Below are positions 1 to 64,000 of a DNA stretch of 64,000 bases, in pieces (position 1 is the first letter of the stretch; the number at the start of each line of letters is the position of its first letter). The position numbers were made by a program, and so were the translations under genes. Below the pieces are notes generated by a model that saw nothing but the letters and a program-made list of their open reading frames with translations, had not been told where the DNA came from and searched no databases. The stretch comes from Gaiellales bacterium (GTDB lineage: Bacteria > Actinomycetota > Thermoleophilia > Gaiellales > JAICJC01), in NCBI GenBank assembly GCA_036273515.1, contig DASUHM010000002.1, positions 126,748 through 190,747 of the forward strand, given 5' to 3'.

Positions 1-394
1 TGCCCAAGGCGTTGTCGAGCGAGTCCGTGCCCGGCCCGATCGCCGAGACGCCGGTGGCGATTGCGATGACCATGAGGTTGTACTCGTAGCCGCCGGCGGT
101 GACGAAGAAGCCCTTCGGCCAGTGGACGGTGATGATCGCGTTCAGCATCACGACGACGAGGGCGATCGCGGCGAACGGCGTCAGCAGGCCGAGCGCGAAA
201 AGCAGGCCGCCGAAGAACTCGGCCGCGCCGGCGAGCAGCGCCATCGTCGTGGGCCAGCGGAAGCCGAGCTTCGTGAACATGCCCGTGGTCCCGGCCCGGC
301 CCGGGCCCTCGAACCAGCCGAAGAGCTTCTGCGAGCCGTGCGCCGCCAGGGTCAGGCCCATGACGACCCTGAGAATGAGTAGTCCGAGAGTCAC
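1..394 (-). CDS. DoxX-family membrane protein (partial, C-terminus off the left edge)
   Basis: The reverse complement from the GTG at 394 reads a hydrophobic protein of about 131 residues that runs off the window edge without a stop. It begins VTLGLLILRVVMG and contains AAHGSQKLFGWF, the first-helix signature of DoxX-like membrane proteins, followed by hydrophobic helices around LAGAAEFFGGLLFALGL and AIALVVVMLNAI. A GGAGG ribosome-binding site lies 9 bases before the GTG, which fixes the start. DoxX proteins are small four-helix membrane proteins linked to thiol or oxidative-stress handling; the substrate of this one is unknown. It faces the same way as the RNase H-like gene but is separated from it by 37 bases. 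Confidence 0.8.
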   Translation of the reverse strand, partial: MTLGLLILRVVMGLTLAAHGSQKLFGWFEGPGRAGTTGMFTKLGFRWPTTMALLAGAAEFFGGLLFALGLLTPFAAIALVVVMLNAIITVHWPKGFFVTAGGYEYNLMVIAIATGVSAIGPGTDSLDNALG

Positions 395-431
395 GTTGCA
401 AATCCTCCAGACAATTTGCTTGCGCCCTCAT

Positions 432-959
432 CTATTCCCCGGAGGGAACGGGGCTAACCAGTAGCCCCGACACCAGCGCGTCGGCGCGGGCGTTCTCCGC
501 GGCGGGCACCCAGCGGTACGTGACGCCGCCGAGCTCGTCCGCCGCCGCCCGGGCGCGATCGCGCAGGGCGGCCAGGGCGGGGTTTCGCAGCGGCCGCTCG
601 GCGGCCAGGTGGCGGACGACGAGGCGCGAGTCGGTGCGCACCTCGACCCGCTCGAGACCGAGCCGGGACGCCGCGGCGAGGCCCTCGGCGACGGCCCGGT
701 ACTCGGCCGTCCCGACCGTTGCGACGCCGATCTCCGCCGCGAAGGCCGCGACCTCGCGCCCTTCAGGATCGTCGATCACGTAGGCATACGCGGCGGGACC
801 GGGGTTGCCGCGGGAGCCGCCGTCGCACCAGACCACCGCCCAGCCCGGCGGCGCCGCGCCGGAGCGCTCGGCCGCCTCGGCGCCGCGCGAGCGCCGTGCC
901 AGCCGGCGGCGCTCGGCATCCTTCATCGTCTTGCCGGCCTTGCGGACGCCCTTCGTCAC
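432..959 (-). CDS. Ribonuclease HI-family protein
   Basis: 175-residue protein with an RNase H fold after a basic, poorly conserved N-terminal extension of about 40 residues. The four acidic catalytic positions are all present: Asp46 in WCDGGSRGNPGP, Glu86 in GTAEYRAV, Asp110 in RTDSRLVV and Asp160 in NARADALV. RNases HI cleave RNA in RNA-DNA hybrids using two metal ions; this short bacterial type is often called RNase HI-like or RnhC-like. The GTG start overlaps the TGA of the upstream Nudix gene (GTGA at 959-956), so the two are probably translationally coupled. Longer in-frame starts exist upstream but would lie inside the Nudix gene. Confidence 0.85.
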   Translation of the reverse strand: MTKGVRKAGKTMKDAERRRLARRSRGAEAAERSGAAPPGWAVVWCDGGSRGNPGPAAYAYVIDDPEGREVAAFAAEIGVATVGTAEYRAVAEGLAAASRLGLERVEVRTDSRLVVRHLAAERPLRNPALAALRDRARAAADELGGVTYRWVPAAENARADALVSGLLVSPVPSGE

Positions 960-1408
960 GCCGGCGGCGACGGGCGCTCGTCGGTGACGAGGTGCTGCAC
1001 CGGCCGCGTGAACCCGTCGCGGAGGTCGGCGGCGACTGCCTGGGCAACGTCGGGCGGCAGGAACGGCCCCGGCGTGGCGTCCGGCGGGTGCCACTCGTGG
1101 TGTCGCAGGTCGACCGGCGCACCGGGGAGCGTCTCCCCCGCCTCGGCCAGGAAGTACAGGATCAGCTCGTGGCGGTAGTCGCCGGACTCGACGAACAGGT
1201 TCTCGCTGATGTAGAGGAGCCGCTGCACGCGGATGACGAGCGACGCCTCCTCGATCAGCTCCCGCCGCACCGCCTCCTCGGCCGTCTCGCCGGCCTCGAC
1301 GCCGCCGCCGGGAAGCCAGTAGAACGGCGCCCGGTCGAAGTGGTGGGTGCGGTCGAAGAGCACGCGGCCCTCGCCGTCGGGGATCACGGCCCGCGCCCGC
1401 ACCGACAT
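956..1408 (-). CDS. Nudix hydrolase
   Basis: About 150 residues. The Nudix box reads GGGVEAGETAEEAVRREL followed by IEEASL, so it keeps the RELxEE metal-binding helix, but Ser replaces the Gly that normally follows EEx. Nudix enzymes hydrolyse nucleoside diphosphates linked to another group; the substrate cannot be told from sequence. The gene lies directly downstream of uvrA and is coupled to the RNase H-like gene, suggesting a nucleic-acid or nucleotide housekeeping role. I chose the ATG at 1408; a TTG at 1444 would add 12 residues and overlap the end of uvrA by 11 bases. Confidence 0.82.
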   Translation of the reverse strand: MSVRARAVIPDGEGRVLFDRTHHFDRAPFYWLPGGGVEAGETAEEAVRRELIEEASLVIRVQRLLYISENLFVESGDYRHELILYFLAEAGETLPGAPVDLRHHEWHPPDATPGPFLPPDVAQAVAADLRDGFTRPVQHLVTDERPSPPA

Positions 1409-1433
1409 CACCGGGACGGCCGCGGGCCGCGGC

Positions 1434-4280
<2,847 letters not shown>

Positions 4281-4328
4281 CGAACTCCTTAATGCCTGGA
4301 AACCGCATGTTCAAGCGGAAAACAGGCA

Positions 4329-4365
4329 CATTCTAGCAACGCCTGGACTGCCGAACGTGTGTTCG
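4329..4365 (-). promoter_or_regulatory. uvrA promoter with LexA/SOS box
   Basis: A perfect palindrome CGAAC-GTGT-GTTCG lies at 4352-4365, matching the actinobacterial and Bacillus LexA consensus (CGAAC-N4-GTTCG). On the minus strand a TAGAAT -10-like hexamer sits about 16 bases further toward uvrA, so the box covers the -35 region, a usual position for LexA repression. No second copy was seen upstream of uvrB. Confidence 0.75.
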
Positions 4366-4408
4366 TCATCGTACCATGGCGGGCCGGACGGAGAGGCGGG
4401 CAGGCGGG

Positions 4409-4852
4409 TCAGCCGGTGGCGATCTCGCACCACACGCAGGTGCCCGAGCCGGTCTCGACGCCCCAGTCGGAGGCGAGCCGGTCGACCAGCTGGAGGCCCC
4501 ATCCCGAGGTGCTCGACTGGTCGACGCTGCGCAGCACCGGACGCCGCCCGGTCGAGGCCGGGTCGGCCACCTCGATCCGCAGGCACCGCGCCCGCCGCTC
4601 GATGAGGACGTCGATCCAGCCGTCGCCCTCGGCGATGCCGTGCAGGAGGCTGTTCGTGACGAGCTCGGTCACGAGCAGGCGGGCCGACTCGATCACGGGC
4701 GCGGGCACGCCGGCCTCGAACCGCGCGACGGCCCTGCGCGCCTCGGCGACGACCGACGGGTCGCACGCCAGCCGCAGCCGCGCGCAGGCGGAGCCCGCGT
4801 CTACCGATGCCTCGTGCTCGTTCGCCGCCGCCTCCCTCCCACGCCCGCTCAT
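4409..4852 (-). CDS. RsbW/SpoIIAB-like histidine-kinase-type ATP-binding protein
   Basis: 147 residues forming a single GHKL ATPase domain. The N-box is LVTELVTNSLLHG (about residues 60-72), a G1-like segment is DPASTGRRP, and the G2-like segment is GWGLQLVDRLASDWG. Proteins of this size with only this domain act as anti-sigma-factor serine kinases (RsbW, SpoIIAB) or as actinobacterial ATP-binding regulators. No sigma factor or anti-anti-sigma (STAS) partner lies beside it, so the target is unknown. It sits between uvrA and the PH-domain gene, all on the minus strand. Confidence 0.82.
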   Translation of the reverse strand: MSGRGREAAANEHEASVDAGSACARLRLACDPSVVAEARRAVARFEAGVPAPVIESARLLVTELVTNSLLHGIAEGDGWIDVLIERRARCLRIEVADPASTGRRPVLRSVDQSSTSGWGLQLVDRLASDWGVETGSGTCVWCEIATG

Positions 4853-5016
4853 GCGAACGCGCTCCGTGACCCTTCCGGTCGTGGTTCCCGGCCGACGGGC
4901 CCACCCCGTTCGGCCTGGTGGTCGTTTCCACTCTGGAGCGTAGCTCGCCCGGGGACCATCCGGTATGCCACCTTACCGATCGCGATCATGAGGGCCAGGG
5001 CGCGAGCATCCGCCAT

Positions 5017-5580
5017 CTAGCGAAGCGGCGCGGGCGTGAGCGTCGGCGGCGACCACCGCGGGCGTGCCTCGGCCCGCTCCTCGGCCAGGCCGAGCAGGAG
5101 CCCGAGCAGCAGATCGGGGTCGGGCAGCCGGCGCAGCCCGAACAGGAGGCTGCGGCGCCCGCCCGTGCCGACGACGACGCCGCCGTAGTGCAGCATGCGC
5201 CCGGCCGCGGGCGCGAACACCTCGACGTCGCCGATGGCCTGAAGCGGGACGATCGCCGCGCGCGAGCCCAGGCCGCCGGCGAGCAGGAGCGCCCGGCGGT
5301 CGGTCACCACCAGCACGCGCCGCTGCCAGCGCGCCACCACCCGCACCACGCGGAGCAGGGCGCCGAGGCCGATGGCGGCGGCCGCGAGCACGGGCACGAG
5401 CCGGATCGCGGCGGGCAGGTCGAGGCCGGCGGCGGCGATCGCGGCCGCGGACGCGAGGGCCAGGATCATCGCCGCGCGCAGGAACGGCCACACGAGCACG
5501 ATGCCGTGCTCGCGGCTCACGAGGTGGACGCGCTCGTCGGGATGCAGCAGACGGTCGATCTGGGCCATGCCGGGGAGCAT
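5017..5580 (-). CDS. Membrane-anchored bacterial PH-domain protein
   Basis: 187 residues. An N-terminal segment (LLHPDERVHLVSREHG) precedes two hydrophobic helices (about residues 30-52 and 60-76), then a beta-rich region with RRVLVVTDRRALLLAGG and IVPLQAIGDVEVF, the recognisable core of bacterial PH (bPH2/YdbS-like) domains. Such proteins are membrane-bound; their ligands are mostly unknown. The start could also be the second Met (5568). The gene lies downstream of uvrB, separated by a palindromic hairpin that probably ends the uvrB transcript. The C-terminal 20 residues are Pro- and Arg-rich with no clear structure. Confidence 0.72.
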   Translation of the reverse strand: MLPGMAQIDRLLHPDERVHLVSREHGIVLVWPFLRAAMILALASAAAIAAAGLDLPAAIRLVPVLAAAAIGLGALLRVVRVVARWQRRVLVVTDRRALLLAGGLGSRAAIVPLQAIGDVEVFAPAAGRMLHYGGVVVGTGGRRSLLFGLRRLPDPDLLLGLLLGLAEERAEARPRWSPPTLTPAPLR

Positions 5581-5609
5581 TCGCCGCCCGCCAGCCGGTT
5601 TCCTTCGCC

Positions 5610-5640
5610 CCGCCAGGAGGGGTCTGACCCCTTCTGGCGG
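5610..5640. repeat. REP-like palindrome, GGGGTCTGACCCC type
   Basis: The 13-base core GGGGTCTGACCCC is flanked by CCGCCAG and CTGGCGG, giving one long near-perfect hairpin right after the uvrB stop. It probably also acts as a transcription terminator. The same core recurs at 8789-8802, 41912-41925 and 63949-63961 with different flanking arms. Confidence 0.8.
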
Positions 5641-5646
5641 GTTCGG

Positions 5647-7647
5647 CTACGCGCTGGCGGTGGCCTCGAGGTCGCGGCGCAGCTCCTTGATCTCGTCGCG
5701 CAGCTTGGCCGCGTACTCGAAGCGCAGCTCCTCGGCCGCCGCGAACATCTCCTCCTCGAGCTCCACCACGAGCTTTTCGATCTCGTCGCGGCCCATGCCG
5801 TCCGTCTCGGCGCCGCGCCGGCGGCGGCCGGGAACGTGGGGCTGCGACTCGAGCGACAGGAACTCGGCGATGTCGGAGACGCCCTTGCGGATCGAGGCCG
5901 GCGTGATCCCGTGCTCCTCGTTGTAGGCCATCTGGATCGCCCGCCGGCGGGCGGTCTCGTCGATGGCGTACTGGATCGCCTCGGTGACCTTGTCCGCGTA
6001 CATGATCACGCGCCCGTTGACGTTTCGGGCGGCGCGGCCAATCGTCTGGATGAGCGCGGTCTGGCCGCGCAGGAAGCCCTCCTTGTCGGCGTCCAGGATC
6101 GCGACCAGCGACACCTCCGGCAGGTCGAGCCCCTCGCGCAGCAGGTTCACGCCGACGAGGACGTCGAAGTCGCCCAGGCGCAGCTCGCGGATGACCTTGA
6201 TGCGCTCGAGCGTGTCGATCTCGGAGTGCAGGTAGCGGGTGCGCACCCCCGACTCGAGCAGGTAGTCGGTCAGATCCTCGGACATCTTCTTCGTCAGCGT
6301 CGTCACCAGCACCCGCTCGCCGGCCTCGGCCCGGGCCCGGATCTCGCCCAGCAGGTCGTCGATCTGACGCCGCGTCGGCCGCACCTCGACCTCGGGGTCG
6401 ATCAGCCCGGTCGGGCGGATGATCTGCTCGGCGACGTGCGTCGAGTGGCGCAGCTCGAACGGGCCCGGCGTGGCGGAGACGAACAGCACCTGGTGGGCCC
6501 GCTCCACGAACTCGTCGAAGCGCAGCGGCCGGTTGTCGAGCGCCGACGGCAGCCGGAACCCGAACTCGACGAGCGTCTGCTTGCGCGAGCGGTCGCCCTC
6601 GTACATGCCGCCGATCTGGGGCACTGTCTGGTGCGACTCGTCGATGATGATCAGGTAGTCGTCGGGGAAGTAGTCGAGCAGCGTGTGCGGCGGCGTGCCG
6701 GGCGCGCGGCCGTCCAGGTGCCGCGAGTAGTTCTCGATCCCGTTGCAGAAGCCGACCTCGCGCAGCATCTCCATGTCGTACTCCGTGCGCGACCGCAGCC
6801 GATGGGCCTCGAGCATCTTGTTCTCGCCCTCGAGCTGGGCCAGCCGCTCGCGCAGCTCCTCCTGCACCGAGCGGATCGCCGGCTCGAGCTTCTCCCGCTC
6901 CATCGCATAGTGGGTCGCGGGGTAGATGCCGAGGTGGTCGAGCCGCGCGAACACCTCGCCGGAGAGCGGGTCGAAGTGGGTGATCGCCTCGACCTCGTCG
7001 CCGAACAGGCTGATCCGGTAGGCCGTCTCCATGTTCGCCGGCTGCACCTCGATCACGTCGCCGCGCACGCGGAAGCGGCCGCGGCCCATGACGACGTCGT
7101 TGCGCTGGTAGTGGATGTCGACCAGCTTGCGCAGGATGTCGTCGCGCGACTTCTCCTCGCCGACGGAGAGGAACAGGACGAGCTCGGAGTAGCTCTCCGG
7201 CGAGCCGATGCCGTAGATGCACGAGACCGAGGCGACGATGACCACGTCGCGGCGGGCGAAGAGCGCGGCGGTCGCGGCGTGGCGGAGGCGGTCGATGTCG
7301 TCGTTGATCGAGGAGTCCTTCTCGATGTAGGTGTCCGACGACGGCAGGTAGGCCTCGGGCTGGTAGTAGTCGTAGTAGCTCACGAAGTACTCGACCGCGT
7401 TCCGGGGGAAGTACTCGCGGAACTCGTTGCAGAGCTGGGCGGCCAGCGTCTTGTTGTGGGCGATCACGAGCGCCGGCCGGTTCAGGCGCTCGATCACCCG
7501 CGCCATCGCGTGCGTCTTGCCCGTGCCGGTGGCACCGAGCAGCGTCTGGTACTGGTCGCCGCGGCTGATGCTCTGCGCCAGCTCGGCGATCGCCCGAGGC
7601 TGGTCGCCGGTGGGCTCGTAGGAGGCGGAGACGGCGAGATCGGGCAT
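5647..7647 (-). CDS. uvrB: UvrABC excision repair system protein B
   Basis: 666 residues, normal for UvrB, the helicase-like damage verifier that recruits UvrC. Visible are Walker A GATGTGKT (about residues 40-47), the beta-hairpin region [12 protein letters not shown], the DEAD-like box IIDESH, helicase motifs ending in QTIGRAARN, and the C-terminal UVR motif (about residues 620-655, [15 protein letters not shown]) that contacts UvrC. The ATG at 7647 follows GAAAGG, and a TACACT hexamer stands 9 bases before it. No SOS palindrome is seen in the 40-base gap to the divergent acetyltransferase gene. Confidence 0.98.
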
Positions 7648-7687
7648 ACGCCTTTCAGTGTATCGGCGCCCCTGTACGATCGCGGCC

Positions 7688-8245
7688 GTGGCCGCGCCGG
7701 TCCCGCTCCGCTACCCGGACCCGCCCCTGGCAGAGGGCGAGATCGGCCTGCGGTCGTGGCGGGAAGAGGATCTCGGCGTGATCGCGGCGCTCTGCCGCGA
7801 CCCCGACGTGGCCCGCTTCACCCGCGTGCCCGACCCCTACTCCGACGCCGACGCGCGGGCCTGGATCGACGGGCTGGCGGACAGGCTCGCGGAGGGCGAG
7901 GCGGTGCGGCTTGCGATCGTCGCGGGTGGAGGTGAGCCGGTCGGGAGCATCGGCCTTCGCATCGACCCGCTCGACCGCGACATCGCCGAGGCCGGCTACA
8001 TGGTCGCGCCGGGGGCGCGCGGCCGCGGCGTGGCCACGACGGCGCTTCGGCTGGCATCGCGCTGGGGGCTGCGCGACCTGGGGGTGGCCCGCGTCCAGCT
8101 CTCGACCCATGTCGACAACCCCGCCTCCCAGCGGGTCGCCGAGCGGGCGGGGTTCCGGCGCGAGGGCGTGCTGCGCTCGTGGGAGGAGCTGCGCGGGAGC
8201 CGTGTCGACCTGGTGATGTTCTCGCGCGTCGCCGCCGACCTGTGA
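7688..8245 (+). CDS. GNAT-family N-acetyltransferase (RimJ/RimL-like), first of a tandem pair
   Basis: 185 residues. The acetyl-CoA-binding motif A is [14 protein letters not shown] (R-G-R-G-V-A), preceded by IAEAGYMV and followed by [18 protein letters not shown], the pattern of ribosomal-protein-alanine/small-molecule GNAT enzymes. The GTG at 7688 is preceded by TACGAT and exactly 7 bases, fitting a leaderless transcript divergent from uvrB; an upstream GTG at 7658 would place the promoter inside the gene. It overlaps the next GNAT gene by four bases (GTGA). The substrate is unknown. Confidence 0.85.
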
Positions 8246-8787
8246 CCGGGCCGATCCCGCTCCCGCGGCTGCTGCACGACGGCCGCGCCGGGCTGCGGCC
8301 GTGGCGGGAGGGCGACGTGGCGGCGATCCTGGCCATGTCGCGCGATCCGGAGACGATCCGCTTCACGAGCGTGCCCGATCCATACGACGAGGACTCCGTG
8401 CGGATCTGGCTGGCGCTCCAACCGGCGCGGCTGCGGGCGGGCGACGGGGCGGCGTTCGCGGTGGTCGAGCCACCGGGCGAGGAGGCGCTCGGGGCGATCG
8501 GGGTGCGGGTGCTGCACGGGCGCGGGATCGCCGAGATCGGCTACCACATGGCGCCGCAGGCCCGCGGCCGCGGCCTGGCGACGGCGGCGCTTCGCCTGCT
8601 CTCGGACTGGTCGTTCCGCAAGCTCCCGGTCGCGCGCCTGCAGCTGACGACGCACCTCGACAATCCGGCCTCGCAGCGCGTGGCGGAGAAGGCGGGATAC
8701 ACCCGCGAGGCGGTGCTGCGCTCGTGGGCCGACCAGCGCGGGGAGCGGGTCGACCTGATCATGTACTCGCTGCTCCCCGGTGAATAA
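8242..8787 (+). CDS. GNAT-family N-acetyltransferase, second of a tandem pair
   Basis: 181 residues, clearly a paralogue of the preceding gene. Shared segments include LRPWREGD (versus LRSWREED), SVPDPY/RVPDPY, the motif-A loop APQARGRGLATAAL and [14 protein letters not shown]. The GTG start overlaps the upstream TGA, implying translational coupling and coordinated or heteromeric use. The TAA stop lies at the edge of the first of two REP-like palindromes that separate this gene from the convergent flavoprotein gene. Confidence 0.85.
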   Translation: MTGPIPLPRLLHDGRAGLRPWREGDVAAILAMSRDPETIRFTSVPDPYDEDSVRIWLALQPARLRAGDGAAFAVVEPPGEEALGAIGVRVLHGRGIAEIGYHMAPQARGRGLATAALRLLSDWSFRKLPVARLQLTTHLDNPASQRVAEKAGYTREAVLRSWADQRGERVDLIMYSLLPGE

Positions 8788-8810
8788 CGGGGGTCTGACC
8801 CCGTTCATTC
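8782..8810. repeat. REP-like palindrome, GGGGTCTGACCCC type
   Basis: The core is flanked by GAATAACG and CGTTCATTC, forming a hairpin that begins inside the stop region of the second GNAT gene. It is the left half of a tandem pair in a convergent gap, well placed for bidirectional termination. Confidence 0.8.
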
Positions 8811-8815
8811 AGGGG

Positions 8816-8848
8816 GTGAATAGCCGGTGCCTGGCACCGGTTATTCAC
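8816..8848. repeat. REP-like palindrome, GGTGCCTGGCACC type
   Basis: A second hairpin immediately follows the first: core GGTGCCTGGCACC flanked by GTGAATAGCC and GGTTATTCAC. It reaches into the stop codon of the convergent flavoprotein gene. Two different members of the same 13-base family stand side by side here. Confidence 0.8.
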
Positions 8849-10923
8849 ACGAGCGGGCGCTCGCGCATGTAGGGCAGCGGGCGGGACGGGTCGGGCGAAT
8901 CGATCTCGCGCGCGAGGCGGTGGCCGTCGAAGATCGCGTCGGCGATCAGCCGCGGCGCGACGCAGTCGCCGATCGCGTGCACCTGCTCGACGCCCGCGGC
9001 GGCGAGCGCGTCGGGGTCGTCCGCGAGCGCGCGGTGAAGGGCGTCGTCCGAACCCCGCTGCGTGACCATCACCACGCCGTCGCAGGCGATGCGGAACGGG
9101 TGGCCGAACTCGTCGGCGGCGTCGACGCCCTGCGGGTCGACCGCCGTCGCCGTCGCGGCGCGGTGCGCGCCGATGCCGAGGTCGTGCAGGCGCCGGCGCA
9201 GGCGCACGCCCTCGAGCGTTTGGTCGCAGTAGTGGGCGACGAGGTCGAAGCAGGTGAGCAGCTCCACCGCCCGGCCCTCGGCCCGCAGCACCTCCGCGAT
9301 CCCGGCGCCGGTGAAGTAGCCCTCGTAGTCGATCACGCAGACGCGTGAGCCCGGCGGCCGCAGCCCCTCCACCATGACCTGCTCCGGCGTCAGCACGTGG
9401 GCCAGCCCCTCCCCCGCGCCCGCGATCGACGCGCGGGTGATGCCGTTCATGCCGTCGGCGTTCCAGCGCGCGCCGGTGGCAACGATGGCGATGTCGGCGC
9501 CGTACTCGCACACGCCGGCGGCGTCGAGCCGCATGCCGGGCACGAACTGGAGGTTCGCAAGGCGCTCCATCTGCACGCGGCGGTAGTCGATCAGGCGCCC
9601 CCACTCCCCCAGGCCCGGCAGCCGCGTGACCCACTGCAGGCAGCCGCCGATGTCGTCGTCCGCGTCGACCAGGTGGACGAGCTCCATGCCGCGCTTCGCG
9701 AGCACGATCGCGCACTCCATCCCGGCCGGACCCGCTCCCACCACGAGTGCCGACTTCTCCGCATTCTTCGCCCGGTCGAACCGCTCCGGGTGCCAGCCGC
9801 GGCGGTGCTCCTCGCCGGCCGTCGCGTTCTGGGTGCAGCCGAGGTGGCGGCCCCAGATCGAGCGCGAGTAGCACGCGTTGCAGCCGATGCACTCGCGCAC
9901 CTCGTCGTAGCGGCCCTCCTCGATCTTGCGGGGCAGGAACGGGTCGGAGATCGACGGCCGCGCGGCCCCGATCAGGTCGACCGTGCCGCCGCGGACGATC
10001 TCCGCCATCCGGTCGGGGTCGGTGAACCGCCCAACCACCACGATCGGCTTGTCCGTCGCCTGGCGGGCCTGGCCCGACCACTCCAGCTGGTAGCCCTGCT
10101 CGAAGAAGCGCGACGGTCCGCTGTCGACCCGCTGCCATCCCGACAGCGCGCCGATTGTCACATCCCACAGGTCGACCATCGGGTCGGCCCGGCGGATGAA
10201 CTCGAGCCCCTCGGCCAGCTCGACACCCGATCCCTCCAGCGTGTCGGCCGCAATCCGAACGGCGATCGCGCAGTCGCCGCCGACGGCGTCGCGGACGAGC
10301 TCGATCGCCTCCAGCCAGAACCGCGACCGGTTCTCGAACGAGCCGCCGTAGCGGTCGGTGCGGCGGTTGTAGACGGGCGAGAGAAACTGCGTCGGCAGGT
10401 AGGTATGCGAGCCGTACACGTAGACGATGTCGAAGCCGGAGTCGCGCGCCCGCAGGGCGGCGGCCACCCACTCCTCCTGCACGCGGCGGATGTCGGCCGC
10501 CGTCATCACCCGCGGGACCGTGATCCCGTCGAAGTCGCTCGAGAGCTGCGACGGGGCGATCGGCGGCAGCCGCGACTCGCGCGTCTCGGCGTACAGGCCG
10601 CCGTGCCAAAGCTCGACGCCGGCGAGCGCCCCGTGGCGGTGTGCCTCCTCGGTCATGAGCCGCAGCGCCCGCGCGTCCTCGTCGTCCCACAGCCGCGCCG
10701 ACACGTAGGGCGACTCGTCGGTCTCGGCGCTGATCGAGCAGTACTCGGTGCACACCGCCGCCCAGCCGCCCTCGGCCTTCATCCCCCGGAAGGCGGCCTG
10801 CGTCCACGGCTTCTCGACCCCGAACCCGGTGCAGTGCGGCACCTGGTAGAAGCGGTTTCGGAGCGTCTTCGGCCCGATCTGCACGGGCTCGAAGAGGATG
10901 TCGTGGCGGGGCAGCCGGGCCAT
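8845..10923 (-). CDS. Trimethylamine-dehydrogenase-family flavoprotein (amine dehydrogenase)
   Basis: 692 residues, matching trimethylamine/dimethylamine/histamine dehydrogenases along the whole length. An old-yellow-enzyme barrel carries Cys31 in VPHCTGFG, the equivalent of the Cys that binds FMN covalently in trimethylamine dehydrogenase, and Tyr61 in TEYCSI. The 4Fe-4S cluster ligands are CIGCNAC followed by CTQNATAGEE. A nucleotide-binding domain starts at VVGAGPAGMECA. A Trp matches the second aromatic-bowl residue (GWQRVDSGPSRF), but the third bowl Trp after the cluster is Ser here (CYSRS), so the substrate may not be trimethylamine. The ATG directly abuts the TAG of the MttB-family gene, so they form an operon. 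Electrons would pass to an electron-transfer flavoprotein not encoded here. Confidence 0.88.
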   Translation of the reverse strand: MARLPRHDILFEPVQIGPKTLRNRFYQVPHCTGFGVEKPWTQAAFRGMKAEGGWAAVCTEYCSISAETDESPYVSARLWDDEDARALRLMTEEAHRHGALAGVELWHGGLYAETRESRLPPIAPSQLSSDFDGITVPRVMTAADIRRVQEEWVAAALRARDSGFDIVYVYGSHTYLPTQFLSPVYNRRTDRYGGSFENRSRFWLEAIELVRDAVGGDCAIAVRIAADTLEGSGVELAEGLEFIRRADPMVDLWDVTIGALSGWQRVDSGPSRFFEQGYQLEWSGQARQATDKPIVVVGRFTDPDRMAEIVRGGTVDLIGAARPSISDPFLPRKIEEGRYDEVRECIGCNACYSRSIWGRHLGCTQNATAGEEHRRGWHPERFDRAKNAEKSALVVGAGPAGMECAIVLAKRGMELVHLVDADDDIGGCLQWVTRLPGLGEWGRLIDYRRVQMERLANLQFVPGMRLDAAGVCEYGADIAIVATGARWNADGMNGITRASIAGAGEGLAHVLTPEQVMVEGLRPPGSRVCVIDYEGYFTGAGIAEVLRAEGRAVELLTCFDLVAHYCDQTLEGVRLRRRLHDLGIGAHRAATATAVDPQGVDAADEFGHPFRIACDGVVMVTQRGSDDALHRALADDPDALAAAGVEQVHAIGDCVAPRLIADAIFDGHRLAREIDSPDPSRPLPYMRERPLV

Positions 10924-12360
10924 CTACGCGTACTCGGCGTCGAGCTCGCCCGCGCGCCGGTCGACGTGCTCGCGCAGCTCCTCGTCGAGGGCGGAGTCGA
11001 TGCCCGGGTCCTCCCACGCCTCGAGCAGCCGCCTCCACTCGGCCGTCGCGGCCCGGTCCGTCGTGATCGAGCCCTGCTTCTCCCAGGTCACGTACGACTG
11101 CGAGCGGAAGAGCGGGCTCATGAACGTCCAGTCGCGGAAGTGCGCCAGCGTGTGATCGGCGGCGAGGAACATGCCGCCCGGCCCCTCCCCGCGGATCGCG
11201 TCGAGCGCGAACTCCTCCTCCCCGAGCGTCACCCCCTGCTCCAGCACCTCGAACATACGTAAGACCTCGAGGTCGAGGGCGAGCTTCTCGTAGGAGGCGG
11301 TCAGCCCGCCCTCGAGCCAGCCGGCGGCGTGCAGGACGAAGTCGGCCGGGGCGAGCATGGTCGCCCAGAGCGTGTTCATCGTCTCGGCGGCCGCCTGGGC
11401 GTCGAGCGCGTTCGACGAGCACAGCCCGCCGCCGCCGCGATAGGGCAGGTTGTAGCGGCGCGCCAGCTGGCCCCCCGCAAGCGTGCCGACCACCGATTCC
11501 GGGGTGCCGAACGCGGGGCCGCCGGTGCGCATGTCGACGGCGGTGAAGAACGAGCCGAAGAGGGCCGGCGCACCGCGCCGGATCAGCTGCACCAGGGCGA
11601 CACCCGTCAGCGCCTCGGCCACCTGGAGCGCGAGCCCGCCGGCGACGCTCACCGGGGCGGTCGCGCCCGCCAGCAGGAACGGCGTCACGATCACCGGCTG
11701 GGCAGCCCGGGCCCACTCGACCAGCGCGTCCACCATCAGGAAGTCCCAGACGAGCGGGCTGTTCGGGTTGACGACGCCCATGATGGCGGGCGTGCGCTCG
11801 ATCCGGTCGCGGCCGCCGCAGGCGATCGCGGCCAGGTCGACGGCGTCGCGCGCCTTGGGCCCGGACGTGCCGTAACAGACGTAGGGCTTGTCCGACCAGC
11901 GCAGGATCGAGTAGTCCATCTCGAGGTGGCGGCTGTGCTCGCTGAGGTCGTTGGCCTCGACCGTGCCGCTCTGCAGGCAGGTCATGAGCTCGGCCGAGTG
12001 GGCCATCTTCACCAGCTCGACGTGGTCGGCGATGCCACCGTCGCGGCGGCCGCGCTCGAGGTCGGAGCAGAACGGCGAGCCGCCGACCGGCGCCAGCACG
12101 GGCCTGGCCCCGCCGATGGTGACGGCGCGGTCGGGGTTGCGGGGCTCGAGCGTGAACGAGGCCGGCGCCGAAGCGACCATCTCCATCACGAACTCGCGGT
12201 CCCAGCGCACCCGCTCGCCGTCGACGTCCTGGCCGCTCGCCCGCAGGAGGGCGAGCGCCTCCTCGTGGCGGACGTCGGTGCCGATCTCCTCGATGATCGT
12301 CATCGCCCGGTCATGCACGGCCTCGACGTCGTCGGGCGCAAGGATCGAGATCGCCTCCAC
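10924..12360 (-). CDS. MttB-family (trimethylamine:corrinoid-like) methyltransferase, non-pyrrolysine type
   Basis: 478 residues from the GTG at 12360 to the TAG touching the dehydrogenase ATG. Family features are the N-terminal RAMTIIEEIG helix, FTLEPRNPDR, a TIM-barrel core with GAPALFGSFF, and LPYRGGGGLCSSNALDAQAA near the region that holds pyrrolysine in archaeal MttB. There is no in-frame amber codon, so it belongs to the large non-pyrrolysine branch, whose studied members demethylate glycine betaine, proline betaine or carnitine. No corrinoid protein is encoded nearby, so the methyl acceptor is unknown. TACAGT lies 7 bases before the GTG, the leaderless layout. Reading continues open further upstream, but that segment has no family match. 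Confidence 0.85.
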   Translation of the reverse strand: MEAISILAPDDVEAVHDRAMTIIEEIGTDVRHEEALALLRASGQDVDGERVRWDREFVMEMVASAPASFTLEPRNPDRAVTIGGARPVLAPVGGSPFCSDLERGRRDGGIADHVELVKMAHSAELMTCLQSGTVEANDLSEHSRHLEMDYSILRWSDKPYVCYGTSGPKARDAVDLAAIACGGRDRIERTPAIMGVVNPNSPLVWDFLMVDALVEWARAAQPVIVTPFLLAGATAPVSVAGGLALQVAEALTGVALVQLIRRGAPALFGSFFTAVDMRTGGPAFGTPESVVGTLAGGQLARRYNLPYRGGGGLCSSNALDAQAAAETMNTLWATMLAPADFVLHAAGWLEGGLTASYEKLALDLEVLRMFEVLEQGVTLGEEEFALDAIRGEGPGGMFLAADHTLAHFRDWTFMSPLFRSQSYVTWEKQGSITTDRAATAEWRRLLEAWEDPGIDSALDEELREHVDRRAGELDAEYA

Positions 12361-12394
12361 CGCGGCGACTGTACCAGCGCCGCCAGCGGCCCCG

Positions 12395-12703
12395 TCAGGG
12401 GAACGGGAGGGCGATCGCGCCGCTCCCCGGTGGGCGGCGCGGGCGGCGCGGAACCAGGCTGTCCTCGCCGTCGCCGTCGTCGTCTCCGGCAGACGGGGGC
12501 CACACAACCTCGGGAACGCGGTTGCGCTCGATCCGGAGCACGCGCCAACCGGGATGGGTGGCATCGCTCATCCGGGTGCGGTCGACGGCGTCGTCGATCG
12601 CCTTGGAGAGCCGCCAGCGGACGCTCCCGTCGTCACTCCCAGGGATCGACTCCACCACGAGGTAGTACCGGCCCGCCGCCAGATTCCGGGCGCCTTCGAG
12701 CAT
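12395..12703 (-). CDS. Hypothetical protein, 102 residues
   Basis: Reads MLEGARNLAAGRYYLVVE and contains RWRLSKAIDDAVDRTR and PGWRVLRIERN, followed by a disordered acidic then basic Pro-rich tail. I recognise no family. The start choice rests on TACCAT exactly 6 bases before the ATG and on the divergent neighbour with which it shares that promoter block. The gene lies immediately before the MttB-family gene on the same strand (34-base gap), so it may be cotranscribed with the amine module, though MttB also has its own promoter-like hexamer. Confidence 0.6.
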   Translation of the reverse strand: MLEGARNLAAGRYYLVVESIPGSDDGSVRWRLSKAIDDAVDRTRMSDATHPGWRVLRIERNRVPEVVWPPSAGDDDGDGEDSLVPRRPRRPPGSGAIALPFP

Positions 12704-12709
12704 GGCTCC

Positions 12710-12719
12710 ATGGTACCTT
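12710..12719. promoter_or_regulatory. Overlapping divergent -10 elements around a GGTACC core
   Basis: The ten bases ATGGTACCTT give TACCTT on the plus strand (12714-12719, 6 bases before the GTG at 12726) and TACCAT on the minus strand (12715-12710, 6 bases before the ATG at 12703). The two hexamers share two base pairs, so the two leaderless promoters would be mutually exclusive. Confidence 0.55.
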
Positions 12720-12725
12720 CGGTCC

Positions 12726-13166
12726 GTGAGCGTGGTGATCGAGCAGCGCGCCTCCGTCGGCGCGGCGGCGAAGGACGTCTTCGCGTTCCTGCACGACCCC
12801 GACCGCCGCCAGCAGTGGGACGCGATGACCGACCTGGCCCGGCTCGAGGACGCGACCGAGCCGGCCGTGGGCGTGCGCGTGCACCTGCGCGGCCGCCGGA
12901 CGGCCCCGTCATGGGTGGGTGAGTACGCCGAGCTCGCCCCGCCGCAGCGCTCCGTGCTGCGCCTGGTCGAGGGCGTGGGCATGCCGTTCTCGGCATTCAG
13001 CCAGACGATCGAGGTGGCGCCTGTAAAAGGCGGGAGCACGATCACGCTGCGGCTCGAGTACCAGGCCCGCGGCCTCGCCAGCCTGCTCGAGCCGGTCGTG
13101 CTGCGGCCACGGCTCACGAAGGCCGTGCGCAGGTCGCTCGCCGGCATCTCGAGCCACTTCGTCTAG
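12726..13166 (+). CDS. SRPBCC (START/polyketide cyclase-like) domain protein
   Basis: 146 residues. It starts SVVIEQRASVGAAAKDVFAFLHDP, the typical opening of the SRPBCC ligand-binding fold, with DRRQQWDAMTDLARLE and a closing helix LEPVVLRPRLTKAVRRSL characteristic of the polyketide-cyclase/dehydrase subgroup. Such proteins bind hydrophobic ligands in a helix-grip cavity; the ligand is unknown. The GTG at 12726 is preceded by TACCTT and 6 bases. A methyltransferase gene follows 29 bases later on the same strand. Confidence 0.75.
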   Translation: MSVVIEQRASVGAAAKDVFAFLHDPDRRQQWDAMTDLARLEDATEPAVGVRVHLRGRRTAPSWVGEYAELAPPQRSVLRLVEGVGMPFSAFSQTIEVAPVKGGSTITLRLEYQARGLASLLEPVVLRPRLTKAVRRSLAGISSHFV

Positions 13167-13195
13167 TTCTCCGCCCGATCGGGAACCCGACGGGG

Positions 13196-14023
13196 ATGCC
13201 GGTCGTCCTCGACGCCGTCCCCGAGACGCTGCTCTGGACCCTCTACCACCGTGCCGCCGAGGCCCGCCGGCCCGACACCGTGCTGCCCGACCCGCGGGCG
13301 GTCGACCTGGTCGACGCGATGGACTTCCCCTTCGAGGCGCGCTTCGGCCCGGCTGCGCCCGCGCTGGCGCAGTGGCAGGCGTTGCGCGCGGCATGCTTCG
13401 ACCGCGAGGTGCGCCGGTTCCTGGGCCGCCACCCCGGCGGGACGGTGGCGGCGCTCGGCGAGGGCCTCGAGACCCAGTTCTGGCGCATCGACCAGGGCAC
13501 GGTACGCTGGATCGGCGTCGACCTGCCCGAGGCGATCGCGCTTCGCCGCGAGCTGCTCCCGGGCGATCCGCGCATGCGCCTGATCGCATGCTCGGCGCTC
13601 GACGAGCGCTGGCTCGACGAGGTCGACCCGGCCGGCCCGGTGCTCGTGACGGCGCAGGGCCTGCTCATGTACCTCGCCCGGGACGACGTCCACGGTCTGC
13701 TGAGGATGTGCGCGACCCGGATCGCGGCCGGCGGGATCGTGTTCGACGCGGTGTCGCCGCGGATGCGCGACCGCAGCGGCCGCGAGCCGGCATCCGGCGC
13801 GGAGGGCTACCGGCCGCCGCGCTGGACATGGGCGATCGACCGCGACGAGCGCCGCCTGATCGGCGCCATCCCGGGCGTCGCCGGCCTCGAGACGCTGCGC
13901 CTGCCGCGGGGCCGGGGCATCGCGTTTCGGTATCTGGTGCCGCTGGCCCAGTCGGTGCCGCCGCTGCGAAACGGCCTGCTCTCGATCCTGCGCGCCCGCC
14001 TGGGCGCTCAGCCCAGGTCGTAG
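13196..14023 (+). CDS. Leucine carboxyl methyltransferase/TcmP-family SAM-dependent methyltransferase
   Basis: 275 residues. The motif I-like segment is VAALGEGLETQFWRID, followed by the acidic turn VDLPEAI and QGLLMYLARDDV, the layout of the LCMT family (class I O-methyltransferases, including TcmP-like polyketide O-methyltransferases). N-terminal PETLLWTLYHRAAEARRPD is also typical of this family. The physiological acceptor is not evident. It follows the SRPBCC gene, a pairing seen in secondary-metabolite settings, but no biosynthetic cluster is present here. Its last 16 bases overlap the convergent transglycosylase gene. Confidence 0.78.
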   Translation: MPVVLDAVPETLLWTLYHRAAEARRPDTVLPDPRAVDLVDAMDFPFEARFGPAAPALAQWQALRAACFDREVRRFLGRHPGGTVAALGEGLETQFWRIDQGTVRWIGVDLPEAIALRRELLPGDPRMRLIACSALDERWLDEVDPAGPVLVTAQGLLMYLARDDVHGLLRMCATRIAAGGIVFDAVSPRMRDRSGREPASGAEGYRPPRWTWAIDRDERRLIGAIPGVAGLETLRLPRGRGIAFRYLVPLAQSVPPLRNGLLSILRARLGAQPRS

Positions 14024-14580
14024 GCCCGCCGGTACAGCCGCTCGGTCGCGCGCACGCCCGCCACGTAGTCGCGCGTGGCGGCGAAGCGGATCTTCACCGG
14101 CCGGCCGGGCGGCGTCTGCGCGATCCATCTGTCGACGTTGGCCTGGCCGGCGTTGTAGGCGGCCAGCGCCAGGTCGCCCGCGTGCGGATGGCCGGCGTAC
14201 TTGTGCTGGAGGTGGGCCAGGTACCAGCAGCCGTAGCGGATGTTCAGGTCGGGGACGTAGAGGTCCTGCGGGATGCGGAACTTGTGGCCGCCCGTGTGCA
14301 GGGCGATGCCCCGCGCCGTAGACGGCAGGAGCTGCATGAGGCCGATGGCGCCCGCGCTCGACTCCGTGTTCGCCCGGAAGCGCGACTCCTCGTAGATCAC
14401 GGCGGCGACGAGCGCCGGATCGAGGTGGTAGAGGCGGGCGTTGCCGACCACGTCGGCCCGGTAGTCGAGCGGGTGGCGCAGGCGCACCCACCAGTCCGGC
14501 TGCGAGTGCTGGAGGTAGGCGAACCCCGCGCCGGCGACGATCCCGAGCGCCGCCAGGGCGACCACAGCGCGCCGGATCAT
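14008..14580 (-). CDS. Slt-type lytic transglycosylase
   Basis: 190 residues with one N-terminal membrane/signal helix (about residues 5-22) and a goose-type lysozyme-like SLT domain. The catalytic Glu lies in VIYEESRF, followed by the family motifs SSAGAIGLMQLLPSTA and LALAAYNAGQANV. The enzyme cleaves peptidoglycan glycan chains to 1,6-anhydro products outside the cytoplasmic membrane. The ATG overlaps the coaE stop (ATGA at 14580-14577), so it is cotranslated with coaE. Confidence 0.9.
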   Translation of the reverse strand: MIRRAVVALAALGIVAGAGFAYLQHSQPDWWVRLRHPLDYRADVVGNARLYHLDPALVAAVIYEESRFRANTESSAGAIGLMQLLPSTARGIALHTGGHKFRIPQDLYVPDLNIRYGCWYLAHLQHKYAGHPHAGDLALAAYNAGQANVDRWIAQTPPGRPVKIRFAATRDYVAGVRATERLYRRAYDLG

Positions 14581-15134
14581 CGGGTCAGCCGCTCGGCCAG
14601 GCCGGCGACGTAGCGGTCGAGGTCCTCGAGCGTCCCGGTGTTCTCGTAGACGTAGTCGCTGCGCGCGGCCTTCTCGTCCTCGGGCAGCTGGTGCTCCATC
14701 TGGCGGCGGGCGCCGGGCCGGCGGGACTCGCGCACGTCCGCCGGCGCGGTCACGGTCAGGATGACGTCGTAGCGCTTGTCGACGCCGGCCTCGAACAGCG
14801 TCGGGGCCTCGTGGACGAGGAGGCGAGCGCCGCCCTGGGTCTCGCGGTCACGCCACTTCGCGAACTCCTCGGCCAGGAGCGGCAGGAGCAGCCCTTCGAG
14901 CCAGCGCAGCTCGGCGGCGTCGGCGAACACGATCGCGCCGACCGCCTTGCGGTCGATCTCGCCCTCGGGCGTGAACACGGCGGGGCCGAAGTGCTCCAGC
15001 ATCGCCCGCTTGACGACCTCGCGGGTGTAGAGCGTGTGCACCCCCTCGTCGCTCGAGAGCGTCGCCGCGCCGTGGCGGCCGAACGCGCGCAGCGCCTCGG
15101 ACTTGCCGCTGCCGATGCCGCCCGTCAGCCCCAC
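14577..15134 (-). CDS. coaE: Dephospho-CoA kinase
   Basis: 185 residues. P-loop GLTGGIGSGKS at residues 2-12, the DEGVHTLY substrate segment, HEAPTLFEAG and the LID-like region RESRRPGARRQ identify CoaE, which phosphorylates the 3'-OH of dephospho-CoA in the last step of CoA synthesis. The GTG start lies almost on the P-loop, as in other short CoaE proteins. Position directly after rpsA (22-base gap) is a conserved actinobacterial arrangement, and the 3' end is coupled to the transglycosylase gene. Confidence 0.93.
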   Translation of the reverse strand: MGLTGGIGSGKSEALRAFGRHGAATLSSDEGVHTLYTREVVKRAMLEHFGPAVFTPEGEIDRKAVGAIVFADAAELRWLEGLLLPLLAEEFAKWRDRETQGGARLLVHEAPTLFEAGVDKRYDVILTVTAPADVRESRRPGARRQMEHQLPEDEKAARSDYVYENTGTLEDLDRYVAGLAERLTR

Positions 15135-15156
15135 GACCAGCGGGGCGCCGGGCGCC

Positions 15157-16527
15157 CTATCCCTCGTCGGCGGTCCCGTCGTCCGGATCCGGCGCCGAGA
15201 CCTCGCCGACCGGCTCGTCGCCGACGGCCTCGGGCTCGTCCGCGACCTCGGCCTCGGGTGCCTCGGCGGCCGCTTCGGGCTCCTCCGCGACGGCCTCGGG
15301 CTCGTCGGCGACCGGCTCGGGCTCGTCCTCGGCTGCCTGCGGCTGGTCGGCGAACACCTCTTCGGACAGGCCCAGCTCGGGCACCTCGGCCTCCTGGCGC
15401 TCGCCCGGAGTGCCCAGGTCGATCGTCTTCACCGGGTCGCCGGCCTCGACGCGGCGCAGGGACAGCGACAGACGGCGGCGATCGGGCTCGATCTCGATGA
15501 TCTTGACCTTGACGTCTTCGCCCTGCTGCACGACCTCACGCGGGTTCTCGACGTGGTGCTCGGCCAGCTCGGAGATGTGGATCAGGCCCTCGACCCCGGA
15601 CACGATCTCGGCAAAGGCGCCGAACGTGACGACCTTGGTGATCCGGCCGGAGACGACGTCGCCCTGCTGGGTCTCGTCGATGACCCGCTGCCACGGATCG
15701 GTCTGGGTCTGCTTGAGGCCGAGCGAGATGCGCTGGCGGTCGCGGTCGACGTCGAGCACCTTGACGCGCACCTTCTGGCCGATCTCGAGCACCTCGGAGG
15801 GGTGGTTCACGTGGCTCCAGCTGAGCTCCGAGATGTGGATCAGGCCGTCGATGCCGTCCAGGTCGACGAACGCGCCGAAGTCGACGATGTTCGAGATCTG
15901 GCCCTCGACCTCGACGCCCGGCGACAGCCGATCGAGGATCTGCTGGCGGGCCTCCTTGCGCTCCTCCTCGAGCACCGCCCGCCGCGACAGCACGACGTTG
16001 TTGCGGCTGCGGTTGAGCTCGATGACCTTGCACAGGAGCGTCTGGTCGCGGTACTCCTCGAGATCCTGGACGCGGCGGATGTCGACCAGCGACGCGGGCA
16101 GGAAGCCGCGCACGCCGAGGTCGATGATCAGGCCGCCCTTGACCACCTCGATAACCTTGCCTTCGACCGGCTCGCCGCTCTCGGCCGCCGCCTCGATGCG
16201 CTGCCACGCCTTCTCGAAGCGGGCCCGCTTCTTCGAGAGGATGAGCCGGCCTTCGGCGTCTTCCTTCTGGAGCACGAGCGCGTCGATCTCCTGGCCGATC
16301 TCGACCTCGTCGTCCGGGTTGACGGAGCGGCGGATCGAGAGCTCGGAGATGGGGATGACGCCCTCCGACTTGTAGCCGATGTCGACCAGGATCTCGTCCT
16401 TGTCGACGCGGACGACGGTGCCGGTGACGACATCGCCCTCGTTGAAGTTGGTCAGCGTGCGGTCGTAATCGGGGATGAGCTCCCCGTCGACCTCGATCAT
16501 CCAGGTGTCGGTATCAGTGGTTGCCAT
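15157..16527 (-). CDS. rpsA: 30S ribosomal protein S1
   Basis: 456 residues with four S1 RNA-binding domains, beginning near EGDVVTGTVVRVDKDE, VEGKVIEVVKGGL, VEGQISNIVDFGAFVDL and VSGRITKVVTFGAFAEI. The last 80 or so residues are a low-complexity tail of repeated E-P-E-A-V and E-A-A-A-E units, far more acidic than the domains. S1 helps bind mRNA during translation initiation, although its role on leaderless messages is limited, which matters here because many genes look leaderless. The leader upstream is about 70 bases with a TATACT -10 at 16609-16604. No strong Shine-Dalgarno precedes the ATG. Confidence 0.96.
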   Translation of the reverse strand: MATTDTDTWMIEVDGELIPDYDRTLTNFNEGDVVTGTVVRVDKDEILVDIGYKSEGVIPISELSIRRSVNPDDEVEIGQEIDALVLQKEDAEGRLILSKKRARFEKAWQRIEAAAESGEPVEGKVIEVVKGGLIIDLGVRGFLPASLVDIRRVQDLEEYRDQTLLCKVIELNRSRNNVVLSRRAVLEEERKEARQQILDRLSPGVEVEGQISNIVDFGAFVDLDGIDGLIHISELSWSHVNHPSEVLEIGQKVRVKVLDVDRDRQRISLGLKQTQTDPWQRVIDETQQGDVVSGRITKVVTFGAFAEIVSGVEGLIHISELAEHHVENPREVVQQGEDVKVKIIEIEPDRRRLSLSLRRVEAGDPVKTIDLGTPGERQEAEVPELGLSEEVFADQPQAAEDEPEPVADEPEAVAEEPEAAAEAPEAEVADEPEAVGDEPVGEVSAPDPDDGTADEG

Positions 16528-16603
16528 ACAGGAGTGGGACGAGAAAATTCAGTGGAACGTTTGCAGCACGCAACAGGCGGGGAAATGACCCGCCGCGCGC
16601 CGT

Positions 16604-16609
16604 AGTATA
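16604..16609 (-). promoter_or_regulatory. Putative rpsA -10 element
   Basis: TATACT on the minus strand in an AT-rich patch (TTTGTATACTACGG) about 77 bases before the rpsA ATG. No good -35 hexamer was seen at 16-18 bases. Confidence 0.45.
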
Positions 16610-16696
16610 CAAACGGCCCTCGGTGATTGATCCCACACCCCGCGCGCCTGGACGCCAGACTGTGGCGGGGTTCGGTCCGTGGTGGGGCTGCGCCTC

Positions 16697-16756
16697 GGCG
16701 TCTGCGCAATCGCCAGACGCCTCGGACCGCGGTCAAGGACATCCGCCCTTGACCGC
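16697..16756 (-). terminator. Tandem hairpins between the polA operon and rpsA
   Basis: Two inverted repeats stand in a row. GGCGTCTG/CAGACGCC lies at 16697-16704 and 16714-16721. A perfect 10-base pair, GCGGTCAAGG/CCTTGACCGC, lies at 16729-16738 and 16747-16756 with an 8-base loop. They follow the stop of the minus-strand lipoprotein gene (16784) and probably end that transcript; no T-run is present. Confidence 0.65.
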
Positions 16757-16783
16757 CTGAACCGTCGCATCGCCCCTCGGCGT

Positions 16784-17911
16784 CTAGCCGCTGGTGAGCA
16801 GGTGCCCTCCGGTCTCGATCGTGGCCGACCGCGGCGCGATCGTGACCTGGCCCGCCGAGCCCATCGGGACACTCCCCGCGATGTCCGACGGGTTGACGGC
16901 CACGACCGCGTCCGGGTAGGCCCGCGTCCACACCTCCCCGTGCTTCGTCGCCGGCTCCGTGGGCGTCGCGCCTGGAGAGATCTGGTAGACCGACGAGCTG
17001 GGACTGCCCGATCCCGAATACGCCGAGTCGCGCGGGATCGCGACGAGCATGAACGCCGCCAGGCCATAGATGGTCTCGGCGCGCGTCAGCCCCTGCTCGT
17101 CCCGGACGTAGACGCCCGACCCCCACCCGCTCGCCTTCTGGAAGTAGTTCAGCTGCGTTTCCCAGGCGGTGCCCGACAGGTGCGCGAACCCGTCGCCGAC
17201 GGTCACGGCGTCGGTGCTGTTGATCTGGTCGAAGCTGACCACCGTCGGCGGGCCGTTGTCGGCCAGGAGCGAAAAAAGTTGGAGCTTCAGCGTCGCCCGG
17301 ATGAGCGCGAGCGCGTGGGCCAGGTAGCGGCGGCGGTTGCCGTCGGTCATGAGCGCGCCGGTGGCCGGGTCGATCGGCACGTCGCTCCAGTCGGGGTCGT
17401 TGTCGGCGTCGATCACCTCCACCCCGGTCCAGCCTCCCGCCGCCAGGCTCTTGCGCACGTGCACCCCCCAGGCGTACTGGTACTTGGGATCCGTGAAGTT
17501 CAGGAGCACCCAGCCCGGGTGGTCGTCCGGGTGGATCTCGGTGCCCTGGGCCGAGTGCATGATCCAGGTCGGGTGGTGCGAGCGCACCCAGCCGAGGCCG
17601 AACCCGGCCAGGCCGCAGCGGTTGCACGCGTAGAGCAGCGAGCGCTGCTGCCAGGCCTGCAGGCCGGCGCTGCCGCGGTGCATGACCTTCGGCAGCGTCC
17701 CCCAGCCGAGCCGGCCGACGACGGCGGCGTACTGGACGCCGATGCAGCGCGCCCGGGCGGCCGACGGGGCCCGGGCCGGCATGTACGCCAGCGGCACGCC
17801 CGGCCGGCGCAGGCCCGTGCACGCCCGGGGCGCGGTCGACGCCGACTGGCCCTCGCAGGAGACGGCCGCCACGAGCGCGGCCATCATGGCCGCCGCCGTC
17901 AGGATCCGCAT
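16784..17911 (-). CDS. Secreted lipoprotein resembling putative glycoside hydrolases
   Basis: 375 residues. The N-terminus MRILTAAAMMAALVAAVSC is a lipoprotein signal with a lipobox-like AAVSC. The body contains GWVRSHHPTWIMHSAQG, HPGWVLLNFTDP, WTGVEVIDADNDPDW and PTVVSFDQINSTDAV, the (alpha/beta)8-barrel style of hypothetical glycosyl hydrolases found in actinobacteria, with candidate acidic residues in EVIDADND. Substrate and activity are not established. It starts 13 bases inside the 3' end of the zinc-ribbon gene, forming the third gene of the polA operon. Confidence 0.6.
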   Translation of the reverse strand: MRILTAAAMMAALVAAVSCEGQSASTAPRACTGLRRPGVPLAYMPARAPSAARARCIGVQYAAVVGRLGWGTLPKVMHRGSAGLQAWQQRSLLYACNRCGLAGFGLGWVRSHHPTWIMHSAQGTEIHPDDHPGWVLLNFTDPKYQYAWGVHVRKSLAAGGWTGVEVIDADNDPDWSDVPIDPATGALMTDGNRRRYLAHALALIRATLKLQLFSLLADNGPPTVVSFDQINSTDAVTVGDGFAHLSGTAWETQLNYFQKASGWGSGVYVRDEQGLTRAETIYGLAAFMLVAIPRDSAYSGSGSPSSSVYQISPGATPTEPATKHGEVWTRAYPDAVVAVNPSDIAGSVPMGSAGQVTIAPRSATIETGGHLLTSG

Positions 17912-18339
17912 CGATTGCAGCGGCCGGCGGGCATCCCGATGACCCCGCCGTCGGGCGGCGTGATCACCGCGACTACGTCGAGGGCGAGCTCGGAACCGCA
18001 GTGGCGGCAGTAGCCCCCCTCGGGTGGATGGTGGCTGAGCGCGAAGACGATGTCCGAGTCGACGCCCGATCCCCGGGCGGAGACAACGCCGCGGCCGTTG
18101 CGCACGCGGCCGAACTCGAGCCGCACCTCGCCGCTTCGGTCGTCCCCGTAGGCACGGATCGAGCCGATGGCGACTCCGAGGGCGCCGTCGAGGCTGTCCG
18201 CCGCCACGGCCGGCAGGAACAGCTCGGCCACGATCTGCTCGCCGCGCTCGCCGGCGTCGATCCACAGGTAGGTGCCCGGCTCCTCGCCCCGGCGCGCCGG
18301 CAGCGCGCTGATCGTCCCGCTGATCTGCGTCCAGGTCAT
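17899..18339 (-). CDS. Uncharacterised protein with C-terminal zinc ribbon
   Basis: 146 residues. Two Cys pairs near the C-terminus (YCRHCGSEL and GRCNRCGS) should bind one zinc. The N-terminal part has no family I recognise. Its ATG overlaps the polA TGA (ATGA), so it is translated together with DNA polymerase I, and its stop overlaps the next gene. This makes a DNA-related or polymerase-linked role conceivable but unproven. Confidence 0.65.
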   Translation of the reverse strand: MTWTQISGTISALPARRGEEPGTYLWIDAGERGEQIVAELFLPAVAADSLDGALGVAIGSIRAYGDDRSGEVRLEFGRVRNGRGVVSARGSGVDSDIVFALSHHPPEGGYCRHCGSELALDVVAVITPPDGGVIGMPAGRCNRCGS

Positions 18340-20918
18340 TTCGCCTCCAGCCAGGTCGCGCCGACGCCGACGTCGACGGCGAGCGCGGGGTCGAGCGGAT
18401 AGGCGCCCGTCATCTCGTCGGCCACGAGCGCCCGCAGCGCCGACACCTCGCCGTCGGCGACCTCGAAGAGGAGCTCGTCGTGGATCTGGAGCACGAGCCG
18501 CGAGCGCCGGCCCTCGTCGCGCAGGCGTCGGTGGATGCGGATCATCGCCACCTTGATGATGTCGGCGGCGCTGCCCTGCATGACCGTGTTCACCGCCAGC
18601 CGCTCGCCCAGGCTGCGGGTCTGGTAGTTCATCGCCCGCAGCTCGGGGATCGGCCGCCGCCGTCCGAACAGGGTCGTCACCCAGCCGTCGCTCTTGGCGC
18701 GCTCGATGGTGGCGGCGATGAATTCGTTCACGCGGGGGAACCGGGCCAGGTAGGTGTCGATGAAGCTCTGCGCCTCCTCGCGGGAGATGCCGAGCTGCTC
18801 CGAGAGTCCGAACGAGCTGATGCCGTAGATGATTCCGAAGTTGACCGCCTTGGCCTTGTTGCGCTCGTCGCGGGTCAGCTCGGCCTGCGGCTTGCCCAGC
18901 ACCTGCGAGGCGGTCACCCGGTGGATGTCCTCGCCGCGCGCGAAGGCCTCGTGCAGGGCCGGCTCGCCGGACAGGTGGGTGAGGATGCGCAGCTCGACCT
19001 GGGAGTAGTCGGCCGAGAGCAGCTTTGAGCCCTCGCCGGCGACGAAGGCGCTGCGGATCTCGCGCCCGAGCGGCGTGCGGATGGGGATGTTCTGCAGGTT
19101 GGGGCGGATCGACGACAGCCTCCCGGTGGCGGCGGTGGTCTGGCTGAACGTCGTGTGCAGGCGGCCGTCCTGGTCGTCGATCAGATCGGGCAGCGGCACG
19201 AGGTAGGTGTTCAGGAGCTTGGACTGCTCGCGCCACTGCTCGACGACGTCGACGATCGGGTGCATGTGGCGGATCTTGGCCAGCACCCGGGCGTCGGTGG
19301 AGTAGCCGGTCTTGCCCTTGCGGTCGGCGGGCAGGCCCAGCCGCTCGAAGAGCACCTCGCCGAGCTGTTTCGGCGAGCCGATCACGAACGGCCCGCCGGC
19401 CAGCTCGTGGCAGCGCGCCTCGAGCTCCTCGACCTGGTCGGCCAGCTTGGCGGCGATCTCGGCCAGGCGGTAGGTGTCGACCTTGATGCCGGCCGCCTCC
19501 ATCGCCCCCAACACGGGGACGAGCGGCAGCTCGATGTCCTCGTAGAGGTCGGTCATCTCCCGCTCGGCCAGCCGCTCGGCGGCGCGCGGGTGCAGGCGCC
19601 GCGCCGCGGCACAGGCGCGCACGAGCGCCGACGTCTCCTCGTCGGCGGCCACCTGCAGCCCGAGCCCTGCCTCCTCGGCCAGGTCGTCGATCCCGTAGTC
19701 GGCCCGGCCGGGGTCGAGCAGGTAGGCGGCGATGGCGGTGTCGCCGGCGGGCGTGAGGGCGGGATGCTTGAGCCCGTGCGTGATCACCCGGCGGTCGCGC
19801 AGCGCCTCCACGACCCGGGCCGCGTCGGCCTCGACGACGAGCACGTCGCCGCCGTCGCCGGTGACCGCGGCCCGGCCGGCGCCGATCGCGACCGCGACCT
19901 CGTCGGGGAGCGCTTTCACGTCGTCGAGCGCCGCCTCGCGCCAGTCGAGCTCGACGCCCTCGATCACCTCGGCGGGCGCGCCCGGCACGGCCTCCTCGAG
20001 CTCGTCGACGCGCTTCAGGAGCGCCCGGAACTCGAGCTTGCGGAAGAGCTCCTTCATGCCGGAGCGGTCGGGCGGCGCCGCCACCATCGCGCCGAAGTCG
20101 ACCTCGATCTCGAGCGTCCGGTCGATCGTCGCGAGCACCTTCGAGCGGGCGGCGTCCTCGGTCGCCGTGCGCAGGTTCTCGCGCCGCTTCTCGCCGGGCA
20201 CGGCGTCGAGGTTCGCGTAGACGCCCTCCATCGTCCCGAACCGCACCAGGAGCTCGGCAGCGGTCTTGTCGCCGATGCCGGGCACGCCGGGGATGTTGTC
20301 CGAGGTGTCGCCCTTCAGGCCGATGAAATCGGGCACGAGGTCGGGGCCGATGCCGTAGCGCTGCATGATCCGGTCGGGCGTGTAGACGACGACGTCGGCG
20401 ACCCCGCGCGGGGTCATCATGATGCAGACGTTCTCGGAGGCGAGCTGGAAGGCGTCGCGGTCCGTCGAGACGACGCAGACGCGGTGGCCGGCGGCCTCGG
20501 CCTTGGTCGCCAGCGTGCCGATCACGTCGTCGGCCTCCTTGCCGGTGACGCGGAAGTTGCGGTAGCCGAACGCCTCGACGATCGGCTCGAAGTACGGCAC
20601 CTGCTGGCGCAGCAGGTCGGGCATGGGCCGGCGGTGGGCCTTGTACTCGGGCGCGAGCTCGATGCGCGCGGTGGGCTTCTCGTCCCAGGCCACGAGCACC
20701 GTCGCCGGACGGTAGTCCGCGAGCAGCTTCATCAGCATGTTGGCCATGCCGAGGAGCGCGTTCGTCGGGAACCCGTCGACGGTCTGGAGCTCCTCGGGAA
20801 GCGCGTAGAACGCCCGGTAGGCGAGGCCGTTGCCGTCGACCAGGAAGACGTCGCACTGCTTGGCCGGGGCGTCGTCGAGGTTCAGATCCTTCGGCTGAGC
20901 CTGCTTGACCGTGGCCAT
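18336..20918 (-). CDS. polA: DNA polymerase I
   Basis: 860 residues. The N-terminal 5'-3' exonuclease is intact (VFLVDGNGLAYRAF, GKEADDVIGTLA, STDRDAFQLA, GVPGIGDKTAAELL). The middle 3'-5' exonuclease region is degenerate: where DxE should stand the sequence reads PDEVAVAIGAG, so no proofreading is expected. The polymerase motifs are present: A SADYSQVELRIL, B RNKAKAVNFGIIYG, C LQIHDELLFE. The enzyme fills gaps and removes RNA primers, and would complete the UvrABC repair encoded nearby. TACGCT stands 7 bases before the ATG, divergent from the malic enzyme gene. Confidence 0.97.
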   Translation of the reverse strand: MATVKQAQPKDLNLDDAPAKQCDVFLVDGNGLAYRAFYALPEELQTVDGFPTNALLGMANMLMKLLADYRPATVLVAWDEKPTARIELAPEYKAHRRPMPDLLRQQVPYFEPIVEAFGYRNFRVTGKEADDVIGTLATKAEAAGHRVCVVSTDRDAFQLASENVCIMMTPRGVADVVVYTPDRIMQRYGIGPDLVPDFIGLKGDTSDNIPGVPGIGDKTAAELLVRFGTMEGVYANLDAVPGEKRRENLRTATEDAARSKVLATIDRTLEIEVDFGAMVAAPPDRSGMKELFRKLEFRALLKRVDELEEAVPGAPAEVIEGVELDWREAALDDVKALPDEVAVAIGAGRAAVTGDGGDVLVVEADAARVVEALRDRRVITHGLKHPALTPAGDTAIAAYLLDPGRADYGIDDLAEEAGLGLQVAADEETSALVRACAAARRLHPRAAERLAEREMTDLYEDIELPLVPVLGAMEAAGIKVDTYRLAEIAAKLADQVEELEARCHELAGGPFVIGSPKQLGEVLFERLGLPADRKGKTGYSTDARVLAKIRHMHPIVDVVEQWREQSKLLNTYLVPLPDLIDDQDGRLHTTFSQTTAATGRLSSIRPNLQNIPIRTPLGREIRSAFVAGEGSKLLSADYSQVELRILTHLSGEPALHEAFARGEDIHRVTASQVLGKPQAELTRDERNKAKAVNFGIIYGISSFGLSEQLGISREEAQSFIDTYLARFPRVNEFIAATIERAKSDGWVTTLFGRRRPIPELRAMNYQTRSLGERLAVNTVMQGSAADIIKVAMIRIHRRLRDEGRRSRLVLQIHDELLFEVADGEVSALRALVADEMTGAYPLDPALAVDVGVGATWLEAK

Positions 20919-20986
20919 CCTTCGCAGCGTATCCGAGCCCGCGGCGGCGCGCCGCCGAGCCGCGAGGGCTGGATTAGGCTTCCCCG

Positions 20987-22429
<1,443 letters not shown>

Positions 22430-22435
22430 CGACAA

Positions 22436-22473
22436 CGGGGCCAGGCCCCGCCCGGAGGCGGGGCCTGGCCCCG
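22436..22473. terminator. Perfect 17-bp hairpin built from GGGGCCAGGCCCC palindromes
   Basis: The arms at 22436-22452 and 22457-22473 are exact inverted repeats with a CGGA loop, between the convergent malic enzyme and sigma-factor genes. Each arm itself contains the 13-base palindrome of the REP-like family, so it is a palindrome of palindromes. It most likely stops transcription from both sides. Confidence 0.8.
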
Positions 22474-22487
22474 GTTCTCGCCGAGCT

Positions 22488-23561
22488 TCAGGCTGCTTCG
22501 CTGCGCAGGCCCTGGATCTCGTTCAGGGCTGCGAGCTGGTTCAGCGCATCGGCCTCGAGCTGGCGGACGCGCTCGCGCGTCAGTCCGACCGCCCGGCCGA
22601 TCACGTCGTAGTTCTGCGGGTCGCTGCCGTCGAGCCCGAACCGCAGCTCGAGGATGCGCCGCTTGCGCTCCGACAGGTGCTCGAGGCCCGTGAGCAGCAT
22701 CTCCTTGCGGAGGGTCTCCTCGACGAGCTCCTCGGCCTTCGGGGCCGTCTCGTCGGCGATCATGTCGCCCATCTCCGAGTCGCCGTCGTCGCCGACCGGC
22801 GTGTGCATCGAGGACGTGCGGGGCAGCGAGCGCGCGTCGACCACGTCGGGCACGGCCACGCCGCTGGCCTTGGCGACCTCGTCGTCGGTCACGTCGCGGC
22901 CGAGGCGCGCCTCGAGCGACGCCCGGGTGGCGTCGACCCGACGCACCCGCTCGGACACGTGGACCGGGAGCCGGATCGTCCGCGACTGGTTGGCGACCGC
23001 GCGCTGCACGGCCTGCCGGATCCACCACGTCGCGTAGGTCGAGAACTTCAGGTCGCGCCGCCAGTCGAACTTCTCGACTGCGCGGACGAGCCCGATCGTC
23101 CCCTCCTGGATCAGGTCGAGGAACGGCACGCCGTGGCCCCGATAGCGCTTCGCGACGGACACGACCAGCCGCAGGTTCGACTCGATCATGCGCCGCTTGG
23201 CGACCGGGTCACCCTGCTCGACGAGCTTGGCCAGGCGCTGCTCGTCCTCCTTGGTGAGCAGCGGATGGCGGGAGATGTCGTGCAGGTAGCGGTCGAGGCT
23301 GTCGGTCGGGCCGGACGGCGCGGCGGCTGCCACGGCCGCGGGCACGGCGACAGGGGCCGAAGCGGCTTCGCCGGCCTCGGCGGTGGGCACGATCTCGACG
23401 CCCTGCTCGGTCAGCTCGGCCGTCAGCGCCTCGAGATCCTCTTCATCCAGCTCGAGATCGACCGCCACCGCCTGGAGCTCCTCCTCCGCGAGGAGCCCGC
23501 GATCATCGGCCGACTCGATCATCAGCCGCACACGCGGCTCATTCATCAGCTCGGTCGTCAT
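22488..23561 (-). CDS. rpoD: RNA polymerase primary-type sigma factor (sigma-70, RpoD/SigA)
   Basis: 357 residues. A short acidic region 1.1-like N-terminus and an Ala/Pro linker are followed by region 1.2 (DSLDRYLHDISRHPLLT), region 2 (LRLVVSVAKRYRGHGVPFLDLIQEG; FSTYATWWIRQA), region 3 and region 4 (ERKRRILELRFGLDG; VGLTRERVRQLE). All core-binding and -10/-35-recognition segments are intact, as expected for a housekeeping sigma. The ATG at 23561 follows GAGGG by 4 bases. A leader of roughly 150 bases with a hairpin precedes it. Whether this is the single essential SigA or a close SigB-like paralogue cannot be decided from the window. Confidence 0.92.
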   Translation of the reverse strand: MTTELMNEPRVRLMIESADDRGLLAEEELQAVAVDLELDEEDLEALTAELTEQGVEIVPTAEAGEAASAPVAVPAAVAAAAPSGPTDSLDRYLHDISRHPLLTKEDEQRLAKLVEQGDPVAKRRMIESNLRLVVSVAKRYRGHGVPFLDLIQEGTIGLVRAVEKFDWRRDLKFSTYATWWIRQAVQRAVANQSRTIRLPVHVSERVRRVDATRASLEARLGRDVTDDEVAKASGVAVPDVVDARSLPRTSSMHTPVGDDGDSEMGDMIADETAPKAEELVEETLRKEMLLTGLEHLSERKRRILELRFGLDGSDPQNYDVIGRAVGLTRERVRQLEADALNQLAALNEIQGLRSEAA

Positions 23562-23663
23562 CAATCCCTCGATAGCCCGGTGACGGTCGAACCGTCCGGG
23601 CCTGGTAGTTACAAAGTCTGGCTGCCTACGTGACGTTTAACGCCGGGTCACGCTTCTGCATTC

Positions 23664-23770
23664 CCGGGTCGTTGACCCGGCAAACGGTTGTCGGGAGCAG
23701 CCCCACCCCGACTAATACATTGTAGCAGAGCAGTGCAAGTTTCGCTTGTCAATCTAAACGTCAGATTGAC
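23664..23770 (-). promoter_or_regulatory. rpoD upstream region: extended -10 promoter, leader hairpin and operator-like repeat
   Basis: On the minus strand TGCTACAAT (-10 hexamer at 23724-23719) is an extended -10 promoter for rpoD. Upstream of it a perfect 8-base inverted repeat GTCAATCT-N7-AGATTGAC spans 23748-23770 and covers a TTGACA. Downstream in the leader, CCGGGTC-GTT-GACCCGG (23664-23680) forms a hairpin. The inverted repeat could be a regulator site; its owner is unknown. Confidence 0.55.
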
Positions 23771-23793
23771 GAGCATTTCATCGGTTTCCGGCG

Positions 23794-25119
23794 TCAGTAC
23801 CGATCCATGTATTCGTCGATCTCCCACTGATGAACCTGCTCGTTGTAGGCCGCCCACTCCTCGCGCTTGAGGCGCACATACTCCGTGAAGATGTGGTCGC
23901 CGAGCGCCCCGCGCATGACGTCGTCGGCCTCGAGCGCGTCGAGGGCGTGGGACAGGTCGTGCGGGAGGCTGCCGATCCCGAGGCCTTCGGACTCCTCGGG
24001 GCTCAGGTGATAGATGTTCTGGTTCACCGGCTCGGGCGGCTGCAGGCCGCGGCTGATGCCGTCCAGGCCGGCCTCCAGCATGCACGCGAGCGCCAGGTAC
24101 GGGTTCGCCGTCGGGTCGGGCGTGCGCAGCTCGATCCGGGTCGAGCGGCCGCGCTTGGCGGGGACGCGGATCGCGGCAGAGCGGTTGCCGGGCGACCAGG
24201 CGATGTAGACGGGCGCCTCGTAGCCGGGCAGGAGCCGCTTGTACGAGTTGACGGTCGGGTTGGCGACCGCGGTGATGGCCGGCAGGTGCTCGAGCACGCC
24301 CGCGATGTAGCTGCGGCACTCGGCCGAGAGCGAGAGGTCGGCCGACTCGTCGAGGAACGCGTTCTCCTCCCCGCGCGCGAGTGACTGGTTCACGTGCATC
24401 CCGGAGCCGTTCTCGCCGTGGATCGGCTTGGCCATGAACGTCGCGTGCATGCCGTGGCGGGCGGCGATCACCTTCACCACCATGCGGAAGGTGACCAGGT
24501 TGTCGGCCGTCGCCAGGGCGTCGGCGTGGCGGAAGTCGATCTCGTGCTGGCCGATCGCCACCTCGTGGTGGGCGGCCTCGAGCGAGAAGCCCATCTGCTG
24601 GAGCGTCAGCTCGATGTCGCGGCGGCAGTCCTCGCCGCGGTCGAGCGGCGCGACGTCGAAGTAGGTGGCGGCGTCGTGGGGATCGACGGTGGGGTTGCCG
24701 TCGGCGTCGAGCTTGAAGAGGAAGAACTCGGCCTCCGGGCCGACGTTCATCGTGTAGCCCATGTCGGCGGCCTTCTTCAGCACCCGCTGCAGGTTCGTGC
24801 GGGGGTCGCCGGCGAACGGCGTGCCGTCGGGGTCGGCGACGTCGCAGATCAGCCGCGCCGTGCGGGCCGAGTCGGTGCCCCGCCAGGGCAGCACCGTGTA
24901 GGTGTTGGGGTCGGGCAGGAAGTACATGTCCGACTGCTCGATCCGCTTGAACCCGCGGATCGACGAGCCGTCGAACATGAGCTCGTTGTCGAGCGCCTTC
25001 TCGAGCTCGTCCACCGGAATCGACACGTTCTTGACGGGGCCGTACGGCTCCGTGAACTGCAGTCGCACGAACGCGACGTTGTCGCGCCGGCAGCGCTCGA
25101 TGACCTCCTGCTTGTCCAT
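23794..25119 (-). CDS. glnA: Glutamine synthetase, type I (alpha subgroup)
   Basis: 441 residues, the length of Bacillus-type GSI-alpha. Key segments: FDGSSIRGF, VGPEAEFFLF (metal ligands), HHEVAIGQHEIDFR, KPIHGENGSGMHVNQS, NPTVNSYKRLLPGYEAP and NRSAAIRVP. The adenylylation Tyr loop of the beta subgroup is absent, so control is probably by feedback and transcription. The enzyme makes glutamine from glutamate, ammonia and ATP. The ATG is preceded by AAAGGGGG. No PII or GlnR gene is nearby. It would supply nitrogen downstream of the amine-oxidising module to the left. Confidence 0.96.
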   Translation of the reverse strand: MDKQEVIERCRRDNVAFVRLQFTEPYGPVKNVSIPVDELEKALDNELMFDGSSIRGFKRIEQSDMYFLPDPNTYTVLPWRGTDSARTARLICDVADPDGTPFAGDPRTNLQRVLKKAADMGYTMNVGPEAEFFLFKLDADGNPTVDPHDAATYFDVAPLDRGEDCRRDIELTLQQMGFSLEAAHHEVAIGQHEIDFRHADALATADNLVTFRMVVKVIAARHGMHATFMAKPIHGENGSGMHVNQSLARGEENAFLDESADLSLSAECRSYIAGVLEHLPAITAVANPTVNSYKRLLPGYEAPVYIAWSPGNRSAAIRVPAKRGRSTRIELRTPDPTANPYLALACMLEAGLDGISRGLQPPEPVNQNIYHLSPEESEGLGIGSLPHDLSHALDALEADDVMRGALGDHIFTEYVRLKREEWAAYNEQVHQWEIDEYMDRY

Positions 25120-25233
25120 GGCGGCCCCCTTTTCGTATCCCCGTTTTGGAAGGCGCCAGTCTACCGGCGGGGACGGACCGCGCCCGCGCGGCCCGGCGGG
25201 ACGGCCGGGCCGCGCGAGGGCGTCAGGGACTTG

Positions 25234-26682
25234 CTAGGCCGCCTCGGCCATGGCGGCATCCTCGGCGGGCACCGCCGAGTCCTCACGGCGGTGGCTGCGG
25301 ATGAACGCCGCGGCGACGACTGCGCCCACGAGGGCGATGGCCGCCGAGTAGCGGAGGCTGTGGCTCAGCGAGAAGATGAACACGTCGGACGGAGCGTGGC
25401 CGGCCGCCGCGCGGCCGCTGGCCAGGTGCTCGAAGAGCGCCGTCAGCGAGGCGACGCCGAAGACGCCGCCGACCATCCGCGTCATCGACAGCACGCCCGA
25501 GGCCGCGCCGGCCTTGGTGCGGTCGACGGAGCTCATCACGGCCGCCGTCATCGGCGACATCGTCATGCCCATCCCGACGCCGCCGACCAGGAAGGCGGGC
25601 AGCAGGGTCAGATAGCCGCTCGTGTCCGAGATCTGCGACTCGAGGAAGAGCGACGCCGCGATCAGCGTCATCCCGCCCGTCAGCAGCCAGCGCGAGCCGT
25701 ACCGGTCGGAGAGCCGCCCGGCGATCGGCGCCGTCGCGATGATCAGGATCGTCATCGGCAGGAAGCGCACGCCGGTCTGCAGCGGCGACAGGTGCTCGAT
25801 GTTCTGCATGTAGAGCGTGATGAAGAAGAAGGTCGCGAACATCGAGAACGTGACCAGGAACGCCACCACGTTGCCGGCGTTGAACGTGCGGTTGCGGAAG
25901 AACGCCATGTCGAGCATCGGATCGCGGCCGCGCAGCTGGAGCACGATGAACGCCACCAGGCCGACGATGCCGATCGCGAACTCGGCCAGGATCCGGGTCG
26001 ACGTCCAGCCGTAGTCGTTGGCCTGCACCAGGCCGAGGACGAGGCCGCCGAGGCCGATCGAGAGCGTGGCGATGCCCAGCCAGTCGATGCGGCGGATGGC
26101 GCTCTCGTCACGCGACTCGCGCACGACGTACATCGTGAGAGGCACCGCGATCAGCGCGACGGGCACGTTCAGGAAGAAGATCCACTCCCAGCCGGCCTTC
26201 TCGACCAGCAGGCCGCCCACGACCGGGCCCATGCCCAGCGCGAGGCCGGAGATGCCGGCCCACAGGCCGAGCGCCCGCCCGAGCTCGGCGCCGCGGAACG
26301 TGTTCGTGATGATCGAGAGCGATCCCGGCATCAGGAACGCCGCGCCGACGCCCTGGATGCCGCGGAAGAAGACCAGCTCGCCGATCGAGCCGGAGAGGCC
26401 GGCGCCGATGGAGCCCAGCGTGAAGACCACGAGCCCGGCCAGGAACATGCGCTTGCGCCCGAACACGTCGCCCAGGCGGCCGCCCGACACGAGCAGCACG
26501 CCGAACACGAGCGTGTAGGCGTTGACCGTCCACGAGAGCCCCGAGATCGAGGCGCCGAAGCTGTCCTTGATGGCCGGGAGCGCGATGTTCACGACGGTGT
26601 TGTCGAGCATGACCATGAAGAGCGCGAAGCACATCGCCCCGAGGGTCCACCACTTGCGATTGTCGTCGGTTATTGCTGGCAC
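25234..26682 (-). CDS. MFS drug-efflux transporter, DHA2 (EmrB/QacA) family
   Basis: 482 residues with about 14 hydrophobic helices. MVMLDNTVVNIALPAI is the DHA2 helix-1 motif, and LLVSGGRLGDVFGRKRMF the conserved loop 2-3 motif (G-x-L-x-D-x-x-G-R-K). These proton-driven pumps export lipophilic drugs. The gene lies directly downstream of a MarR regulator on the same strand, the common arrangement for inducible efflux. The GTG start is preceded by AAGGGGA about 10 bases away. A GC hairpin separates it from marR. Confidence 0.9.
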   Translation of the reverse strand: MPAITDDNRKWWTLGAMCFALFMVMLDNTVVNIALPAIKDSFGASISGLSWTVNAYTLVFGVLLVSGGRLGDVFGRKRMFLAGLVVFTLGSIGAGLSGSIGELVFFRGIQGVGAAFLMPGSLSIITNTFRGAELGRALGLWAGISGLALGMGPVVGGLLVEKAGWEWIFFLNVPVALIAVPLTMYVVRESRDESAIRRIDWLGIATLSIGLGGLVLGLVQANDYGWTSTRILAEFAIGIVGLVAFIVLQLRGRDPMLDMAFFRNRTFNAGNVVAFLVTFSMFATFFFITLYMQNIEHLSPLQTGVRFLPMTILIIATAPIAGRLSDRYGSRWLLTGGMTLIAASLFLESQISDTSGYLTLLPAFLVGGVGMGMTMSPMTAAVMSSVDRTKAGAASGVLSMTRMVGGVFGVASLTALFEHLASGRAAAGHAPSDVFIFSLSHSLRYSAAIALVGAVVAAAFIRSHRREDSAVPAEDAAMAEAA

Positions 26683-26718
26683 TGCAGTTCGTCCCCTTCG
26701 TTCCGCTGCGTATGAAGT

Positions 26719-26735
26719 CTCCCGCCGGGCGGGAG
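26719..26735 (-). terminator. GC-rich hairpin between marR and the efflux gene
   Basis: CTCCCGC-CGG-GCGGGAG forms a 7-bp stem with a 3-base loop in the 145-base gap. It could be a partial terminator or attenuator limiting read-through from marR into the pump gene. Confidence 0.5.
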
Positions 26736-26827
26736 CGATGATGAGCTGTTCAAGACTGCCCGGCCGGCTCGGATCCGGCCATTCGGTTGTCCACCCTTAT
26801 GACTTACGGCAGGCCGCAAACGTGACA

Positions 26828-27286
26828 TCAGGCGGCGCCTCGTTCCGCCGCCTGGAGCACCCGCCGGAGCGACTCGCGCATCTGTTCGAGCTCCTTCGCG
26901 GGGAGCGTGCCGAGCAGCTGCCCCATCTGCTCCGAGAAGGTCGGGAGCCGGTCGACCAGTTGGCGGCCGGCGTCGGTGAGGCTGATCCACACGACCCGAC
27001 GGTCGCGCTGGTCGCGCTCGCGGCGGACGTGGCCGGCGCTCTCGAGCCGGTCGATGACGCCGGTGATCGTCGACGCGAGCATGTGGCACTCACGGCCGAG
27101 GTCGCGGGCCGTGAGCCGGTCGCCGGCCCCGTGCAGCATGTGCAGCGCGAGCGCCTGCGGCATGGTCACGCCCTGCTCCTCGACGAGCGGGCGGGTCGCC
27201 CGCTTGGCCTGGGCGCCGATGTCGTACAGGAGCTGCCCGACCTCCGCGGCCAGTCCGGCCTTCTTCGACATCGTTCGCGTAGACAT
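26828..27286 (-). CDS. MarR-family transcriptional regulator
   Basis: 152 residues from the ATG at 27286. The winged-helix core is LTARDLGRECHMLASTITGVIDRLESAG, then the beta-wing with RDQRDRRVVWISLTDAGRQL, the diagnostic MarR signature. N- and C-terminal helices form the dimer. It probably represses itself and the adjacent MFS pump until a drug-like ligand binds. Two nested inverted repeats lie in the AT-rich promoter just upstream. A second in-frame ATG is 5 codons in. The frame is open further upstream, but that would run through the operator. Confidence 0.9.
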   Translation of the reverse strand: MSTRTMSKKAGLAAEVGQLLYDIGAQAKRATRPLVEEQGVTMPQALALHMLHGAGDRLTARDLGRECHMLASTITGVIDRLESAGHVRRERDQRDRRVVWISLTDAGRQLVDRLPTFSEQMGQLLGTLPAKELEQMRESLRRVLQAAERGAA

Positions 27287-27288
27287 GA

Positions 27289-27345
27289 TTCGCGTCGTAT
27301 CCTTTCGCAGAAAAATCTTTCGCACACGAAATATAGCGACGCGAA
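27289..27345 (-). promoter_or_regulatory. marR promoter with two nested inverted repeats
   Basis: A perfect 9-base pair, TTCGCGTCG (27289-27297) and CGACGCGAA (27337-27345), encloses TTTCG-CACA-CGAAA (27318-27331). A TATATT -10-like hexamer lies at 27335-27330 on the minus strand. The region is markedly AT-richer than its surroundings. This fits MarR autoregulation. Confidence 0.6.
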
Positions 27346-27398
27346 CGAGGTCGCGCAAGCCGACTGGTGAATGCCGCGGCGGAGGGTTCTGAGAGCGG

Positions 27399-28574
27399 CT
27401 AGACGCGCTCGGCGGCCACGGCGATCTCCTCGGCCACCTCGGCGATGTCACGGTTCGCGTTCCACACCTGGCGCTGGCGATCGGCGCCGTTGCCGTGCTC
27501 CAGGATCCAGTCGATCCGGGCCAGCTCGTCGGCGCACCCCAGGTCACGCGAGATCGGCCGCAGCTCGCGGATCCGGCGGCGGGCGAGCGTGCGCGCGGCC
27601 ATCTTCACCCGCTTGCCGGCGGCGAGGTCCATCAGCGGCGCGTCCAGGCCGTAGCGCAGGGCGAGCCACTTGTTCTCCGACAGGAGCATGCGGTGGTAGG
27701 AGAGCACCTGGCCCTGCTCGTAGCGGTCGAGCAGGAGCTTCACCAGGCACTGCACGTATGCGGCCAGCGCGATCGTGTCCTCGAGCCGCGTCTGGCAGTC
27801 CATCACCCGCACCTCGATCGTGCCGAAGCGCGGATGCGGGCGCACGTCCCACCACAGGTGGGTGTAGTCGCCGATCGCCCCCGTCGCCTCCATGAAGCCC
27901 ACCGCCTCGGCGTAATCCTGGTAGTTGGCGAAGCGCGGCGGCAGGCCGCTGCGGGGGAACGCCGAGAAGATCATCGCCCGGCTCGAGGCGAGGCCGGTGT
28001 GGTCGCCCCGCCAGAACGGCGAGTTCGCCGACAGCGCGAGCAGGACCGGAAGCTCGATCAGCACGCCCTCCATCACCGCCAGGCACGCCTCCGGAGAGGG
28101 GACGGCGACATGGACGTGCATGCCGAACACGAGCTCGCGGCGGGCGACGTACTGCAGCATCTCGACGAGCGCCCGGTAGCGGTCGCGGGCGGTGATCTTC
28201 TGGTTCTCGAACAGCGAGAAGGGGTGCGTCCCGGCCGCGCCGAGGCGCATGTTGTGGGATCGCGCGTGGCTGGCGACGTACTGGCGGATCAGGCGCAGGT
28301 CGGCCGTCGCCTCGGGGATGTCGGCGCAGACGCAGGTGCCCGACTCGAGCACGCACTGCATCAGCTCGGGCTTCAGCCGGTCGGCCATCTCGGTGTCGAC
28401 CACCTCGGCCAGCAGCTCCTCGACACCGGACACGAGGTCGAACCCGGCCGGGTCGAGGAGCATGTACTCCTCCTCCACCCCGACGGTCAGCGGCGGCCCC
28501 GAGCCGAAGCGGTGGTCGAGCACGCTCGACCGAGTGGCCCCCTTGCCGGTCCCCTCCCCTCGCGACTCAGCCAT
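27399..28574 (-). CDS. Carboxylate-amine ligase, GCS2/YbdK family
   Basis: 391 residues. VGVEEEYMLLDP marks the ATP-grasp-like glutamate-cysteine-ligase fold, with QCVLESGTCVCADIP, RLGAAGTHPFS, FGMHVHVAVPSPE and RFGTIEVRVMDCQT. The family (YbdK, EgtA-like) joins a carboxylate and an amine using ATP; members make gamma-glutamylcysteine weakly or act on other substrates. Actinobacteria usually make mycothiol or ergothioneine rather than glutathione, so an EgtA-like role is possible but not shown. The ATG at 28574 was chosen because the family core starts soon after; the frame is open upstream through the tRNA gene, which cannot be coding. Confidence 0.85.
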   Translation of the reverse strand: MAESRGEGTGKGATRSSVLDHRFGSGPPLTVGVEEEYMLLDPAGFDLVSGVEELLAEVVDTEMADRLKPELMQCVLESGTCVCADIPEATADLRLIRQYVASHARSHNMRLGAAGTHPFSLFENQKITARDRYRALVEMLQYVARRELVFGMHVHVAVPSPEACLAVMEGVLIELPVLLALSANSPFWRGDHTGLASSRAMIFSAFPRSGLPPRFANYQDYAEAVGFMEATGAIGDYTHLWWDVRPHPRFGTIEVRVMDCQTRLEDTIALAAYVQCLVKLLLDRYEQGQVLSYHRMLLSENKWLALRYGLDAPLMDLAAGKRVKMAARTLARRRIRELRPISRDLGCADELARIDWILEHGNGADRQRQVWNANRDIAEVAEEIAVAAERV

Positions 28575-28639
28575 GAGCGCCTGTTGTACCCCATTTCGGC
28601 CCACCTGCCAACGCGGCGGTAGCATTTGCCACTCGGCCG

Positions 28640-28722
28640 GCCGAAGTGGCGGAACGGTAGACGCACGCGACTCAAAATCGCGCGGCCGCAAGGCCATGTG
28701 GGTTCGACTCCCACCTTCGGCA
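28640..28722 (+). tRNA. tRNA-Leu (anticodon CAA)
   Basis: Acceptor arms GCCGAAG and CTTCGGC pair over 7 bases, with discriminator A at 28722. The anticodon arm CGCGA-CTCAAAA-TCGCG gives anticodon CAA, decoding UUG. A long variable arm (GCGGCCGCAAGGCCATG) and the T-arm GTGGGTTCGACTCCCAC complete a class II tRNA. The 3' CCA is not encoded. UUG is a rare codon in this GC-rich genome. Confidence 0.95.
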
Positions 28723-29012
28723 CTCCCACCCAGGCGACACTCCGGACACGGCACGACGGCCGCGAGATCCTGGCCGCCAGGCCGCCCCAGCCGACCTGGT
28801 GCGCTGACGTGTGCCCGAAGGGCGCGTGCATCAGGCGCCGACCGGCTCCCAATGGGCCGTCTCCTGACCGGCTGTGTGATTTGTGACAAGGAGGGGTATG
28901 TACTGGCGCGTCCCGGGCGGCTGAACCCTCGCTCAGGACGCGTCAGAACCTCGGCGGGTCAGCCTCGAGTATCCGGCCCGGCGGGACCCCACCATCTCGG
29001 CGAGGAGGCACA

Positions 29013-29468
29013 ATGAAACAGAGAACCAGATGGGCGGCAGTCGCGTTTCTTGCCGTCGTCGCGGTGGCGGTTGCGGCAGCCGTAGGGTCGGCCTCGGCCG
29101 GCGGTCGCGTGCTGCACTTCCATCTTCAGGGCGGCTCGTCGACGTTCGTGAATGTCGCGGGCAAGAACACGCCCGCGGTCGGCGATGAGGTCATCCTCAA
29201 GCAGCCGGTATGGCGCGACGGCCATCGAGTTGGCACGAGCATCGTCACGATCGTGTTGACGGGCGGCCAGACCGACCAACTTCACGCCAGCCTTGCACTC
29301 CGCGGTGGCGAGATCGACGCGGGTGGTGTGCAGCTGACCAACGGCAATCGCTTCACGCTGCCGATCATCGGCGGAACTGGCGCGTACGTCGGCGCCAACG
29401 GACAGGTGCTGGTTCACACGCTCCAGGGCAACGGCAACCCGACCGATCTGACCATCGAGCTCGAGTAA
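29013..29468 (+). CDS. Secreted protein with allene-oxide-cyclase/dirigent-like barrel
   Basis: 151 residues. A clear Sec signal peptide (MKQRTRWAAVAFLAVVAVAV... to SASAG) precedes a beta-rich domain: GSSTFVNVAG, VGDEVILKQPVW, GTSIVTIVLTG, GGEIDAGGVQL, PIIGGTGAYVGANGQV. The GGTGAYxGAxG turn is typical of the allene oxide cyclase barrel and dirigent folds, which in bacteria occur in secreted proteins of unknown function. The ATG has a good ribosome site (GAGGAGG, 4-base spacing). A 290-base gap to the tRNA precedes it, in which I see only a weak TATGTA -10 candidate at 28897-28902. Confidence 0.75.
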   Translation: MKQRTRWAAVAFLAVVAVAVAAAVGSASAGGRVLHFHLQGGSSTFVNVAGKNTPAVGDEVILKQPVWRDGHRVGTSIVTIVLTGGQTDQLHASLALRGGEIDAGGVQLTNGNRFTLPIIGGTGAYVGANGQVLVHTLQGNGNPTDLTIELE

Positions 29469-29823
29469 CCGCCCCCGAACCGCCTACGCGCGTGAGGTGG
29501 GGCACGGCGTAGGCGGGCCGGAGGGCTGCGGCCCCGGCCCGCCACTTTGGGACGGGGTCGGCCTGTCGCGGCGGCCGGACTGGTTCGGTCGACCTGAAAC
29601 GCGGCGTTCGAGACCGACTTGGTAGGGTCGTCGAGTGCTCGTCCTCGTACACCGGCTGCGTACGCGGATACGGCAGCTCATCCACCGCCTGCAAGGGCCT
29701 CGCGGCTAGCGGTTCCGCGCCGGCCTGGGCCGCAGCCGGCACCGGACGAGAAGATTGGCCGTCATGGCGGCGTCAGGTCGGCGCCGTCAGGCATGTCGGC
29801 GTGCATCAGCCAGGCCGGAGCGG
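29469..29823. other. 355-base gap between the secreted-protein gene and the PiT operon
   Basis: It holds a strong GC hairpin (GGCGGGCCGG at 29512-29521, CCGGCCCGCC at 29534-29543) that probably ends the secreted-protein transcript, and one short candidate reading frame at 29635. The rest shows no feature I can support. Confidence 0.6.
29635..29709 (+). CDS. Candidate 24-residue basic small protein
   Basis: A GTG frame of 25 codons ending in TAG reads a mix of Leu/Val/Ile and Arg (for example VLVLVHRLRTRIRQLIHRL), which would form a cationic amphipathic helix. TAGGGT stands exactly 6 bases before the GTG, the same leaderless layout as many genes in this window. There is no ribosome-binding site and no homology judgement is possible at this length; a chance frame cannot be excluded. 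Confidence 0.25.
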   Translation: MLVLVHRLRTRIRQLIHRLQGPRG

Positions 29824-30201
29824 TCAGGCCTTCGCTTCTCCGCCCTTCGCTTCTCCGCTCTCCGGTCGAGGCTCGTCCTCGGCAATGGTGAATCCGACGG
29901 ACCGCTTCGGCGCCTCGGGTGGGCGATGCGTGATGATGACTTGCTCGATCGCGCCGGCGGCGACGCCTCGGGTGCTGCCATCCTCGAGCCTGAACTTGAC
30001 CCAGGTGATCCCGGGCGAGACGGTCGAGACCGGGAACGCATCGCCGCTGAAGAGGCGGACGAGCACGTAGACCTCTCCATGCTCCTCGAAAAACTCGTGT
30101 GCCGATTCGGTCAGGCGGTTCCACACCACCGCATCGAACGCGGGAGCCCGCCCGTAATAGCTCAGCTCGGAGTCGTTGAATGACCTTGGGCCAGTCGACA
30201 T
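29824..30201 (-). CDS. Hypothetical protein, third gene of the PiT operon
   Basis: 125 residues, soluble and mixed alpha/beta, with SAHEFFEEHGEVYVLVRLFSG in the middle and a disordered charged C-terminus rich in Glu, Lys and Gly. I recognise no family. The ATG directly abuts the TAG of the preceding 76-residue membrane-protein gene (TAGATG), so it is cotranscribed with the phosphate permease. A role as a cytoplasmic partner of the permease is possible but rests on position only. Confidence 0.65.
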   Translation of the reverse strand: MSTGPRSFNDSELSYYGRAPAFDAVVWNRLTESAHEFFEEHGEVYVLVRLFSGDAFPVSTVSPGITWVKFRLEDGSTRGVAAGAIEQVIITHRPPEAPKRSVGFTIAEDEPRPESGEAKGGEAKA

Positions 30202-30432
30202 CTATCGCTGGACGAGCGCGTAGATGCCGATTGCGACCAGGATGGCCAGCGTCCCGGCCGCCACGGCGATGAGCGTGTTGCCGAGCGCGACGGCGCCGCC
30301 GTCGCGGCGATCGAGCCCGGCGATCCCGACCGCAACCGCGCTCGGTGCGACGAGCGAGGCGAGCAGGGTCGCGGCGACGATGCGGGCCAGATCGCCGGCC
30401 GGGAGATAGCTCGAGAGCGAGAGCAGGATCAT
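30202..30432 (-). CDS. Small two-helix membrane protein, second gene of the PiT operon
   Basis: 76 residues with two hydrophobic helices (about residues 15-33 and 52-73) separated by a charged loop GLDRRDGGAV. The ATG overlaps the permease TGA (ATGA at 30432-30429). No family is recognised. Size and coupling suggest an accessory subunit of the PiT transporter; typical PiT operons instead carry a PhoU-like DUF47 protein, which is absent here. Confidence 0.7.
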   Translation of the reverse strand: MILLSLSSYLPAGDLARIVAATLLASLVAPSAVAVGIAGLDRRDGGAVALGNTLIAVAAGTLAILVAIGIYALVQR

Positions 30433-31580
30433 GGGGTGACGACGACCGGCGCAAGTGCCTCGCCGGCCACCGGGACTTCCACTTCGTCGAGGACGTTTTC
30501 GGCGGTGACGTTGGTGCGATGGGCCATGCGGAAGATGACAGCCAGCACCACCGCCGTGATGATGGACACGGCGATGACCCCGGTGGTCGCGCTCGAGAAC
30601 GCCGCCACCATCTCCTCGGCCGATGCGCCGATGAGGCCGGCGGCGGGAACGGTGAGGCCCCAGGCGACCACCATGCGCCGGACGACCAGCCAGTGGACGA
30701 TGCCGTCGCGGCGGGCGAGGCCCGTGCCGATGACGCCGCCCGAGACGACCTGGGTGGTCGACAACGAGAACCCGAAGAAGCTCGACGCGAGGATCGTCGT
30801 GGCGCTCGCCGTCTCCGCCGAGAATCCCTGGGGCGGCGCGACGGGTGTGACCTTCGTCCCCAGAGTGCGGATGACGCGCCAACCACCGGAGAACGTTCCG
30901 AGCGCAACCGCCACCGCGCAGGTCACGATCACCCAGGTGGGAACTCCGGATCCCGGTGCGAGGCGCCCTCCGGCCACCAGGGTGAGCACGATGACGCCCA
31001 TCGTCTTCTGCGCGTCGTTGGTGCCGTGCGCCAGTGCGACCAGCGAGCTGGACAGGATCTGGCTGAGACGGAACCCCCGCGCCACGCTCGCCTCGCTCCG
31101 CCGCCGCGTCGAGCGGTACGCCACACGGGTGGCAACCAGTGCGGCCAGGCCACAGACGAACGGCGCCACCAATGCCGGGACGATCACCTTCGACGCGAGC
31201 CCGCTCCAGAGGACGCCCGCGGTGCCCTCGGCCACCAGGACCGATCCGATCACACCGCCCACCAGCGCGTGCGACGACGACGAGGGAATCCCGGCGTACC
31301 ACGTGAGCACGTTCCACACGATCGCCCCGATGAGGCCCGCGAAGATCACCGGGACCGTGATCATGCCCTGATCGACGATCCCGCTCGCGATCGTCGCGGC
31401 GACCGCCACCGACAGGAATGCGCCGATCAGGTTCAGCAGGGCGGCGAGTGCCACCGCACGGCGGGGCGGGAGCGCCTCCGTCGCGATCGTGGTCGCCATC
31501 GCGTTCGCCGTGTCATGGAACCCGTTGGTGAAGTTGAACACCAACGCCGTGGCCACCGTCAGGATCACGAGCCCGAGCAC
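30429..31580 (-). CDS. PiT-family inorganic phosphate transporter
   Basis: 383 residues with about ten membrane helices in two inverted halves. The duplicated PHO4 signatures are NFTNGFHDTANAMAT (about residue 16) and ALAHGTNDAQKTMG (about residue 190), with GIPSSSSHALVGG as the hairpin loop and FSLSTTQVVSGG its counterpart. It imports phosphate, usually as a metal-phosphate complex, using the proton or sodium gradient. The GTG start is divergent from the antiporter gene with a 151-base gap. Two small partner genes follow in one operon. Confidence 0.92.
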   Translation of the reverse strand: MLGLVILTVATALVFNFTNGFHDTANAMATTIATEALPPRRAVALAALLNLIGAFLSVAVAATIASGIVDQGMITVPVIFAGLIGAIVWNVLTWYAGIPSSSSHALVGGVIGSVLVAEGTAGVLWSGLASKVIVPALVAPFVCGLAALVATRVAYRSTRRRSEASVARGFRLSQILSSSLVALAHGTNDAQKTMGVIVLTLVAGGRLAPGSGVPTWVIVTCAVAVALGTFSGGWRVIRTLGTKVTPVAPPQGFSAETASATTILASSFFGFSLSTTQVVSGGVIGTGLARRDGIVHWLVVRRMVVAWGLTVPAAGLIGASAEEMVAAFSSATTGVIAVSIITAVVLAVIFRMAHRTNVTAENVLDEVEVPVAGEALAPVVVTP

Positions 31581-31731
31581 AACTCATTCTTACCACCGAG
31601 CCAGCGGCAGGACTATCCCCAACGTTCACCCTAACCGGGTGATCGCCGCGAGACACGGCTGCGACCACCACGAGCGTGGTTTCGCCCATTCGGGATGGGC
31701 TCTGCGCTCGCACCCTTGAAACGATGCCGCA

Positions 31732-33009
31732 GTGCAATGGGCGCTCGTCCTGGTCTCGCTTGCCCTGCTCGGCGTCGCCGCCGTCTCGCGGAGGCTGGTG
31801 GGGACGCCGGTCACTCCGGCGATCCTGTTCGTCGGCTTCGGCCTGTTGGTCGGGCCGTCCGGCCTCGGCGGGATCGACCTCTCGAGCAGCGATTCGGCCG
31901 TGCGCGTGCTGGCGGAGGCCACCCTGGCGATGGTCTTGTTCTGCGACGCGGCGCGGGTCGACCTCGGCCAGCTGCGCCGCGCGGTCGGGGTGCCGCTGCG
32001 GCTGCTGGGCGTCGGGCTGCCCCTGACGATCCTGTTCGGCGCGGCGGCCGCGGCGGTGCTCTTCGGCCGCCTGACCGCCGGCGAGGCGCTGATCCTCGGC
32101 ATCGTGCTGGCGCCGACCGACGCCGCGCTGGGGCAGGCGGTCGTCACCGAGCCGCGCGTGCCGCAACGGATCCGCCAGGGGCTGAACGTCGAGAGCGGCC
32201 TGAACGACGGCATCTGCGTGCCGCTCCTGTTCGCCGCCGTCGCCCTGGCCGATCTCGAGTCCGACATCTCCGGCGGCCGCGGCGCCGGGACGCTCGTGCT
32301 CGAGGAGATCGGCTACGGCGTGATCGGCGGTGCCGTCGCCGGGGTCGGGATCGCCCTGCTCATACGCACCGCGGGGAGACGGGGTCTGATCGACACCCAG
32401 TGGTTTCCGGTCATCCCGGCCGCCGGTGCGGGGCTCGCCTACGGGATCGCGAGCGCGACGGGGGGATCGGGCTTCATCGCCGCGTTCGTCGCGGGCGCCG
32501 CATTCCGCCTCGCGCTCGGTCGCGACCCGGAGCGGCTGAACCGGCTCACCGAGGAGGTGGGCGACGTCCTGAACGGCGTCACCTTCATCCTGTTCGGCGC
32601 GATCCTGCTCGGTCCGGTCCTCACCGCCCTGAGCTGGCAGCTGGTCGTCTACGCGGCCCTCAGCCTCACGCTCGTGCGCATGATCCCCGTCGCGATCTCG
32701 ATGTGGGGCACGCACGCCGGGCGTCCGACGCTGGGCTTCCTCGGCTGGTTCGGCCCCCGCGGCCTGGCATCGATCGTGTTCGCCGTCATCGTGGTCGAGG
32801 AGTCGCATCTGCCGCACGAGCACCTGATCGTCGACGCCGTGTACCTCACCGTCGGCCTCTCCGTGCTCGCACACGGCCTCACGGCGAGCCCGTTCGCCGG
32901 CCGCTACGCCGCCTGGTACGAGTCGCATCCCGAGGAGCAGCGCCCGGCCATGGAGAGTGCCGCCACCGACCTCACCCGTCCCCGCGGCGCCCTGCGCGAG
33001 GCTTCCTAG
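31732..33009 (+). CDS. Na+/H+ antiporter, CPA1 (NhaP-like) family
   Basis: 425 residues and about 12 membrane helices. VLAPTDAALGQAVV is the ion-binding unwound helix with Thr-Asp, and GLNVESGLNDGICVPLL supplies the second conserved Asp (E-S-x-x-N-D motif of CPA1). FGPRGLASIVFAV is the conserved Arg-containing helix. It exchanges cytoplasmic sodium or potassium for protons. A hydrophilic tail of about 35 residues follows the last helix. It is read divergently from the phosphate permease; shared control is possible but no operator was recognised. Confidence 0.9.
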   Translation: MQWALVLVSLALLGVAAVSRRLVGTPVTPAILFVGFGLLVGPSGLGGIDLSSSDSAVRVLAEATLAMVLFCDAARVDLGQLRRAVGVPLRLLGVGLPLTILFGAAAAAVLFGRLTAGEALILGIVLAPTDAALGQAVVTEPRVPQRIRQGLNVESGLNDGICVPLLFAAVALADLESDISGGRGAGTLVLEEIGYGVIGGAVAGVGIALLIRTAGRRGLIDTQWFPVIPAAGAGLAYGIASATGGSGFIAAFVAGAAFRLALGRDPERLNRLTEEVGDVLNGVTFILFGAILLGPVLTALSWQLVVYAALSLTLVRMIPVAISMWGTHAGRPTLGFLGWFGPRGLASIVFAVIVVEESHLPHEHLIVDAVYLTVGLSVLAHGLTASPFAGRYAAWYESHPEEQRPAMESAATDLTRPRGALREAS

Positions 33010-33062
33010 CGGCTGCACCTCCGGAGTGGGGTTATCCGTACGTCGATGCACGAGCCCGCACG

Positions 33063-33887
33063 ATGGCCGCGCGCCCGCCCATGCGTGAAGCTGGCCCGAT
33101 GCGCGTCGCACTCCCACACCGACTGGGCTCGCTGCTCCCCCGCGGCCCACTGGACCTCGTGCGCCAGATCGCGATCGTCTCGCTCTTCGACATCGCCTAC
33201 GAGCTGTCGCGGGTCGTCGCGACGGGCGACCGCGGCGCCGCGTTCGCCCACGCCCACAGCGTCGTCGACACCGAGCGGTCGCTCGGCATCTTCCGCGAGC
33301 TCTCGGTGCAGCGGTTCGCGCTCCACGCGCCCGGGATCGTGCTCGACGTCGCCAACTGGACGTACTTCAACGCCCAGTTCACCGTCACGTTCGCGTTCCT
33401 GCTCTGGGCCTACCTGCGCCACACCGACCGGTACACGACGATCCGCAACACGGTCATCGCGGCCGATGCGATCGGGCTGATCGGCTATCTCGGCTACCCG
33501 ACGGCGCCGCCGCGGATGCTGCCGCGGCTCGGGTTCACCGACACGCTCAACCAGGCCGCCGTGAACCACCACTCCGGTGCGATCGCCTCGCTCGCGAACC
33601 CCTACGCGGCGATGCCGAGCCTGCACACGGCCTATGCGCTGATCTTCGGCGTCTCCGGCGTCGTCCTCGCCCGGCGCTGGTGGGTCCGCGGCATGTGGGC
33701 GCTCTACCCGGGCCTCGTCGTCTTCTCGATCATCGCGACCGCGAACCACTTCGTGCTCGACGCGGTCGCAGGCGCGGCCGTGGCCGCCCTCGCCGGCACG
33801 CTCACGATGGTCGTGCTCCCGCGGGTGACCCGGACGGGCCGGCCGCGGACCGCGCCGACGCTTCGGCCCGACCGCGCGTGCGCCTGA
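33063..33887 (+). CDS. PAP2-superfamily membrane phosphatase/phosphotransferase
   Basis: 274 residues, about six helices. The PAP2 catalytic signatures are YPTAPPRML, MPSLHTAYAL and ATANHFVLDAVAG (R-x-x, S-x-H, H-x-x-x-D order). The layout resembles the inositol-phosphoceramide-synthase-like branch common in actinobacteria. Such enzymes move or remove phosphate head groups on lipids or polyprenols. An internal ATG at 33099 is an alternative start. It stands 53 bases after the antiporter gene on the same strand. Confidence 0.85.
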   Translation: MAARPPMREAGPMRVALPHRLGSLLPRGPLDLVRQIAIVSLFDIAYELSRVVATGDRGAAFAHAHSVVDTERSLGIFRELSVQRFALHAPGIVLDVANWTYFNAQFTVTFAFLLWAYLRHTDRYTTIRNTVIAADAIGLIGYLGYPTAPPRMLPRLGFTDTLNQAAVNHHSGAIASLANPYAAMPSLHTAYALIFGVSGVVLARRWWVRGMWALYPGLVVFSIIATANHFVLDAVAGAAVAALAGTLTMVVLPRVTRTGRPRTAPTLRPDRACA

Positions 33888-33891
33888 GGAG

Positions 33892-34275
33892 CTAGGCCCC
33901 CTCGGCGTACTGCGGCGCGTTCCCCCCGATCTCCATCCAGTCGGCCTTGTAGGCGACCTGGAGGTGGAACGCCGGCTCCATGTCGAGCTCGCGCATCAGG
34001 CCGGCGGCGACGAAGTACTTCTCGCCGAGGTCGTCGTAGAGGCTCGAGCCGCAGTTGCTGCAGAAGTGCCGCGGGGCGAACTCGCTCTCGTAGCGGCTGA
34101 CGAGCTCCTCGCCCTTCGTGAAGCGGAAGTTCTCCTTCGCGACGACCACACCGGCGAGGCTCGAGCCGGTCCAGCGCTGGCAGCGGGTGCAGTGGCAATA
34201 GCCGAGGGCTTCCGGATCCGAGACCTCGTACTCGATCTTGCCGCAGAGGCAGGCTCCCGTGAGCGTCTCACTCAT
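33892..34275 (-). CDS. GFA/CENP-V-domain protein
   Basis: 127 residues with the zinc pattern of the glutathione-dependent-formaldehyde-activating (GFA) family: CLCGKIEYEV, YCHCTRCQR and FCSNCGSSLY. Two zinc ions are expected, one structural. True Gfa activity has not been confirmed for most members; the domain is best read as a small zinc-dependent carbon-sulfur lyase-like fold. Start supported by AGGGGGT upstream. Convergent with the PAP2 gene, 4 bases apart. Confidence 0.88.
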   Translation of the reverse strand: MSETLTGACLCGKIEYEVSDPEALGYCHCTRCQRWTGSSLAGVVVAKENFRFTKGEELVSRYESEFAPRHFCSNCGSSLYDDLGEKYFVAAGLMRELDMEPAFHLQVAYKADWMEIGGNAPQYAEGA

Positions 34276-34391
34276 CTCTGACCCCCTTGTCGAGTGGTGC
34301 GGGACGATCCGAAGGCAACGCTAGCACCGGCAGCGCGGCGGGGTATGTTCGCCGCCCCGGGCTCAGGTCGGCCCGCGAGACGGCCGATGCC

Positions 34392-34586
34392 ATGGAGATG
34401 GGAGATCCATCCAGAACCTGCGATGTGCACGGCTGTACGCAGCCCGCGGCGCCGCATGCCACCTACTGGATCCCCGGCCTGCCATGGATCCACCTGTGCC
34501 GCGAGCATTGGGCGATGAGCGGCGAGCGCCGAGCGGAGCTTCGGCTGCTGCTCGGGATCGAGCCCGATCCGCCCGAGAGGCGGTAG
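34392..34586 (+). CDS. Small Cys/His-containing hypothetical protein
   Basis: 64 residues: CDVHGCTQPAAPHATYW then LPWIHLCREHWAMSGERR. The spaced Cys and His residues (C-x3-H/C ... C-x2-H) could bind one zinc. No family is recognised. A TATGTT -10-like hexamer at 34346-34351 is suitably placed for the chosen ATG; the start six bases further on (34398) is equally possible. Confidence 0.5.
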   Translation: MEMGDPSRTCDVHGCTQPAAPHATYWIPGLPWIHLCREHWAMSGERRAELRLLLGIEPDPPERR

Positions 34587-34622
34587 TACCATTCCGCGCT
34601 CCGGCAGTTGCTACGGGGGGAG

Positions 34623-34847
34623 ATGAGGGTGGTTGCGCGCTTCCACGGCGGGTTCCTCGACGGCAAGCTCGTCGCCGACTGGGCGGCGCCGCCCGGCTCG
34701 TCCGTCTGGATCGAGCGGGTCGAGGACGGCGTGATCGCGACCGAGCAGCCGCCCGCCGCCGAGACCGGCGAGGCGGCGCCGGGATACGACCACTACGTGC
34801 TGTCAGAGGTCGTCGCCGACCTCGCGGTCTACCACGCTGCGGACTAG
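34623..34847 (+). CDS. Hypothetical protein, 74 residues
   Basis: Reads MRVVARFHGGFLDGKLV and ends HYVLSEVVADLAVYHAAD. The ATG follows a run GGGGGGAG that serves as ribosome-binding site. It looks like a small beta-rich cytoplasmic protein; no family is recognised. Its last 4 bases overlap the convergent anti-sigma factor gene. Confidence 0.55.
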   Translation: MRVVARFHGGFLDGKLVADWAAPPGSSVWIERVEDGVIATEQPPAAETGEAAPGYDHYVLSEVVADLAVYHAAD

Positions 34848-35104
34848 CCGAGCCGGCCCTCCGCCAGGGCGCGGAGGCTGGCGTGCTCCTCGGCGCAGGC
34901 CGGGCAGCCCTGGAGGTGCGCCCGCATGCCGAGGCAGTGGCGCTCGCGCGCGCACTCGGCCGGGCTGACGCAGGCCGGGCAGAGGGCGAACTCGTGCCCG
35001 AGCTCGGCATCGACGTAGCGGTCGAGGAACTCGAAGCAGTCGTCGCAGCCGAGCTCGGGCGGCTCGGGTCCGAGCAGGCGGTCGGCCGTCGGGGGCTCGT
35101 TCAT
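34844..35104 (-). CDS. Zinc-finger anti-sigma factor
   Basis: 86 residues, nearly all taken up by a Cys-rich zinc-binding helix bundle: CDDCFEFLDRYVDAELG, LCPACVSPAEC and the ZAS-type H-x3-C-x2-C (HLQGCPAC). No membrane helix follows, so it should be a soluble, redox- or metal-responsive anti-sigma factor like RsrA rather than a membrane sensor. Its ATG overlaps the stop of the ECF sigma gene, the standard arrangement of a cognate pair. Confidence 0.78.
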   Translation of the reverse strand: MNEPPTADRLLGPEPPELGCDDCFEFLDRYVDAELGHEFALCPACVSPAECARERHCLGMRAHLQGCPACAEEHASLRALAEGRLG

Positions 35105-35727
35105 GGCTCGACCTCCCGGGCGAGGTGGGCACGCAGGTTGCGGCGGGCGTCGTGGAGGGTCTTGTAGATCGCGCCGCGCGTGGTCTGGAGGCGGTCGGCG
35201 AGGACGTCGATGGGCACGTCGTTCAGGGCGATCGCGACCAGGATCTCGCGCTGGTGCGGGCTGAGGACTTCGCGGATCGCGGCAGCGATCGCCCGCAGCC
35301 GCTCCGCGTCGTCGGGGTCGGCAGCCGCAACGGCCGGCGCCAGCCGCGTCCAGGCCTCGGGCTCGAGCGTGATCTCGCGGTGCTGCCAGGCCCGCCGGCG
35401 GGCCTTCACGGACGCCTCGAGGATCGCGAACTTCGCCGCCCAGGTGGTGAAGCGGCTGTCGCCCCGGAACGTCGGCAGCTTGCGCATGACCGCCAGGAGC
35501 GCGTCGTCGGCGGCCTGCATCGCCATGTCGTCGAGCTCCGCCCCCGGGACGTCGCGGAGCGCCGCGCGGCGGCGGCCGAGCTCGAAGCGGACGGCACGCA
35601 GCAGGAACGCATGGAGCCGAGCCACGTCCATGTCGCGCTGGCCGCTCGGGAGGCTGAGCCCGCGCACCCACGCGCGCGAGTCCGGGTCGAGCGGCGCGGA
35701 CGCCGCCGTTGCGCGGGCCGGCTCCAC
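35101..35727 (-). CDS. ECF-type RNA polymerase sigma factor
   Basis: 208 residues. Region 2 shows DDMAMQAADDALLAVMRKLPTF and SRFTTWAAKFAILEA; region 4 shows LSPHQREILVAIALNDVPID and LQTTRGAIYKTLHDARRNL. The GTG at 35727 is preceded by TACGGT and 7 bases, so it would be read from a leaderless message; a GGAGG touches the start codon too closely to act as a ribosome site. Coupled to the zinc anti-sigma gene. The regulon is unknown; no clear ECF autoregulatory promoter was seen. Confidence 0.88.
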   Translation of the reverse strand: MEPARATAASAPLDPDSRAWVRGLSLPSGQRDMDVARLHAFLLRAVRFELGRRRAALRDVPGAELDDMAMQAADDALLAVMRKLPTFRGDSRFTTWAAKFAILEASVKARRRAWQHREITLEPEAWTRLAPAVAAADPDDAERLRAIAAAIREVLSPHQREILVAIALNDVPIDVLADRLQTTRGAIYKTLHDARRNLRAHLAREVEP

Positions 35728-35756
35728 CCTCCGCACCGTATCGGCCGCGTCGCGGC

Positions 35757-35981
35757 TCAGCAAGGGCGTGGCCGCAGGTCGAGGGGAGCCATGATCCGGA
35801 CGGCAACCTCGGGCGGGCACCCGGCCTCGACGAGGTTGATCAGGCCGTGCAGGTCGTACCCACAGTCGCCGGCGAGCATGCCCGCCGTGCGCTCGTCGAA
35901 CCCGGCCGCCTCGAGCCGCCGCTCGCGCCAGCCGGCCACGTCGATCTCGGTCGCGACCCCTGTGTCGGAAACGATCTTCAT
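35757..35981 (-). CDS. Hypothetical protein, 74 residues
   Basis: Starts MKIVSDTGVATEIDVAGWRE and contains AGMLAGDCGYDLHGLINLVEAGCPPEV. The helix pattern is compact and cytoplasmic. No family is recognised. GAGGG precedes the ATG closely. It lies 29 bases upstream of the ECF sigma gene on the same strand, so it could be in the same regulatory unit. Confidence 0.5.
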   Translation of the reverse strand: MKIVSDTGVATEIDVAGWRERRLEAAGFDERTAGMLAGDCGYDLHGLINLVEAGCPPEVAVRIMAPLDLRPRPC

Positions 35982-36097
35982 GCCCTCTTTGCGTCCGCGC
36001 GACGCCGTTCCTTACCCGGCGGCGACACGTAAGAACCGCCCGGGAGCCGACGCTAGAGCCGGGACGCAGTGAACACCTTCGAGGGAAAGGACGCCAC

Positions 36098-36808
36098 ATG
36101 CAAGATGCCAGGCCCAGGGGGCGCCGGCGGCTGATGATGGCGGTCGGCCTGCTCGTCGCCGCCGCCGCGATCGGCATCGCCGTCGGCAAGACCGCAGACG
36201 CCCAGACGCACCGGGCGGCGACCCGCTCGCACGCCGCCGCGACGATGGACATGAGCGGGATGATCACGTCCCGCCAGCTTGCATTTCGAAACTCGATGCG
36301 CATCCTCTGGGAGCAGCATGTCGCCTGGACGCGGCTCGCGATCGTGAGCTTCGCCGGCAACCTGCCCGATCTGCGCGCGACCGAGGCGCGGCTGCTGCGA
36401 AACCAGCACGACATCGGCGCGGCGATCGTGCCGTTCTACGGCCGTGCGGCCGGGCACCGGCTGACCGGTCTCCTGCGGCAGCACATCCTGATCGCCGTGC
36501 GCATCCTCGGCGACGTGAAGTCGGGCGACTCGGCGGCGCTCAAGGCGGACAACGCCGCCTGGTACGCGAACGCGAACCGGATCTCGGCCTTCCTGCACGC
36601 CGCCAACCCGCGCCACTGGCCGCTCGCGGCGCTGCGGGCCATGATGCACCGGCACCTGAAGCTGACCACGAACGAGGCGGTCGCGGAGCTGACCGGCAAG
36701 TTCGGGGCGAGCGTGCACGCCTACGACCAGGTCGAGCACGAGATCCTTGGCATGGCCGACATGCTCAGCACCGGCATCATCGCCCAGTTCCCGGGGCGGT
36801 TCCGCTAG
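36098..36808 (+). CDS. Secreted helical protein of unknown function
   Basis: 236 residues. A basic N-terminus and one hydrophobic helix (about residues 12-30) form a signal peptide or anchor. The mature part is all helical: LAFRNSMRILWEQHVAWTRL, IVPFYGRAAGHRLTGLLRQH and DQVEHEILGMADMLSTGI. Similar secreted proteins occur in Bacillus and actinobacteria and are sometimes misnamed; no function is known. The conserved His/Glu/Tyr positions recall helical-bundle metal proteins, but this is only an impression. It is read divergently from the 74-residue gene; CTTAC/GTAAG arms lie in the 116-base gap (36011-36033). Confidence 0.7.
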   Translation: MQDARPRGRRRLMMAVGLLVAAAAIGIAVGKTADAQTHRAATRSHAAATMDMSGMITSRQLAFRNSMRILWEQHVAWTRLAIVSFAGNLPDLRATEARLLRNQHDIGAAIVPFYGRAAGHRLTGLLRQHILIAVRILGDVKSGDSAALKADNAAWYANANRISAFLHAANPRHWPLAALRAMMHRHLKLTTNEAVAELTGKFGASVHAYDQVEHEILGMADMLSTGIIAQFPGRFR

Positions 36809-36962
36809 AGATGGTCATTCCGCGCCCCGGTGCGTCCCGCAGCCCCACCAGCGACCCGAACCCCCGCCAACAGCCCGACGTCCAGGCGCGCGGGGGCGTG
36901 GAATCACCCATCTTGAACAGCTTCTCACGCAGGTCTCACGGCCGCCGGGAAGACTAGGCGAC

Positions 36963-37018
36963 GACGGCCGGGCCATCCGCCGCGACACTGCCCGCTCGCA
37001 TCGGAAGGCCCGGCCGTC
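36963..37018 (+). repeat. Long-armed inverted repeat upstream of the stress-protein gene
   Basis: GACGGCCGGGCC (36963-36974) and GGCCCGGCCGTC (37007-37018) are an exact 12-base inverted repeat with a 32-base spacer. It lies between the secreted-protein stop and the TACGCT promoter of the universal stress protein, so it could terminate the upstream transcript or be a protein site. Confidence 0.65.
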
Positions 37019-37042
37019 CGTCTGGGACCCTACGCTTCCCCC

Positions 37043-37531
37043 GTGTTCCTGAACATCCTCGTCGCGGTCGACGGATCCGCGCACGCCGACCGGGCGCTCG
37101 AGGAGGCCCTGGACCTGGCCCGGGTGCAGCGCTCGCGGATCACGCTGATGAGCGTCGCGTCCCGCACCGCCTGGCGGTTCATGGCCGGCCCGTACACCGG
37201 CCTCCTCCCCACCCAGGACGACGCGAACCGCGAGGCCGAGGCGACGCTGCGCGCGGCGGCGGCGCGGCTCGACGACGACATGCCGGTGACGACGGTCGTC
37301 GGCCAGGGCGCGGCGGCCGCCGCGATCATCAGGCGAGCCGCCGAGGGCGCCCACGACCTGATCGTGATGGGCTCGCGCGGCCGCGGCGGGGCGGCGGCCG
37401 CGCTGCTCGGGAGCGTCAGCCACAGCGTGCTCAACCACAGCCCGGTGCCCGTCCTGATCGTGCACGCCGACGACGCCGCGAGCAGCCGCCGCGGGCCGAT
37501 GGACTACGCCCCGGGGCCCGACGCCGGGTAG
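37043..37531 (+). CDS. Universal stress protein (UspA family)
   Basis: 162 residues. NILVAVDGSAHADRALEEAL opens the fold, and the ATP-binding loop GSRGRGG-x-AAALLGSVSHSV matches the G-2x-G-9x-G-S pattern, so nucleotide binding is expected. The protein continues about 15 residues past the fold. The GTG at 37043 is preceded by TACGCT and 6 bases. The phosphofructokinase gene starts 9 bases after the stop, so they share a transcript. Confidence 0.9.
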   Translation: MFLNILVAVDGSAHADRALEEALDLARVQRSRITLMSVASRTAWRFMAGPYTGLLPTQDDANREAEATLRAAAARLDDDMPVTTVVGQGAAAAAIIRRAAEGAHDLIVMGSRGRGGAAAALLGSVSHSVLNHSPVPVLIVHADDAASSRRGPMDYAPGPDAG

Positions 37532-37540
37532 AACACGCTC

Positions 37541-38572
37541 ATGCGCATCGGCTTGCTGACCGGTGGCGGCGACTGTCCCGGGCTGAACGCGGTGATCCGG
37601 GCGGTGGCGCGGACCGCCCTCGAACGGGGGGACGACGTGGTCGGCGTCCTCCACGGCTGGCGGGGGATGGTCGAGGGACAGATGCGGCCGCTCTCGGCCC
37701 AGGACGTGACCGGCCTCCTGCCCCGCGGCGGCACGATCCTGCGCACGTCGCGCACGAACCCGTTCGAGACCGACGGGGGCGTCGAGCGCGTCCTCGAGAA
37801 CTTCGGGCGGATGGACGCCCTCGTGGCGATCGGCGGCGAGGACACCCTGGGCGTGGCCGCGCGCCTGCACGCCGAGCACGACGCGCCGATCGTCGGCGTG
37901 CCCAAGACGATCGACAACGACCTGAGCGGCACCGACTACACGTTCGGCTTCGACACGGCGGTCACCATCGCCACGGAGGCGATCGACCGCCTGCACTCGA
38001 CGGCCGAGTCGCATGACCGGGTGATGGTGTGCGAGGTGATGGGCCGCCACACCGGCTGGATCGCCGTGATGGCGGGGATGGCGGGCGGCGCCGACGTGAT
38101 CCTCATCCCGGAGCTGCCGATGACGGTCGAGCACTGCTGCGAGCTCATCCGCAACCGCCACGCCAAGGGCAAGGACTTCTCGATCGTCGTCGTCAGCGAG
38201 GGCTACGAGCTCACCTACGCGAGCGGCGCGTCGCGGACGGTCGCCTCCGCCGACGTCGACGCGTTCGGGCACGCCCGGCTGGGCGGCGTCGGTGCGGCGC
38301 TCGCGTCCGAGATCGAGAGCCGCACCGGCTTCGAGACGCGGGTGACGACGCTCGGCCACATCCAGCGCGGCGGGTCGCCGACGGCGCGCGACCGCGTTCT
38401 CGCGACCCGGTTCGGGCTGCGGGCGGCCGAGCTCGTTCAGCGCGGCGACTGGGGCATGATGGCGGCCCTGCACGGCGACGACATCGTGGCGGTACCGCTG
38501 GCCGAGGCCGTCGCCGACCTGAAGGTCGTCCCCCGCGAGCTCTACGACCGCGCCGCCGCGTTCTTCGGCTAG
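37541..38572 (+). CDS. pfkA: 6-phosphofructokinase, predicted pyrophosphate-dependent
   Basis: 343 residues. LTGGGDCPGLNAVIR is the P-loop-like start, PKTIDND the catalytic loop (Asp125, Asp127) and EVMGRHTGWIA, GHIQRGGSPTARD the fructose-6-phosphate sites. The two positions that set phosphoryl-donor preference are Asp101 in GGEDT and Lys122 in PKTIDND. ATP enzymes have Gly at both; Asp plus Lys is the pattern of PPi-dependent enzymes such as that of Amycolatopsis methanolica. Hence reversible, PPi-linked glycolysis is predicted. It is cotranscribed with the stress protein. Confidence 0.92.
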   Translation: MRIGLLTGGGDCPGLNAVIRAVARTALERGDDVVGVLHGWRGMVEGQMRPLSAQDVTGLLPRGGTILRTSRTNPFETDGGVERVLENFGRMDALVAIGGEDTLGVAARLHAEHDAPIVGVPKTIDNDLSGTDYTFGFDTAVTIATEAIDRLHSTAESHDRVMVCEVMGRHTGWIAVMAGMAGGADVILIPELPMTVEHCCELIRNRHAKGKDFSIVVVSEGYELTYASGASRTVASADVDAFGHARLGGVGAALASEIESRTGFETRVTTLGHIQRGGSPTARDRVLATRFGLRAAELVQRGDWGMMAALHGDDIVAVPLAEAVADLKVVPRELYDRAAAFFG

Positions 38573-38578
38573 CGGGAC

Positions 38579-39307
38579 CTAGCCGCGCGAGTCGCCGCGG
38601 AGGATGTCGAACGTCGGGGCGATCCCGAGCTCGTGCACCCAGTCGCCGAGCACGGCGGCGTCGACGCCCGCGCTCTCGAGCGCGAGCACCTGGTCGCGGT
38701 GGTGGATGCCGCCCTCGGACAGCACCACCTTCCCCGCCGGCACCTCCTCGAGCAGCGAGAACGTGTGCTCGAAGTCGGGGTCGTCGCGGCCGCCGCGCAG
38801 GTTCTGGATCAGGAACGAGTCGGGGTCGAGCAGGTCGAGGGCGAGCTCGAGCTCGTCCTCGTCGGCGACCTCGACCACGACGTCCAGCCCGAGGTGGAGG
38901 GCGACCGACTGCATCTCGGCGAAGCGCTCATCCTCGCCGTCGAACGCGCCGGCGATCAGGACGACGCCGTCGGCGCCGCCGAGCCGGCTCTCGTACAGCT
39001 GGTAGGGGTCGATCAGGACGCCCTTGTGCAGCACCGGCAGCCAGGTCGTGTCGAGGCCCTCGGGCACCGCGTCGCCGGGCACGGCGAGGCCGGCGACGCC
39101 CGCCGCCTCGGCCGCCTCGATCAGCGCCGGATCGGCCGCCGAGATGCGCAGCACGAAGGAGATCTCCTCGCCGACGACGCCCTCCGTGAAGGGGCGGATG
39201 GGCTCCATGTCGGTCACGGCCTGCTCGAGCTGGGCGAGCGGCCGCGCGTCCCGGCGTTGCTCCAGGGCCCGCCGGCTGGAGGAGATCATGCGGTCAAGCG
39301 AGGTCAT
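38579..39307 (-). CDS. Degenerate indole-3-glycerol-phosphate-synthase-like protein
   Basis: 242 residues with the TrpC barrel order: LPVLHKGVLIDPYQLYESR, GLDVVVEVADEDELELAL, LIQNLRGGRDD and VVLSEGGIHHRDQV. The Lys in HKG, the Glu in EVAD, the Asn and the Glu in SEGG match catalytic or binding residues. But the N-terminal E-x-K-R-x-S-P-S-x-G substrate loop is replaced by FVLRISAADP, losing a catalytic Glu/Lys pair, and R-K-D-F has become H-K-G-V. It is not part of a trp operon. I infer a paralogue with altered or lost activity. Confidence 0.72.
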   Translation of the reverse strand: MTSLDRMISSSRRALEQRRDARPLAQLEQAVTDMEPIRPFTEGVVGEEISFVLRISAADPALIEAAEAAGVAGLAVPGDAVPEGLDTTWLPVLHKGVLIDPYQLYESRLGGADGVVLIAGAFDGEDERFAEMQSVALHLGLDVVVEVADEDELELALDLLDPDSFLIQNLRGGRDDPDFEHTFSLLEEVPAGKVVLSEGGIHHRDQVLALESAGVDAAVLGDWVHELGIAPTFDILRGDSRG

Positions 39308-39383
39308 CGACCGCCCGTCCGATGAACTTCTCAGCCGATAACGGAGGCATTCGGCGTCAGTGTAGATGAAGGATCGGCACGGC

Positions 39384-40274
39384 TCATACCCCGAGCCGGT
39401 CGAGCTCGGCGGCGTCGCGGCGCCAGCGCGGGCGCACCTTGACGGACAGCTCGAGGAAGACAGGACCGCCCACCGCCGCCTCCACCGCCGGCCGGGCCTC
39501 GCTTCCGATCCGCTTCACCATCGCGCCGCCGCGGCCGATCAGGATCGCCTTCTGCGACGCGGTCTCGCAGATCAGCTTCGCCTCGACGACGGTGCGGTCG
39601 CGGCGCGGCACGATCGACTCGACCAGCACTGCCACGGCGTGCGGCACCTCGTCGCGGGTCAGCTCGAGCGCCCGCTCGCGGACGAGCTCGGCGATCCGCT
39701 GCTCGAGCGGCTGGTCGGTGGTCATCCCTTCCGGGAACCAGGCCGGGCCCTCGGGCAGCAGCCCGAGCAGGTCGGCGAGGAGCTCGTCCGTCCCCTCCCC
39801 CGTGCGCGCGCTGATCGGATGCACGGCGTGCGGCTCGCCGAGCGCGGCGGCCGCCGCGAGAGCCGGGATCACCTGGTCGGCGCCGAGGCCGTCGGTCTTG
39901 TTCACGGCGATCACGCACGGCGGCGCCCCGCTCGCCAGCACCCGGGCGGCGATGAAGCGGTCGCCCGCGCCGATCGGCGTGCGGGCGTCGAGCACGAGCA
40001 GCGTCGCGTCAGCGTCGGCGAGGGTCTCGTTCACCGAGCGCTGCATCCGCTCGGTGAGGCGGTCGAACGGCTTCTGGAAGCCGGGCAGGTCGACCATGAC
40101 GAGTTGGCTGCCCGGACGGTGAACGACGCCGATCGCGCGCCGCCGGGTCGTCTGCGGCTTGGCCGAGACGGCGGCGACGTGCTCGCCGACCATGCGGTTC
40201 ACGAGCGTCGACTTGCCGACGTTCGGCCGCCCGGCCAGCGCCACCAGGCCGGACCGGTGCACCTCGTCGGTCAC
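39384..40274 (-). CDS. era: GTPase Era
   Basis: 296 residues. G1 GRPNVGKST, G2-region PQTTRRRAIGV, G3 DLPGFQ (Leu for the usual Thr), G4 NKTD and the C-terminal KH domain (KAILIGRGGAMVKRIGSEAR). Era binds 16S rRNA and supports 30S assembly. The GTG overlaps the cdd stop (GTGA). Its place after cdd and downstream of ybeY-phoH is the ancient Gram-positive order. Confidence 0.95.
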   Translation of the reverse strand: MTDEVHRSGLVALAGRPNVGKSTLVNRMVGEHVAAVSAKPQTTRRRAIGVVHRPGSQLVMVDLPGFQKPFDRLTERMQRSVNETLADADATLLVLDARTPIGAGDRFIAARVLASGAPPCVIAVNKTDGLGADQVIPALAAAAALGEPHAVHPISARTGEGTDELLADLLGLLPEGPAWFPEGMTTDQPLEQRIAELVRERALELTRDEVPHAVAVLVESIVPRRDRTVVEAKLICETASQKAILIGRGGAMVKRIGSEARPAVEAAVGGPVFLELSVKVRPRWRRDAAELDRLGV

Positions 40275-40663
40275 AGCTCGAACCGCTCGGGCAGCAGCTC
40301 GTCGAAGGCGGCTGCGACGACCTCGCCGCCACGCCGGTAGACGACGGTGATGTCCGGCGCGAACTCGGCCAGCGCCTGGCGGCACGCGCCGCAGGGCGGG
40401 CACGACGTCGCCTCCGCGTGCACCGCGACGGTCTCGAACCGGCGGATGCCCACCGCGACGGCGGCGAAGAGGGCGCTCCGCTCGGCGCACATCGTCACGC
40501 CGTACGAGGCGTTCTCGACGTTGACGCCGATGACCGGCTCGGCGCCGCCCGCGGGCTGCAGCGCGGCGCTGACGGGGAAGCGCGAATACGGGGCGTATGC
40601 GTTGCCAATCGCCGCCTCGGCGAGGGCGTACAGCTCGAGCTCGGCAGCGGTCGGGGCGCGCAT
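40271..40663 (-). CDS. cdd: Cytidine deaminase
   Basis: 130 residues, the tetrameric bacterial type. The zinc and catalytic residues are MCAERSALFAA (Cys, Glu) and CPPCGACRQALAEF (two Cys). NAYAPYSRFPVSAAL is the conserved opening and VNVENASYG the substrate loop. It deaminates cytidine and deoxycytidine for pyrimidine salvage. TACGAT lies 6 bases before the ATG, giving this cdd-era pair its own leaderless promoter. Confidence 0.95.
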   Translation of the reverse strand: MRAPTAAELELYALAEAAIGNAYAPYSRFPVSAALQPAGGAEPVIGVNVENASYGVTMCAERSALFAAVAVGIRRFETVAVHAEATSCPPCGACRQALAEFAPDITVVYRRGGEVVAAAFDELLPERFEL

Positions 40664-40685
40664 GGGCTCATCGTAGACGGCCCGC

Positions 40686-41828
40686 CTACGGCGCCGGCAG
40701 CGTCGTGCCGCCGGGGGGTGGGAGCTCGACGGTGCCCGGCGACGGCGCGGGCGCCTGGGTCGTCGCAGGCGGCGTCGTGGCGGTCGTGGTCGGAGCCGGT
40801 GCCTGCGCCGTGGACGTCGTGTGCACCGGCGGCGCCGGCGCCGCGTGCTCATGGGCGCGCGTCCTCTTCTTCTCGTGACGAGCGGTGTGCGTGACCGGCG
40901 CGCGCTTCGCGGGCTTGGGCGCGACCGGCGCCGGCGCGACCGGCGTCACACGCGGCCCGGCGTGGCGGTGCGGCGGCTCGGCGGCGGCGCTCCGGTGGGC
41001 ACCGTGGCCGAGGAGGAGCAGCGCGCCCGCGATCGCGACCAGGGCGATCGGCACCGCCGCGAGCAGCGGCCGGCGGCTGCGGTCGGGCGGCGCCACGATC
41101 ACGCCGTCGAGGTCGAAGTCCTCGTCGAACAGGTGCTGCAGGCCGGGCGGGCGGGCCTCGGGGTCGGCGCCGTCGCCGGCGGCGCCGGAACGCTCGAGCT
41201 CGTCGAGGCAGTCTGCCAGACCCGGGAAGTCGCCCGCGCCGGCGCGCTCCAGCCACGCGGCCAGCTCGGGCGGCGGGGTGAGCGGGCCGAGCGCGGCCGC
41301 CATGACGGCGGCGAGCACGCGCTGGCCGTCGCCCGTCACGGGCGTGCCCGCGGACGGCGGCTGCAGCAGCGGCCGCTCCAGGAACGGCGTCGGGCCGGGG
41401 CCGACGGCGACGTCGGCGAGCACGGCCAGGTCGGGCGAGAAGCCGGCCGCGGCGACCCGATCGGCCAGGCGCCCGAACGCGAGCGCCAGCCGGGCGGCGT
41501 CGGCCGCGGCCGGACGGCGCAGCATCCGCCAGCGCTCGACCGGCAGGCCGAGGCTCGGCGGCAGGACGAGGAACCAGCGCTCGCCGTGGCGGCCGAAGTC
41601 GAGCACGCCGCACACCTCGCTGCAGCCGATCCCGCACCAGCGGGCGACCGCATCGGCGAGGTCGGCCTCGTCCCAGCCGCCGTCGACGAGGACGATCCGC
41701 ACCTGGGCGCCGCGGCCCGAACGGGTGTCGAGCGCGTCGACCGGGCCGAAGGGCCGCGCGGCGAGCGCGGACGGGCTCGTCAGGTAGCGGTCGGCGATGA
41801 CGTGGTCGCTGGAGGCGGGATCGGCCAT
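40686..41828 (-). CDS. Membrane protein with degenerate kinase-like domain and Pro/Thr-rich tail
   Basis: 380 residues. The first 240 resemble a worn-down Hanks-type kinase (ADRYLTSPSALAARPFG, VARWCGIGCSEVCGVLDFG, GFSPDLAVLADVAVG) without the catalytic Asp triad or a usable P-loop. One membrane helix follows (about residues 265-285, AAVPIALVAIAGALLLL), then about 90 residues rich in Pro, Ala, Thr and His, presumably outside the cell. This is the plan of PknB-like receptors with a pseudokinase. No function can be assigned. TAGCGT lies 7 bases before the ATG. Confidence 0.6.
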   Translation of the reverse strand: MADPASSDHVIADRYLTSPSALAARPFGPVDALDTRSGRGAQVRIVLVDGGWDEADLADAVARWCGIGCSEVCGVLDFGRHGERWFLVLPPSLGLPVERWRMLRRPAAADAARLALAFGRLADRVAAAGFSPDLAVLADVAVGPGPTPFLERPLLQPPSAGTPVTGDGQRVLAAVMAAALGPLTPPPELAAWLERAGAGDFPGLADCLDELERSGAAGDGADPEARPPGLQHLFDEDFDLDGVIVAPPDRSRRPLLAAVPIALVAIAGALLLLGHGAHRSAAAEPPHRHAGPRVTPVAPAPVAPKPAKRAPVTHTARHEKKRTRAHEHAAPAPPVHTTSTAQAPAPTTTATTPPATTQAPAPSPGTVELPPPGGTTLPAP

Positions 41829-41902
41829 GCCTCCCACGCTACGCGCCGCCGTGTCACCGGTCAGCACGCAAGGCGTCACAACATCGCAACGGTCCACGCC
41901 CT

Positions 41903-41932
41903 GCCGGCGTTCGGGGTCTGACCCCGGTTGGC
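41903..41932. repeat. REP-like palindrome, GGGGTCTGACCCC type
   Basis: The core at about 41913-41925 is flanked by imperfect arms GCCGGCGTT and GGTTGGC. It lies directly after the stop of the minus-strand kinase/phosphatase fusion gene and probably ends its transcript. Confidence 0.75.
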
Positions 41933-42717
41933 TAGGTGAAGGCCTGGAAGATGGCCGTCGTCACAAGGGCGCCCAGCACGCCGCCGTAGACCACCTCCAG
42001 GGTCGAGTGGACGCCCGCTTCCACCCGGGTCTGGGCGACCAGCGTCGCCATCACGAACGCGAGCGTCGACACCAGCACCTGGTTCTCGTAGCTGTGGGTG
42101 ACGAGGGTGATCGCCGCCCAGCCGCCGAACGCGACGGCCGCGTGGCCGGAGGGGAGCCCGCCGCGCAGCGGGGAGCCGGTGCCGAAGTAGGCCTTGATCG
42201 CGATCACGAGCAGGATCACGACGACGATCGCGATCACCGTCAGGTGCACCGGCGAGCGGCGCACCGTGTTGATCGCGCGCTGGCTCGGGTGCTGCAGCCG
42301 CGGCGCGAACACCAGGTAGCCGACGAAGAGCGCCGTCACCGCGGAGACGAGCACCATGCCGGCGGCGATGTCCTTGGCCGCGCGGGCGCGCGGGTCGAAC
42401 GCCGGCGTCGCCACGTCGATCGTCATCTCGAGCGCCGTGTTCGCCATCTCCATCAGCAGCACGAACGCGACCGCCAGGATCAGCGCCAGCATCTCGATCC
42501 GGCTCACCCCGAGCAGCACCCCGAGCGGCAGCACCGCCAGGGCGACGATGAAGTGGATCCGCATGTTCCGCTGCGTGCGGACGACGTAGATGATGCCCTC
42601 GAAGGCGTAGTTGAAGCTGTTCACGAGCCCGCTCGCCTCGCGCCGCGCGGCGCTGAACGGCGCGGCCCGGCGGGCGGCCTTCTTGGTGTCTTCGGGGCTA
42701 CGCAGGACGGGCGGCAC
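41932..42717 (-). CDS. DgkA-type lipid kinase fused to PAP2 phosphatase
   Basis: 261 residues, two domains. The N-terminal half is a three-helix prokaryotic diacylglycerol/undecaprenol kinase: [21 protein letters not shown] and the catalytic helix [13 protein letters not shown] ... [14 protein letters not shown]. The C-terminal half is a PAP2 phosphatase: [14 protein letters not shown] and [15 protein letters not shown]. Opposite activities in one chain suggest control of undecaprenyl-phosphate or lipid head-group levels. The start is a GTG after AGGAG, inside the last 20 bases of ybeY. dgkA after ybeY is ancient; the fusion is unusual. Confidence 0.85.
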
Positions 42718-43119
42718 GGGAGATCTCCTGAACGATCTGCTGCTGGCGGGCGAGCATCTCTCCTTCATCGGCCTCGTGGTCGTATCCCAGGAGATGCAAT
42801 GCGCCGTGGACGAGCAGATGGTCGATCGGCGTCCCCTGGGCGGCCGCCACCGCGGGGCAGATGACGACGTCGCCCAGCTGGCGGGGGACGCCATCGGGGA
42901 GCGGGTCGCGCATGTCGAGCGGGAACGACAACACGTCGGTCGGGTCGGGCTTGCCGCGGTGGGCGCCGTTCAGCCGCCCCATCTCGGTCCTGCCGACGAC
43001 CGTGAGGCCGACCTCCCCGTCGGTCACGCCCTCCGCCTCGAACGCCGCCGCCAGCACGGTCGCCGCGGCCTCCCCGTCGAGGGGAATCCGGGCGCGGTTC
43101 CGCACCTCGACGGCCACGG

Positions 43120-43123
<4 letters not shown>
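42698..43123 (-). CDS. ybeY: Endoribonuclease YbeY
   Basis: 141 residues. The zinc motif [11 protein letters not shown] is exact and FPLDM ... [11 protein letters not shown] matches the family. YbeY takes part in 16S rRNA 3'-end processing and ribosome quality control. Its GTG overlaps the phoH stop, and its 3' end overlaps the fused kinase/phosphatase gene, so all three are coupled. Confidence 0.95.
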
Positions 43124-44073
<950 letters not shown>

Positions 44074-44116
44074 CGGGGAAAGTGTAGAGGCGGGTCGCCC
44101 GGAACCCGCAACGGGC

Positions 44117-44518
44117 CTAGCCGCCCGTCGCCTCCCCCACGATCCGCGCGAGGCCGGCCGCGACGGCGGAGACGGCCGCCGCGCTGGCCTCGCCGAGCCC
44201 GTGCCGGGCCGCGATCCAGGCCGTGTCGTTCGTCGTCACCCAGACGCGACCGTCGGAGCCCTCCCACGCCAGCGCCCGCAGCGGCAGGTCGATCCCGGCG
44301 GTCTGGCCGTCCTGCATGAGCGGGGTGCCGCCGCGCGGGTTGCCGACCAGGATGAGCTCTGTCGGGCGCAGCGGCATCCCGGCCTCCGCCGCGCCGGCGG
44401 CGTGGTCGACGCGGGCGAACACCGTCATTCCCGCCGCCTCGGCCGCCGCGGCCAGCCGGTCGGCCGTCTCGGCGACCGGATGGGCGCTCGCGACCGTGAT
44501 CAGGCCGTCGCCGGCCAC
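44117..44518 (-). CDS. DUF302-domain protein
   Basis: 133 residues: VASAHPVAETADRLAAAAEAAGMTVFARVDHAAGA and ELILVGNPRGGTPLMQDG, the recognised pattern of the DUF302 fold (a small alpha/beta dimer). The exact role is unknown. It is the last gene of the dnaJ operon; its GTG starts 2 bases after the yqeY stop. A 43-base gap separates it from the phoH promoter region. Confidence 0.8.
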   Translation of the reverse strand: MAGDGLITVASAHPVAETADRLAAAAEAAGMTVFARVDHAAGAAEAGMPLRPTELILVGNPRGGTPLMQDGQTAGIDLPLRALAWEGSDGRVWVTTNDTAWIAARHGLGEASAAAVSAVAAGLARIVGEATGG

Positions 44519-44520
44519 GT

Positions 44521-44964
44521 CTAGGCGCCGAGCCGCGATCGGACGAGCGCCGACGCCGTCTTGCCGTCGACACGGCCGCCGCCGCGCTGCGTGACGAGCC
44601 CCATCACGCGGCCCATCTCCTTCATCGACGTCGCCCCGGTCTCGGCGATGGCCGCGTCGACGAGCGCCTCGAGCTCCGCCTCGCCCATCGCCTGGGGCAG
44701 GAACTCGTCGATTACGGGCACGTCGGCCTGCTCGCGCGCGGCCCGGTCGGCGTGGCCGGCCTCGCGGTAGACCTCGGCCGCCTCGATCCGCTGCTTGCGC
44801 TCGCGCCGCAGCACCGCTTCGGCGTCCGCGTCGGTGAACTCCCCGGCGGGCTTGTCCTTCTCGGCCTTCTGCAGCGCCGAGAGCATCAGCCGCAGCGCGT
44901 CGACGCGCGTGCGGTCGCCGCCACGAATCGCCGTCCGGAGCTCGGACTGGACGCGCTCGATCAT
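44521..44964 (-). CDS. GatB/YqeY-domain protein
   Basis: 147 residues. VQSELRTAIRGGDRTRVDALRLMLSAL and VIDEFLPQAMGEAELEALVD ... MKEMGRVMGLV show the YqeY helix bundle, which resembles the tRNA-binding tail of GatB amidotransferase. Its function is thought to be tRNA-related. The ATG overlaps the mtaB stop. This position after mtaB is conserved in Gram-positive bacteria. Confidence 0.9.
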   Translation of the reverse strand: MIERVQSELRTAIRGGDRTRVDALRLMLSALQKAEKDKPAGEFTDADAEAVLRRERKQRIEAAEVYREAGHADRAAREQADVPVIDEFLPQAMGEAELEALVDAAIAETGATSMKEMGRVMGLVTQRGGGRVDGKTASALVRSRLGA

Positions 44965-46175
44965 GCCGGCACCCCCACCACCGCGTCGCCGTCGACGCCG
45001 GCGGCGACGACGTCCACCATCGCGCCCGGGTCGGCGCCGGCGACGACGAACGCCGTCATGTCGTCGGCGTGGCCGCGGCCGTCGCCCGTCTCGACCAGCA
45101 CCCGCTCGCGGCGCCCGCGCTTGGCGGCCCGGTGGGCAGCGCCGCGCGCGTCGGAGAGCTCGCGCAGGCGCGCGCAGCGGGCGCGCTTGGCGGTCGCGGC
45201 CACGCCGGGGCGGTCGCCGTCGGTCGTGCCGGGCCGGGGGGAGTACGGGAAGACGTGCACCTTCGTGAATCCTGCCTCCTCGACCGTCCGCAGCGTCGCA
45301 GCGAACGCCCCTTCGGTCTCGGCCGGATGCCCGACGAGGGCGTCGGTGGTCAGGTTGACGCCCGCGACGCGCGCGCGGGCGCGGCGCGTGCGGGCCAGGA
45401 ACGTCGCCGCGGAGTAGTGGCGCCGCATCGCGCGCAACACGCCGTCGTCGCCCGACTGCATCGGCACGTGCAGATGGGCGGCCACGCGCGGATGGGAGAG
45501 CGCGTCGAGCAGCGCGTCGGTCAGGTGGTTCACCTCGATCGAGGAGAGCCGCACCCGCTCGATCCCGGGCACCTCGGCGACGGCGACCAGCAGGTCGGCC
45601 AGGCGCATGCCGGCGGCGCGGTCGCGGAAGCAGCCCAGATTGATCCCGGTCAGCACGACCTCGCGGTGGCCCTGGACCGCCCGCCGACCCACCTCGGCGA
45701 GCACCGCACCGGCCGCCCGGCTGCGGCTTGCGCCGCGCACCTGCGGGATGACGCAGTACGTGCACGCGAACGAGCAGCCGTCCTGCACCTTCACGTACGC
45801 GCGGGTGCGCGCGAACGGCGGGGCGGCGCCGCCCGTGCAGCCGAGGTCGCCGACCAGACCGGCGGCCGCCTCGGGCAGCCGCTCTGCCCGCACCGGCAGC
45901 ACGTTCACGTTCGGGGCGACGTCGAGGCCGGCGTCGCGCAGGTTGGCGGCGCAGCCGGTGACGAGCACGCGGTCGGCCGTCCGGGCGGCCCGGCGCACGG
46001 CCTTGCGCGACTTCGCCACCGCCTCGGCGGTCACGCAGCAGGTGTTGACGACCCGGACGCGGGCGGCGGGGGCGTCGACCTCGTCGTGGCCGTCCTCGGC
46101 GAGGCGCTCGCGCACGGCCTGGGCGTCGGCCAGCGAGACCTTGCACCCGAGGAACTCGACCGCGAACGTGCTCAT
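44961..46175 (-). CDS. mtaB: tRNA threonylcarbamoyladenosine methylthiotransferase
   Basis: 404 residues. An N-terminal UPF0004 domain (FLGCKVSLADAQ, VNTCCVT, VTGCAA) holds the auxiliary cluster, and the radical-SAM cluster is CSFACTYC, followed by LTGINLGCF and VPMQSGDDGVL. MtaB converts t6A37 to ms2t6A37 in tRNAs. The usual YG after the first Cys triplet position and the C-terminal TRAM-like tail are short here. The ATG overlaps the rsmE stop. Confidence 0.9.
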   Translation of the reverse strand: MSTFAVEFLGCKVSLADAQAVRERLAEDGHDEVDAPAARVRVVNTCCVTAEAVAKSRKAVRRAARTADRVLVTGCAANLRDAGLDVAPNVNVLPVRAERLPEAAAGLVGDLGCTGGAAPPFARTRAYVKVQDGCSFACTYCVIPQVRGASRSRAAGAVLAEVGRRAVQGHREVVLTGINLGCFRDRAAGMRLADLLVAVAEVPGIERVRLSSIEVNHLTDALLDALSHPRVAAHLHVPMQSGDDGVLRAMRRHYSAATFLARTRRARARVAGVNLTTDALVGHPAETEGAFAATLRTVEEAGFTKVHVFPYSPRPGTTDGDRPGVAATAKRARCARLRELSDARGAAHRAAKRGRRERVLVETGDGRGHADDMTAFVVAGADPGAMVDVVAAGVDGDAVVGVPA

Positions 46176-46855
46176 CCCAGGAACCCCATCTCGCGCAGCG
46201 CGAGCGCCGCGGCGACGATCGCCGCCGTCTCGGTGCGCAGTACCACCGGCCCGAACGTCGCCACCGCGACGCCGCGGGAGCGGGCCAGGTCGAGCTCGTC
46301 CTCGGAGAAGCCGGGCTCCGGCCCGATCAGGAGCGTTGCGCCGCGGCGGCCGACGATGCGGTCGGCGAGGCCGCCGGACGCGCCGGTGTGGCTGAGCACG
46401 ACGGCCTCCGGCGAGAGCACGTCGGCGTAGTCGGTCACGGGCAGGATCTCGGGCACGCGCGACTGCTTGGACTGCTTCGCGGCGGCGGCGGCCACCCGCC
46501 CCCACCGCTCGAGCCGCGCATCTGTGAACTCGCCCTTCAGGAGGCGGCAGCGCATCGCCCCGATCCGGGCGACTCCGAGCTCGGTGAGGCGCTCGATCGC
46601 CTCGTCGGAGCGGCCGCCGGGCTGGGCCAGCCAGACGGTCACGGGCGGTGCGGTCACGGTCTCGATCTCCTCCATCAGCTCGAGGCCGCCGGGGACGACG
46701 CGGGCACGGTAGGCACGCCCGCCGGCGGCGACCTCGCAAGTATCGCCCACCTGCATGCGCAGCACCTGCTCGAGGTGGCGGCGGTCGCGCGGGCCGAGCA
46801 AGGCGACGCCGCCCGAGACCGACGCGGCGAAGAAGCGGTACGTGTGGCGGGTCAC
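46172..46855 (-). CDS. rsmE: 16S rRNA (uracil-1498-N3)-methyltransferase RsmE
   Basis: 227 residues, SPOUT fold. An N-terminal PUA-like part (HLEQVLRMQVGD) precedes the knot with LLIGPEPGFSEDEL and TFGPVVLRTETAAIVA. The usual IGPEGGF is IGPEPGF, a small deviation in the SAM loop. Start GTG overlaps the prmA stop. Modifies the decoding-region rRNA. Confidence 0.92.
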   Translation of the reverse strand: MTRHTYRFFAASVSGGVALLGPRDRRHLEQVLRMQVGDTCEVAAGGRAYRARVVPGGLELMEEIETVTAPPVTVWLAQPGGRSDEAIERLTELGVARIGAMRCRLLKGEFTDARLERWGRVAAAAAKQSKQSRVPEILPVTDYADVLSPEAVVLSHTGASGGLADRIVGRRGATLLIGPEPGFSEDELDLARSRGVAVATFGPVVLRTETAAIVAAALALREMGFLG

Positions 46856-47577
46856 GGCTCCACGAGCTCCGCGGCCCAGCCGTCGGCGACGACGCGCCCG
46901 GCGCCGCCGACCGTCTCGGGATCGAGGAGGCCGGAGACCAGGATCCGGGGCGGCAGGTCGGGCCGCTCGAGCAGCTTGCGCAAGAGGCCGAGCTCGAGGT
47001 TCGCGATCCACAGCGGCGCCGGCGGCAGCGGGTCGACCAGGACGTCGGCCTGGGATACCGCGAGGGCGACGCCGTTTCGCTCGGCATTCTCTGCGGTCGC
47101 GCCGACGGCCAGCGGGTCGCGGTCGAAGCACGCAAGCGGTCCGAAGCCCAGCCTGGCGGCCGCGATGGCGAGCACGCCCGAGCCGCAGCCGAGGTCGAGC
47201 GCCGGGCAAGGGTCGAGCCGCTGCAGGAGCTCGAGCGCCGCCCGGGTCGAGCCGTGCCCCCCGGTCCCGAAGGCCCGCCCCGGGTCGATGACGATCGGCA
47301 AGGGCCAGGCCCCGTCTGCCGGCTGCGGCGACCAGGGCGGGCCGACCCAGATGCGACCCACGGTGACCGGGCGGTGGTACTCGCGCCAGCGGTCCTCCCA
47401 GCCCGGCTCCACCTCGTCCGCCTCGAGCCCGTCCGCCGGGGCCTCGTCCGCGTACCCGGCCAGGACGACGTCGTCGCCGTCGCGCTCCTCCTCGACCCCG
47501 TCCGGGAAGAGATCGAGCATCCGCACGAGGGCGGGCTCGGCCTCGGCGGCCGGCACCCGCAGGCGGTAGCGCCTCAC
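46852..47577 (-). CDS. prmA: Ribosomal protein L11 methyltransferase
   Basis: 241 residues. IDPGRAFGTGGHGSTRAALELL and motif I LDLGCGSGVLAIAAARLG identify PrmA; NLELGLL stands at the catalytic N-x-x-x loop. It is shorter than typical PrmA (about 290-310), mainly in the N-terminal L11-binding domain, so target recognition may differ. GTG start overlaps the dnaJ stop. Confidence 0.85.
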   Translation of the reverse strand: MRRYRLRVPAAEAEPALVRMLDLFPDGVEEERDGDDVVLAGYADEAPADGLEADEVEPGWEDRWREYHRPVTVGRIWVGPPWSPQPADGAWPLPIVIDPGRAFGTGGHGSTRAALELLQRLDPCPALDLGCGSGVLAIAAARLGFGPLACFDRDPLAVGATAENAERNGVALAVSQADVLVDPLPPAPLWIANLELGLLRKLLERPDLPPRILVSGLLDPETVGGAGRVVADGWAAELVEP

Positions 47578-48689
47578 CGAAACGCGGTCCGCAGCCTCTG
47601 GAAGAAGCCGTCGTCGGCCGCGTACGTGGCGTCGTCGACCGTCCCCTCGAACCGGTCGAGCAGCGCCCGCTGCTCGTCGGAGAGCTTGCGCGGCACGAGC
47701 ACGTTCACGACCACGCGGTGGTCGCCGCGGCCGCGGCCGCCGAGGACGGGGATGCCCTTCCCCCGCAGCACGAGCACCTCGCCGGGCTGGGTGCCGGGCC
47801 GGATCTCGAGCTCGTGGCGGCCGTCCAGCGTCTCGATCGTGGTCGACGTCCCCATCGCCGCGCGCGTGAACGGCACGTCGAGCACCGAGACGATGTCGTT
47901 GCCCTCGCGCTCGAAGCGCTCGTCCGCCACGACCGTGACGTTGACGTAGAGGTCGCCGCGGGCGGCGCCGCTCTCTCCGGTGTGGCCGCGGCCGGGCATG
48001 CGCAGGCGCTGGCCGGACATGATGCCGGCCGGGATCTGCACCTCGACCGACTCGTGCGCCCGGCGCCGTCCGCGGCCGCGGCAGGCGGTGCAGGGCGTGT
48101 CGATCTTCACCCCCCGGCCGCGGCAGGCGGCGCAGGGCGCGGTCTGCACGAACTGACCGAAGGCGGTGTTCGACACGTGCTGGACGTGGCCGCTGCCCCC
48201 GCAGCTGGGGCAGGTCTGGGGCATCGTCCCCGGCTCCGCCCCGCTGCCCTCGCAGCGGTCGCAGGGCGAGATGATGTCGACGTCGACCTCGCGGGTGACG
48301 CCGAAAGCGGCCTCGACCAGGGTCAGGTTGACGGCCGCGGCCGCGTCGCCGCCGCGGGCCGGCCGGCGCGCCCCTCCGAAGAGGTCGTCGCCGAAGAACG
48401 CCCCGAGCAGATCGGACAGGTTGGAGAAGTCCATGAACTGCTCGGGGTGGAACTGCGTCCCCGCGACGCCCGCGTGACCGAAGCGGTCATAGCGGGCGCG
48501 CGTCTCGGGATTGCTCAGCGCCTCGTAGGCCTCGGACGCCTCGCGGAATCGCTCGGCGGCGTCCGTGTCGCCGGGGTTCACGTCGGGATGGAACTCCCGC
48601 GCGAGCCGGCGAAAGGCCTTCTTGACGTCGGCCTCGGACGCGTCGCGGTCCACTCCGAGCACGTCGTAGTAGTCCCGCTTCGTGGCCAC
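47574..48689 (-). CDS. dnaJ: Chaperone protein DnaJ
   Basis: 371 residues. J domain with HPD (EFHPDVNPGD), a Gly/Phe linker, four zinc repeats (CDRCEGSG, CPSCGGSG, CAACRGRG, CTACRGRG) and the C-terminal substrate domains. DnaJ stimulates DnaK ATPase. dnaK and grpE, expected just upstream, are missing; the peptide gene and XRE-TPR regulator take their place. TAGACT is 6 bases before the GTG, so the dnaJ operon has its own leaderless promoter. No CIRCE repeat was found. Confidence 0.96.
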   Translation of the reverse strand: MATKRDYYDVLGVDRDASEADVKKAFRRLAREFHPDVNPGDTDAAERFREASEAYEALSNPETRARYDRFGHAGVAGTQFHPEQFMDFSNLSDLLGAFFGDDLFGGARRPARGGDAAAAVNLTLVEAAFGVTREVDVDIISPCDRCEGSGAEPGTMPQTCPSCGGSGHVQHVSNTAFGQFVQTAPCAACRGRGVKIDTPCTACRGRGRRRAHESVEVQIPAGIMSGQRLRMPGRGHTGESGAARGDLYVNVTVVADERFEREGNDIVSVLDVPFTRAAMGTSTTIETLDGRHELEIRPGTQPGEVLVLRGKGIPVLGGRGRGDHRVVVNVLVPRKLSDEQRALLDRFEGTVDDATYAADDGFFQRLRTAFR

Positions 48690-48712
48690 GGCCGTAGTCT
48701 ACGGCCAGCCGA

Positions 48713-48823
48713 TCACCACTCGTGGAAGCCGCGGCCGCCGCCGTGATGCGACACGTGCGCGAGGAACAGCGCCACCGACGTCGCCCACAGGAACAGCACG
48801 GGTCGCCTCGTGAGAAGCCTCAT
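48713..48823 (-). CDS. 36-residue exported or membrane peptide downstream of the XRE-TPR regulator
   Basis: A short gene with a very good ribosome site (GGGAGG, 7 bases before the ATG). The product has a basic start MRLLTRRP, a hydrophobic helix VLFLWATSVALFLA and a polar tail HVSHHGGGRGFHEW. Basic start, hydrophobic core and short polar end are what a propeptide of a secreted signal, or a tiny membrane protein, looks like. It begins 38 bases after the regulator stop on the same strand. Too short for a homology judgement; the strong ribosome site is the main support. Confidence 0.6.
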   Translation of the reverse strand: MRLLTRRPVLFLWATSVALFLAHVSHHGGGRGFHEW

Positions 48824-48861
48824 GTCATCCCTCCCTTGTTGTGATCGCGATCTGCCCAGGA

Positions 48862-50214
48862 TCACCAGCGGACGTCTTGCAGCGCTTCCGCCGCCCGCCG
48901 GTAGAGGTCGGCGGCCCGTGCCGAGTCGCCTCGCTCTGCTGCCACATCTCCGATCGCAACCCACGCGCCGGCCATGTGGCTGATCGATTCCACCGCGGTG
49001 AAACAGTCCGCCGCGGCCGTGAAGGAGCGCTCCGCCTCGTCGACGCGCCCGCACGCGAGGTGCGCGCGCCCCATGACCAGCCGGGCGTTCCCCAATTCTT
49101 GTCGGTATTCCTCGCGAGACCCCAATAGCTCGATCGCGCGATTTGCGCTCTCCACCGCACCCTCGGGATCGCCGCTGTGCAGCCGTGCGGACGCGAGCGA
49201 CGACGCCGCGAAGGCCGCGTCGACCCGGTTGTCCTGCTCGACCGCGATCCGGAACGCCTCCCGCAGCAGCGGCACCGCCTCGTCCGGCCGCCCGGTGATC
49301 GCGCGCAGCTGGCCGAGGTTGTTCAGGAGCTTGCCGACGTACTCGTGGTCGGCGACGCGCTCGAAGAGGGCCTTCGACCGCTCGGCGTACTCGCGGGCGC
49401 GGCCGTACTCGTTGCGCCGCTCGGCCACCAGCGAAGCGTCGAGGTAGGTCTCGGCGAGCACGCGGTCGTCGCCCAGGCCGTGGGCGAGCTCGAGGGCCGC
49501 GGTGACGTCCTCGGCCGCGGCGGTGAAGTCCTTCTGGCGGCGGCGGATCTTCGCGCGCGTGTTCAGGATGCGGGCGCGCAGCGCGTCCGACGGCCGCTCG
49601 GCGGCGGTGGCGCAGCGCAGCGCCTCGTCGAGCGCGGCGACCGCGGTCGCGTGGCTGCCCATCTTGAAGCGGACGACACCGAGGCGGTAGAGCGACAGGG
49701 CGCGGTCGAGGTCGTCGCCGGACTCGGCCAGGCCGCGCGCGCGATCGAGCATCGCGGCGGCGCGCTCGAGATCGCCGAGGTGGTGGACGGCCCAGCCCTG
49801 GGCGAGCCAGAAGCGCAGGCCGAGCTTCGGGTCGTCCGCGCGCGACACCGCCCCCCCGACGGCGTCGAGCGCGGCGACCGCCTCTGAGTGCCTGTGAGCC
49901 TCGATCGCCGCCTCGGCGCGGACGATCGCCGCCTCGGCAGCGGCCAGCGCGGCCGGGCCGTGGTCGCCCTCGAGCTCGGAGCGGTCGACGCCGAGCTGCT
50001 CGCAGAACCAGCGGATCCCCGCCTCGGAGAGCGGCGACTTGCCGAGCTCGACCTGGCTCACGTACTCCTTGCTGAAGCGCTCGCCGGCAAGGTCGGCCTG
50101 GGTCATACCCGCCGCCACCCGCAGCTCGCGCACGCGGCTGCCGATTCCGGATGCCGGAGCGGCGCCCCTCGTGAGCGAGCGATGCGTGGTGGCGGCTGTG
50201 GTCCCCCTCCCCAT
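48862..50214 (-). CDS. XRE-family regulator with C-terminal TPR repeats (RRNPP-like architecture)
   Basis: 450 residues. Residues about 24-80 form a Cro/CI helix-turn-helix (GSRVRELRVAAGMTQADLAG, SKEYVSQVELGKSPLSEAGI). The rest, about 350 residues, is a solenoid of seven or eight TPR units (for example ALSLYRLGVVRFKMGSHATA, LNNLGQLRAITGRPDEAVPL, VMGRAHLACGRVDEAERSF). This is the plan of Rap/Rgg/NprR/PlcR/PrgX pheromone receptors; other actinobacterial XRE-TPR proteins are uncharacterised. TAGTGT lies 7 bases before the ATG and a CTTGACC-type operator candidate covers the -35 area. It sits between hrcA and dnaJ. Confidence 0.85.
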   Translation of the reverse strand: MGRGTTAATTHRSLTRGAAPASGIGSRVRELRVAAGMTQADLAGERFSKEYVSQVELGKSPLSEAGIRWFCEQLGVDRSELEGDHGPAALAAAEAAIVRAEAAIEAHRHSEAVAALDAVGGAVSRADDPKLGLRFWLAQGWAVHHLGDLERAAAMLDRARGLAESGDDLDRALSLYRLGVVRFKMGSHATAVAALDEALRCATAAERPSDALRARILNTRAKIRRRQKDFTAAAEDVTAALELAHGLGDDRVLAETYLDASLVAERRNEYGRAREYAERSKALFERVADHEYVGKLLNNLGQLRAITGRPDEAVPLLREAFRIAVEQDNRVDAAFAASSLASARLHSGDPEGAVESANRAIELLGSREEYRQELGNARLVMGRAHLACGRVDEAERSFTAAADCFTAVESISHMAGAWVAIGDVAAERGDSARAADLYRRAAEALQDVRW

Positions 50215-50221
50215 GCGACTC

Positions 50222-50399
50222 ACACTAGCGCATCGCGCTGCACTTGACCAGGCCTCGATCGGTGAACCAATTGACATTCTCAGTAGATGCCAATTGCACG
50301 CTTTTCGCCGTGGTTTTGGGCTGGTCAAGTGCTTGGTTGACATCGAGCTTGATTTCACCCTTTTGGAGTACTTGACCGGACGCCCCGGTGCGCTATGTT
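50222..50399. promoter_or_regulatory. Divergent control region of the XRE-TPR regulator and the monooxygenase gene
   Basis: This AT-richer block holds GCACTTGACCAG (50240-50251), its exact inverse CTGGTCAAGTGC (50321-50332) and a related TACTTGACCGG (50369-50379). The first covers the -35 zone of the regulator (-10 TAGTGT at 50227-50222). The third covers the -35 TTGACC (50372-50377) of a plus-strand promoter with -10 TATGTT at 50394-50399, spacing 16. CAATTG also occurs twice (50268-50273, 50291-50296). The remaining bases to 50555 show only a leader with no clear gene. Confidence 0.6.
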
Positions 50400-50555
50400 G
50401 AGACCACAACGCAAGACGGCGAGGCCGGGGACGCGATGGAACGAGAACGGGGTCTACATCGCGACCCGGCCCAGGGGTCAGAGTCAGAGCGCGGCGGTGG
50501 GGACCGGAGCCCCTCACCGCCGCGCGACTCGTGGTCCGGGGGCGATACTGCGCCG

Positions 50556-50879
50556 ATGGCGGAGCCCCTGTACGGCATGCACGGGCGGATCGTCGCCCAA
50601 CCCGGCCACGGCGACGAGCTCGCGGCCATCCTGCGCGAGGCGGCCGCCGGCCTCGAGGCCAACCCGGCCTGCCTGCTCTACGTCGTCAGCCGCGCGGCCG
50701 GCGATCCCGACAGCGTCTGGGTGACCGAGGCCTGGACCGACCGGGCCGCCCACGCCGCGTCGCTCGAGGATCCCGCCGCGCGCGAGCTGATCGCGCGGGC
50801 GCGGCCGATCATCGCGGCGTTCGCCGACCGGGCCGAGTTCCGGCCGGAGGGCGGGAAGGGCCTGCCTCAGTCCTCGTAG
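50556..50879 (+). CDS. Antibiotic-biosynthesis-monooxygenase (ABM) domain protein
   Basis: 107 residues with the ferredoxin-like ABM/YgiN fold: YGMHGRIVAQPGHGDELAAILREAAAGL, LLYVVSRAAGDPDSVWVTEAW and SLEDPAARELIARARP. Members are cofactor-free monooxygenases or heme-degrading and quinol-linked enzymes; the substrate is unknown. The ATG at 50556 lies 6 bases after GATACT; a stronger promoter at 50372-50399 would give a 150-base leader. Its 3' end overlaps hrcA by 13 bases. Confidence 0.78.
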   Translation: MAEPLYGMHGRIVAQPGHGDELAAILREAAAGLEANPACLLYVVSRAAGDPDSVWVTEAWTDRAAHAASLEDPAARELIARARPIIAAFADRAEFRPEGGKGLPQSS

Positions 50880-51904
50880 ATGTCCGCGACCCACTCCGAC
50901 AGCGTGTGCGCCGCGGCGCGCACCGAGCGGATCGCCACGGCGTAGTCCATCCGCATCGGCCCGATCAACGAGACCGTGCCGAGATTCCGGGTCGCCAGGC
51001 CGTAGTTCGCAGCGACCATCGCCAGGCCGCGCATGTAGGGCACCGTGTGGTCGGAGCCGATGCGCAGGTAGGGCCGGGGCGACTCGAGCGCCTCGCGCAA
51101 GATCTCGAGCATGCCCATCCGGCTCTCGAGCACCCGGACGAGGTCGTTGATCTCGGCCAGGTCGGCGACGCGCATCTCGTCGAGCAGGCGGGCTGCGCCG
51201 CCGACGTAGAGGCTCTGCTCGCCCGCCCCGACGAGCTCGCCGAACGCCGGCCGGATCGTCGCCAGGAACTCCGCTTCACGGGCCGACAGCCCCGGCTCGT
51301 CGAGCCGGTTCTGGAGCATCCGCCCGCCCAGGCGCACGCCTGTCAGCTGCTCGTTCAGGAACTCCCGCGCCCACTCCGCCAGCTTGGGGTCGACGGCCCG
51401 CTCGAAGGGGAAGATCTTCTTCGTCACGCCGCCGGTCGACGTGATCACCACGACCATCACCACCTGGGGCTGGAGCAGGAGCACCTCGATGTGGCGGATC
51501 TCGGTCGTCTCGAGCGGCGGCGCGGTCACGAGCGCGACGAGCGACGTCACCTGGGAGAGCATCTCGGTCGTCGTGCGCAGGGCCGTGTCGACCTCGCTGC
51601 GGACGGTCGAGAGGTCGACCGGCAGCGGCTCAACGACGCCGGCCGGCTGTTCCAGCAGCCCCTCGGCGTAGAGCCGGTAGCCCGCGTCCGTCGGGACGCG
51701 GCCCGCCGACGTGTGCGGGTGGCCGAGCAGCCCGAGCGTCTCGAGCTCGGCCAGCTCGTAGCGCACCGTCGAGGGCGACGCCTCGATCGCGCCCGCCTCG
51801 ACGAGCGCCTTCGAGCCGACCGGATGGCCGGTCGCGATGTAGGAGTCGACGAGCCGGGTCAGGATCAGGAGCTGGCGCGGAGTGAGTAGCGGCCGCGAGC
51901 TCAT
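50867..51904 (-). CDS. hrcA: Heat-inducible transcription repressor HrcA
   Basis: 345 residues. An N-terminal winged helix (TPRQLLILTRLVDSYIATGHPVGSKAL, ASPSTVRYELAELETLGLL, HTSAGRVPTDAGYRLY) and the C-terminal GAF-like core (IGPMRMDYAVAIRSV) are complete. HrcA represses dnaK/groE genes through CIRCE elements; none is visible in this window, so its targets must lie elsewhere. ATG overlaps the hemW stop. Its usual downstream partner grpE-dnaK is absent. Confidence 0.95.
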   Translation of the reverse strand: MSSRPLLTPRQLLILTRLVDSYIATGHPVGSKALVEAGAIEASPSTVRYELAELETLGLLGHPHTSAGRVPTDAGYRLYAEGLLEQPAGVVEPLPVDLSTVRSEVDTALRTTTEMLSQVTSLVALVTAPPLETTEIRHIEVLLLQPQVVMVVVITSTGGVTKKIFPFERAVDPKLAEWAREFLNEQLTGVRLGGRMLQNRLDEPGLSAREAEFLATIRPAFGELVGAGEQSLYVGGAARLLDEMRVADLAEINDLVRVLESRMGMLEILREALESPRPYLRIGSDHTVPYMRGLAMVAANYGLATRNLGTVSLIGPMRMDYAVAIRSVRAAAHTLSEWVADIYED

Positions 51905-52976
51905 CGCAGCACGCTCGCGACCACGTCGTTGGCCAGGAAGCGGCCGCGGTCGGTGAGCGTCATCGTCTCGCCCTCGCGGAGCACGAGGCCGGCGGCGGCC
52001 AGGCGGTCGCAGGCCGCGTCGTCGACCAGCGCGGCGAGGCCGTTCAGGTGCAGCGGCTCGTCGAGCCGCAGTCCCAGCATGAGCCGCTCGAGCCCGCGCG
52101 CGGACGCGGTCAGCTCCTCGACCTCGGCGGGCGCCGGCCGGCCCGCCGCGCACGCCTCGAGATACGGGTGCAGCCGGGGCCGATTGCGCCGCCTCTCGAG
52201 CCCGAGCGTCGACACCGCGCCGACGCCGATGCCCAGGTATTCGTGGCCGAGCCAGTAGCCCAGGTTGTGGCGGCTCTCGCGCCCCGGCCGGCAGAAGTTC
52301 GCCGTCTCGTACCAGCGGTACCCGGCACCGCGGAGCGCCGCGACGACCGTCTCGTAGTGATCCTCGAGCGCCTCGGCCTGGCGGGCCAGCTCCGCTCCGT
52401 GGTGCACCGCGAAGCGCGTGCCCGGCTTGGCCTCGAGCTCGTACCAGCTGACGTGTTCCGGGGCATGCGCGAGCACACCCTCGATATCGGCTCGAAGGTC
52501 TGAACGGGACTGTCCCGGAACCCCGAACATCAGGTCGAGGTTGACGTTTTCATGGCCCTCGGCGCGCAGGGTCTCGATGGCCGTTGCGACCGTCTCCGGC
52601 CGGGCCCGCCGCTCGAGCGTCTCGAGCAGGTGCGGGCGGAGGCTCTGCGCGCCGAGCGAGATGCGATTGACGCCGCCCGCGCGCAGGACGCGCGCCTTGG
52701 CGGGCGTGATCGTCTCGGGGTTGCACTCGACGGTCACCTCGGCCGCGCCGGGCAGGCCGGCCAGCAGCCGTCCCAGCAGATCGTCCGCCAGCAACGACGG
52801 GGTCCCCCCGCCGACGTACACGGTCTCCGGCGCGACCGGCCCGTGCAGGGCGAGCTCGGCGAGGAGCGCGTCGACGTAGGCCGCGTGCACGTCCTCGTGG
52901 CCGGTCACGGTGACGAAGTCGCAGTAGCCGCAGCGGTGCGCGCAGAACGGCACGTGCACGTAGAGGTGGCGCACGC

Positions 52977-52980
<4 letters not shown>
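51901..52980 (-). CDS. hemW: Radical-SAM heme chaperone HemW
   Basis: 359 residues. The cluster motif is [10 protein letters not shown], as in HemW, which lacks the extra Cys of true HemN coproporphyrinogen dehydrogenase. [19 protein letters not shown] and [11 protein letters not shown] follow. HemW delivers heme to respiratory proteins. GTG start overlaps the lepA stop (GTGA). The lepA-hemW-hrcA order is conserved. Confidence 0.93.
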
Positions 52981-54788
<1,808 letters not shown>

Positions 54789-54809
54789 CCTTGTAGCGTA
54801 CTTTGCGGC

Positions 54810-56366
54810 CTAGGTCGTCCTGCCTCGCATCCGGTCTGCGAGCGACATCAGCACCTCCATGTCGGAGAGCTGGAGGATGCGGCCGGCGGCCAGGTAGGCG
54901 GCCCCTCCGGCGGTGAGCGCGAGGCCGACCGAGAGCACCTGGGCGGGGAGCGAGCGGCCGAGCAGCTGGTCGAGCGGCCACCAGACGCCGAACGCAGCGG
55001 CGGTGCAGTAGATGGTCGCGACGACGATCCGCGCCCCCTCGCCGGCCACCTCGCGCAGGTGCAGGTAGCCGATGCGGCGGCGCAGGAGCACGAGCAGCAC
55101 GCCGGCGTTGACGGTGGTGACGATCGCCGTCGAGAGGGCGATCCCGGCCGCGCCGAGCGGCTTGTAGAAGGCCAGGTCGAGGATCGCGTTCAGGAACAGG
55201 TTCCCGAACGCGACCTGGGTCGGCACCCGCGGCAGCTGGAGGGCGAAGAACGCTCGCGTCAGGAGCAGCGCGAGGCCGTTTCCGAGCAGGCCGAGCGAGA
55301 AGGCGACGAGCGTCGTGGCGACGTGCTGCGTGTCGGTCGGGGTGAAGTTCGAGTGCTGGAAGAGCACCCGCGTGATCGGCTCGGCGAGCACGATCGAGAC
55401 GGCCGCTGCCGGCAGGAGCAGGAAGAGGATCGTGCGCGCGCCGGCGGCGAACGTGCTCGCGAAGCCGTCGATGTCTCCCCGCGCCGCCAGTCCCGAGATG
55501 CGCGGGAAGAGCACGGCGGAGACGGCGACCGAGAAGAGCCCCTGCGGCAGCATGAACATGCGGAAGGCGTAGTTCAGGTAAGCGTCGGCGTGGCCGCCCG
55601 GGACGAGCGTCGCGATCGACAGGTCGAGGGTCAGGTTGAAGTTGATCAGGCCCAGGCCGATCGTGACCGGCACCATCAGCTTCAGCACCCGGATCACGTG
55701 CGGGTTGCGCCATGCCAGGCTGAAGACGAGGCTCTGGCCGTGCCCGCGCAGCAGCGGCAGCGGGATCACGAACTGGACGATTGTCGCCACAAGGACGCCA
55801 ATTGCGTAGGCCTCGGCGCTGTGCGGCGAGAGGACGAGCGCCAGGATGATGACCGCGTTCCAGGCGATCGGCGCCATCGCCGGCACCCCGAAGATCTCGT
55901 ACGAGTTGAGGATGCCGGTGACGACGCCCGTCATCCCGAGGATCGCGACGATCGGGAACATCCACCGTGACAGCTCGACGACCAGGTTGGGGTCGATGTT
56001 CTCGTTGCCGGGGACGAAGATCGGCATGATCCACGGCGCGAGCAGGATGAACAGCGACGACAGCGCTCCCAGGATCACCGCCGCGAGCCACAGGACGATG
56101 CTTGCGACCCTCCAGGCCTCGGGCTCGCGGCCCTCTTCCCGCAGCTGCACGAAGACGGGCACGAACGCCGCCGAGATCGCGCTGTCGGCGACCAGGCTGC
56201 GGACGAGGTTGGGGACGTTGAACGCGATCAGGAAGGCGCCGAGCGCCGGGCTCGCGCCGAAGAAGCTCGCGGCCACGATCTCCCGGATGACGCCTGCGAC
56301 GCGCGACACCGCCGTCGCCGCCCCGAACACCGCCGTCGAAGCGGCCAGACGCCTCTGTTCGCTCAT
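54810..56366 (-). CDS. murJ: Lipid II flippase MurJ (MviN)
   Basis: 518 residues and about 14 helices of the MOP superfamily. SRVAGVIREIVAASFFG is the diagnostic helix-1 motif, with FLIAFNVPNLVRSL, and LFPRISGLAARGD in the central cavity region. MurJ moves lipid II across the membrane for peptidoglycan synthesis. It lacks the long cytoplasmic tail of mycobacterial MviN. TAAACT lies 9 bases before the ATG. It is divergent from rpsT and lies 21 bases before lepA. Confidence 0.93.
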   Translation of the reverse strand: MSEQRRLAASTAVFGAATAVSRVAGVIREIVAASFFGASPALGAFLIAFNVPNLVRSLVADSAISAAFVPVFVQLREEGREPEAWRVASIVLWLAAVILGALSSLFILLAPWIMPIFVPGNENIDPNLVVELSRWMFPIVAILGMTGVVTGILNSYEIFGVPAMAPIAWNAVIILALVLSPHSAEAYAIGVLVATIVQFVIPLPLLRGHGQSLVFSLAWRNPHVIRVLKLMVPVTIGLGLINFNLTLDLSIATLVPGGHADAYLNYAFRMFMLPQGLFSVAVSAVLFPRISGLAARGDIDGFASTFAAGARTILFLLLPAAAVSIVLAEPITRVLFQHSNFTPTDTQHVATTLVAFSLGLLGNGLALLLTRAFFALQLPRVPTQVAFGNLFLNAILDLAFYKPLGAAGIALSTAIVTTVNAGVLLVLLRRRIGYLHLREVAGEGARIVVATIYCTAAAFGVWWPLDQLLGRSLPAQVLSVGLALTAGGAAYLAAGRILQLSDMEVLMSLADRMRGRTT

Positions 56367-56390
56367 CGGCGCGAGAGTTTATCGACCCGC

Positions 56391-56399
56391 TGCTATATT
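56391..56399 (+). promoter_or_regulatory. rpsT extended -10 promoter
   Basis: TGCTATATT is an extended -10 element (TG-N-TATATT, hexamer 56394-56399), giving a leader of roughly 47 bases before the rpsT GTG. No matching -35 is evident, as often with extended -10 promoters. Confidence 0.55.
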
Positions 56400-56452
56400 C
56401 CCCCCGGCTCGCCGCCAGGCGGGCGTTTGCGTGTAAATCACGAAGGGATCCG

Positions 56453-56725
56453 GTGGCCAACTCGAAGCAGCAGGCCAAGCGAGTGCGAACGGCGGCGCGG
56501 CAGCGCCTCGAGAACCTGCGCTACCGCACGCAGATCAAGACGCTCTTCCGGCGCCTCGACGAGGCCGTCGAGGCGGGCGATTCGGAGCAGGTCGACGCCG
56601 CCCACCGCCGCCTCGTCGCCCTCGTCGACCGCGCCGCCGCCCGGCGCGCGATCCACCGCAACGCCGCTGCGCGGCGCAAGGCGCGCGCGTCACGGATCGT
56701 CAGCCGCGAGAACGTCTCCGCGTAA
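56453..56725 (+). CDS. rpsT: 30S ribosomal protein S20
   Basis: 90 residues, normal S20 length. ANSKQQAKRVRTAARQRLENL, LDEAVEAGD and the basic C-terminal helix IHRNAAARRKARASR match the family; S20 binds 16S rRNA early in 30S assembly. The GTG follows AAGGG. It is read opposite to the surrounding holA/murJ genes, as in many genomes, and overlaps the convergent membrane-protein gene by 26 bases. Confidence 0.97.
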   Translation: MANSKQQAKRVRTAARQRLENLRYRTQIKTLFRRLDEAVEAGDSEQVDAAHRRLVALVDRAAARRAIHRNAAARRKARASRIVSRENVSA

Positions 56726-57362
56726 CCAGGCCGAGCAGGATCAGGGTCACCCCGGCCGCCTGGGCGAGCGCGAAGAGCGTGTAGCTGCCGAGCCGCGTCG
56801 CGCTCGACGCGAGCGCGATCACGGCCACGCCCGCCGCGACGAGCAGCGGCCGCGGATCGCGCCGCTTGCGCGCCGAGAGCAGTGACCCGCCCAGGAGCAC
56901 GACGGTGCCGGCCGAGTTCAGGCCGATCGCCATGACCGCCGGCCAGGGCCCCTTGATCGCCCCGTTCGGCGGCGTCGCCCCGGCCCGCTGAAGCTCGCCG
57001 GCGTCGACCCGTGCCGCCAGCACGGCAGCGGTTGCTGCGAACGTGAGGAAGAGCATCGTCGCGGTCGTCAGCCGGGTGACAGTGCGGCCGGGGAGCACGA
57101 GCAGCATCTCCCCCACCGCCAGGTAGGCGACGACCAGCACCCCGCCGGTCAGGTAGTAGATCCGGAACGGCACGTCCGACCAGCCGCGGGCGGCGCCGTC
57201 GAGCAGCGCCAGTGTGGCGGCCGTGAAGAGTGCGAAGCCGATCGTCCACGCGATCAGCGGGGCGCGGCGCGGGCCGGCCTTGTGGAGCCGGGTTGCGACG
57301 ACCACGGTGCAGGCCGCCGCGACGGCGGCCGCAACCGCGGCCGCGAGCGTCTGGCCGCTCAT
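56700..57362 (-). CDS. Seven-helix integral membrane protein of unknown function
   Basis: 220 residues with about seven hydrophobic helices, including LAAAVAAAVAAACTVVVATRL, IYYLTGGVLVVAYLAVGEML and AVMAIGLNSAGTVVLLGGSLL. No catalytic signature is visible; the layout resembles sensor-type 7TM input domains without a signalling output. ATG overlaps the holA stop (ATGA). It sits between holA and rpsT in an otherwise conserved order. Confidence 0.7.
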   Translation of the reverse strand: MSGQTLAAAVAAAVAAACTVVVATRLHKAGPRRAPLIAWTIGFALFTAATLALLDGAARGWSDVPFRIYYLTGGVLVVAYLAVGEMLLVLPGRTVTRLTTATMLFLTFAATAAVLAARVDAGELQRAGATPPNGAIKGPWPAVMAIGLNSAGTVVLLGGSLLSARKRRDPRPLLVAAGVAVIALASSATRLGSYTLFALAQAAGVTLILLGLVTRRRSRG

Positions 57363-58321
57363 CCGGCGGTGATGTCGGCGAGCGCCAGCTCGAGCTCGAA
57401 GCGCGAGTCGACCCTGCTGCCACCCTTCACCGCGAGATCGAGCTCGGCGAGGCGCACGATCGCGCGGCCCAGCTCGGCGGGCTCGAAGCGCTTCGCCTGC
57501 CCGACCAGCTTCTGGGCCGGAAACGGCTTCAGGCCCAGCTCCTTGGCAACGTCGGCCTGGGTCGCGCCGCCCTCGACCATGACCGAGGCCCGGTGGACGC
57601 GGCGCACATGGTTCGACAGCTGGGCGATCACCCGGCCGACGTCCTCGCGGCGCTCGACGTCGGCGGTCGCGAGGCCGATCACGGCAGCGGCGTCCCTGCG
57701 GCCCCACGCGTCGGTGATGTCCCAGGGCTTGATGTCGATGCTGGGGATCACCAGCCGCTCGACGTCCTCGACCTCCGGCACCTCGCCGCCGCAGTAGGCG
57801 ATCAGCTTGTCGGTCTCGAGCGCGAGGTCGCCGACGTCCTCGCCGACGAGCTCCACCAGGCGGCGGGCGACCGCCGGCGGGCACTGCGTGCGGGCCTCGG
57901 CGAAGCGGCGGACGACCCAGTCGGCCGCCTGCTTTCGCTCCGGAGCGTCGAAGATGCGCACCTCGCCGACGGCCTCGACGGCCTGCACGAGCGGGTGCTT
58001 CGCGCCGAACCCGGTGCCGCCGAAGAGGCCGAGCGTCGTCTCGGGCGCCGGCGAACCCAGGTAGTCGGCGATAGCCGCAACGGCGTCCGCGTCGAGCTCC
58101 TCGGCGTTCCGCACGAGCACGAGGCGGCGGCCGGGGAAGAGCCCGAGCGCGTTGCAGGAGGCGACGACGTCGACAGGCTCGTCGCCGCCCGGCGAGAGCT
58201 GCTCGATCGACTCCGCGTCGAACCGCGCCCGCAGGCGCGTGATCGCCGCGTCCACCTTGGGCCAGTCGGTGCCGGCGATCAGGTAGGCCGGCTTCATCTC
58301 GGCCGGGGCGTTCGCGCTCAT
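57359..58321 (-). CDS. holA: DNA polymerase III delta subunit
   Basis: 320 residues. PAYLIAGTDWPKVDAAITRL, FPGRRLVLVRNAEELDADAV and LSNHVRRVHRASVMVEGGA correspond to the three-domain delta subunit of the clamp loader, which opens the beta clamp. The N-terminal ATP site is degenerate, as usual in delta. Position between comEC and rpsT is the ancient arrangement. Confidence 0.9.
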   Translation of the reverse strand: MSANAPAEMKPAYLIAGTDWPKVDAAITRLRARFDAESIEQLSPGGDEPVDVVASCNALGLFPGRRLVLVRNAEELDADAVAAIADYLGSPAPETTLGLFGGTGFGAKHPLVQAVEAVGEVRIFDAPERKQAADWVVRRFAEARTQCPPAVARRLVELVGEDVGDLALETDKLIAYCGGEVPEVEDVERLVIPSIDIKPWDITDAWGRRDAAAVIGLATADVERREDVGRVIAQLSNHVRRVHRASVMVEGGATQADVAKELGLKPFPAQKLVGQAKRFEPAELGRAIVRLAELDLAVKGGSRVDSRFELELALADITAG

Positions 58322-58332
58322 CCTCCCCGCCC

Positions 58333-58815
58333 TCAGCGGTGCGAGGGCCGCGTCCGCGCCGGGGCGGGCGTCCGCGGCGCCCGGCGATCGCCCTGCCGCT
58401 CGGCCAGCACGCGCGAGCGCTCGACGAGGTCGGCGAAGGTCGTCGTCTCGAGCACCGAGCGCAGCATCCCGCGGGCCTCGAGCCACACGCCGGGAAGCGC
58501 CTCGGCGCCGGGCGGGTAGCTGACCTCGTCGGGGCGCACGCCGGCGACCGCGGCGATCGGCCCGTCGACGATCCGGATCACCTCGGCGAGCGAGACCTGG
58601 CTCGCGGGGACGGCGAGCCGGTACCCCCCTTCCGGCCCCCGCTGCGAGGCGACCACGCCCGCGTGCTTCAGCTCGCCGAGGATGTTCTCGACGAACTTGA
58701 GCGGGAGATCCTGCGCCTTCGCCACGAGCTCGCCCTTCAGCGAGCCCTCGCCCTCGTGGGAAGCCAGCACCAGGACGGCGCGGACGGCGTAGTCGGCCTT
58801 TGCGGAGAGCTTCAT
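58333..58815 (-). CDS. Rrf2-family transcriptional regulator without the Fe-S cysteines
   Basis: 160 residues. MKLSAKADYAVRAVLVLASHEG and the recognition region QDLPLKFVENILGELKHAGVVASQRGPEGGYRLA are typical of Rrf2/IscR/NsrR proteins. The three Cys that hold an iron-sulfur cluster in IscR and NsrR are absent, as in CymR, so another signal must control it. The start was set at the conserved Met; a longer frame adds 15 unrelated residues. It lies 11 bases upstream of holA. Confidence 0.85.
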   Translation of the reverse strand: MKLSAKADYAVRAVLVLASHEGEGSLKGELVAKAQDLPLKFVENILGELKHAGVVASQRGPEGGYRLAVPASQVSLAEVIRIVDGPIAAVAGVRPDEVSYPPGAEALPGVWLEARGMLRSVLETTTFADLVERSRVLAERQGDRRAPRTPAPARTRPSHR

Positions 58816-58909
58816 CGCTCCGCATTGTCGCACGAACGCCGCGCCGCACCGCCGTCCCACCGGCCCGGCGGGGCCCGGAATTCGCCGGGTGCGGGGATAT
58901 CATCGCGTC

Positions 58910-59446
58910 ATGGAGGAGCGAGGCCAGCGTGTCGGCCGTCGCGGCGTGCCCAGCGAGGAAGGTCTGCGGCGGCTGATCGCGGCCTGGGCGAGCGACGTCC
59001 AGACCGGCGTGCCGGCCGACGCGAGCGACGAGACGCCGCCGCTCGACGGGCGCCTGCTCCAGTGCGTGATCGGCGGCGGCGCGTTCGCGTTCCCGCTCGC
59101 CGCGGTGACCGAGGTGGTGCCCTACGCGCCGCCGCGGCGGCTGCCGGGACAGCCGGTCGAGGCGGGCGTGACGATGCTCCGCGGCGAGCCGTTGCCGACG
59201 CTCGACGCCGCCGCGCGCATGGGCATGCGGGTCGACGAGGCGGCCGGCCGGATGGTGGTGCTCGCGACCCGGGAGGGCCAATGCGCGGTGGTCGTGAGCG
59301 AGACCGGCGAGATCGCCGAGGTCGACCCGGAACGGCTGACCCCGCCGCCCGCCGGCGCGGGCGCGTCGGAGTACGTCGTCGCGCTGGTCGAGATCGCGGG
59401 CGAGCTCGTCGCCGTGCTCGATCCCGAGCGGCTCTGCCGCCGTTGA
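58910..59446 (+). CDS. Orphan CheW-like domain protein
   Basis: 178 residues. After about 45 variable residues the CheW fold is visible: LLQCVIGGGAFAFPLAAVTEVVPY, VEAGVTMLRGEPLPTLDAAARMG, and CAVVVSETGEIAEVDPERL. CheW domains bridge receptors and the kinase CheA, but no chemotaxis gene is near. TATCAT lies exactly 6 bases before the ATG at 58910. Divergent from the Rrf2 gene, which may regulate it. Confidence 0.75.
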   Translation: MEERGQRVGRRGVPSEEGLRRLIAAWASDVQTGVPADASDETPPLDGRLLQCVIGGGAFAFPLAAVTEVVPYAPPRRLPGQPVEAGVTMLRGEPLPTLDAAARMGMRVDEAAGRMVVLATREGQCAVVVSETGEIAEVDPERLTPPPAGAGASEYVVALVEIAGELVAVLDPERLCRR

Positions 59447-59495
59447 CGCTCCACGCTGGACTAGGCGCTGTTGCGGCGCGCGTGGGCCGCTAGAC

Positions 59496-60358
59496 CTATT
59501 CGCACCCGAGCCCGTCGTTGTCGGCGTCGAGCCCGTATGGGTCGGATCCGGCGACCCGGTACACCTCGCCAGGCGCCGTGTAATACGGACCGTTGCCAGA
59601 ACCACCGGCGCCACCGCCACCACCGCTGCTCGGCTTCCGCTTGAGCACCGCCGTGCGCCAGTCGGAGACGACCTTCTGGCCGTAGTAGACGCTCACGACC
59701 TTGATGCGATATGTGCCCGGCTGGAGCTTCGCGCCACCGTTGTTCGTGCCGTTCCACGCCCACGTATGTGTACGGTTGTGGCCTTTGAGGACGCCGAGAC
59801 GCACGATCCGGACGATTCGCCCCCCGGGCCCCCGTACCCGGATCGTGTCCGAGGCGCGGGCGTTCGTCGAGAACCGGAACGTCGTCGTATCGCGGTGGCC
59901 ATCGCGCTCGATCGGAGAGAACGGTGACGGCGCCACGCTGGAGCCGTTGATGCGCGGCGCGAACGCCCGTACGCGAACGACGACCACCGGCCCGCGAAGC
60001 TTGCGCTCGTCTGCGACTGCGACGAGGTGCAGACGAAAGAGCCCCGGCTGAACCCGGTGCCATCGTCCTTGCGGCCGTCCCACGACCAGGCGTGCGAGGC
60101 CGTTCCGCCGAGCGCACCGACCTTCGCGATGCGGATGGTGCGGCCAAGACTGTTGACCACGCGCACAGTGTCAGCTGCCGCAGCGTTCGTTCGGAACGTG
60201 AACCGGAGAGCATCGCGGAACCCGTCCTGCTCGAGCCGGTAGAACGGCGACCGAGCAGCACTGGAAGCGAGGATCGCCGGGTTGACGACGAACGTCGTCG
60301 AGGCAGCGATGGTGTCGTCGGGCGCCGCAACCCTCACGGCATAGGAGTCAACCGCCAA
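59496..60358 (-). pseudogene. Broken secreted protein with two FlgD-Ig-like repeats and an Excalibur-like end
   Basis: Two homologous repeats lie in different frames. Repeat 1 (60280-60050) reads SPFYRLEQDGFRDALRFTFRTN ... SHAWSWDGRKDDGTGFSRG; repeat 2 reads SPFSPIERDGHRDTTTFRFSTN ... HTWAWNGTNNGGAKLQPGTYR. One missing base near 60035-60045, in a TTT or GGGG run, shifts the frame between them; adding a T restores GSFRLHLVAVAD, parallel to GTYRIKVVSVYY. The C-terminus DPYGLDADNDGLGCE is an Excalibur-like calcium motif. The N-terminus is also missing: no signal peptide, and the frame begins with TTG in the middle of a strand, 4 bases from the comEC stop. Confidence 0.65.
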
Positions 60359-60361
60359 GCG

Positions 60362-61585
60362 CTACGAGCACATCGCCGCGATCGTGAGCACGTAGGCCGC
60401 GAGCAGGTCGGCCAGGTGGAGCAGCGGCGTCGCCAGCGGCGCCCAGACCGCGTGGGCGACGACCGCGGCCAGCGAGAGCCACAGGATCGGCGCCACGGCC
60501 GGGAGGGCGAGCAGGTTGGCCGGGACGGCCAGCGGGCTGGCGCGGCCGAAGTGCCACCACACGATCGGCGCGGTGACCACCGTGCACGCCACCGAGACGG
60601 CGGCGGCGCTGCCGAGCGCGCCGCGCAGGCGCGGTGCGACCACGAAGATCGCGAGCACCGCCGAGAACGAGAGCTGGAAGCCGGGATCGAACAGCTCGAG
60701 CGGATCGAGCCCGAGCACGAGCGCGGCGCCACACGCGAGCAGGTGCCAGCGCGACACCGCGCGCGAGCCCAGCCACCCGATCGCGACGAGCACGCCGGCT
60801 ACGCCGGCGCGGACGATGGACGGCCCCGCGCCGGTCACGAGGACGTAGGTCACGGTCACGCCGAGCGCCGCGAGCCGTGCGGGCACCCCGATCACACCCA
60901 CGGCGCCGAGACAGACGATCGTGAACGCGATCACGAGCGCCACGTTCTGGCCGCTCACGGCAACCAGGTGGTAGAGCCCGCTCGAGCGCAGCTGGTCGCG
61001 GTTCCCGGTCGGGATGGCGCCGGTGTCGCCGAGGGCGATGCCGGCGACCAGTCCTCGCGCCGGCGTCGGGTCGGATCCGACCTCCAGGTGCGCGAGCGCC
61101 GCCCGCCGCAGCGCATCGGTCACGCCCCAGAGGCCGCCGCGGCGGCCGATCATCACCGCCTCCGTCGCCCGCAGCTCGAGGTGGACGCCCTGGGTCGCGT
61201 AGTAGTCGCGCACTACCGCGTCCAGCGGCTCATAGCGGCCGTCGACCCGGTAGCGCCCGCCCAGCTCGAGCGGCGTCCCCGGCGCCGAGAGCACCACCGT
61301 CTCCCCCGTCCCGCTCACGGCCGCTGGGCCGCGGCTGCCCGTCGGGGCGCCCGTGACCACGACGACCGCACCGCGCACGTGCCCCGGCGCCAGCGCCCGC
61401 CGGTCGAGCGCCGCCACCCGCGCCGATCCCAGCAGCAGCGCGACCGCCGCCACCGCGATCGCCGCCGCCCGCACCCTGCCAGAGTCGCCGAGAAGCACGG
61501 CTGCCGCCGCCAGCAGCGGCCGCCCCAGCGCCGCAGCGGCCAGGCCGACCGTCGCGGCCAGCACCAGCCGCGTATGCGCGGTCAC
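60362..61585 (-). CDS. comEC: ComEC/Rec2-type competence channel, lacking the metallo-beta-lactamase domain
   Basis: 407 residues. The N-terminal OB-like part (about residues 60-170) and the multi-helix Competence domain are present: [20 protein letters not shown] and [21 protein letters not shown]. ComEC forms the channel that takes up single-stranded DNA. The protein ends MCS within the last amphipathic helix, so the C-terminal beta-lactamase-like nuclease domain found in full ComEC is absent. The next gene is broken at the same point, suggesting truncation by a deletion. GTG start overlaps the comEA stop. Confidence 0.85.
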
Positions 61586-62238
61586 AGGGTGACGTGGCCG
61601 TGCAGCGCCGCGAGCCGGGCGGGGCCGATGCCGCTCACCTGGTCGAGCTCCTCCAGCGACCGGAATCCGCCATGCGCCGTGCGATAGTCGATGATCCGCT
61701 GCGCCAGCGCCGGGCCGATCCCGTCGAGCGTCTCGAGCTGCTCGAGCGACGCCGAGTTCAGCGAGACGGGCGCCGCGGGCGATGCGCCCGCGGTCGGATC
61801 GGTGGGGGCGGTCGCAGCGCCGGGCGCCCCGCGGACAGGGACGCTCACCTGCTCGCCGTCGGTCAGACGCGCCGCCAGGTTCACGGCGCCCAGGTCGGCA
61901 CGGCGGCGCGGGCCGGCCCTGCGCACGGCGTCGAGCACCCGCGCACCCGATGCGAGCCGGTAGACGCCGGGGCGACGCACCGCGCCCGCCACGTCGACCA
62001 CCACCACCGTCGGCCCCGCATCCGTCGTGGGGAACGCCGGGGTCGCGGGCGCTGCAGCGTCGGATCGGTAGCCCGAGGCCGACGACGAACCCGCCTGGTA
62101 CTTCCAGCCGACGAGGAGCACGATCGCGGCGGCCGCGACGTAGAGGGCGATCTGGCGGTGAGAGATCCCGGGCACGGAAGGCAGGATCTCGCGGGGGCAT
62201 GTCACGGATCCAGGCCGGAGCTGTGCCGGAAGCGTCAC
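61582..62238 (-). CDS. comEA: ComEA-family DNA-binding competence protein
   Basis: 218 residues. One membrane helix ([16 protein letters not shown]), a SLBB-type domain ([18 protein letters not shown]), a Pro/Ala linker and a C-terminal helix-hairpin-helix pair ([38 protein letters not shown]). It binds incoming double-stranded DNA outside the membrane. A later GTG (62205) is an equally good start. Forms the comEA-comEC pair. Confidence 0.92.
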
Positions 62239-62289
62239 GTTTCGGCCCCGACCTGCGGTGTGCGGCGCGCCGGTTTGGCAAGGTACGCG

Positions 62290-63210
62290 GTGGTGAGCGC
62301 GACGGCGACCGATACCAGGACGATCAGCCTCCAGGGGCTGACGAAGTCGTTCGCGTCACCGGCAGGCCCGGTGCACGCCGTCCGCGGCATCGACGTCGAG
62401 ATCCGCGCCGGCGAGACCGTCGCACTGCTCGGCCCGAACGGGGCCGGCAAGTCGACCACGATCGACATGCTGCTCGGCCTGCTCCCGCCCGACAGCGGCA
62501 GCGTCAGCGTCTTCGGCCGCAGCCCGACCGGCGCCATCGCGCAGGGCGCCATCGGGGCGATGCTCCAGACCGGCTCGCTGATCCGCGACCTGTCGGTCCG
62601 CGAGCTGCTCGACATGATGGCATCGCTCTATCCCAGCCCGCTCGGCGTCGACGAGGTGATCGACCTGGCCGGCATCGGCGAGATCGCCGGCCGCCGCACG
62701 CAGCGCCTCTCCGGCGGCGAGACGCAGCGAGCCCGCTTCGCCGTCGCGCTCGTCTCCAACCCGGCGCTGCTCGTCCTCGACGAGCCCACCGTGGCGATGG
62801 ACGTCGAGAGCCGGCATGCGTTCTGGGACTCGATGCGCGGGTTCGCGGCGCGCGGCAAGACGATCGTCTTCGCCACCCACTACCTCGAGGAGGCGGACGC
62901 GAACGCCGACCGGGCCGTTCTGATGGCCCACGGCAGCATCGTCGCCGACGGCCCGACGACCGAGATCAAGGCGATGGTCGGCCTGCGCACCATCCGGGCG
63001 ACGCTCCCCGGCGTCGAGATCGCCGCGCTCGAGGCGCTCGCCGGGGTCACGTCGGTCGAGCGCCGCGGCCGGGCGATCGTCCTGCACTGCGCCGACTCGG
63101 ACGCCGCCATCCGCGCGCTCCTCACCGCCTATCCGGACGTCCGCGACATCGAGATCACCGGCGCCGGTCTGGAGCAGGCGTTCCTGCAGCTGACGGGGAT
63201 CGAGACGTGA
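62290..63210 (+). CDS. ABC transporter ATP-binding protein
   Basis: 306 residues. Walker [11 protein letters not shown], signature [16 protein letters not shown], Walker [13 protein letters not shown] and the switch His in [10 protein letters not shown]. The C-terminal extension of about 80 residues ([20 protein letters not shown]) is typical of DrrA/ABC-2 exporters. With the coupled permease it forms a two-gene exporter, probably for a drug or lipid. Start could be the GTG at 62290 or 62293; AAGG lies 7 bases before the first. Confidence 0.92.
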
Positions 63211-63935
63211 TCACGTTCGCCAAGTACGAGATCGTGCGCACGTTCCGCAACCGCCGCTTCTTCATCTTCTCGGTCGGGTTCCCGGTGGTGCTCTACTTCA
63301 CGATCGCCGGGCCGAACCGCAACGAGCACAACTTCGCGAACAGCGGGCTCCCGGCCGCGCTCTACTACATGGTCGGCCTGACGGCGTTCGGAACGATGAA
63401 CACCGTCCTCTCGACCGGGACGCGCATCGCCGGCGAGCGCGCGGCCGGCTGGAACCGGCAGCTGCGCCTGACGCCGCTCTCGACCCGCGACTACTTCCGC
63501 ACGAAGGTCGTCGTCGCCTACCTGATGGCCTGCATCACGATCATCGTGCTGTACGCGTCGGGCATCTCGCTGGGCGTGTCGCTCCCGGCCGGCGAGTGGG
63601 CGCGGATGACGGGGCTGATCCTCGTCGGCCTCGTGCCGTTCATCGCGCTCGGCGTGCTCATGGGACACCTGCTCACCACCGACTCGATCGGCCCGGCGAT
63701 GGGCGGGACGACCGCCCTGCTCTCGCTCCTCGGCGGCGTCTGGTTCCCGGTGAACAGCGGGGCGCTGCACGACGTCGCCGAGGCGTTGCCGTCGTACTGG
63801 CTCGTCCAGGCCAGCCACGTCTCGCTCGGTGGCCACGGCTGGACGGCCAGGGGCTGGTTCATCATGGCGGCATGGGCGGTCGTGCTCGCATTCGCCGCCA
63901 GCTGGGCGTACCGGCGCGACACGCAGCGCGTCTAG
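63207..63935 (+). CDS. ABC-2-type transporter permease
   Basis: 242 residues and six membrane helices. TFAKYEIVRTFRNRRFFIFSVGFP is the amphipathic start; AGERAAGWNRQLRLTPLSTRDYFRTK and LSLLGGVWFPVNSGALHDVAEALPSYW are ABC-2 permease signatures. The GTG overlaps the ATPase stop (GTGA). A REP-like hairpin follows the stop by 2 bases. In many genomes such exporters neighbour DesK/DesR-type two-component genes; the window ends before showing one. Confidence 0.88.
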   Translation: MITFAKYEIVRTFRNRRFFIFSVGFPVVLYFTIAGPNRNEHNFANSGLPAALYYMVGLTAFGTMNTVLSTGTRIAGERAAGWNRQLRLTPLSTRDYFRTKVVVAYLMACITIIVLYASGISLGVSLPAGEWARMTGLILVGLVPFIALGVLMGHLLTTDSIGPAMGGTTALLSLLGGVWFPVNSGALHDVAEALPSYWLVQASHVSLGGHGWTARGWFIMAAWAVVLAFAASWAYRRDTQRV

Positions 63936-63937
63936 CC

Positions 63938-63972
63938 GCGCACCAGAAGGGGTCTGACCCCGCTTGGTGCGC
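63938..63972. repeat. REP-like palindrome, GGGGTCTGACCCC type
   Basis: Core GGGGTCTGACCCC flanked by GCGCACCAGAA and GCTTGGTGCGC. It fills the convergent gap between the permease stop and the stop of the next minus-strand gene and likely ends both transcripts. Confidence 0.8.
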
Positions 63973-64000
63973 TACTTCGTGACGAGGCTGACCAGCTTGC
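63972..64000 (-). CDS. C-terminal end of a gene entering from the right edge
   Basis: A minus-strand frame ends with TAG at 63974-63972 after codons reading KLVSLVTK. It is placed like a convergent gene end, directly after the hairpin, but eight residues are too few to identify it. Confidence 0.35.

Follow-up and report, generated by a model that had tools for sequence, protein, structure and literature searches.

An mttB-type methyltransferase gene abutting a trimethylamine-dehydrogenase-like gene in soil Thermoleophilia: a probable operon for the stepwise N-demethylation of a quaternary amine

Which compound is handled by the products of two abutting genes in an aerobic soil bacterium of the class Thermoleophilia, one gene encoding an MttB-family methyltransferase and the other an enzyme resembling trimethylamine dehydrogenase (TMADH), and which corrinoid acceptor would serve the first of them? 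Corrinoid-dependent amine demethylation was long held to be an anaerobic process, and the aerobic MtgBCD route has been demonstrated only recently, in marine bacteria. An initial annotation of the locus proposed that the two genes act together in a two-step demethylation of a betaine-like compound and, from the apparent lack of the usual corrinoid protein gene, that a new acceptor or new chemistry may be involved. We describe here the gene pair, the corrinoid machinery of the genome, the predicted active sites of both enzymes and the conservation of their pairing, and weigh the candidate substrates in their light.

Both genes lie on the minus strand of the window, by which we mean the whole 64-kb stretch of DNA analysed. 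The mttB-like gene (10924..12360) encodes 478 residues from a GTG start at 12360; its open frame extends upstream of this codon (12564..10924), and homologues begin near the GTG. Its TAG stop (10926-10924) abuts the ATG, at 10923, of the TMADH-family gene (8845..10923; 692 residues), so that the junction (TAG|ATG, 10921..10926) reads ...GCG TAG ATG GCC.... Neither frame is truncated or interrupted, and the pair lies where the initial annotation had placed it. The family assignments given there were likewise confirmed by Pfam and by the closest solved relatives. The first product matches the MTTB domain over its full length (555 bits, E=1e-166; gathering score 25); the second, of the 6-S-Cys-FMN / 4Fe-4S / ADP-binding type, contains Oxidored_FMN (286 bits) and Pyr_redox domains, and its best solved relative is TMADH (1djn, 735 bits), followed by histamine dehydrogenase (515 bits). 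The remainder of the window consists mainly of housekeeping genes (uvrA, uvrB, coaE, rpsA, polA and others, labelled by sequence reading) with one tRNA. The neighbouring genes gave no convincing clue to the substrate: there was none in the window, and the flanks in relatives offered transporters near the pair in two genomes (G181 and G213).

The methyltransferase is a pyrrolysine-free member of the MttB superfamily (PF06253/COG5598), an assignment based on the absence of an in-frame amber (TAG) codon from its open frame, a score of 276 bits against the NCBIfam equivalog for pyrrolysine-containing trimethylamine (TMA) methyltransferase (TIGR02369; cut-off 525), and its relatedness to MtgB. These features exclude an MttB sensu stricto. 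Its closest solved relatives are the Sinorhizobium meliloti protein 4yyc and Desulfitobacterium hafniense MtgB, and its AlphaFold model (pLDDT 90.7) superposes on the TIM-barrel fold of the latter (2qne, 9yce) with Z 55 over 468 residues.

Such an enzyme would need a corrinoid protein, and no gene for one occurs within the 64-kb window. A search for corrinoid-binding and tetrahydrofolate-methyltransferase genes elsewhere in the genome (a 4.07-Mb assembly, 97% complete), as had been proposed, located both on contig C25, in a cluster comprising mtgC (B12-binding, cut by the contig end), an MTHFR-C protein gene, metF, mtgD (a pterin-binding methyltransferase), a RACo-type activator gene and DUF1638. 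A homocysteine S-methyltransferase (MtgE-like) is encoded on C35, and a full-length MetH-like frame is present on C8. Of the genomes that carry the MttB clade described below, 15 were searched for standalone MtgC and each yielded it, although G303 and G305 contributed no more than a short fragment at 79% identity. In the earliest-branching clade member, L092, whose MttB is 61% identical, the operon order is mtgC-mtgD-RACo-DUF1638-mttB, from which we infer that the clade uses the usual corrinoid acceptor, at least there. The corrinoid protein is thus not missing from the genome, and the suggestion of a new acceptor or new chemistry loses its footing: with the B12 carrier encoded elsewhere in the genome, together with MtgD, MetF, RACo and DUF1638, the chemistry of the MttB step looks known. 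A lone mttB need not mean that the corrinoid partner is absent; here the partner is encoded in trans.

When both enzymes were placed phylogenetically, a check that the initial annotation had recommended, the MttB protein fell within a 15-member clade (SH-aLRT 100, in a tree of 113 sequences) in which L092 branches first and all rows with a taxonomic assignment are Actinomycetota. Residues N199, R309 and H345 of D. hafniense MtgB, and Tyr94 as part of a betaine cage, have been proposed from docking (PMC6855144). Equivalents of the first three are retained in 15 of 15 clade members, and a degraded active site, which was to have counted against the two-step proposal, can be dismissed. The Tyr94 position, which is residue 93 in the window protein, is occupied by Gly in every member of the clade and by Tyr in 95 of the 98 other MttB sequences. 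Further clade-specific residues (Gln130, Gly132, Ala136, Tyr163 and Gly164, counted from the GTG at 12360) fall in or near strand-end motifs of the kind that carry active-site residues, and for this reason the pocket, as judged from sequence positions, has probably been rewritten rather than decayed.

This bears directly on the best surviving alternative, that the pair forms a module from glycine betaine through dimethylglycine to sarcosine, with the MttB protein as the local MtgB and the dehydrogenase as the dimethylglycine demethylase. Aerobic MtgB proteins of this family do demethylate glycine betaine, genes for the later demethylations often lie close by (PMC12478193), and the whole MtgCD/MetF/RACo set is at hand in this genome; but the predicted betaine-cage Tyr94 is replaced in the entire clade. 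The same genome, moreover, encodes at least two ordinary MtgB-type proteins (contigs C23 and C62) of a different clade, among actinobacterial MttBs of which some lie beside mtgC, and a separate cluster, in which a DAO-GcvT demethylase gene adjoins an ETF pair (EtfBA), resembles a dimethylglycine/sarcosine route. We regard the glycine betaine module as unlikely.

The dehydrogenase belongs to a clade of six members (SH-aLRT 98-99) that retains the flavin-linked Cys30, Tyr60, Ser74, Trp105, Tyr169, His172, Arg222, Asp267 and the four Cys ligands of the Fe-S cluster, and is marked by the motif CYSRxxxGxHxGC. Trp264 and Trp355, together with Tyr60, form what we take to be the bowl that holds TMA in TMADH. 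This Tyr60/Trp264/Trp355 bowl of TMADH sensu stricto is incomplete in the clade: Trp355 is lost in all six members (to Ser or Ala), Trp264 is kept in two (the window protein and that of G283) and replaced in four, and the Tyr442 position is not conserved, being Arg or His. A motif of the same type was found in two further proteins, L217 (from G168) and L209 (from the genome of L091), and both of those genomes carry the MttB clade. A catalytic triad and an "aromatic bowl" have been described for the related histamine dehydrogenase (PMC10180351), and the TMADH family is able to oxidise bulky amines such as 6-hydroxypseudooxynicotine (PMC5500553). A DgcA- or StcD-type demethylase of dimethylglycine or N-methylproline was also considered; the best homologue on pSymA of S. 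meliloti shows 43% identity and clusters with histamine dehydrogenase. ETF pairs are encoded in the window genome, none of them next to the gene pair; in Azoarcus, a TMADH-family member is clustered with an aminomethyltransferase, an Fe-S protein and EtfBA, an arrangement that would be consistent with ETF-coupled oxidative demethylation.

A second alternative proposes that the pair handles tetramethylammonium or choline, with the MttB protein yielding TMA (or dimethylethanolamine) and its partner acting as a true trimethylamine (or dimethylamine) dehydrogenase. The partner is indeed nearest to TMADH by sequence and keeps Tyr60, Ser74 and Trp105; this reading is nevertheless rather improbable given the broken TMA-holding bowl, and other genomes of the class do encode proteins with the full TMADH signature (L067, L069-L071 and L073).

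The pairing of the two genes was assessed among 299 genomes of the class Thermoleophilia, in seven of which MttB has a close orthologue, at roughly 65% identity or above; the next match stands at 48%. The TMADH-like gene directly follows mttB in five of the seven (the window genome, G283, G213, G150 and G181), and these adjacent pairs span four different genomic contexts. The flanks are uvrB and GNAT genes in the window and G283; an MFS transporter and ribonuclease-D-like genes (the latter labelled by sequence reading) in G213; and an SBP_bac_5 (dipeptide-type) transporter, a GntR regulator and an alanine racemase (so labelled by sequence reading) in G181, while in G150 the pair is followed by genes for a PF13769 protein and a homocysteine methyltransferase. 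The junction is equally tight in G283, and in G181 the genes overlap. As for the other two genomes, both genes are present but unlinked in G015, where mttB adjoins EtfBA, a PF13769 protein gene and a homocysteine methyltransferase gene; in G168 MttB is present and dehydrogenases are encoded elsewhere in the genome. No TMADH homologue lies beside MttB outside the orthologue group in 23 loci of the class, nor beside mttB in 79 other loci from named records (80 less L090, whose contig is that of G283). Members of the partner clade were found solely in genomes that carry the MttB clade (6 of 6), a count that takes G168 as partner-less although its paralogue L217 has a partner-like motif outside the clade; Fisher tests of co-occurrence gave extreme p-values, which are overstated because the genomes are related.

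Since several related genomes retain the pair amid differing flanks, the association is not due to chance. Random assortment of orthologous pairs, which had been named as grounds for abandoning the proposal, can thus be rejected within Thermoleophilia; outside it the pairing is absent, no dehydrogenase lying beside mttB in clade members from other groups, and the coupling is therefore specific to this lineage. The earlier statement that the genes act together is in this respect supported as a functional coupling. A third alternative, in which the two enzymes have unrelated substrates and share no more than their regulation, as genes for general N-methyl scavenging might, would suit the occurrence of the MttB clade without an adjacent partner in other Actinomycetota and the commonness of TMADH paralogues in these genomes, yet it is very improbable in view of a pair kept as a unit in four contexts, the confinement of the partner clade to MttB-clade genomes and the look-alike partner motifs in G168 and the L091 genome. 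We found no description of an mttB-TMADH pair in the open-access literature searched.

We consider it probable, from the combined sequence evidence, that the pair constitutes a short operon, in an aerobic soil bacterium of the Thermoleophilia, whose products N-demethylate a quaternary ammonium compound in successive steps: a corrinoid-dependent demethylase and an ETF-linked tertiary-amine dehydrogenase. Judging from family and active site, the first step would be a methyl transfer by the MttB protein, with the quaternary amine as donor of a single methyl group and the cob(I)alamin of the trans-encoded MtgC as acceptor. From there MtgD would pass the methyl group to tetrahydrofolate, MetF would oxidise methyl-tetrahydrofolate to methylene-tetrahydrofolate, and RACo, with DUF1638, would re-reduce the corrinoid, the genes for all of these being on C25. 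In the second step the TMADH-like enzyme would act on the tertiary amine left by the first, oxidising it to formaldehyde and a secondary amine, with electrons passing from FMN through the 4Fe-4S cluster to ETF. A two-step path, as first proposed, thus appears to be the most economical reading of the locus.

As to the compound itself, the pocket changes in both enzymes argue against glycine betaine/dimethylglycine and against tetramethylammonium/TMA, an argument in which the role of Tyr94 is taken from docking and those of Trp264 and Trp355 from related enzymes; the substrates of the pair are probably neither glycine betaine nor trimethylamine, and the altered pockets suggest one other than those identified so far. 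It is possible, and we put it forward tentatively, that the MttB clade represents a new substrate class, a corrinoid demethylase whose quaternary ammonium substrate is bulkier (for example a plant or soil betaine), coupled in an operon to an ETF-linked dehydrogenase whose pocket may have been opened in parallel. If so, aerobic soil Actinomycetota would gain a previously undescribed hybrid route of corrinoid and oxidative demethylation. The novelty is modest, consisting of an MttB clade with Gly for Tyr94 and a partner without Trp355. Nonetheless, a distinct MttB clade of soil Thermoleophilia that is physically linked to an oxidative demethylase, and whose pocket appears rewritten, points to an undescribed route for the breakdown of a quaternary amine in soil, and the specificity residues of both enzymes provide a direct handle for testing the substrate.

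Comparison with characterised systems places each component within a known family. With the pyrrolysine TMA methyltransferase MttB of Methanosarcina barkeri the window protein shares superfamily and fold (Z 48), at about 24% identity, below the equivalog cut-off and without a pyrrolysine codon. The resemblance to D. hafniense MtgB and S. meliloti MttB is closer (Z 55 and 53, respectively, with 38-42% identity), and the N199/R309/H345 equivalents are shared with both, whereas Gly in place of Tyr94 and the residues Gln130, Gly132, Ala136, Tyr163 and Gly164 are new in the window protein. The dehydrogenase resembles TMADH of Methylophilus methylotrophus W3A1 over its full length, sharing Cys30, the Tyr169/His172/Asp267 set, the 4Fe-4S ligands and Tyr60/Ser74/Trp105, and its clade differs in Ser or Ala for Trp355, a variable Trp264, Arg or His for Tyr442 and the motif noted above. 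Histamine dehydrogenase (3k30, 6de6) and 6-hydroxypseudooxynicotine dehydrogenase (Pno) possess the same cofactor set and demonstrate that the fold accepts bulkier amines; histamine dehydrogenase belongs to a different clade (support 99-100), lacks Tyr60/Ser74/Trp105 and has Asp at the 355 position. The system as a whole is most readily compared with the aerobic MtgBCD(E) pathway, or split methionine synthase, of Ruegeria pomeroyi (PMC12478193): its mtgB genes are likewise located apart from mtgC and mtgD, its MetF2 has been put forward as the enzyme that oxidises methyl-tetrahydrofolate, and RamA and DUF1638 accompany MtgBCD. Both have an MttB-family methyltransferase, a trans-encoded MtgC, MtgD, a second MetF, a RamA/RACo-type activator, DUF1638 and a homocysteine methyltransferase (MtgE). 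Unlike the Ruegeria genome, that of the window organism retains a full-length MetH-like gene, and its MttB protein represents a separate clade, with a pocket that appears changed, encoded in an operon with a TMADH-family gene.

Elsewhere in the genome to which the window belongs, contig C90 carries a gene for a DAO-GcvT fusion of the dimethylglycine/sarcosine dehydrogenase type, followed by genes for EtfB and EtfA (locus L188, 8002-14353), and at least eight GCV_T matches occur across the genome. Given this cluster and these matches, the organism looks, from its gene content, like a specialist for N-methyl compounds.

In the same genome, mttB is interrupted by contig ends on C62 (locus L016), C35 (L017) and C88 (L018). 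The terminal 141 bases of C35 and C88 are identical and C62 has a 63-base overlap with each of them, from which we infer that there are probably two additional mttB copies, near-identical where these contigs break, bringing the total to at least four; their near-identity is also the probable cause of the breaks in the assembly.

Downstream of the abutting mttB-like and trimethylamine dehydrogenase (TMADH)-family genes, the window contains two neighbouring and overlapping GNAT acetyltransferase genes (7658-8787, +), a duo kept in genome G283 of the Thermoleophilia; in the other genomes with the pair it does not lie beside it. A small PF13769 protein repeatedly adjoins mtgC, mttB or mtgE, at L086 (1026-1265), at L088 (1163-1465) and at many loci bearing the corrinoid protein gene mtgC (e.g. 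L099, L136, L147). Its Pfam name, "Virulence_fact", is misleading, and the protein is probably part of the corrinoid methyltransferase system.

Non-Thermoleophilia genomes that carry the MttB clade encode TMADH homologues (loci L211-L215 and L218) forming one group (SH-aLRT 100), in which the flavin-bearing Cys30 is replaced by Ala, and CIGC by CTGS, with loss of one Fe-S ligand. Judged by these residues, they are unusual and may lack the covalent flavin or the cluster. At L211, L212 and L213 the homologue is adjoined by a gene, possibly a chance neighbour since a succinyl-CoA-synthetase-like gene is also close by, for a small B12-binding protein similar to the cobalamin subunit of methylmalonyl-CoA mutase.
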